From: a virus
Reading direction: 5' to 3' (one strand)
DNA: 21,418 nucleotides
Virus record (IMG/VR): IMGVR_UViG_3300030406_001549
Coordinates: 1-21,418 of that record
Shown here: piece after piece, positions 1-21,418 of the stretch
Numbering within the stretch: position 1 is the stretch's first letter
How the letters are laid out: each line of letters begins with the position of its first letter
The notes under the pieces: generated by a model
What the model saw: the letters and a program-made list of their open reading frames with translations, nothing else
Database searches by the model: none
Told to the model about the DNA's origin: nothing
Translations under genes and position numbers: made by a program

Positions 1-500
1 GAGAAACTCCCCTGACCGAATGGGTACACTAAGAATACTGCGAATGCTGCAGATACTGGTGCTGAGTAAGCTACTGTTATCCACGGTCGCATTCCTAATC
101 TATAACTAAGTTCCCATTGGCGTCCCATGTAAGCTGAGATACCGATGAGAAAGTGGAAGATGATGAGTTGATATGGTCCACCATTGTAGAGCCATTCATC
201 AAGATTCCCTGCTTCCCAGATAGGGTAGAAGTGCATTCCGATTGCATTGGAGCTCGGAACGACGGCTCCTGAGATGATGTTGTTTCCATAGAGTAGAGAT
301 CCTGAGACTGGTTCGCGTATGCCGTCAATGTCAACTGGCGGTGCAGCTATAAACGCGATGATAAAACATGTTGCTGCAGTTAAGAGTGCGGGTATCATAA
401 GGACACCGAACCACCCCACGTAGAGGCGGTTATCAGTGCTAGTAACCCAGTCACAAAATCTATTCCAATTGGATTTATCTTGTAAGGTGAGGGTTGTCAT
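1..500 (-). CDS. psbA: Photosystem II reaction-centre protein D1, N-terminal part (runs off the left edge)
   Basis: Encodes the first 166 residues of D1, the photosystem II core subunit of the thylakoid membrane that turns over fastest in light. Translation from the ATG at 500 begins [12 protein letters not shown] and contains diagnostic D1 stretches such as [18 protein letters not shown] and YLNGG-type residues in EWLYNGGPY, then [15 protein letters not shown] and YPFGQGSF. The redox-active Tyr161 equivalent is Tyr159 and the His118 equivalent is His116; the N-terminus is two residues shorter than host D1. Position 128 (the 130 equivalent) is Gln, the D1:1-type residue. The start codon shares one base with the stop of the upstream 92-residue gene (TAATG), so translation is probably coupled; I see no Shine-Dalgarno sequence. 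Phage D1 is known to sustain photosynthetic energy supply during infection. The C-terminus is outside the window. Confidence 0.97.
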
Positions 501-778
501 TAATCGTATTGACTGGTGTAAAGGTGTCGGGTGGTAGTAGGTGGTGTGATATCGAAACCAGTTGCTCCGGTTCCTGTATTAGGTGGAGAAGCATTAACGC
601 TTTCAATACCTTTTGGGTTTAGTTTAGCGTGCTCATAAGATGCTATACTTCCTTGTTCTCTGTAAGGTGCTTGCACCCAGGAGTTTCCTGTAGCTTGTAC
701 AACATATAGCACACCATTATCAGCTACGTTAGTTGTATCGCCTGGATCATAACCAGTACGAATAGCAGCATCGGCCAT
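500..778 (-). CDS. Hypothetical 92-residue protein between scaffold and psbA
   Basis: I do not recognise this protein. It is 92 residues, soluble-looking, with no membrane segment, and rich in Gly, Thr, Asn and Pro, especially in the C-terminal half (residues about 64-82). It has a strong ribosome binding site, AAGGAGAA, seven or so bases before the ATG at 778, which supports the start and suggests high expression with the virion genes. It lies between the scaffold gene and psbA, where a major capsid gene would be expected next in the T7 order, so a minor virion or decoration role is possible but only inferred from position. Its TAA overlaps the psbA ATG by one base. Confidence 0.8.
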
Positions 779-789
779 AATAATTCTCC

Positions 790-1614
790 TTAGAATTTAA
801 TTTGTGATCGTTCTAATTTATCATATACATCCTGTCTGTATGCAGGATCGCTCTCATACCTAGGATCACCCATGGCACGTACTACTTCAGCTTGACTACG
901 GAAACCATCCACTGCTGTAGATGCTTTACCTTGAATCATGTCTCCTTCTGTTCCCACGGCATCTTGGTATCGATAATAAAGTGCTTGTAAAGCAAAGTTG
1001 ATAGTGTTTAAATTACCAGCTTCAAGAGCTTGATCATATGCTTGGATCTCTTCTGGTGTGAAATTCTCCTGAGCCCATGATGTCATGTTCTTGTAAGCAT
1101 CAGCACCACCTACTGCATTCTGTATAGAATCTATATCTGCATCAGATAAAGGAGTGCTTTCAGCTGCAGGTGTATCATTACTTTCAGGTAAACTTTCTTG
1201 AATACGATAGTAAGCATCAACTAAATCTTTACTATCCATTTTATAAAGAGCTTCTTTAGACTCTTCTGACAATTCTCCCTTCTCATCATATTCATTAGAA
1301 GCTTGGAAAATTGCCTTAGCATTTGGATCATCCTTAAAAGGATCTTCCTCGTCTACGTCTTCTGATTGATCTTCTTCTTTGGCTTCGGGCGGAGCATCTT
1401 CGTTTTGAGTTTCCTCCTCCGGTGTGCCAAGTTTTTTCTGGAGTTCGATGTAAGCTTTCTCAAGTTCTTCAGCGTCTTTGTATTTACCAGCTAAAAGTTC
1501 GTCTTGTTGTTCAGCTAATTTCTCACCTATTTCTAATGCCTCTGCATCGCGCTGGTCTTCAGCTTCGATGGTATCAGGGTCATTAGCAGGATCATACGTT
1601 AGGTTTATCGCCAT
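790..1614 (-). CDS. Capsid assembly scaffolding protein (T7 gp9-like)
   Basis: Likely the internal scaffold that directs procapsid assembly and leaves before or during DNA packaging. The 274-residue product is very acidic in its first two thirds, with long Glu/Asp-rich stretches (for example DVDEEDPFKDD near residue 90) and predicted helical character. The C-terminus, ending KLERSQIKF, is more basic, as in scaffolds that contact the capsid protein. Length and acidity fit T7 gp9-type scaffolds (roughly 300 residues), and it sits directly downstream of the portal gene block, as in T7. The ATG at 1614 lies inside the end of the upstream 88-residue gene (23-base overlap). The call rests on composition plus gene order rather than on catalytic motifs. 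Confidence 0.85.
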   Translation of the reverse strand: MAINLTYDPANDPDTIEAEDQRDAEALEIGEKLAEQQDELLAGKYKDAEELEKAYIELQKKLGTPEEETQNEDAPPEAKEEDQSEDVDEEDPFKDDPNAKAIFQASNEYDEKGELSEESKEALYKMDSKDLVDAYYRIQESLPESNDTPAAESTPLSDADIDSIQNAVGGADAYKNMTSWAQENFTPEEIQAYDQALEAGNLNTINFALQALYYRYQDAVGTEGDMIQGKASTAVDGFRSQAEVVRAMGDPRYESDPAYRQDVYDKLERSQIKF

Positions 1615-1858
1615 AATTAGTTTTCGTTTCTAGCCCTCCGAGACCAACTGAAGTAACGATACCCCCAGGCGGGTGAATATTAGGCTCACCTATCTTAGTT
1701 TCCTGAGCGTACTTAAATTTATTAGTATCGAAGGAGGTGGGTTTTGCAATTTCATTGCTTTCAAATTTAGACTCTGCCTTTGGTGCAGGTTTAACTCTTT
1801 TTGTAGCTACTCTTTTAGGACGGGTAGCTTTATTCTTCGAAGGATTCTGCGATGTCAT
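1592..1858 (-). CDS. Hypothetical 88-residue basic protein between portal and scaffold
   Basis: Not recognised. The N-terminal 30 residues are very basic and rich in Pro and Ala (KNKATRPKRVATKRVKPAPK), followed by a more neutral segment with Gly-rich residues near the C-terminus (GGIVTSVGLGG). No membrane segment is seen. It overlaps the end of the portal gene by 29 bases and the start of the scaffold gene by 23 bases; such compact packing at both ends of an intact frame favours a real gene. The basic, disordered-looking N-terminus could bind nucleic acid or the acidic scaffold, but this is inference only. Confidence 0.7.
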   Translation of the reverse strand: MTSQNPSKNKATRPKRVATKRVKPAPKAESKFESNEIAKPTSFDTNKFKYAQETKIGEPNIHPPGGIVTSVGLGGLETKTNYGDKPNV

Positions 1859-3419
1859 TTACTACTTCTTCTGCATTAGGGTTTTTAGATGGATCAGCTA
1901 TTGGTGAATTAACGAATTGCCCTGCTTGCTTAGTAAGCTCCATGTTCTGTTCAGCTTCAGCAGCTTGTGCTGCTTCTTCGTTTCTATCATCCATAGACTT
2001 GACAAGGTTGAGTACATCAATACCTTGTGCGGCAGCCAGACGTTTGATAGCTTCATCAGCATTAATGAATTGCATCATAGCCTCTGGTCCGAGGGTCTGA
2101 GCAATAGTCGTGATGAATTGTGTAAGGCTTTCTCTATCTTGTCCACGTCCTAAAGCATTGATACCTGCTACGATAGTAGGGTTAACATAATCTTTAGGTA
2201 TGCGTGGTATCTCACCATTTCTTTGAAGGATGAGAAGTTTTCTATTTAAATATGGAACTAGGAATTCAACAGTTAACAGTGAGAATAGCCCGCCCAATTG
2301 TTGTTCTAATTCAAGTTGTGTGAGGCGTACCTCTTCTGCTGTAGTTCTCTCAGATTGTCTAACGTTTAAGACAAGGTGAGCATCAAGCAACCTTCGCTCT
2401 AAACTTTGCATCATGTTAGCAGCGGTAGCAAAGTCAGCAGTCTTACCCACTTGGATAACACCGATGTCATCTGGTCGTCCTTGGACGATGGCTCCGTTGC
2501 CTGCAGAAGCGATTGTCTGGGGCTTTGTTGTGCTTGAAGGTGATACGGTAAAGATTACTTTAGCGGCTGCTGCAGAGCCTTCTACGAGTGCCTGAGAGAG
2601 CGCCTCTAATGACCTGAAGTCACCAAGGAATTCCTCTACTCTACCACGTCCGTAGTTCTCTCCATCAATCGAGTTGAATCTTAGTACCAACCATGGGCTT
2701 GCGTCCTTAGGCGCTTTACCCTGTGTTCCTGGTATGAGCTTATCAAATGCTTCTTGATGCCATACCCATTTGTTTCCTTTTAGTTTTACACAAGTGTAAA
2801 CATCAACATCCTCTTCATTTCGTGACCCGATCCCACCACCTACGTCACCAGGACTGTTAGGGATAGATTCTAATTCTTTAAGACCATCGGGTAGAAGATT
2901 CCGATTGATAACTTCTTTCGTTACGATCTCAATAACGTTACCATTACCGTCGCGTTCTACGACATATCTATTCAATGGATAATGCTTAAGACCATCCTTA
3001 CCCATATATAATAGGGCGTTACCACCTACAACTAGATGTTTGATTGCTTGGTGTACGGTAACTCTATCACTAGAAGCAGCGATAGAATCCATGACCATAC
3101 GCTCTAGTTTAGAGAAACTTAAGTCAAGTTCAGATCGTACCTCTGGTGGGAAGTCTTCTCCTAATTTGTCATCTCTAATTTGGAACTTAAAGAAGGTACT
3201 CTGTGGAGGTAACAACGCAAGCATTAATTTTGCTGCTAGAGTTACGACACACTTAGAACCAACTGATTGCCAAGGTGTATCTAGTTTGATATGTGATGTT
3301 CTACCTTCATCGTTTTGAATGAGGTAAGGAAGTGTAAGCTTAGAGCATTGAACAGCTACATCAAGAAATTGTGTACGATGTTTAGTAAGGTTATCGTATC
3401 TTGTGCGTGCGTACTGCAT
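1830..3419 (-). CDS. Portal (head-tail connector) protein, T7 gp8-like
   Basis: Encodes the dodecameric portal that forms the DNA entry and exit channel at one capsid vertex and contacts terminase and tail. The 529-residue length matches T7-type connectors (T7 gp8 is 536). The N-terminus (MQYARTRYDNLTKHRTQFLD) and the PWQSVGSKCVVTLAAKLMLALLPP segment near residue 50-70 are typical of the family, as is the ERTTAEEVRL motif in the second half. The C-terminal tail is Glu/Asn-rich. It follows the gp7.3-like gene with a 3-base gap and overlaps the next small gene by 29 bases, the T7 order 7.3-8-9. Confidence 0.95.
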   Translation of the reverse strand: MQYARTRYDNLTKHRTQFLDVAVQCSKLTLPYLIQNDEGRTSHIKLDTPWQSVGSKCVVTLAAKLMLALLPPQSTFFKFQIRDDKLGEDFPPEVRSELDLSFSKLERMVMDSIAASSDRVTVHQAIKHLVVGGNALLYMGKDGLKHYPLNRYVVERDGNGNVIEIVTKEVINRNLLPDGLKELESIPNSPGDVGGGIGSRNEEDVDVYTCVKLKGNKWVWHQEAFDKLIPGTQGKAPKDASPWLVLRFNSIDGENYGRGRVEEFLGDFRSLEALSQALVEGSAAAAKVIFTVSPSSTTKPQTIASAGNGAIVQGRPDDIGVIQVGKTADFATAANMMQSLERRLLDAHLVLNVRQSERTTAEEVRLTQLELEQQLGGLFSLLTVEFLVPYLNRKLLILQRNGEIPRIPKDYVNPTIVAGINALGRGQDRESLTQFITTIAQTLGPEAMMQFINADEAIKRLAAAQGIDVLNLVKSMDDRNEEAAQAAEAEQNMELTKQAGQFVNSPIADPSKNPNAEEVVNDIAESFEE

Positions 3420-3422
3420 AGT

Positions 3423-3770
3423 TTAAACTTCTACTTGTCCTGAACCAGCACCGCCGCCACCGCCGTATGAAGCTTGTGGATCTAGTGCGATTCTAGTTTT
3501 ACTTGTTTTCATAGCCCTCTTTCTCTTCTGACTCAGCTTACCAGAGGATAAACCTTTGTTAATACTGCCAAGGTTAGATCCTTTAAAGGTTTGACCTTGT
3601 GCTTTACGGACAGCATCCAATTTGTTTTTCATCTGTTGCATCACAGCTTCATTCTCAGCTCTGACTTTAGCAGCTGCTTCTTCTGCTGCCTTTCTAGCTT
3701 GGGCTGCAGCCTCTTCAGGTGTTGGCCCTTGGTACTTAGGAGTCTTTCTTTTCTTTTTAAATCTAATCAT
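3423..3770 (-). CDS. T7 gp7.3-like virion assembly protein
   Basis: A 115-residue protein with a basic N-terminus (MIRFKKKRKTPKYQ), an Ala/Glu-rich helical stretch at residues about 18-50, a second basic patch (KRKRAMKTSKTRIAL), and a Gly-rich tail with five consecutive Gly. T7 gp7.3 (99 residues, small tail-assembly virion protein) has the same arrangement: basic N-terminus, Lys/Arg-Ser patch, then a Gly-rich end. T7 gene 7.3 also lies immediately upstream of the portal gene, as here (3-base gap). I infer the same role; sequence similarity alone is low-complexity and would not prove it. Confidence 0.65.
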   Translation of the reverse strand: MIRFKKKRKTPKYQGPTPEEAAAQARKAAEEAAAKVRAENEAVMQQMKNKLDAVRKAQGQTFKGSNLGSINKGLSSGKLSQKRKRAMKTSKTRIALDPQASYGGGGGAGSGQVEV

Positions 3771-3774
3771 TGTA

Positions 3775-4236
3775 CTAAAGATTTTTTGATACTAAAACGG
3801 ATTCTTCTTTCCAACCACTGATTTGTATAAGCTTCTTTGCTAAACCTCTTCTAGCTACAGCAGCTACTGCACAACATCCGTTGGCTCTACCGTAATCTTC
3901 TACTGTATAGAATTGATCATACCATTTCTGATAGTCTTGACCTGATACAGTAGCCCAGATATGTATGTCCAATACTTTAAAGCGTGGCCACTCTGAGATT
4001 TCACATACCACAATGGATTTTATATGATCACTGTTTAATGATCTAAAATTTCCATCGAAGTCCATCTCTAAGCCGACAACTAATCGGACATCACCTCGGA
4101 TGATCATGTCATGAAAATCATTTGCATTGAGACAATCATCCGATCTGTTCTGGGTCTTTTCTATTAAAGGTTTTACTCCATGCCATACAAAGTGTGTTAA
4201 TTCTATAGGCACAAAGTGGAAAGCAGCTTTACTCAT
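3775..4236 (-). CDS. Conserved phage protein, possibly GNAT-like (T7 gp13-like)
   Basis: 153 residues, no membrane segment or signal peptide. The C-terminal half, with RANGCCAVAAVARRGLAKKL followed by a segment ending SVLVSKNL, resembles phage proteins with an acyltransferase (GNAT)-like fold, where a basic RxG-type loop precedes a helix and a final strand. T7 gp13, a small assembly protein, belongs to similar proteins, but it lies elsewhere in the T7 map. The classic acetyl-CoA loop (Q/RxxGxG/A) is not clear, so enzymatic activity is doubtful. The ATG at 4236 overlaps the upstream stop by eight bases. Confidence 0.5.
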   Translation of the reverse strand: MSKAAFHFVPIELTHFVWHGVKPLIEKTQNRSDDCLNANDFHDMIIRGDVRLVVGLEMDFDGNFRSLNSDHIKSIVVCEISEWPRFKVLDIHIWATVSGQDYQKWYDQFYTVEDYGRANGCCAVAAVARRGLAKKLIQISGWKEESVLVSKNL

Positions 4237-4416
4237 TGATCCTGTTTTCGTACCACTCTACAACAGAACGTTGCCCAGCTTTATACATAATGCAAGGCAA
4301 GTCTTCTTTAGGATGTGGATTGACAGGTGGAAATCTTTCTTCCATTTCAGTAAGAAGAGATTCAGGATTCGGACCTAGTATAGGTTCAAGCGTACTGCGG
4401 GAGGTTTGTATTTGCA
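4229..4416 (-). CDS. Hypothetical 62-residue protein downstream of nrdB
   Basis: Not assigned a function. I chose the ATG at 4416 (MQIQTSRSTLEP) because longer versions read deep into the nrdB frame. The protein has Pro-rich stretches (ERFPPVNPHP) and ends with a helical segment containing YKAGQRSVVEWYENRI, a kind of motif found in short conserved cyanophage proteins near the ribonucleotide reductase genes (from memory, unverified). It overlaps nrdB by 31 bases and the next gene by eight bases. Confidence 0.7.
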
Positions 4417-5108
4417 TGTTCAAAGAATGCTGGCATACGGGCTCTCTGTGTCTCAGAAAATTCAGGCGCTTTGCCCTCATACATTAAGCGATCGCTCGCA
4501 TCCAGCCAAAATTTTTTGTCCAAATATTTATCGGTAGTATTTATACCTAGAGGTTGAAGAACCCAGTTAATTGTGGCCTTCCTAAGTTTATCCAAAGAAG
4601 GAGAAGGAGATAAGCCCAACTCGCTACATACAAGAGTATTTGCTCCGACATGGATCTGCTCGTCCCTTGAGATGTCGGCAGATACAGTGCGAAGAGCAGC
4701 GCACCCATTAAACCTAAAGAAAGGGAGTAGAACGAAGAAGATGGCCCGTTCTGCGACCAGAGCTTTGGTAATTGTGTGATCAGGGTGTGCAATCCAGGCA
4801 TCTCTTAATAGTTTTCCTTCTTTTTCTGCATTTTCATCTGCACCATACGTGTCTACTATGTATTGTAAAGCAAGATCATGTCTTTCTTCATCTTCTACAT
4901 TCGATTCTAGTAATGCTCTAGCGTTGTCGGGAACAGTCTTTTCAAGACCTTCCTTGATAAAGGAACCAACTGGTAGCTCCATATGACGTATTGCGAGAGA
5001 ACGCATGATGGCTTCTTCTGCTCCATCTTTAAATATACCTTTGGTGGGTTTTACGGGGGACCATTTGCGTTTACGGTCCAATAATTTATCATAAGGATGT
5101 TTTCTCAT
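4386..5108 (-). CDS. nrdB: Ribonucleotide reductase class I small (beta) subunit, ferritin-like
   Basis: A 240-residue helical protein with the six-carboxylate/histidine pattern of class I reductase beta subunits: Glu44, the ExxH pair Glu74/His77, Glu120, and the second ExxH pair Glu150/His153. The spacing of Glu44 to Glu74 is close to that of E. coli Asp84 to Glu115. The residue four after the first metal-ligand His, which is the radical Tyr122 in E. coli, is Leu81 here, so a standard tyrosyl radical cannot form at that site. It is shorter than bacterial NrdB (about 320-375 residues). It is encoded directly after the alpha subunit with a one-base overlap (TAATG), as expected for partners. 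Such a short beta was recognised late in marine cyanopodoviruses, whose enzyme had been filed as class II. Confidence 0.85.
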   Translation of the reverse strand: MRKHPYDKLLDRKRKWSPVKPTKGIFKDGAEEAIMRSLAIRHMELPVGSFIKEGLEKTVPDNARALLESNVEDEERHDLALQYIVDTYGADENAEKEGKLLRDAWIAHPDHTITKALVAERAIFFVLLPFFRFNGCAALRTVSADISRDEQIHVGANTLVCSELGLSPSPSLDKLRKATINWVLQPLGINTTDKYLDKKFWLDASDRLMYEGKAPEFSETQRARMPAFFEHANTNLPQYA

Positions 5109-6487
5109 TATTCTTGACAGTCACAGGTTATCGGCTCGTTTCCGAGAATATCCTGTAAGTAATCATCGACTTCGGCTTGATCTAATGCAGCATACGCATC
5201 GGTCTTATCTTGAGTGTCGCCCATTACTTGCAGGGAATAGTAAAGGGAGGTCTGGGGTGACAGTAACCACTCTTCCACGAATTCACGATCGTAGGTTACC
5301 ACATCACTCCAAGAGTTGAATGAGTATCCGTGAAGAAGTCCCGTATTGTTATACATAATCATTATTTGGTCAGCGACATGCTTGTAAGCATCCCAACCAA
5401 CTTCTGAGGCGATTTCAACTTCGCCATAATCAAAGTATTCTACACCAAAGGTTCCACTGTCACGATCGACAGAGCGGGCTATTGGTGGTGCTATCTCTGG
5501 CGTGGCTGTAAAGCCTTCTGTGTCTTTACTTCTGTAGGAACAGGAAGCGGTAGGAGCGATAGCAAATGCTCGTACCATGTTGTTTTCTTTTGCGATCTTT
5601 GCAGCGCCATGGATTCCTAATTTTAAGTTTAAAGCTAATTGGTAGGCTATACCAGTATTAAATTCGCCTTTGTTTACACTTTCCAATGCTCTACCAAACT
5701 CATCATACCTTACTCGGTACTTGTGGAGGAGGTTGGCGAGGCCGAGTATTCCGAGCCCAACTTGGCGGTCGATATCAGCTGGCAAGTATTCTCCAGTTGC
5801 TCCAACACCTGTCCTGCTATGGAGCTCGCACAGCTCGGACATACCTTGATCGAAAGCCTCTGTGATGGTGCTGATGTCACAGGCTGCGAGATTGACATGC
5901 TGTAACAGGCATGTCCCACGTGAGGGCAGGTAAACCTCAAGACAGACGTTGCCATAAATTCTTTTTCCGTTTGTGTCGTATTTTACTTTGTTTAGCCAGA
6001 TATCACCTGACTTAATGCCATATAATAAGGCATCTTTTACTTTATTATCACAGCTTTGCCACCATCCCGTATCAATATCGACGCATCTTTTGACCCATGG
6101 GAGTTCGGCTCTAGGAGTAGTAATAAACTCGAGGATGTCGCTATGATTAAGGTCCAAATGAAGAACCACAGCGCCATTCTTGTAGATTCCACCTCGTCTG
6201 AGTGTTTCATTAAGTGATGAGTAGATTTTTCCAAAGGATACTGGTCCAGAAGCTGTAAGACCTTTTCCGTTTTCTGCTCCTTTGGGACGGAGCTTAGATA
6301 GATGGACCGCAACTCCCGCTCCAAATCTGAGTCCGTGGCTGACATATCGCCAGCTTGCTTCAATTCCATTTTCTCCCTCCATAGAATCCTCTACGACGAA
6401 AACGGTACACGAAACCGGGAGTCTTGATTCAGGATTATCCAACCATGATTGGACCCGCCCTGTGCGAGATATTAAACTTGCAGTCAT
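5108..6487 (-). CDS. nrdA: Ribonucleotide reductase catalytic (alpha) subunit
   Basis: Reduces ribonucleotides to deoxyribonucleotides for phage DNA synthesis. The 459-residue chain has the finger-loop motif NVCLEV with Asn180, Cys182 (thiyl radical site) and Glu184, a first redox Cys27 (PVSC), a likely partner Cys193 (GTCLLQHVNLAA), the phosphate-binding APTASCSY loop, TPEIAPP, and a C-terminal Cys-x-Cys (Cys455, Cys457) suited to re-reduction of the active site. It is far shorter than bacterial NrdA (about 750) and lacks an N-terminal ATP-cone, so overall activity is probably not shut off by dATP. The start at 6487 lies one base after the MazG-like stop. The adjacent beta gene argues for class I rather than the cobalamin-dependent class II. 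Confidence 0.93.
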   Translation of the reverse strand: MTASLISRTGRVQSWLDNPESRLPVSCTVFVVEDSMEGENGIEASWRYVSHGLRFGAGVAVHLSKLRPKGAENGKGLTASGPVSFGKIYSSLNETLRRGGIYKNGAVVLHLDLNHSDILEFITTPRAELPWVKRCVDIDTGWWQSCDNKVKDALLYGIKSGDIWLNKVKYDTNGKRIYGNVCLEVYLPSRGTCLLQHVNLAACDISTITEAFDQGMSELCELHSRTGVGATGEYLPADIDRQVGLGILGLANLLHKYRVRYDEFGRALESVNKGEFNTGIAYQLALNLKLGIHGAAKIAKENNMVRAFAIAPTASCSYRSKDTEGFTATPEIAPPIARSVDRDSGTFGVEYFDYGEVEIASEVGWDAYKHVADQIMIMYNNTGLLHGYSFNSWSDVVTYDREFVEEWLLSPQTSLYYSLQVMGDTQDKTDAYAALDQAEVDDYLQDILGNEPITCDCQE

Positions 6488-6488
6488 T

Positions 6489-6881
6489 TCAAATTAAATC
6501 AGATAGATCAGGTGGTTTATAATTTGGTCCCTTTAGAACCTTCCCATCTTCTCGATATATTGGATTACCATCCTCATCGAGTTTGGACATATTACTTTCG
6601 TGAACTCTATTTAACGCTTCATCAAGAAACCAATTCATATTCTCAGCGTATTGATAGCATACATATACTAGATCAGCTAGTTCTTTGAGTGCTTCTTCTT
6701 GTGCATCAGGGTGTTGTCTAAATAACGAACTTTCTGATTCTAAGAACTCTTTAAATTCTTCAACAATTAATTTCTGTTGTACCGATCTAGTAGATCGATC
6801 ACCGCTATTTGGAAGTCTATACTTCTTCCGAAACTCTTTCGCTTGGTCTGACAAGAAGGTTTTCTTCATGCTCAAGTTCAT
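6489..6881 (-). CDS. MazG-like nucleotide pyrophosphohydrolase
   Basis: A 130-residue helical protein with the metal-binding MazG/HisE pattern EExxE (Glu41, Glu42, Glu45) followed after about 22 residues by ExxD (Glu67, Asp70, in KELADLVY). These enzymes hydrolyse (d)NTPs or ppGpp-like nucleotides to monophosphates. The C-terminal EDGKVLKGPNYKPPDL segment is frequent in phage MazG-like proteins. The ATG at 6881 is used here; a second ATG at 6869 gives MKKTFLSDQ and less overlap with the upstream gene. It is followed one base later by nrdA, so a nucleotide-pool role fits. Substrate cannot be told from sequence. Confidence 0.85.
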   Translation of the reverse strand: MNLSMKKTFLSDQAKEFRKKYRLPNSGDRSTRSVQQKLIVEEFKEFLESESSLFRQHPDAQEEALKELADLVYVCYQYAENMNWFLDEALNRVHESNMSKLDEDGNPIYREDGKVLKGPNYKPPDLSDLI

Positions 6882-7050
6882 TCTCTAAGTAGTGGATTGC
6901 TTTTTTTAAATCTTGTATTTTACTATCTTTATAGCCTGCACGGCAAACGTATTTAATAGCATTGCCTAGGTGGAAGCTCAATCCTTGGTCTCTAATAAAA
7001 TCCCAAACATTGATAGATCCTCTTTGATAGTAGGTTGGACCTTTGGCCAT
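6817..7050 (-). CDS. DUF3310-family small phage protein
   Basis: 77 residues beginning MAKGPTYYQRGSINVWDF, then GNAIKYVCRAGYKD and DLKKAIHYLENEL. The pattern NAIKYxxRAGxKD...DLxKAxxYL is the hallmark of DUF3310, a short helical family common in phages and often annotated as nucleotide kinase without good evidence. The last third is a Glu-rich helix. It overlaps the upstream NblA-like frame by 73 bases and the downstream MazG-like frame by 65 bases, an unusually deep overlap on both sides. Confidence 0.85.
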   Translation of the reverse strand: MAKGPTYYQRGSINVWDFIRDQGLSFHLGNAIKYVCRAGYKDSKIQDLKKAIHYLENELEHEENLLVRPSERVSEEV

Positions 7051-7253
7051 TTTTGAACTAAATTGGTGAGTGAATTAGATAGTATAAAGTTCTGATGTTG
7101 CATAGCTAAGAAGACAGTGACGAGATCTTTATAATCGACCTCACCACTATCTAATCTTACCTCAAGCTTTTTCAGTGCGAACTCCTGCTCCACTGTCAAT
7201 TCGGTAATCGGCGGCGGGAGACCATAGGATTGGTCGCTTCTTTTTGAAGTCAT
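6978..7253 (-). CDS. NblA-like (phycobilisome degradation) small protein
   Basis: 91 residues. After a polar N-terminus of about 17 residues comes LTVEQEFALKKLEV, a spacer, DLVTVFLAMQHQNFILSNSL and finally LVQKW. This follows the NblA layout (LSLEQxFxxR, a helix with heptad hydrophobics, and a terminal KxxW), where a short helical protein tags phycobilisomes for Clp proteolysis. Viral NblA proteins have been reported in cyanophages. The frame is intact although 92 bases overlap the exonuclease gene and 73 bases overlap the DUF3310 gene. A TTG at the Leu of LTVEQEF would give a more NblA-sized protein of about 74 residues; the ATG at 7253 lacks a Shine-Dalgarno, so the start is uncertain. The family assignment is by eye. 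Confidence 0.6.
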   Translation of the reverse strand: MTSKRSDQSYGLPPPITELTVEQEFALKKLEVRLDSGEVDYKDLVTVFLAMQHQNFILSNSLTNLVQKWPKVQPTIKEDLSMFGILLETKD

Positions 7254-7926
7254 AATCGTCTTTGGTTAAAATTTTAGCTAGTCTGGCGTTGACTAAAGCG
7301 TCTTCTTCTGTCAGGTCTCTCTCCTTAAAGGCGTTAACTACTGTTCGCCAGGAGTATCCTTTTTCTTTAAATAGTGCTTCAGCTCTTTTAACACCAATTC
7401 CAGGGACTCCGCCATAGCCGTCAGTTTGATCTCCACTAAGCGTTTGAGTAAGGTGCCACTTCGCTCCATCATCTTTGTTCACTGTGAATGTTTGCTCTAA
7501 GTTATACAATTCTCCTGGTATCTGTCTCATGTCCTTATCAGGACTGATTATTATGTTACCTGGGTGTTGGGTTGCATAAATCCCAAGGCTGTCATCAGCT
7601 TCAAGTGTAGGCATAAGTATAACCTCATACTCTTCCTTAAGTTTATTGATGACACGTTTATAGCCGCAAGGCTTTTTTCTATTTCGATGCCCTTTATAAT
7701 CGGGCAGAATTTTTTTCCTAAAATTTACGCTGTCAGAAAAGAACAGTATTAAAGAAGTGAATGACCCAAATTTGTTCTTAAGCTTGGTAAGTTCTCGCTG
7801 TGTGGCATTATATGCGTCGCTGAACTTACTAGTAACAAGAATAGTATCATCACCCCAATCAATTTCGGTTTCAGCAGCTGAACAGGACTTATATACTGTA
7901 AAATCTGCATCTATTAATAATTTCAT
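7162..7926 (-). CDS. 5'-3' exonuclease (T7 gp6-like)
   Basis: A FEN/5'-nuclease family exonuclease that in T7 removes RNA primers, degrades host DNA and aids recombination. In 254 residues I see the N-terminal acidic motif LLIDADFTVYKS, the EADDSLGI motif near residue 110, ISPDKDMRQIPG near residue 128, and the helix-three-turn-helix GDQTDGYGGVPGIGVKRA near residue 165-182, all containing the expected metal-binding Asp residues. It follows the polymerase gene with a 3-base gap, as gene 6 follows gene 5 in T7. The last 92 bases also encode the start of the NblA-like protein in another frame. Confidence 0.95.
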   Translation of the reverse strand: MKLLIDADFTVYKSCSAAETEIDWGDDTILVTSKFSDAYNATQRELTKLKNKFGSFTSLILFFSDSVNFRKKILPDYKGHRNRKKPCGYKRVINKLKEEYEVILMPTLEADDSLGIYATQHPGNIIISPDKDMRQIPGELYNLEQTFTVNKDDGAKWHLTQTLSGDQTDGYGGVPGIGVKRAEALFKEKGYSWRTVVNAFKERDLTEEDALVNARLAKILTKDDYDFKKKRPILWSPAADYRIDSGAGVRTEKA

Positions 7927-7929
7927 AAA

Positions 7930-9189
7930 TTAATGTACATCTGCCCATGTTGCACCGCTTTTAGCTTCTGCTGCAATTGGACATCTCATATTGTAATATT
8001 CTCCAGCTTCTGTAGCAGTTAATTCTAACAGAAACTTTAGGTCTTCCGCTTGTGACTGTGAACATTCAAATTGTAATTCATCATGAATGAATGCAACTTG
8101 TCTAGCGGTCTCAGGAAGATTTCCATTAGCTAATACCATCCATCTTTTCGCGATGATCGCTGAGGATCCTTGTATGAGGTAATTGAGGGACTTATGCCGC
8201 GAGTCACACAGGATGTGACGATTGTCCAATCCGCGGACATAACCCCGCGCACTAGCTTTGTGTACCGCTTCCAACAGTTCTTTAAGACCTGGGATAGCTG
8301 CAACATAGGCTTCACGGATCTCCTTACCTTTCTTCTTTGCTGCCGCCTCTGATAATTGTTTATCATAGGTATACCCTATTTTGGCGTTACCTGCTCCGTA
8401 GAGGAAGGCATAGGTGATGGTTTTAACTTGTCTTCTGGTGACACCGATGGCGTCAGCGTTGGTTTGATGGATGTCTCCGGTAAGGAGGATTTCGGAATAG
8501 CGTCCTTTATCATATCTGGCGAGATAGTGGGCAAGCATCCTGAGCTCAATACCGCTAAGGTCGGCACCAACCATAACATGGTTCGGCGACGCGGTAAATA
8601 GTTTTCTAAATCTTTCATCTGAGGGGGTCTGTGCTAAATTTGGTGATCGATGGGCACATCTAAATGTAGATGTCGCGACTGAACAATGGTGATGTATCCT
8701 AGACCTCGTAACAAGCTTCTGCCATGCGTTCACGCCTTCGGATATCATTCCTAACATCTTCGTCAGTTCTAGTAGGCGAGAGAAATGGAGAGCTATATCC
8801 GTCCCAATATCCTTGAGGACTGGTTCGTCTATCACGGGTTTCCCCGTCGAGGTCATTGATATAGGCGTCCAGCCATAATGTGTTTGTAAGATCCATGCTA
8901 TATGGTCCCTTGAAGTAGGGTTTAACTCCTTTAATTTGGTGAATGTAGCGTCAGCGACATAGCCTCTGGACCGATTATCGCGTTTAGGAGTAAATACTGA
9001 TCCTTCAACGAAAGGGTGCCTGTTTCGAAGTAACCTAGTAGTTTTTTCATATTCGCTTCTGAGAGACGATTCAAGTTCCCGTGCAGCGCGTTCATCAAAG
9101 TACCATCCATGGATTTCTTGCTGGGTGAGTATGTGTGCTACCTGATGTTCTAATTTGACCCAATCAGGTATTTGTGGAAGTGTTCGCAT
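7930..9189 (-). CDS. DNA polymerase, polymerase domain (T7 gp5 C-terminal part)
   Basis: A family A polymerase domain of 419 residues from the ATG at 9189 (MRTLPQIPDWVKLEHQ). Motif A is VGADLSGIELRMLAHY, motif B is RRQVKTITYAFLYGAG, and motif C is FIHDELQFEC, with catalytic Asp residues in A and C intact. Its start aligns with the point in T7 gp5 just after the exonuclease domain (IEHRAAWLLAKQE region). The upstream frame encodes the exonuclease domain and ends 40 bases inside this gene, so the polymerase is split in two. The frames differ by -1 and I see no canonical slippery heptamer in the overlap, so separate translation is more likely than programmed frameshifting. No thioredoxin-binding loop of T7 length is evident between the thumb parts. 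Confidence 0.93.
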   Translation of the reverse strand: MRTLPQIPDWVKLEHQVAHILTQQEIHGWYFDERAARELESSLRSEYEKTTRLLRNRHPFVEGSVFTPKRDNRSRGYVADATFTKLKELNPTSRDHIAWILQTHYGWTPISMTSTGKPVIDEPVLKDIGTDIALHFSRLLELTKMLGMISEGVNAWQKLVTRSRIHHHCSVATSTFRCAHRSPNLAQTPSDERFRKLFTASPNHVMVGADLSGIELRMLAHYLARYDKGRYSEILLTGDIHQTNADAIGVTRRQVKTITYAFLYGAGNAKIGYTYDKQLSEAAAKKKGKEIREAYVAAIPGLKELLEAVHKASARGYVRGLDNRHILCDSRHKSLNYLIQGSSAIIAKRWMVLANGNLPETARQVAFIHDELQFECSQSQAEDLKFLLELTATEAGEYYNMRCPIAAEAKSGATWADVH

Positions 9190-9704
9190 AGTTTGGTGGT
9201 AACTATAACATCTTGTTCGCAGTATTCCTGCATCTCTGGAGACCAATTCTTCCAGTCTGTGGTTTTAGCAAAGTTACCTTTGTACTCACCAAGTCTGTAA
9301 CCATAAGCCTCAAGAGAATGTCTGCCATATAACTGCAACGGCATATGTTTCCAATTATGCCGCTTATCTATATCGAGTAAATTCGGATGATATAACCTAG
9401 ATAAAATAAGAGTATCCAAAATAAGACCGCTAGGATTAAACCAAGGGTAGATGCTTTTAATAATAGGTATGTCAAAGCCGATGATATTGTGGCCAACAAG
9501 AATATCCGCTGTTTCGAGGTAAGAGAGCGCAGTGGTGATCGAATAATTAGCCGCCATAGGAAGCTCTTTAGGCGCCGCTGCGTACGGCTCATCATTAAAC
9601 GACTCGGTTCTATTATCCTCGCCCCAATGGAGTGAAATACAGTGGATCCTGGTAGCATCATTTAGAAGACCGTTTGTTTCTAGGTCGAATACTATCGCTC
9701 CCAC
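9150..9704 (-). CDS. DNA polymerase 3'-5' exonuclease (proofreading) domain, separate gene
   Basis: A DnaQ-like exonuclease homologous to the N-terminal domain of T7 gp5. Exo I is FDLETNG (Asp-x-Glu), Exo II is LVGHNIIGFDIP (Asn and Asp), Exo III is EYCEQDVIVTT (Asp), so all four metal-binding acids appear intact. About 184 residues from a GTG at 9704, which places GAIVFDLETNG at the N-terminus, just as T7 gp5 begins with its Exo I strand; a TTG at 9743 would add 13 residues, and no ATG is available. It ends KYLIGSN and overlaps the polymerase gene by 40 bases. Together the two products would rebuild a T7-type holoenzyme. Confidence 0.88.
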   Translation of the reverse strand: MGAIVFDLETNGLLNDATRIHCISLHWGEDNRTESFNDEPYAAAPKELPMAANYSITTALSYLETADILVGHNIIGFDIPIIKSIYPWFNPSGLILDTLILSRLYHPNLLDIDKRHNWKHMPLQLYGRHSLEAYGYRLGEYKGNFAKTTDWKNWSPEMQEYCEQDVIVTTKLCEHFHKYLIGSN

Positions 9705-9861
9705 TCCATTGGTAGGTTTTATCGACGAATTTGGCCTTGTCAATTTCTTCTTGCGATGGTGGATTAGGTTTATTCAAATGTTTATACCATGGGTGTTCAT
9801 AACCTCCTAGTTCAAAAATCTGTGGCTGGGTTGAATTCAGCTTGTTCGGGTTCAACTTCAT
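9658..9861 (-). CDS. Hypothetical 67-residue protein between primase-helicase and exonuclease domain
   Basis: Not recognised. From the ATG at 9861 (MKLNPNKLNSTQ) it contains a Pro/Asn-rich middle with GGYEHPWYKHLNKPNPPSQE and a basic C-terminal end (RPRNKRSSK). It overlaps the 3' end of the primase-helicase gene by 50 bases and the start of the exonuclease-domain gene by 47 bases. The frame stays open through both overlaps and its position in the replication cassette is compact, which supports it modestly. Confidence 0.6.
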   Translation of the reverse strand: MKLNPNKLNSTQPQIFELGGYEHPWYKHLNKPNPPSQEEIDKAKFVDKTYQWSGSDSIRPRNKRSSK

Positions 9862-11395
9862 GTTCAATAAAACGGCAAGTGTTTAAATCATAACTCAGTT
9901 CACATGCTCGGCCAACTTCGCCTGAATAACGATTCTTAAGGATTCTAACTGTTGTAAGTTTTCGTTCAGAGTCGGCCTGTTGATCGACCTCGAGGGCAAC
10001 CACTTGATCTGATATTTGAGCAATTGAGTGAGATCCCCTAAGTGAGGACAGACTGATTCTTCCGCCTTCCTCGTGCGAAGTCCTATCATTTCCACTTCTC
10101 CTTAAATGCGAAACTAAAAATAATGCAATACCAGTACGTTCAACCAACGACCTTAATCTGGTCATTGTTGAGTCTATCATGCGACGCTCATCCCCGTCAA
10201 GTCCACTTAATAATATACTTAAGTGATCGAGGAATATAACACGACACTCCAGTCCGGTTGCCATATATTCGATTCTATTATAGATAAGATCTGGTTCGAA
10301 AGAACCAAAGCCATCAAAAAGATAGAGATTCCAATTGGCAATCGTGGATCTGAAAGCAGATTCGAGTTCTGATTGTTCATGTTCTCCTATGTGTAAGTTT
10401 TTACCTACAGCTGTGGACATCAGTCCAAGTGCGGTTCTTCTGTTACTTGCTTCAAGCTCCAAGATCCCAACATGCTCATCTTTGTCGAGCAAGTCAGCTG
10501 CAATGTGACGCATGATGGATGTTTTTCCTGAGCCAGAGCCAGCACAAAATGTTGTAAGCTCTCCATACCGGATCCCGTGTAGCTTCTCGTTGAGTCCTTT
10601 GAAGGGGTATTCGTGGTCATGTGGTGCTTGTGGTGTGGTTACAATTGTTAGAAGCGTTTTTCCATCAACAATACCATCAGGTCTGAATGATTTAGCGTCC
10701 CATATAGCCTTTCGAATCGCTTCAGCATCGTCAGCTTGTAAAGCCTCTGAGGCGTCCTTAAAGCCTTCCAAGCGAGCGATCGTGACCTTGCCAGGTGGTA
10801 AGATCCCAGCCGCTTCCTCCGCCGCCTTACGGCCAGCGTCGTCGCCATCGAAAAATAAGCAGATCTCCTCATAACCTTGAAGTAATGGTATAACTTTTTG
10901 AATGTCCTTCTTAGCAGAGGCAGCTCCATGAGGTAATGAAACCATCGGCCATCCAGGCATAGCTTCATAACAGGATGCAGCGTCTAACTCACCTTCAGTA
11001 ATAACAATACGTTTACCAGTGTTAGGAAACCTATGCTGAGCAAATAAGGTGTTAGTGGAAACTCCTTCATATCTAAAATCTTTGCGCTTTTGTTTTATTT
11101 TTACACCTTTCAGTATACCAGCCTCATCATGATAAGGGAACCTTAAGGTATCTCCGTCCCGGTATATCTGATAGAATTGATTTGTTTTCTCTGATATCTT
11201 TCTTTTATTCAAACGTTCGGCTGAGCCTGTTAGATAAACAGTCTTAGACATTTGTTCACTGTGAATAACATCATTATCTCCTGTTCTGTGGTGACACACA
11301 AAACAGAAAGTGTGCCCATCGGAGTACAATGAATTAGCATCCGATGAGCCACAGTTATCGCAAGGCATGTGCCTAACGAACTCACTTTCGGTCAT
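9812..11395 (-). CDS. Bifunctional primase-helicase (T7 gp4-like)
   Basis: Unwinds DNA ahead of the polymerase and makes primers. From the ATG at 11395 (MTESEFVRHMPCDNCG) the 527 residues carry a four-Cys zinc-binding domain (Cys12, Cys15, Cys31, Cys34), a TOPRIM fold with Glu134 (VITEGELDAA) and the DxD-type FFDGDDAGR near residue 183, and a RecA-like hexameric helicase with Walker A AGSGSGKT at 285-292 and Walker B-like RVIFLDHLS. The C-terminus is acidic and ends in Phe (NPATDF), like the T7 gp4 tail that contacts polymerase. The start shares one base with the endonuclease stop (TAATG). Confidence 0.97.
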   Translation of the reverse strand: MTESEFVRHMPCDNCGSSDANSLYSDGHTFCFVCHHRTGDNDVIHSEQMSKTVYLTGSAERLNKRKISEKTNQFYQIYRDGDTLRFPYHDEAGILKGVKIKQKRKDFRYEGVSTNTLFAQHRFPNTGKRIVITEGELDAASCYEAMPGWPMVSLPHGAASAKKDIQKVIPLLQGYEEICLFFDGDDAGRKAAEEAAGILPPGKVTIARLEGFKDASEALQADDAEAIRKAIWDAKSFRPDGIVDGKTLLTIVTTPQAPHDHEYPFKGLNEKLHGIRYGELTTFCAGSGSGKTSIMRHIAADLLDKDEHVGILELEASNRRTALGLMSTAVGKNLHIGEHEQSELESAFRSTIANWNLYLFDGFGSFEPDLIYNRIEYMATGLECRVIFLDHLSILLSGLDGDERRMIDSTMTRLRSLVERTGIALFLVSHLRRSGNDRTSHEEGGRISLSSLRGSHSIAQISDQVVALEVDQQADSERKLTTVRILKNRYSGEVGRACELSYDLNTCRFIEHEVEPEQAEFNPATDF

Positions 11396-11835
11396 TAGAT
11401 TAACCAATCAAGTGGAATATCATGGTAGTGTGTCCAAGGTATATCATTCTTTTCGCACCATTGTGCGTAAGTTGTCTTGGACTTCTTACTAATTGTGTTG
11501 TAAGGTGCTTGAAAGACCATCCGTAGATCAAGATCTGGGTTATCTTTCTTTACCTGTTTTATCTTTCGCCTGTCTTTAGCATCCCAATAACCTTTGCATT
11601 CTAAATAAGTATGATTAGGGAGTACAAAGTCAGGCGTATAATTGTGCTGTATAACATAAGATACCTTTTTCGATTCGTATTCATACGAAACTCCTAGACC
11701 TTCAAGAAGATTTGCGATGTTCTCTTCAAGCTTAGATCTGAATTTAGGTGGTTTCTCATGCCGTTCTTTTATTTTATTATAGGCTTTCTTAGCCCATGCG
11801 AGTGACTCTTTATCAGAAGTCGTCTTCTTCGTCAT
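11395..11835 (-). CDS. Endonuclease I, Holliday-junction resolvase (T7 gp3-like)
   Basis: Resolves branched DNA before packaging and helps break down host DNA. The 146-residue product from the ATG at 11835 (MTKKTTSDKE) has the PD-(D/E)XK residues of T7 endonuclease I in order: Glu37 (RSKLEEN), Asp69 (YTPDF), Glu79 and Lys81 (YLECKG). The length matches T7 gp3 (149). It overlaps the single-strand binding protein gene by 23 bases and the primase-helicase by one base. The T7 order 2.5-3-4 is kept. Confidence 0.96.
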   Translation of the reverse strand: MTKKTTSDKESLAWAKKAYNKIKERHEKPPKFRSKLEENIANLLEGLGVSYEYESKKVSYVIQHNYTPDFVLPNHTYLECKGYWDAKDRRKIKQVKKDNPDLDLRMVFQAPYNTISKKSKTTYAQWCEKNDIPWTHYHDIPLDWLI

Positions 11836-12379
11836 TAGTGGATGGTGTAACGTTTGGATCTGCTGTCTTGAATCCTGCTGTAGTACCAAATAATTCTGCT
11901 ACTGCATCAGCATCTAAGTCTCCAGTATCTACACCAGCGTCTCCTTTTACTGAGACAACCTGTACACCAACCAGCTTAAGAGAGCTACCATAGGTAACCC
12001 CATCCCGTAGAATGTAAGGCTTTTGGTAGAAGCCCAATTTAACAGTAGATCCGCCATAAAGAGGTGTCTTCTCATCAGTTACAGGGGTACCCTCCGTGTC
12101 TACAACAGGTGGGCGGTTCTCGGCATTCCAAGAAAATTTTATTTTATATTTACCCTTCGATACTTCTTCCCACGGCTCGGGCTTGAGCGTGGATCTCTTA
12201 GGGTTTTTCAGTTTTGATTCAGCCCACTTAAGTACTTCCTGTCTCTCAGCGTCTAGTTTATCAATGACATCTTCATCGACAACAGCAGCTAAAGAGTAAC
12301 CAAACTTACTAGGTGCAAGTATGGCTTGGAAACCCTCAAGGGTTACGGGTTTATCAGTTTTGTGAATAGTCCTAGACAT
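11813..12379 (-). CDS. Single-stranded DNA-binding protein (T7 gp2.5-like)
   Basis: Coats single-stranded DNA and coordinates the replisome. From the ATG at 12379 (MSRTIHKTDKPVTLEG) it is 188 residues, close to T7 gp2.5 (232). The OB-fold region is not motif-rich, but the C-terminus is the strongly acidic NDEEDDF ending in Phe, the signature by which gp2.5 docks on polymerase and primase-helicase. It lies directly upstream of endonuclease I, as in T7. The start codon overlaps the stop of the preceding 75-residue gene (ATGTCTAG). Confidence 0.92.
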   Translation of the reverse strand: MSRTIHKTDKPVTLEGFQAILAPSKFGYSLAAVVDEDVIDKLDAERQEVLKWAESKLKNPKRSTLKPEPWEEVSKGKYKIKFSWNAENRPPVVDTEGTPVTDEKTPLYGGSTVKLGFYQKPYILRDGVTYGSSLKLVGVQVVSVKGDAGVDTGDLDADAVAELFGTTAGFKTADPNVTPSTNDEEDDF

Positions 12380-12599
12380 CACAATCTACTCCGTCAAGTG
12401 AGTCTAAGTCCTTACCAGACTTATCTGCTGGATTTAATTCCTTAGCTAGTGTTTGACGATACTCTCTCAATTCCTTGATTCTATCATCAACAGCAGCTAG
12501 TCTCTTCATCTTTGCATCCCTTTCTGCCTGCTGCAATCTCTCTTCAGAGACCACAACTATAGTAGAAGGTGCAAAGAAACTATCAAATAGTGAATACAT
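12372..12599 (-). CDS. Hypothetical 75-residue coiled-coil protein
   Basis: Not recognised. Residues about 19-55 form a charged amphipathic helix (ERLQQAERDAKMKRLAAVDD and on), likely coiled coil; the C-terminus is acidic (KDLDSLDGVDCDV). The N-terminal dozen residues are hydrophobic (MYSLFDSFFAPSTIVVV) but too short and broken for a confident membrane segment. It starts right after the RNA polymerase stop and overlaps the single-strand binding protein gene by eight bases, so it is probably co-translated with that gene. Confidence 0.75.
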   Translation of the reverse strand: MYSLFDSFFAPSTIVVVSEERLQQAERDAKMKRLAAVDDRIKELREYRQTLAKELNPADKSGKDLDSLDGVDCDV

Positions 12600-14939
12600 T
12601 TAACAGAAAAAATAAGTGGAGTCAATTACGGTTTCCGGTTCAAGGTCACCAATAATCGGTGGTTCAGTCTCCGCTCCAATTTGGGAAGCGAAGTAAGTTA
12701 AATAATCATGCTTAGCAAAGAGCTCCATATAGGTTTCTCTAACTATAGCAGACAAGATGGACATATCTGTAGCTCTACATAGTACACTATCGTGTATTAA
12801 AGCTATTGGGTTATCAAATCTATTAACGCTAAGGTGTAGAAGAGAAGCATCTAATGAGTGAATTAAGTTAGGAGCTGTCGCTGCCTTATGCCTTAATTTA
12901 TCTACTTCATTACTATCTTCAGTAGCAACACTAAGTTTACATCTACCTAATAATTGAAGATTCAGTACTTCTACTTTCTTCTTCATTATCTTCTGCTTAA
13001 CTTTAAAATTAGATGGTGTTACCCATTCTATTTCAGTTAGACCACGACTAATAGCCTTGGATACTTCATCTTCTATCCATTTCATAACTGACATCGGTCC
13101 TGGTACAACATGATGCATAGCATCTCTAACAGCTTTAACCGTCGTTGTCAGGTCATCCTTGTCAATATCCATACCTATTTCAGAGAGTGCATCTCTAATG
13201 TAGGTACGATTCGAATAAGGTTTAGCGTTGTAAGGCACTGTCATGACCGTTCTTTTTACGATCTTCCTGTCCATTACTTTCTGTATGTGTGCAGGGCAGT
13301 TCCATTTAGCTACATCCGCTACAACCTTATAAGCGTCCTGTGGTCTCTCAGACGGCAACACGTTGACGAGTCGCGCTGTCGTTTTATCTCTAGCTAATCC
13401 AGCTAAGATCTGGAGACCACTACATGTAGCGTCTGTGGCAACAGGCAGTCTAGTTGTCTGTCGGCGTTGTGTAATGACACAAGCATAATACTCTTCACAA
13501 CTAGCTAAAAATTGCCACGGCTCGTCCGCTGCCTCCCAGTCACCAAGGTTATCAATCGGATCCTTAGCTACTCTAGTAATCAACGGAATGTTATCATTCG
13601 TCCATGATAGCCTTTCAGCCATCGTAGCTTTGTCTAATCCATACGTAGTTGCACATGAAAATGCTAACCATTCTCCTGCTTCTGGTGTTACAACTGACTC
13701 ATTAGAAAAACTAATCAGTGACTTACCCCAGTCAGTGTCTTGAGGCGTGAGGAATGAAGGTATAGGGTATGCCCTTCCACGGTAATCAAAAGACCACGGT
13801 ATAAAGAACTCTTTACCTTTAAACTTCTCAACTGCCTCCATAGTCATCCTAGTACGACACGAACGTCTAAATGCATAGGCATTGGTATTCATGACCTCAG
13901 CAGCGGCTCTACGGTAGCTCTTACGAGCTTCCTTATCCTCCTCTATATTAGGAGGCTTAGGAGGTAGAGGCAACTCAAGTATAGGAATGAACTTCCCAAC
14001 ACTCACCCCCCTCTTCTGGAGGATCTCAGCGACGTTCACTGTGAATGGATTCAGGCGGTATCCAACCTTCTGAATTCGATTCAAAAAGTCTACGGGAGTA
14101 CCTTCCTGTATAGGGGCGTCATGTGTACGCCTGACCATAGGGTTACCACGCATGACCTCATTAAGCAAGTAACCACCAGCCCTTTTAGGCTCCCAGTCGT
14201 TAGGTTCAATGAGCATAGGCCATGCTAGTGGAGCAAACATCTCACTATCTGCCATTACTTTATCCTTAATCTCTAAGAATTCAGGAGTTGGCATCAAATA
14301 ATTGTTTGTTTTGTACCTACTTTCTCTTCTTATATCCTTAAAGAACCAATCTGAAGCCTTTAAGAAACAATCTAATAACCAAGAACCAAGCTTAGTTCTA
14401 TTATTCTGACCCCATGTAACCCACGGTTGCACATCATAACGATTCCAAATGGTTTGTATAACTGTGATCTTTTGACGTGTACCGATTGAGTTATGCCAAT
14501 ACCTATCCTTAAGTACTTTTAAAAGACCTGGGGCTGTAGATTCATAGTACCTCATTTGGCACTCATCTTCAATAGCATTACCTATCGCTTCTGCTACTTT
14601 GACTAGTATATTACTACCTTGTTTATGGCTAAATACTTTATCAAATGTAATCTTACAGGTTATAGTAGCTGATGCTAAAGGTTCTAATTGTGATACATGT
14701 TCTTTAATTAATTTGAATTGATAACCTGTACCACGTATTAACCTATCATGCATACTACTTTCAATCTGCTCTACAACTTTAGGTAATACACTTTCAATAG
14801 AAGTTACACCATATACAGTGGCAGATGCATAACTTTTACCCTCTAGGTTAGATGTATTATCATGTAATCGTTTGTAACCTTGAGAGATCTGTTCTCTTTC
14901 TAACCGTATCTGCTCATCAATCTGTGATGGTGTGGGCAT
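12600..14939 (-). CDS. T7-type single-subunit DNA-directed RNA polymerase
   Basis: Transcribes middle and late phage genes from phage promoters. The 779 residues are shorter than T7 gp1 (883). Motif A is TDATCSGLQ with catalytic Asp503; motif B is DRKIVKRTVMTVPYN with Lys562 and Tyr570 at the positions of T7 Lys631 and Tyr639; motif C is ALIHDSVLC with catalytic Asp717. The DYRGRAYP segment at 385-392 is the T7/T3 signature. The chain ends with an aromatic foot (YFFC), like FAFA in T7. A strong ribosome binding site, GGGGAGG, lies upstream of the ATG at 14939, inside the end of the preceding 50-residue gene. The enzyme marks the switch from host-read early genes. Confidence 0.98.
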   Translation of the reverse strand: MPTPSQIDEQIRLEREQISQGYKRLHDNTSNLEGKSYASATVYGVTSIESVLPKVVEQIESSMHDRLIRGTGYQFKLIKEHVSQLEPLASATITCKITFDKVFSHKQGSNILVKVAEAIGNAIEDECQMRYYESTAPGLLKVLKDRYWHNSIGTRQKITVIQTIWNRYDVQPWVTWGQNNRTKLGSWLLDCFLKASDWFFKDIRRESRYKTNNYLMPTPEFLEIKDKVMADSEMFAPLAWPMLIEPNDWEPKRAGGYLLNEVMRGNPMVRRTHDAPIQEGTPVDFLNRIQKVGYRLNPFTVNVAEILQKRGVSVGKFIPILELPLPPKPPNIEEDKEARKSYRRAAAEVMNTNAYAFRRSCRTRMTMEAVEKFKGKEFFIPWSFDYRGRAYPIPSFLTPQDTDWGKSLISFSNESVVTPEAGEWLAFSCATTYGLDKATMAERLSWTNDNIPLITRVAKDPIDNLGDWEAADEPWQFLASCEEYYACVITQRRQTTRLPVATDATCSGLQILAGLARDKTTARLVNVLPSERPQDAYKVVADVAKWNCPAHIQKVMDRKIVKRTVMTVPYNAKPYSNRTYIRDALSEIGMDIDKDDLTTTVKAVRDAMHHVVPGPMSVMKWIEDEVSKAISRGLTEIEWVTPSNFKVKQKIMKKKVEVLNLQLLGRCKLSVATEDSNEVDKLRHKAATAPNLIHSLDASLLHLSVNRFDNPIALIHDSVLCRATDMSILSAIVRETYMELFAKHDYLTYFASQIGAETEPPIIGDLEPETVIDSTYFFC

Positions 14940-15069
14940 AGTCGTAAATTTCCTCCCCTACCTGGTCTAAAAGTAACTGTTTGATCTCTTCATAGTGAGG
15001 ATGATCAGTAGGAAGCAAATCTAACGCTTGCTTCTCATAAGATATTATATCATCAAGCGAGCGGGTCAT
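14917..15069 (-). CDS. 50-residue protein upstream of RNA polymerase
   Basis: A short gene of 50 codons from the ATG at 15069 (MTRSLDDIISYEKQALDLLP) to the TGA at 14917, ending EEIYDYAHTITD. It is acidic and helical with no membrane segment and no recognised family. A textbook ribosome binding site, AAGGAGG, sits seven bases before the ATG, strong evidence that it is translated. It overlaps the RNA polymerase start by 23 bases and the upstream 109-residue gene by 17 bases. Confidence 0.8.
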   Translation of the reverse strand: MTRSLDDIISYEKQALDLLPTDHPHYEEIKQLLLDQVGEEIYDYAHTITD

Positions 15070-15382
15070 CGTAATCCTCCTTGTATTGTGGTGTCATTAC
15101 ATGGATTTCCTCGGGAGTGCAGATAATAAACTCACTCTCCCCTTGAGCCATGATCTCATTAGCTTTGTTCTTAGCGGCGTGTTCACGTACATATACGTAC
15201 TCCTTCACTTTACCTGTGCGCTTGTTGGTCTCACGGATCATACATTTAACACCTGGTTGCATCTCCCAGCCTGCTATCTTCCAATCCATGAACTCATCAT
15301 AAGTTATTGGTATAAAGAATGAAGGATCTGATTCCTTGTACGCCTTCCAATTGTTAGGAAAATACTTTCTCTTCTTAGCCAT
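15053..15382 (-). CDS. Conserved hypothetical 109-residue cyanophage protein
   Basis: Function unknown. It begins with a basic N-terminus (MAKKRKYFPNNWKAYKES), followed by a domain with YDEFMDWKIAGWEMQPGVKC and MIRETNKRTGKVKEYVYVR, a pattern I have seen in small conserved proteins of marine cyanophages (memory, not checked). The C-terminal part has EFIICTPEEIHVM and an acidic tail. The region reads as a compact strand-rich domain. It lies between the oxygenase pair and the RNA polymerase, four bases from the former. Confidence 0.75.
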   Translation of the reverse strand: MAKKRKYFPNNWKAYKESDPSFFIPITYDEFMDWKIAGWEMQPGVKCMIRETNKRTGKVKEYVYVREHAAKNKANEIMAQGESEFIICTPEEIHVMTPQYKEDYDDPLA

Positions 15383-15385
15383 TGG

Positions 15386-16066
15386 TTACAACTCCATCCA
15401 GTTCTTAGGGTTAATAGTACACATTTCGTTATCTCCTTCTAAGTTCTCCTTACCTGTAATGATTAAATCATAAGTAATAGAATACCTATTATTATCACCG
15501 TAGTAAAGTCCAACTTCATGTTCTACACTAGAAGGAAATATAATCAGTTGATTCTGGACTGGTTTGTATTCCATAGAATCTAAACTACCAAGCGTAGCCC
15601 TTTCAAGAAAAGGGGAGAATGGTACATAGCGTATAGGGTGTGTAGGTGAAGCGTGTAGTGTTAACTCACCTCCGCTATCCTTGTCAGTTTGTAAATAGAA
15701 GATTGCACTTAAATGTGCGTTTGGGTGTGTATGTGGTTCAATTACACGTCGTGTATCGTACAACCTTAGTTCGGGGTCACATACCACAGGCCATGCTTTA
15801 GAGGAGAACAGTACTATATTATCAGTACCAAGTCCATATGCCTCCAAGTATAAGTGGCAATGTTGTAAAAGTTCATTATTTAACCAGTTGAATTCAGACT
15901 TATGTGCTAATTGATAATCATTCTCAACATCACCAGTAATAGTATATTGATCAGGATGTTGACTGTGAAAATCCTCAACATAATTAATCATTAGTTGATA
16001 ATCTTCTTCAGGTGGTTCCAAGATTTCAGTATAGACTACAGTTGGAAACCAGTAATCTATTGACAT
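15386..16066 (-). CDS. Putative 2-oxoglutarate/Fe(II)-dependent oxygenase (first-type, 226 aa)
   Basis: Looks like the phage 2OG-Fe(II) oxygenase family with a jelly-roll fold. From the ATG at 16066 (MSIDYWFPTVVY) the core has PHTHPNAHLSAIFYL with candidate iron ligands at His112/His114, a distal His183 in SSVEHEVGLYY and Arg194 (NNRYSITYDL) for 2-oxoglutarate binding. The HxHxN..LSxxxYL pattern and distal H...RxSxxxD spacing are typical for this family; the acidic ligand of the usual HxD is not obvious, as in other members with HxH-N. Substrate is unknown: protein, nucleotide or DNA base hydroxylation are all possible. The gene overlaps the second oxygenase gene by ten bases. Confidence 0.8.
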   Translation of the reverse strand: MSIDYWFPTVVYTEILEPPEEDYQLMINYVEDFHSQHPDQYTITGDVENDYQLAHKSEFNWLNNELLQHCHLYLEAYGLGTDNIVLFSSKAWPVVCDPELRLYDTRRVIEPHTHPNAHLSAIFYLQTDKDSGGELTLHASPTHPIRYVPFSPFLERATLGSLDSMEYKPVQNQLIIFPSSVEHEVGLYYGDNNRYSITYDLIITGKENLEGDNEMCTINPKNWMEL

Positions 16067-16533
16067 AATGTATGACTCCAAGGGTTAACTAATAAAGATA
16101 CTCTCCTACCTTGATATGGTTTAACTGTGTGATATATCCCCGGTGCAAATATAACTAACCTATTAGTTTTAGGTACAATAACTATATCATTACCTATTAG
16201 TAACTCTCCGCCTCGCAGCTTTGATACTTCTAAGTAATAAACAGTTGAACATAATGGGAAGACAAGCTGATTATCTTTTCTATAAAGTGCCTCGTCTTTA
16301 TCATAATGCCATCCTGGTGCAGTTCCATTGTGACCCCAGAATTCATAGCCGATTGCTTCTGATAAATGAAAGTAATCACCTGCTATATCTAACATAGATA
16401 AACAGAACTCTTTATAAGAGTGATCTTCATTTATACCATACCATTCGACAGGAACTCCTTCATCATCTATAAGGTGTAGTAATTCTTTACGATCAGGTAA
16501 TACATCATCTAAAACTACTATAGATTGTTTCAC
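16057..16533 (-). CDS. Putative 2-oxoglutarate/Fe(II)-dependent oxygenase (prolyl-hydroxylase-like, 158 aa)
   Basis: A second, unrelated-looking member of the 2OG-Fe(II) superfamily. WHYDKDE gives the HxD ligands His76 and Asp78, the third ligand is His135 (APGIYHTVKPY), and Arg144 in GRRVSLLVNPW would bind 2-oxoglutarate. The core YYLEVSKLRGGELLI is a typical jelly-roll strand pair. The start is a GTG at 16533 that overlaps the upstream stop (GTGA), so it is translationally coupled. At 158 residues it is compact but complete. The target is not known. Confidence 0.85.
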   Translation of the reverse strand: MKQSIVVLDDVLPDRKELLHLIDDEGVPVEWYGINEDHSYKEFCLSMLDIAGDYFHLSEAIGYEFWGHNGTAPGWHYDKDEALYRKDNQLVFPLCSTVYYLEVSKLRGGELLIGNDIVIVPKTNRLVIFAPGIYHTVKPYQGRRVSLLVNPWSHTLCQ

Positions 16534-16673
16534 TCAATACACTCCACGTCTACTAAGTAATCATCCATTAAACAAGCTTCTTCATAAGCTTCGTAGGCAA
16601 TGTCATATTCATCACCATCATGTTCCATTACAAAGTCTCTACCAGATGATAGAGTAACGTGATACTTAGGCAT
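16530..16673 (-). CDS. Small acidic protein, 47 residues
   Basis: Not recognised. The ATG at 16673 (MPKYHVTLSSGRDFVMEH) is chosen over upstream starts because those read through the stem-loop at 16697-16744. The product is strongly acidic (EYDIAYEAYEEACLMDDYLV) with no membrane segment. The leader before the ATG is TTTCACAGTCAAC, with no Shine-Dalgarno, a sequence shared with other early leaders. The stop overlaps the oxygenase GTG start. Confidence 0.75.
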   Translation of the reverse strand: MPKYHVTLSSGRDFVMEHDGDEYDIAYEAYEEACLMDDYLVDVECIE

Positions 16674-16696
16674 GTTGACTGTGAAATAACAATAGT

Positions 16697-16744
16697 GAGA
16701 GATTGTGAGTCTCTCAGTAAATCCCCGAAGGGACTTAGAGAGAG
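16697..16744 (-). promoter_or_regulatory. cUUCGg stem-loop with competing hairpin (copy 1)
   Basis: Minus strand. CTCTC, a 2x2 internal loop, an 8-bp stem closed by C-UUCG-G, and GAGAG form one long hairpin (16744-16711). GAGAGA can instead pair with TCTCTC at 16702-16697 around a 7-nt loop. It lies in the leader of the 47-residue gene, upstream of TTTCACAGTCA. The shared core with copy 2 is TCTAAGT, the tetraloop and ATTTACTGAG. Confidence 0.75.
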
Positions 16745-16746
16745 AA

Positions 16747-17013
16747 TCATTTAAGGTTCTTGATTTTGTTAACAACCTCTTTCAATTCTTTAAAGGCTTG
16801 ATTAACTTCATAGTTGTTAATCTTCATTCTATTCTTGAAGTCATCCCATAGAGCATTACGGTCAATGAGTTGAATGTCAGGTAGATGTGATTGCACTTTA
16901 GTTAATGTAACAGGTTGTTGCTTGGTAATAGTTACCTTTGATTCATAAGTTTGTTCAGTCATTGTCTTCTTCCTCTTCCTAACTGGCCGAGGTTTGAGTG
17001 TCGTTGTGGACAT
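16747..17013 (-). CDS. Hypothetical 88-residue basic early protein
   Basis: Unrecognised. The first 20 residues are basic and Thr/Arg/Lys-rich (MSTTTLKPRPVRKRKKTM), the middle is Thr/Val/Gln-rich, and the last 40 residues form a charged helix (FKELKEVVNKIKNLK) that may be coiled coil. A nucleic-acid-binding role is possible from charge alone. The leader before the ATG at 17013 is TTTTCACAATT, without Shine-Dalgarno. Its stop is followed within two bases by a cUUCGg stem-loop. Confidence 0.7.
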   Translation of the reverse strand: MSTTTLKPRPVRKRKKTMTEQTYESKVTITKQQPVTLTKVQSHLPDIQLIDRNALWDDFKNRMKINNYEVNQAFKELKEVVNKIKNLK

Positions 17014-17036
17014 AATTGTGAAAACGGGTGAACAAA

Positions 17037-17115
17037 TGGGAGTGTTAGTCCCAAGGCCAGACTAAGGAATCGAACCTTAGTGTTTACCATACTGGCAGAA
17101 GGCTATTTGCCTCCT
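17037..17115 (-). other. tRNA-like RNA module D
   Basis: Minus strand, three stems in a row. Hairpin AGGAGGC-AAATA-GCCTTCT over the stop codon (17115-17097); minihelix at 17096-17056 with outer stem GCCAG/CTGGC, a 12-nt linker containing TGGTAAA (D-loop-like), and a canonical T-arm with 7-bp stem and loop TTCGATT; then hairpin TGGGA-CTAACAC-TCCCA (17053-17037). A complete tRNA does not fit: anticodon arm and full D-arm are missing. Confidence 0.75.
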
Positions 17116-17285
17116 AGTATATCATCCTCCTCATCATAACATATCTGCTCTTCGATACATTTGAGGAGGTTTGTGTAAACAATTGCTACATCTTCATCAG
17201 GATGTTGTGAATTAGTACGCAAATAATCAAGAATGAGATACCATTGAGTTTCATTTAGCCCTACATAGTAGAGAGTTTCAGACAT
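17103..17285 (-). CDS. Hypothetical 60-residue acidic early protein
   Basis: Unrecognised. The ATG at 17285 (MSETLYYVGLNETQW) overlaps the stop of the upstream gene (ATGTCTGA), so I prefer it to the TTG one codon earlier. The sequence is helical and acidic, with a C-terminal EEQICYDEEDDILGG. The stop codon lies inside a 7-bp hairpin (17097-17115) that directly abuts a tRNA-like minihelix. Confidence 0.7.
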   Translation of the reverse strand: MSETLYYVGLNETQWYLILDYLRTNSQHPDEDVAIVYTNLLKCIEEQICYDEEDDILGGK

Positions 17286-17535
17286 CAACTTGTTTCTCTA
17301 ATTTAGCTTTAGCCCTGCTAACTTGTTGTTCATTGTATCTCTCAGCAGCAAAGTCTGCTGTTGTTAAATGAAAACATTCAATACGGTATTCATCACCGCA
17401 AGATGTATAACAAGACTTTAGTCTATACATTACAGCATCAATATTCTCAAATATTCCTAAGACAGTAGGTGAACCATCGTAAGGACAAATTGAAACAAGA
17501 GTGTAATACTGAGGAGTGTTCGGTTTGTTACACAT
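17278..17535 (-). CDS. Hypothetical 85-residue early protein
   Basis: Unrecognised. Cys is frequent in the middle (KSCYTSCGDEY, IECFHL), and the C-terminal 25 residues form a charged helix (QVSRAKAKLEKQVDV). The pattern TLVSICPYDGSPTVLGIFEN followed by a helix suggests a small alpha/beta fold. The leader TTTTCACAGTCA lies upstream of the ATG at 17535, after a switch-like stem-loop at 17557-17609. It overlaps the next gene by eight bases. Confidence 0.7.
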   Translation of the reverse strand: MCNKPNTPQYYTLVSICPYDGSPTVLGIFENIDAVMYRLKSCYTSCGDEYRIECFHLTTADFAAERYNEQQVSRAKAKLEKQVDV

Positions 17536-17556
17536 AAGGCTGTGACTGTGAAAATA

Positions 17557-17609
17557 GAGTGATAAGAACCACTCAGTAAATGTTAACCGAAGTTAACACT
17601 TAGAGAGTG
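17557..17609 (-). promoter_or_regulatory. cUUCGg stem-loop with competing hairpin (copy 2)
   Basis: Minus strand. CACTC, a 2x2 internal loop, an 11-bp stem closed by C-UUCG-G, and GAGTG form one long hairpin (17609-17570). The same GAGTG (17574-17570) can instead pair with a second CACTC at 17561-17557. It lies in the leader of the 85-residue gene, upstream of TTTTCACAGTCA. Confidence 0.75.
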
Positions 17610-17613
17610 AATC

Positions 17614-17691
17614 TTAAGAATGATTAGTTACATTCTTTAAGAAAATGTAGAGGAGGATTGATAAACAAATCCAGACAATGATTGAAGTCAT
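17614..17691 (-). CDS. Possible 25-residue single-pass membrane microprotein
   Basis: An open frame of 25 codons from an ATG at 17691 to a TAA at 17614. The ATG overlaps the TGA of the upstream 151-residue gene (ATGA), the classic arrangement for translational coupling. The product is almost wholly one membrane helix: IIVWICLSILLYIFL, followed by a polar tail KNVTNHS. A 7-bp hairpin ends at the stop codon, and a conserved cUUCGg stem-loop begins four bases after it, the same gene-end arrangement as at other early genes. Chance cannot be excluded for a frame this short. Confidence 0.5.
   Translation of the reverse strand: MTSIIVWICLSILLYIFLKNVTNHS
17616..17637 (-). other. Hairpin at the stop of the 25-residue gene
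   Basis: Minus strand AAGAATG-TAACTAAT-CATTCTT, 7 bp, ending at the TAA. It belongs to a series of hairpins at early gene ends. Confidence 0.6.
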
Positions 17692-18143
17692 AATTGAGCA
17701 TATCTTGAGTCAGTCATACTACAAACAGGATTAAATCCGTTCTTTTGTAGTAATTCAACTTCTGACTTAGAATAATTAGCATACAATTTGATGGGTTCAT
17801 CATCATCTTCATTGCTTAATTCCTCACATGTTGTTGACTCATACTCATCAACGATTTGAGAACAAATACATTCAACGTAGCACCAAGTTACATCATTTTT
17901 ATACATATCAAGACAGCAATCATTAGCTGTAAAGATATTACTTAAGAACTCAGTTCCGAAGCTTGTAATAATGTAGTCGGTAATCTCTTCTTCATAGTTG
18001 TCAAAGAACTTGATGGTGTCAGCATAATATATGTATTGGCTGCACACACCAGATTGACAACCATGATCAGCGATTTCCTTCGCTTCGTTGTAATCAATTG
18101 TCTCAATGATTTCGTCATAAGCTGATTCAAACTGTTTGCTCAT
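17688..18143 (-). CDS. DUF7222-like acidic, Cys-rich early protein
   Basis: 151 residues from the ATG at 18143 (MSKQFESAYDEI); the preceding GTG and ATG-like codons would read through a hairpin, and the leader CTCACAACAAC before this ATG resembles other early leaders. The segment EIADHGCQSGVCSQYIYYAD then TIKFFDNYEEEITDYI matches the pattern of a phage family of unknown function I recall as DUF7222. Ten Cys residues and an acidic block (SNEDDDEP) are notable. No function can be assigned. Confidence 0.7.
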   Translation of the reverse strand: MSKQFESAYDEIIETIDYNEAKEIADHGCQSGVCSQYIYYADTIKFFDNYEEEITDYIITSFGTEFLSNIFTANDCCLDMYKNDVTWCYVECICSQIVDEYESTTCEELSNEDDDEPIKLYANYSKSEVELLQKNGFNPVCSMTDSRYAQL

Positions 18144-18167
18144 GTTGTTGTGAGATAGTGGACAGAA

Positions 18168-18232
18168 TGACACATATTAGTGTCAATGATCTCAAGAGGA
18201 ATTGCACCTCTTCAATGATACTAATGAGATCA
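18168..18232 (-). other. tRNA-like RNA module C
   Basis: Minus strand. Minihelix at 18232-18187: perfect 7-bp stem TGATCTC/GAGATCA, 14-nt linker, T-arm-like AGAGG-TGCAATT-CCTCT. One base later a hairpin TGACAC-TAATAT-GTGTCA (18185-18168). The module lies in the leader of the DUF7222-like gene. Confidence 0.75.
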
Positions 18233-18248
18233 GGAAATGCGGGCTTAT

Positions 18249-18276
18249 GTTATACTAACTGCCGCGTGACTGTGAA
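18249..18276 (-). promoter_or_regulatory. Weak candidate promoter P3
   Basis: On the minus strand TTCACA (18276-18271), 16-base spacer, TATAAC (18254-18249). No upstream box is present, and the TTCACAGTCA part is shared with two leaders that are not promoters, so this may be a chance match or a leader remnant. Confidence 0.35.
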
Positions 18277-18281
18277 TGTTA

Positions 18282-18296
18282 ATTAGTGAGACTAAT
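18282..18296 (-). other. Hairpin over the stop of the KTSC-like gene
   Basis: Minus strand ATTAGT-CTC-ACTAAT, 6 bp with a 3-nt loop, containing the TAG. Confidence 0.55.
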
Positions 18297-18525
18297 CAGT
18301 GAAGCCTAATTGATAAGGTCTCTCAGCATTTAATAGGTTAGTGTTAACCCAACTGCCGATAGATGTATCAGGTGTTGACTTATAAAGAAGCTCACGAATT
18401 GCATCAGCTGCTACATCAAAGTATGTGTACTTTCCGCCGTTCTTAAACTCTACTTGAGCGATTCTTTCAAGTTCATCAACATTTAGTTGGTTAACAGCAG
18501 AAGATTTTACGTTGAGTGATTGCAT
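18292..18525 (-). CDS. KTSC-domain-like protein
   Basis: 77 residues, start ATG at 18525 (MQSLNVKSSAVNQLNVDE). The order SSAV, a strand, VEFKNGGKYTYFDV, a helix ending ELL, and SIGSWVNTNL fits the small KTSC domain (SSxI ... xxFxxGxxYxYxxV ... G.xxNxxI), found alone in phages and fused to lysyl-tRNA synthetases. Its function is unknown, with links to RNA suspected for the fused forms. The stop lies within a short hairpin (18282-18296). Confidence 0.65.
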   Translation of the reverse strand: MQSLNVKSSAVNQLNVDELERIAQVEFKNGGKYTYFDVAADAIRELLYKSTPDTSIGSWVNTNLLNAERPYQLGFTD

Positions 18526-18562
18526 GATGATTGTGTTAATTAGTGAATGAATAGTTTGTGTT

Positions 18563-18578
18563 AGTTAGTAGACTAACT
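18563..18578 (-). other. Hairpin over the stop of the 53-residue gene
   Basis: Minus strand AGTTAG-TCTA-CTAACT, 6 bp with a 4-nt loop, containing the TAG. Confidence 0.6.
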
Positions 18579-18734
18579 GTTTAGTTCAACTATGTCTGAT
18601 GAATGCAGGATTTCATAGAAGTTTTTACTATCAAATCGCTGTGTATTCATTAACTTAAACTTAGCAGAATCGTAATCGGAATGATTACTTAAGGCGATAG
18701 TTTCGCCAGGTTGTTGTTGAACAACGTACCACAT
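18573..18734 (-). CDS. Hypothetical 53-residue early protein
   Basis: Unrecognised. The ATG at 18734 (MWYVVQQQPGETIALSNH) is preferred to earlier codons because it follows a leader, TAACACAAACT, that resembles those of neighbouring genes, and because the longer frame would run into the hairpin at 18760-18779. The product is soluble-looking and mixed alpha/beta. The stop lies within a hairpin at 18563-18578. Confidence 0.65.
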   Translation of the reverse strand: MWYVVQQQPGETIALSNHSDYDSAKFKLMNTQRFDSKNFYEILHSSDIVELNS

Positions 18735-18759
18735 AGTTTGTGTTAGATAGTTGGATGAT

Positions 18760-18850
18760 TTGACTCTTGATTGAGTCAATAACCTGAGCAGGACTTGCAC
18801 CTGCTAAATGTCTATTACTTCAGGCTAAGTTAAATTGCTTCGATGCAATT
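18760..18850 (-). other. tRNA-like RNA module B
   Basis: Minus strand. Hairpin AATTGC-ATCGAA-GCAATT at the stop codon (18850-18833), then the minihelix at 18826-18781: 7-bp stem AGCCTGA/TCAGGTT (one G-U), 15-nt linker, T-arm-like GCAGG-TGCAAGT-CCTGC. One base later a hairpin TTGACTC-AATCAA-GAGTCAA (18779-18760). Confidence 0.75.
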
Positions 18851-19039
18851 AACTAGGTTGTAATCGATGCCGTAATGTTCACATAACTGTTCATCAGGAT
18901 CTTGATAAATACCGTCACGAACTTCATAAGGAACATCATCAACAATTACATCCAATTCACCTTGATTGTATTGATACTTAAGACCAAGATCTTCAAGATG
19001 TTTGTATGCATGATCTTTGAAATGAATCAATGCTTTCAT
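18830..19039 (-). CDS. Hypothetical 69-residue early protein
   Basis: Unrecognised. It starts at the ATG at 19039 (MKALIHFKDHAYKHLEDLG) about 70 bases downstream of a strong promoter (-10 at 19107-19112). The sequence is helical, acidic in the second half (DVIVDDVPYEVRDGIYQDPD). The last codons and stop form a 6-bp hairpin (18833-18850), and a tRNA-like minihelix follows three bases after the stop codon. Confidence 0.7.
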   Translation of the reverse strand: MKALIHFKDHAYKHLEDLGLKYQYNQGELDVIVDDVPYEVRDGIYQDPDEQLCEHYGIDYNLVNCIEAI

Positions 19040-19106
19040 AGTTAAATAGTGAAGAACAGTTGTTGATAAATAAGGAAGAGATTGTCTCTCCTTTATTCAT
19101 ACTTAT

Positions 19107-19163
19107 AGTATAACAGAGTTTCAGTGATAATGCAAGCACTTGTTACACTCTGTAATAATGATA
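19107..19163 (-). promoter_or_regulatory. Early promoter P2 with the same upstream box
   Basis: On the minus strand: TTGCAT (19135-19130), 17-base spacer, TATACT (19112-19107). The identical 17-bp box TATCATTATTACAGAGT (19163-19147) again lies exactly 11 bases upstream of the -35. It would drive the gene at 19039 and those beyond, adding to read-through from P1. Confidence 0.85.
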
Positions 19164-19267
19164 CATAACGTTGAACAGTTAGTATCAATGAGATTGGCAG
19201 GAATTGCACCTGCATTGTTATTAACAATTCTCTCATAATCTCAAGGGAGTTAGTGTTATCCTCTCCC
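19159..19267 (-). other. tRNA-like RNA module A
   Basis: Minus strand, after the first early gene. A 5-bp hairpin spans the stop codon (19267-19245). Then comes a tRNA-like minihelix at 19243-19189: 7-bp stem TGAGATT/AATCTCA, a 23-nt insert containing the self-complementary ATTGTTAATAACAAT, and a T-arm-like hairpin GCAGG-TGCAATT-CCTGC. One base later a stem TGATAC/GTATCA (19187-19159) follows; its end overlaps the P2 upstream box. Confidence 0.7.
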
Positions 19268-19441
19268 TAAATCTGACTCGACCTCATTGTTAGTGTAGGT
19301 GAGTAAATCATCCAACCTATTGTTGTTAATTAACTCAACGTATTCAATGAGTATTTCGTTTAACAATGGACCAGGAATTACATCCTCATTCTTAATTAAA
19401 TAAGAAAGATTCATGGCTAATTGTTGACGATCAGTGGTCAT
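19256..19441 (-). CDS. First early gene, hypothetical 61-residue protein
   Basis: Unrecognised. It is the first gene after the strongest promoter, starting at the ATG at 19441 (MTTDRQQLAMNLSYLI) with GAGG nine bases upstream, one of the few early genes with a Shine-Dalgarno. It is acidic and helical (LLNEILIEYVELINNNRLDD). First genes of T7-like early regions often encode host-takeover proteins (such as T7 gp0.3), but nothing in the sequence confirms that here. Confidence 0.75.
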   Translation of the reverse strand: MTTDRQQLAMNLSYLIKNEDVIPGPLLNEILIEYVELINNNRLDDLLTYTNNEVESDLGRG

Positions 19442-19469
19442 AAGTTAAACCTCATTTGTTTACATTGTT

Positions 19470-19526
19470 AATATAACATGTATCGGAGTCTAAGTCAATA
19501 GTACTTCATACTCTGTAATAATGATA
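19470..19526 (-). promoter_or_regulatory. Early promoter P1 with upstream box
   Basis: On the minus strand: TTGACT (19498-19493), 17-base spacer, TATATT (19475-19470), a near-consensus sigma-70-type promoter for host RNA polymerase. The 17-bp box TATCATTATTACAGAGT (19526-19510) lies 11 bases upstream of the -35. The first gene starts 29 bases after the -10. Confidence 0.88.
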
Positions 19527-19548
19527 GTAACTGTATTGTGTCTATATG

Positions 19549-19600
19549 TTAACACATCGCCACAGATGAGCACACAATTTAACACATAAGCACAGCTTAT
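19549..19600. repeat. Two hairpin-forming repeat units with 30-bp period
   Basis: TTAACACAT starts at 19549 and again at 19579. In each unit it is followed by a small inverted repeat around a CACA core: CATC-GCCACA-GATG (19555-19568) and ATAAGC-ACA-GCTTAT (19586-19600). Arms differ between units while pairing is kept. Position in the genome-end region suggests an iteron, a packaging or replication signal, or tandem protein-binding sites. Confidence 0.6.
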
Positions 19601-19745
19601 CACCGCTCGTTGCTACGCAACTCGCTCAATCTGCGCCACTGTTGCACATTTTATACGGCTACATCACGCGCAGCGCCTCATTAAATGGAGCGAGAGGCGA
19701 AGCCTCGAGCGGGATCTCAGCTTTTGAACGGGGCCATGGGGGGTA

Positions 19746-19762
19746 TTGCGAATCATTCTCAA
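19746..19762. promoter_or_regulatory. Fur-box-like 17-bp palindrome
   Basis: TTGCGAATCATTCTCAA is a palindrome with seven of eight pairs matched around a central base. The inner 15 bases on the minus strand, TGAGAATGATTCGCA, match the 7-1-7 Fur consensus TGATAATNATTATCA at 11 of 14 informative positions. It is upstream of the first early promoter but about 250 bases away, so any regulatory effect on that promoter would be indirect. Chance is possible. Confidence 0.35.
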
Positions 19763-19783
19763 TAAGCAATAGGTTTCACAAAA

Positions 19784-19903
19784 TTATGTTATTTTTTTAG
19801 ACCACTTTTCACTTTTCTTTATGATCTTCACTGCTTTCTCCCTAGATACACATTCTTGTGCTTTAGTTTGCAGTTTAATTAGTTTTTGTTCCGGTTTATT
19901 CAA
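19784..19903 (-). CDS. Possible 39-residue basic protein downstream of terminase
   Basis: Open frame from a TTG at 19903 to a TAA at 19784; no ATG is available. The TTG overlaps the stop of the upstream membrane protein (TTGA), which suggests coupled translation. The product is a lysine-rich amphipathic helix (KPEQKLIKLQTKAQ, then SREKAVKIIKKSEKWSKK). The regular helix and basic character do not look like random sequence, and similar short proteins occur in cyanophages as far as I recall. The function is unknown. Confidence 0.5.
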   Translation of the reverse strand: MNKPEQKLIKLQTKAQECVSREKAVKIIKKSEKWSKKIT

Positions 19904-20040
19904 AGTAATGTTAATCTCAAAGCATCTGCTAACGATTTATAGGAGGATGCTACATATATCTGTCCACACACAACCGCTAAGGTTGCGATACTCCAGAATA
20001 TATAATAATAACGTTGTTTATGTTGCGGTGGTGCAGTCAT
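19900..20040 (-). CDS. 46-residue single-pass membrane protein downstream of terminase
   Basis: Open frame from an ATG at 20040 to a TGA at 19900. A polar N-terminus (MTAPPQHKQRYYY) precedes one hydrophobic helix (IFWSIATLAVVCGQIYVA) and a short amphipathic tail (SSYKSLADALRLTLL). Size, single membrane helix and position right after the large terminase match T7 gp19.5 (49 residues), though sequence similarity is not claimed. A role in lysis or membrane effects is plausible only by that analogy. Confidence 0.7.
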   Translation of the reverse strand: MTAPPQHKQRYYYIFWSIATLAVVCGQIYVASSYKSLADALRLTLL

Positions 20041-20122
20041 GGATGGTTTATTACTGTTAGAGTAGGTGTATGAGGTATATTAGTATGTTCTTTAATAGAA
20101 AATAAGTAATATAAGTATTAAG
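20041..20122. other. AT-rich gap before the 46-residue gene
   Basis: Apart from the hairpin block, this stretch is AT-rich with no open frame of note. It contains the minus-strand sequence TTAATACTTATATTACTTAT, vaguely like a T7-class promoter core start, but not repeated elsewhere in the window. Confidence 0.4.
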
Positions 20123-20183
20123 AAGGGGAAATTGATGTCTGAAAGACAGCGGATTTCCCCTTGAGGGGTCGAGTCCACCCTTC
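20123..20183 (-). terminator. Two adjacent hairpins after terL, possible terminator or processing site
   Basis: Read on the minus strand, 20162-20123 forms a 10-bp stem (AAGGGGAAAT with ATTTCCCCTT), a small internal loop and a 5-bp upper stem (TGTCT with AGACA, loop TTC). Next to it, 20183-20163 forms GAAGGGT with ACCCCTC (one G-U pair) around a 7-nt loop. They begin 28 bases after the terL stop. No run of U follows, so this is not a standard intrinsic terminator; RNA end protection or a packaging-related structure are alternatives. Confidence 0.6.
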
Positions 20184-20210
20184 TCTTCCCCTGTATAGGT
20201 GTGTTATGTC

Positions 20211-21418
20211 TCAGATCCAAGTAGGGACGGTCTTTTTACCTACCTTACCTCTAGCTTCTCTACGTTGCTTAAGATCCATACCTAAGACCATATGATTAGC
20301 TGCGGATTGAGGATCATCTATCCATGTGTCTAATATGTCTTGCCAGTCTTCTTGTTTACGAGCTTTAACGGTTTCATAGGCGGAGATACCCATTGCATCT
20401 GTGAAATACTTAACGCCTTGGGCCAAACAGTCCAATCTATCATCGTGTTTAACAGCTCCTTTTTCTCTACACATCCTAGACATCTGATAGAACAGCATAT
20501 AGAGAAGACGCTCTTCTGGAGCTGCATTCTTATTAGAGTTATAATCCCAATCAATAACCGACCTATTACATATAAGGCGATGCTGATTAAGAACCGGCTC
20601 CATCGAATCAATGATTCTATCTTCTTTTCTGACATTAGCTCTAACTTCTTCTACATCTATAGCTTGTTTGGTCTGCTGTAAGTGCTTTCTAAAGAGCTCT
20701 GAGACGATTCCATCACCAAAGTTAGTCTCAATAACCAATTTAGTAACATTGTACTTCTTACAGCCTCTGAGGATGTCTAGGAGAGTGTTGTCGGAATATC
20801 CATCTCTATAAGCTCGCATTTCATGGAGATATAGGAACCCATTCTTTTGGGATAAGTACGCGGCAGCTGTTTCATCTGTTCCTCGGCCAGAGGGATCCAC
20901 GCTACAAATTGTTTCGGAGTAAGGGGTCCACTCTCCTTGTAACTGCATCGGAGAGTAAAAGTAGTCTCCAGGGAGTCCAACTGTCGGGAGTTCTTTGATG
21001 ACGTTTGACGGGTCTGAGCACCATACGCAAGCGTCGGGAGCCAGGCTAGGGTTGACGCTAGTGACAACCAAATCAGACATCTTAAGAGGAAATTTCTCTG
21101 CATCGCTCAAGCTGGTATCCAGCTGAAATTGAAGCATGTAGTTAGAACGACCCATGGATGCTTCACGTTCCAATAGGTCGTCATTATCAAATCTATCTGG
21201 GTCTGTTACACCCCACTCTTCTGCACCAGAATCGAGGTCTTCCTGGATCTGTGGTGCTAAGAGTCCTTCGTACTGACTAAGCTTGTTTTTTCTTGGGTAT
21301 CTGGCTGGCCAAACAAAGGGACGATACGAACGCTCTGCCAACTTACGATAAACAGTAAAAGTAGTCTGAGGAGTCCCGAGATACATAATACGGCTATCGC
21401 TTTTTGGCGTAAGGATGG
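20211..21418 (-). CDS. Terminase large subunit, C-terminal part (runs off the right edge)
   Basis: The DNA-packaging motor ATPase-nuclease of T7 gp19 type. About 401 codons are visible; the frame stays open to the edge, reading ILTPKSDSRIMYLGTPQT, the typical end of the ATPase domain. The C-terminal RNase H-like nuclease has its acidic residues in SVDPSGRGTDETAAAYL, VIETNFGDG and KHDDRLDCLAQGV. The chain ends KVGKKTVPTWI. Head-completion cleavage by this enzyme creates the genome ends. It is the last gene of a T7-type map, so its position next to the early region marks a circular map or a junction. Confidence 0.95.
   Translation of the reverse strand, partial: ILTPKSDSRIMYLGTPQTTFTVYRKLAERSYRPFVWPARYPRKNKLSQYEGLLAPQIQEDLDSGAEEWGVTDPDRFDNDDLLEREASMGRSNYMLQFQLDTSLSDAEKFPLKMSDLVVTSVNPSLAPDACVWCSDPSNVIKELPTVGLPGDYFYSPMQLQGEWTPYSETICSVDPSGRGTDETAAAYLSQKNGFLYLHEMRAYRDGYSDNTLLDILRGCKKYNVTKLVIETNFGDGIVSELFRKHLQQTKQAIDVEEVRANVRKEDRIIDSMEPVLNQHRLICNRSVIDWDYNSNKNAAPEERLLYMLFYQMSRMCREKGAVKHDDRLDCLAQGVKYFTDAMGISAYETVKARKQEDWQDILDTWIDDPQSAANHMVLGMDLKQRREARGKVGKKTVPTWI

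Follow-up and report, generated by a model that had tools for sequence, protein, structure and literature searches.

The 3' hairpins left by RNase III stabilise the messages of phage T7. We folded five T7 intercistronic stretches, at the sites R0.3, R0.5, R1, R1.1 and R1.3. In the folds, an upper stem of about 9–13 bp carries a small loop and stands over an irregular lower stem, from which an internal loop mostly separates it. For T7-like cyanophages, we know of no description of early-message processing. Attenuators and translation-gated leaders offer a second, general point of comparison, and PeSLs, the repeated intergenic stem-loops of T4-type phages, a third; PeSLs are described by title as composite promoter–terminator motifs in PMC4503421.

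An RNA element upstream of a cyanophage RNA polymerase gene

The DNA analyzed here (the window) is a 21.4-kb cyanophage fragment whose main genes lie on the minus strand and encode the terminase, head proteins, ribonucleotide reductase, DNA polymerase, primase and a T7-type RNA polymerase (RNAP; 12600–14939). The closest named relatives by polymerase include 7B11-B, S-B28, S-RIP1 and S-CBP1 (67–70% identity). A conserved RNA element of T7-like cyanophages occurs twice on the minus, coding strand, at positions 16697–16748 (copy A) and 17557–17613 (copy B), and both copies sit in the early region, upstream of the RNAP gene. Both had been noticed in a first-pass annotation of the window, and both were found again by a covariance model built without it. 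That annotation spoke of two copies; these are real, but the element is far wider, and we collected 77 distinct copies, one to five per early region. We propose that the element, lying between early genes, most likely marks a cut site in a long viral message, the new end of which is then protected.

The element consists, in order, of an arm X (9 nt), a 2-nt side of an internal loop, the P2 stem-loop, CT, an arm X' (9 nt), a loop, and an arm X'' (6 nt). Two mutually exclusive pairings are available to X', either with X upstream (P1, enclosing the variable stem P2) or with X'' downstream (P3). Copy A, read from 16748 to 16697, is made up of X (GATTCTCTC, 16740–16748, the 5' strand of P1, beginning with the GA of the upstream TGA stop codon), TC, P2 (TAAGTCCC-TTCG-GGGATTTA, 16718–16737), CT, X' (GAGAGACTC, 16707–16715, the 3' strand of P1, its first six bases doubling as the 5' strand of P3), ACAA, and X'' (TCTCTC, 16697–16702, the 3' strand of P3). 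Copy B, read from 17613 to 17557, has X (GATTCACTC, 17605–17613), TC, P2 (TAAGTGTTAAC-TTCG-GTTAACATTTA, 17577–17602), CT, X' (GAGTGGTTC, 17566–17574), TTA, and X'' (TCACTC, 17557–17562). The outer arms are CTCTC/GAGAG/CTCTC in copy A and CACTC/GAGTG/CACTC in copy B; these five-base arms pair upstream and downstream as first described, although the upstream pairing is longer than had been noted, with nine positions that include one mismatch. The cUUCGg loop, given as part of the motif, caps P2 in both window copies but is not defining, as most copies have other loops. In predicted energy, P1 is favored over P3 by 4.6 kcal/mol in copy A and 3.3 kcal/mol in copy B; across 34 computed copies the gap runs from -2.5 to 6.4 kcal/mol, seven of them being mis-anchored with void energies.

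No Rfam 15 family reaches its gathering score anywhere in the window, and the five sub-threshold matches in 16600–17700 (E 0.66–9.2) are not credible. We found no description of the element among the listed titles and abstracts of open-licence PMC papers on cyanophage podovirus hairpins, promoters and RNase III.

Our first search patterns used only the foot of P2 and the start of X', and they found the element in other viral contigs; chance matches (L010, L229, L230, L231, L232, L234 and L235) were dropped before counting. A covariance model of 27 copies (R1, alignment A1) brought up many further copies in related phages, in their early regions, and a second model (R2) comprised 61 copies. In both, the structure had the second base pair one column off; a third model (R3, 21 copies, built without the window and without L011) uses the right structure, whose second base pair is paired in 59 of 59 rows of alignment A3. 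On the coding strand, R3 finds copy A at 72.4 bits (E 3.7e-15) and copy B at 50.7 bits (E 4.4e-10), where the E values are rough, and it also gives one weak mirror match of copy A on the opposite strand (E 0.006). R2 gave 80 matches at E up to 0.05 in 45 loci, with none in those loci on the strand opposite known copies. It matched three of the 14 named cyanophage records searched (NATL1A-7, P-SSP10 and S-CBP3), isolates in which a defined, covariation-supported RNA element is directly testable, and it had no match in T7 800–6700.

The 77 distinct copies come from 81 listed, namely the 80 R2 matches less two partial ones (L167 3410 and L158 3772) plus three isolate matches; matches from a later scan on X' and X'' alone are not included. 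Up to five copies lie in one locus (L167), and four in L144. Opposite-strand matches that appeared to be mirror images of palindromic copies (L218 5332, L224 1200, L011 4828, L009 382 and L220 11920) and two mis-anchored ones (L169 127 and L220 11198) were dropped, leaving 66 of 73 copies for the P3 and mismatch counts. A reading of seven "TGTAAG" copies as lacking P1 was rejected: the models show an insertion of up to about 110 nt in P2, with an intact P1 further upstream.

Among 80 polymerase loci, R1 matches place the element in 30 of the 58 whose upstream sequence runs to 1 kb or more, and in none of the 22 with less. The element is not indispensable, because 28 of those 58 relatives lack it at the thresholds used and only three of the 14 named records carry it. 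In the genomes searched whole or nearly so (S-B28, NATL1A-7, S-TIP37, S-RIP1 and one further contig), the sole match was that of NATL1A-7.

Both alternative pairings of X' covary and are conserved

Alignment A3 holds 61 aligned copies in 59 distinct rows. Over P1 and P2 together, 96.6% of its cells are paired and 13 of the 16 pairs have changed on both sides. The covariation score is 0.479, compared with 0.142 in shuffled alignments (0 of 500 as high) and 0.02–0.10 in slid controls, a shuffle figure that is not to be read as a probability because A3 was fitted to nearly this structure and its rows are related. In 27 long copies found by pattern, with no requirement for P1, positions 4–9 of X and 1–6 of X' are paired in 152 of 162 cases (137.0 when shuffled, 0 of 20,000 as high); with each distinct pair counted once, the figure is 76 of 84 (69.2 when shuffled, 167 of 20,000 as high). 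P3 lies outside the model. In 61 distinct copies, 355 of 366 P3 positions are paired, compared with a mean of 333.0 when X' was shuffled among copies (0 of 5000 as high), X'' being taken at its best placement in each case and likewise in the shuffles.

Individual changes bear this out. X' departs from its consensus 39 times in 65 distinct copies, with P1 kept in 36 cases and P3 in 34. Where X' begins GATTGA, its partners are CAATC or TAATC upstream and TCAATC downstream (L161, L164 and L225); GAAGGA faces CTTTC and TCCTTC (L167), and GATGGG has changed partners on both sides (L227). One exception is a GAGTG arm facing CTCTC (single copies in L011 and L233), in which P1 is broken at one pair while P3 is intact. 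Position 1 of X' has changed in ten copies, P1 being kept in all of them and the outer pair of P3 lost in four, which counts against the processing site proposed below. The proposal that one arm has two exclusive partners, both preserved by compensatory change, is supported by the 32 of 39 departures that keep both; homologues with only one of the two pairings, named in the first-pass annotation as evidence against it, are the exceptions, most copies keeping both. We conclude that both alternative pairings of X' covary and are conserved structure.

Copies selected on the other pairing gave the same structure. We scanned for the sequence of X' and X'' alone, demanding no P1, and obtained 33 viral stretches. 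Their locus ids were already known in 14 cases and new in 19, but five of the new ones (L258, L260, L261, L263 and L266) were contigs already in the set and were not counted as new. P3 predicts P1, because in 13 of the 14 contigs new to the set the matched place proves to be a whole element, P1 and P2 included (E there 1.3e-9 or better, and 3.9e-9 in L269). In the fourteenth (L268) the element is cut by the contig end (23.7 bits). These contigs include near-identical copies (L255/L271, L259/L267 and L254/L268). In 84,980 bacterial and archaeal species, with one genome each, the X'/X'' pattern matches three times, and none of the three is an element.

Some features of the element are fixed and others free. 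P1 has nine positions, and the third is mismatched in 65 of 66 copies (T.T 23, A.C 18, C.C 13, T.C 10 and C.T 1). This position is paired in one of 65 distinct copies, compared with 6.8 in shuffles (15 of 20,000 as low), and A never stands opposite T, contrary to the expectation from composition; in two copies outside the 66 (L144 713 and L236 13716) the mismatch lies one position further in. A U-G wobble is retained in P1 in 47 of 66 copies. On its right side the internal loop reads CT or AT in all 65 copies. The sequence of P2, by contrast, is largely free, with 53 distinct versions in 65 copies and a length of 18–78 nt (longer in a few others); TAAG...TTTA pairs within P2 in about 40 of 59 rows. 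Beyond P3, T has a frequency of 0.47, 0.56, 0.70 and 0.56 at positions 2, 3, 5 and 6, in a pattern that is roughly ATTGTT.

Placement between early genes and readings of the element

The element is phase-locked to a stop codon, lies at a fixed distance from the next start codon, and is confined to the early region. Of the 77 distinct copies, 48 have the stop of an open reading frame (ORF) of at least 25 codons at offset -1 to -3 (-1 in 37, -2 in 7 and -3 in 4), with any other offset occurring at most four times; when any stop triplet is counted with no ORF test, the figure is 57 of 65. The first ATG of an ORF of at least 35 codons lies 15–27 nt past the element in 61 of the 73 copies for which one was found (median 21), and all 42 copies for which the RNAP position is known have the RNAP gene downstream, with no such position on record for 24 of the 66. 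In S-CBP3 the element begins within the TGA of the gene ending at 1715, and in NATL1A-7 and P-SSP10 the next genes begin about 20–21 nt past it.

In the window, copy A begins inside the TGA of an 88-aa gene of unknown function (phrog_27005, 16747–17013, minus), and copy B follows immediately on the TAA that closes an unlisted 25-codon ORF (MTSIIVWICLSILLYIFLKNVTNHS, 17614–17691, minus), in keeping with the stop codon reported upstream of each. The reported order of leader, TTTCACAGTCA and start codon likewise holds: TTTCACAGTCA lies 10 bases beyond copy A (16676–16686, minus) and 3 bases beyond copy B (17543–17553, minus), and is followed by the start codon. Stop-codon readthrough, considered for copy A only, is rejected because the upstream and downstream frames differ.

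Relatives of the 25-aa ORF in other phages likewise end at the element. They form a micropeptide family (MTSxIVxxCxxILLYIFLKNTINHx) with one likely membrane helix, seen in six phages (the window, L011, L144, L223, L233 and L213, the last being NATL1A-7, where it is not annotated) with its stop codon at the element. A second family of 30–33 aa, (M/V)SSWIVPxYCALCLxxFYxxWVxDHNxPRY, also ends at the element (L143, L144 2454, L138 4441 and L233 2407). Elsewhere in the window, a stretch between genes at 17033–17103 (minus; ggttcgattcctta) looks tRNA-like by eye; the likeness may be decayed or due to chance, since ARAGORN finds no tRNA in the window.

We tentatively interpret the element as an intercistronic processing site in the early polycistronic mRNA, similar to a T7 RNase III site and with refolding in addition, a reading to which we assign a probability of roughly 0.45. 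We infer the cutting, its enzyme and position, the refolding and the protection as follows. Before the cut, P1, with P2 stacked above a 2x2, mostly pyrimidine internal loop, would give a long irregular hairpin of a type in which RNase III makes a single cut, at the internal loop. Cleavage would fall on the 3' side of this loop (CU or AU before X') and would give the upstream mRNA a 3'-terminal hairpin, P2, directly past its own stop codon. With the covalent link between X' and X severed, X' would refold with X'' to form P3. The downstream mRNA would then begin with this hairpin, placed about 21 nt ahead of its start codon and expected to impede 5'-end-dependent RNase E. P1 and P3 forming in turn would account for the freedom of P2, the constant CU or AU and the fixed length of P1, as well as for the spacing to the start codon and for P3 beginning exactly where the internal loop ends.

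Published observations are consistent with these steps: cyanobacteria are reported to have one to three RNase III genes (PMC10989914), and RNase E is reported to be slowed by base-paired 5' P ends (PMC3997798). If this reading is correct, one sequence would serve first as a nuclease substrate and next as a protective 5' hairpin, and such protection would matter because host rne expression is reported to rise in infection by the T7-like phage P-SSP7 (PMC10989914). Several points count against processing. The sequence of X', the CU and parts of P2 is conserved, although RNase III is undemanding as to sequence; four of the five T7 sites show no such refolding downstream; the element is absent from about half of the relatives; and the stop codon overlaps P1, so a terminating ribosome would melt the supposed substrate.

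The same overlap suggests the main rival, a reversible, translation-gated switch in which a terminating ribosome covers X and lets X' pair with X'' (P3), P1 forms when no ribosome is present, and the fold adopted determines how accessible the next gene is or how it is processed. The phase-locked stop codon and the covariation of both P1 and P3 agree with such a switch, as do the two states being close in predicted energy, where a modest gap is suitable, and the weakening of P1 by the U-G wobble and the near-constant mismatch. The start codon, however, lies about 21 nt further on and outside P3, the upstream genes are mostly ordinary and unlike one another rather than dedicated leader peptides, and no sensor is evident; we consider the switch possible but doubtful. 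Interconversion and sequential cleavage are not separable by sequence, and we favor the latter. A stop-codon-sensing relay, in which a terminating ribosome on X and an endonuclease at the internal loop choose between the competing folds, would combine the two, and we judge it unlikely. Under such a relay, the translation of each early gene would gate the processing and stability of the next message, with up to five switches per operon.

The first-pass annotation offered "RNA switch or attenuator", of which the two alternative pairings stand but the attenuator does not. As a transcription attenuator, P3 and the U-rich sequence after it would be a terminator and P1 the antiterminator, or the element would be an RNA antiterminator acting on the host RNA polymerase. 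T is indeed enriched after P3, and P1 excludes P3. We reject this as the main reading because no uninterrupted T run follows P3 (T reaches at most 0.70 at one position). Certain P3 stems are also A/T-rich (GATTGA/TCAATC), and the element recurs between successive early genes, where up to five in a row before the RNAP gene would tend to silence that gene. An attenuator is, on balance, improbable.

The element could also be a protein-binding or mobile regulatory cassette, similar to PeSLs and copied between intergenic positions together with a phage promoter. The candidate promoter is TTCACA[AG]TC, which looks like a phage promoter core and recalls GACTCACTATA of T7. It varies in concert between phages (GTCA, ATCA or ATCG), many of which use their own variant throughout. 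TTTCACAGTCA is itself a separate multi-copy element, often found with no hairpin, and in one relative TCACAGTC has a strand count of 11 to 0 in 7–23 kb. Such a cassette would suit the several copies per genome, the presence of TTCACAGTCA or a phage-specific variant inside or just past P3 in some copies, and the conserved sequence of X' and TAAG..TTTA. Against it, many copies have no TTCACA element nearby, P2 sequences differ among copies of one genome, and the compensatory changes in P1 and P3 require an RNA that folds. Nor is the TTCACA class linked to the RNAP specificity loop: it does not track the loop residues in 31 G-class and 23 A-class proteins, and near-identical loops occur in L181 (G class) and L186 (A class). 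We therefore give the cassette little credence.

TTCACAGTCA occurs in the window at 16676, 17543, 18267, 15960 and 8053 (minus) and also in L240–L242 and NATL1A-7 (L213); it is strand-biased and multi-copy, lies in early and middle regions, and is found within polymerase, primase and exonuclease genes as well. The third intergenic occurrence in the window (18262–18325, minus) is preceded by a different hairpin (GATTAGT CTC ACTAATT), which the covariance models do not match; the same stretch is present in L136. By eye, TTCACA-rich loci (L163, L181, L190, L194, L195, L198 and L204) seem to have no hairpin, and hairpin-bearing loci (L158, L167, L168, L175 and L176) seem TTCACA-poor, as if the two elements substituted for each other.

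Comparison with known systems

Like attenuators and translation-gated leaders, the cyanophage element has one arm with two exclusive partners and adjoins a stop codon. Unlike them, it has no terminator and generally no dedicated leader peptide, and it is repeated between several genes; of the features expected of an attenuator, the mutually exclusive pairing is present, whereas a terminator hairpin with a T run is not, the T enrichment being broken and weak. The element resembles the PeSLs of T4-type phages in being a repeated intergenic stem-loop of the early region (PMC4503421). It differs from PeSLs, as described there by title, in the covariation of its two alternative stems and in lacking a terminator run after them.

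In T7 sites the internal loop is mostly asymmetric, whereas the cyanophage element has a 2x2 loop, a P1 fixed at nine positions, a fixed mismatch and P3. Four of the five T7 sites have no conserved downstream refolding partner; the 3' product of R1.1 can pair at six of six positions downstream, which is weak evidence because 72 placements were tried. The element nevertheless shares with T7 RNase III sites its intercistronic position in the early transcript and a long irregular hairpin of upper stem, internal loop and irregular lower stem, the last of about 10 bp. The lower stem of R0.5 includes the stop codon of gene 0.4, just as the cyanophage P1 overlaps the stop codon of the gene upstream.

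Follow-up and report, generated by a model that had tools for sequence, protein, structure and literature searches.

We found a family of tRNA-like RNA modules that is widespread in viruses of marine cyanobacteria, where its members stand immediately before early genes; the family is real and larger than the initial annotation supposed. As complete tRNA genes occupy equivalent positions in close relatives, the modules probably mark points at which the host's tRNA-trimming enzymes cut viral mRNA. The sequence studied is IMGVR_UViG_3300030406_001549, positions 1-21,418 (the window, i.e., the whole 21,418-nucleotide stretch analyzed), with the modules lying within 17037-19267. All genes here are on the minus strand, which is the transcribed strand, and the four proposed copies (M1-M4) were all confirmed there:

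17056..17096, minus strand: M1, anticodon-less tRNA-like module; acceptor GCCAG/CTGGC (5 bp), T-loop TTCGATT
17037..17053, minus strand: M1 downstream hairpin TGGGA-loop-TCCCA, 23 nt before the ATG of the next gene (17013)
18187..18232, minus strand: M2, anticodon-less tRNA-like module; acceptor TGATCTCA/TGAGATCA (8 bp), T-loop TGCAATT
18168..18185, minus strand: M2 downstream hairpin TGACAC/GTGTCA, 24 nt before the ATG (18143) of the DUF7222 gene
18780..18827, minus strand: M3, anticodon-less tRNA-like module; acceptor AGCCTGA/TCAGGTT (8-bp stem), T-loop TGCAAGT
18760..18779, minus strand: M3 downstream hairpin TTGACTC/GAGTCAA, 25 nt before the ATG (18734)
19189..19243, minus strand: M4, tRNA-like module; acceptor TGAGATT/AATCTCA (7 bp), T-loop TGCAATT
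19159..19187, minus strand: M4 downstream hairpin TGATAC/GTATCA

These modules are not tRNAs, as had been proposed from their want of an anticodon arm: the linkers of M1-M4 span 10-23 nt and hold no readable anticodon arm, and ARAGORN reports 0 tRNAs in the window. Rfam likewise gave 0 matches at the gathering score, both in the window (E up to 1) and in the early regions of 10 cultured phages. The accompanying claim, that D-arms too are missing, is incorrect for most members of the family, since a short D-like arm of 3-4 bp is present in most relatives and M3 itself retains 2-3 pairs of it with the loop AATAG. The M1 linker (TATGGTAAACA) is similar to a tRNA-Gly D-loop and its T-stem is effectively 7 bp; a clear D-like loop is not evident in M2 and M4, and the linker of the latter forms a hairpin (ATTGTT/AACAAT) unlike the D-like arm of relatives. 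Single-sequence fold z-scores are -3.4 for M2, -4.0 for M3, -2.5 for M4 and only -1.7 for M1, which is thus the weakest copy; this weak fold counts against the mechanism set out below. For the M4 acceptor, model R2 proposed a near parse, which was dropped because the compensatory changes in the orthologue L142 fit the far parse.

Absence of covariation in relatives had been named beforehand as refuting such a family; when tested, covariation proved abundant instead. In the alignment of M3 with its seven orthologues (A1), seven pairs display double compensatory changes and 90% of the cells are paired (28-43% in slid controls), while in the M4 orthologues L104 and L142 compensatory changes in the acceptor, linker hairpin and T-stem re-pair all three stems. 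A covariance model built from M3 orthologues only detects M2 (E 7.7e-6) and M4 (E 2.9e-3), and a second model, with M1 left out of its training, detects M1 (E 0.009). A descriptor scan of 365 loci (3.07 Mb) recovered 57 short-linker matches on the sense strand at a score of at least 28, versus 4 antisense and 1-2 per shuffle, and 38 versus 0 and 0-1, respectively, at a score of at least 30; all 71 model matches are on the sense strand. The suggested covariance-model search of cyanophage genomes, carried out with R2 on 20 phage genomes (19 cyanopodovirus records and a pelagiphage control), yielded related modules in 11, on the coding strand every time and in varying copy number per genome. The group can thus do without the tRNA-like device, as R2 finds no match in the other 9 records, 8 of them cyanopodoviruses. 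Pelagiphages and T7, tried as wider family members, gave no matches, and a search for further contigs with the Syn5 RNA polymerase led to only 2 loci. Nor is the restriction to early genes strict, for in several phages related copies also stand ahead of the major capsid gene.

The elements preserved are those of the upper half of a tRNA: a 7-bp acceptor stacked on a 5-bp T-stem with 0-1 nt between them (M1, with only 5 acceptor pairs, is the exception) and a TTCRANY loop. Across 56 minihelices, U54, C56, R57 and A58 are invariant, and position 55 is either U or G. Canonical tRNAs join the D-loop and T-loop by the tertiary contacts G18-U55 and G19-C56, and in the modules the D-like loop co-varies with T-loop position 55, loops that end in AG accompanying TGCRA and loops with GG accompanying TTCRA. 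Thus, the loop ends in AG in 21 of the 22 G55 modules and in GG in none, and GG is found in 9 of the 11 T55 modules (p 1.4e-6, p-values here being optimistic because the sequences counted share kinship). The rule is clean when GG is counted in the loop only; a raw test for GG anywhere in the linker was discarded, as stems also contain GG. This co-variation lends statistical, rather than structural, support to a putative D-loop/T-loop contact. Given the D-like arm and its linkage to position 55, the modules are best described as anticodon-less 'top-half tRNAs'.

Further evidence comes from the exchange of modules with complete tRNA genes. At the M2 position, the relative L130 carries a tRNA-Asp(GUC) in closely similar flanking DNA, followed by a hairpin identical to that of M2 and a nearly identical next gene, and at the M1 position seven relatives carry a tRNA-Gly(UCC). 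The slot before the DUF7222 gene is occupied by 21 tRNA-length modules and about a dozen minihelix modules. As these tRNA-Asp and tRNA-Gly genes of close relatives share the downstream hairpin and leader common to the module slots, the core of the initial proposal, tRNA-like punctuation read by tRNA-processing enzymes, is strongly favored. The hairpin begins 0-2 nt after each of M1-M4. Among tRNAs, 41 of 50 have a hairpin starting 0-1 nt past the discriminator (shuffles: about 18%), as do 17 of 23 minihelices picked without a hairpin criterion. In 82% of cases the end of the hairpin is followed within 60 nt by an ATG of an ORF of at least 35 aa (41% at random positions), with the distances clustering at 20-27 nt; M4, some 120 nt upstream of the next long gene (ATG 19039), is the exception. 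The genes flanking the modules are co-oriented, and their orientation and spacing suggest a single shared transcript.

The modules are, in our judgment, fairly probably exapted tRNA punctuation: RNase P and RNase Z of the host would cut the early polycistronic RNA at these points and leave a stabilizing 5' stem-loop. On this reading, they would be tRNA genes, or RNAs of tRNA-gene origin, that lost the decoding role along with the anticodon arm and retained what tRNA-maturation enzymes recognize: the stacked acceptor and T-arm, the T-loop and usually its D-loop partner. Each would fold as a tRNA elbow inside the long early transcript; RNase P would cut on its 5' side and RNase Z directly after the discriminator base, so that the mRNA released downstream would carry a 6-7 bp hairpin right at the 5' terminus, ahead of a short leader free of structure that runs up to the start codon. 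This hairpin would guard against 5'-end-dependent decay, leaving the early mRNAs both divided and stabilized, and a full tRNA or a minihelix in the slot would be equivalent for the job. Acceptor/T-arm hairpins are known RNase P substrates (PMC11143913), and the targets of this enzyme also include mRNAs, t-elements and phage-induced RNAs (PMC4919922); PMC3997798 cites both RNase Z and 5'-terminal stem-loops in connection with mRNA decay. Counting against the mechanism, the RNase P of E. coli more often miscleaves substrates that are hairpins or have an altered D-arm (PMC4919922), the downstream hairpin could be an obstacle to RNase Z, and G55 in place of U55 abolishes the pseudouridine-55 site, which might weaken recognition.

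The same compact double structure directly before a start codon might instead act uncleaved, as a roadblock to 5'-3' or 3'-5' exonucleases or as an insulator of the downstream start codon from upstream folding. We regard this as unlikely, given that the full tRNAs in exchanged slots, which retain Asp or Gly anticodons and characteristic discriminators, would need excision to act as tRNAs, and that a roadblock leaves the conservation of the T-loop and of D/T-loop pairing unexplained, since a plain strong hairpin would suffice. The retained tertiary elbow, the several copies per genome and the neighboring early genes of unknown function would also suit a released, trans-acting mimic that would bind or occupy either a host factor handling tRNA or a defense protein sensing it. 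This alternative, raised in the initial annotation as mimicry for a host factor, is disfavored and improbable: acceptor sequences vary freely and the discriminator, mostly A or C in minihelices and G or T in the tRNAs, is not conserved, which speaks against an aminoacylation identity, and the strictly kept position ahead of start codons, with the hairpin attached, points to a role in cis.

Still less probable is that the modules are promoters, attenuators or terminators, even though the hairpins start with TTGA, like a -35 box, and one has a T-rich tail. The stems vary in sequence yet stay paired, indicating RNA structure, and a T run is absent after most hairpins; among the four downstream hairpins, M1's alone matches the intrinsic-terminator pattern (GC-rich hairpin and T run), with a weak tail. 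The Syn5-type phage promoter, ATTGGGCACCCGTAA (PMC3950665), was ruled out as a reading of the TTGGG hairpins because their stems re-pair after sequence change. No promoter-like site coincides with M1-M4 in our scan, the best one lying elsewhere:

19470..19498, minus strand: promoter-like site TTGACT-17-TATATT with TG ahead of the -10; lies upstream of the first early gene; consensus match only

It is a candidate host-RNA-polymerase promoter for a polycistronic early transcript bearing M1-M4. The least credible reading, that of tRNA pseudogenes in decay, or of integration sites derived from tRNAs, without a present role, appeals to the resemblance of M1 to a tRNA-Gly minus its anticodon arm and to the common use of tRNA genes as attachment sites, but is contradicted by the compensatory changes that keep every stem after loss of the anticodon arm, by the several unlinked slots per genome and by the D/T-loop rule.

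For tRNA punctuation, the nearest known systems are that of mitochondria, where RNase P and RNase Z excise tRNAs lying between mRNAs, and the t-elements of plant mitochondria. As in the former, tRNAs or tRNA-shaped units lie between polycistronic genes, directly before the next reading frame; unlike it, the modules belong to a T7-like phage, many are anticodon-less with a dedicated hairpin, and their cleavage is inferred. The t-elements are mentioned in PMC4919922 as tRNA-like mRNA processing signals. They too are a non-decoding tRNA-like fold proposed to mark mRNA ends for tRNA enzymes, whereas the phage modules stand before start codons, occur in multiple copies within a genome, trade places with genuine tRNAs in close relatives and fall into two co-varying D-loop/T-loop classes. 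In the T7 early region, RNase III sites cut and stabilize early mRNAs, as the modules would in their phages; those sites, however, are long imperfect hairpins rather than a tRNA-like fold, and R2 finds no match in T7. The C4 antisense RNA of P1/P7 is a phage RNA with established processing by host RNase P, but is a single regulatory RNA rather than a repeated mRNA-leader family. The tRNA-like domain of tmRNA shares the acceptor, T-arm, reduced D-loop and absence of an anticodon, but the modules have no reading frame, Ala identity or encoded CCA after the acceptor, and neither ARAGORN nor Rfam reported a tmRNA in the sequences scanned. The tRNA-like gene of the halovirus HF2 was set aside as a different case, an attP site (PMC8707807), and the literature searched yielded no phage precedent for tRNA-like mRNA punctuation.

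The hosts of cyanophages are the most abundant photosynthesizers of the ocean, and the literature searched holds no description of how cyanophage early polycistronic RNA matures. We lean slightly toward an mRNA-processing device used across a large group of these viruses, in which tRNA genes and anticodon-less elbows would be interchangeable and A18-G55 would replace G18-U55, keeping the shape and losing the modified T-loop uridine. The D/T-loop co-switch is a natural test of the contacts at the elbow that tRNA-maturation enzymes require. Slot exchange is, similarly, a natural experiment separating the decoding from the processing role of a tRNA gene, with the anticodon lost and the processing shape kept, and a punctuation role would help to explain, apart from codon supply, why some phages carry one or two tRNA genes.

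The window's gene set (T7-type RNA polymerase, primase/helicase, DNA polymerase and terminase, all on the minus strand), together with Cyanophage NATL1A-7 as nearest cultured relative (~75% nucleotide identity across half of the query), identifies its source as an uncultured member of the Autographiviridae, a T7-like cyanophage. All four tRNA-like modules described in the initial annotation (M1-M4) are present, each comprising an acceptor-like stem, a linker, a T-arm-like hairpin with a 7-nt loop and a separate downstream hairpin.

about 15.0-19.4 kb (-): early genes, read right to left
19498-19470 (-): TTGACT-17-TATATT, best site in a scan for promoter-like sites, preceding the first early gene
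19189-19243 (-): M4
18780-18827 (-): M3
18187-18232 (-): M2
17691-18143 (-): DUF7222 gene (PF23864)
17056-17096 (-): M1

Their fold z-scores are -1.7 (M1), -3.4 (M2), -4.0 (M3) and -2.5 (M4), and M1 is the least certain family member. A descriptor constrained solely by the T-loop core, by pairing in the T-stem and acceptor, and by a following hairpin returned, from 365 loci (3.07 Mb), 38 short-linker sense hits at a score >=30 (antisense 0; shuffles 0/1/0) and 57 at >=28 (antisense 4; shuffles 1/2/1). The test set in the initial annotation, covariation across related phages, favoured the tRNA-like fold, with modules matched in several cyanopodoviruses and compensatory changes in the M3 and M4 orthologues. 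On M3 and seven orthologues, including that of NATL1A-7, RNAalifold recovered the acceptor, a small arm, the T-arm and the hairpin without being supplied a structure, with both-side changes at seven pairs; scored against the acceptor/D/T structure as named, 90% of cells are paired, versus 28-43% with the partners slid. Three M4 orthologues display both-side changes in the acceptor (GAGATT/AATCTC to GGAATT/AATTCC), the linker hairpin and the T-stem. A model trained on the M3 set alone recovers M2 (E 7.7e-6) and M4 (E 2.9e-3), and at E <=0.05 finds modules in P-SSP10, S-TIP37, P-SSP2, S-SBP1, S-RIP2 and Syn5, with S-CBP2 a marginal match (E 0.67). A wider model of the family (R2) recovers M1, which was absent from its training set, at E 0.009; all 71 of its matches lie on the sense strand. 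Of 20 whole records of phages, 19 being cyanopodoviruses, R2 matched 11 and had no match in nine; nor did it match T7 or two pelagiphages. Since the contigs are partial, a genome may carry more modules than were counted in it. A fitted 29-sequence alignment gives 96.5% pairs versus 31-44%, but because this alignment is biased in favour of the structure, covariation is shown more cleanly by the M3 and M4 sets.

Clustering of the genes downstream of each module revealed slots (positions before a given gene) common to several loci. One relative (L130) carries a tRNA-Asp in the M2 slot, where the flanks are closely similar, the downstream hairpin is identical and the tRNA body alone is replaced; seven relatives carry a tRNA-Gly in the M1 slot. 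The M1 linker TATGGTAAACA is similar to the tRNA-Gly D-loop, the anticodon arm being absent from M1. Identity elements are not shared between the two kinds of unit: the discriminator is G or T in the full tRNAs (Asp/Gly) and mostly A or C in the modules lacking an anticodon (minihelices). In related uncultured contigs, whose early-region tRNA genes are almost exclusively Asp(GUC) and Gly(UCC), ARAGORN identified 37 distinct tRNA-Asp(GUC) and 12 tRNA-Gly(UCC) genes, with other species nearly absent; it found no tRNA gene in the fetched early regions of cultured phages. The most frequent neighbour of the modules is the DUF7222 gene and its relatives, a candidate early host-takeover gene, whose slot cluster comprises 34 loci and, being single-linkage, possibly includes a second gene family.

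The modules had been described as lacking both anticodon and D-arms; the former holds for the minihelices, but most relatives feature an arm of 3-4 bp with a 5-6 nt loop between acceptor and T-arm. Their T-loops fall into two classes by the base at position 55, TTCRANY (T55) and TGCRANY (G55). Among G55 modules with a clear arm, the small loop ends in AG in 21/22 and has GG anywhere in it in 0/22, and T55 modules show GG in the small loop in 9/11 (p 1.4e-6 for the association, which overstates independence as the sequences are related); one of the two exceptions is re-readable with GG. A cruder test ignoring arm quality points in the same direction (p 6e-6, related sequences). In tRNA, the D-loop GG touches U55 and C56. 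Since C56 is invariant (56/56 minihelices), the natural reading of these sequences is an elbow that would keep G19-C56 and exchange G18-U55 for A18-G55. The relatedness of the sequences notwithstanding, single slots (the M3 and KTSC-gene slots) contain modules of the two classes, each showing the loop expected of its class. Within the window M3 displays the rule, its loop being AATAG, while a clear arm is missing from M2 and the linker hairpin of M4 is longer.

The best following hairpin starts 0-1 nt past the discriminator in 41/50 full tRNAs (shuffles ~18%) and in 17/23 minihelices chosen without a hairpin criterion. Between the end of the hairpin and the ATG, spacings cluster mainly at 20-27 nt, with a lesser group at 8-14; M4, ~120 nt before the next long gene, is an exception. 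TGTYCAC lies 3' of the hairpins in many early-gene leaders that carry modules. The two tRNAs lacking a tight hairpin, both tRNA-Asp (L029, L201), instead have GCCAGA...TCTGGC with a ~31-nt loop containing TATACGAAGTTAT, which is identical to one loxP arm, probably by chance or as a library artefact.

The device is not confined to the early genes, where the initial annotation placed it: the major capsid gene, too, is preceded in some phages by related modules, which obey the same D-loop/T-loop rule. The downstream capsid gene was checked in the first three phages listed.

P-SSP7 AY939843 20633-20683: module upstream of major capsid gene
Syn5 EF372997 19841-19917: module upstream of major capsid gene
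S-SBP1 MT424636 19299-19407: module upstream of major capsid gene
S-CBP3 21327, S-TIP37 20512, P-SSP2 27143, P-GSP1 40151: weaker matches of capsid-gene type

Just downstream of this module, the capsid-gene leaders of P-SSP7 (L368) and S-SBP1 (L370) share the string GACGGTGGGATAGACCACA, whose presence in two distant phages suggests a further conserved leader element. Another leader type also occurs repeatedly. It consists of CTCTCTAAGT-hairpin-ATTTACTGAG and then a hairpin re-using the GAG strand, and ends with the same kind of hairpin and leader as the tRNA-like modules; its window copies have CACTC or CTCTC on both sides, and the two pairings are mutually exclusive.

17557-17617 (-): second leader type
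16696-16752 (-): second leader type
L011, L012, L030, L348, L352 (related loci): further copies

A G-poor motif, TTCACAGTCA(C), recurs in early-gene leaders without tRNA-like modules (for example before ATG 17535 and ATG 16673), and also near 18275.

These data demonstrate that the tRNA-top fold is conserved, that the modules keep a strict orientation and position and interchange with true tRNAs, and that hairpin spacing is fixed. Beyond this, we propose that host RNase P would cut the 5' side of the module and host RNase Z after the discriminator, which would leave downstream mRNAs with a 5'-terminal stem-loop. The modules have no encoded CCA, and cyanobacterial RNase P depends little on it. 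As precedents, acceptor/T-arm hairpins are RNase P substrates (PMC11143913), as are mRNAs and several phage-induced RNAs, and plant mitochondrial t-elements are processed by protein-only RNase P (PMC4919922); a role of RNase Z in mRNA decay and stabilisation through 5'-terminal stem-loops are both cited in PMC3997798. The modules have no match in Rfam, and in the literature searched, whose coverage was incomplete, we found no description of phages, cyanophages included, that use tRNA punctuation or carry tRNA-like leaders. If right, their mode of action would be of the same kind as that of mitochondrial tRNA punctuation and t-elements; new here are the setting, the interchangeability of tRNA and minihelix, and the two-class elbow.
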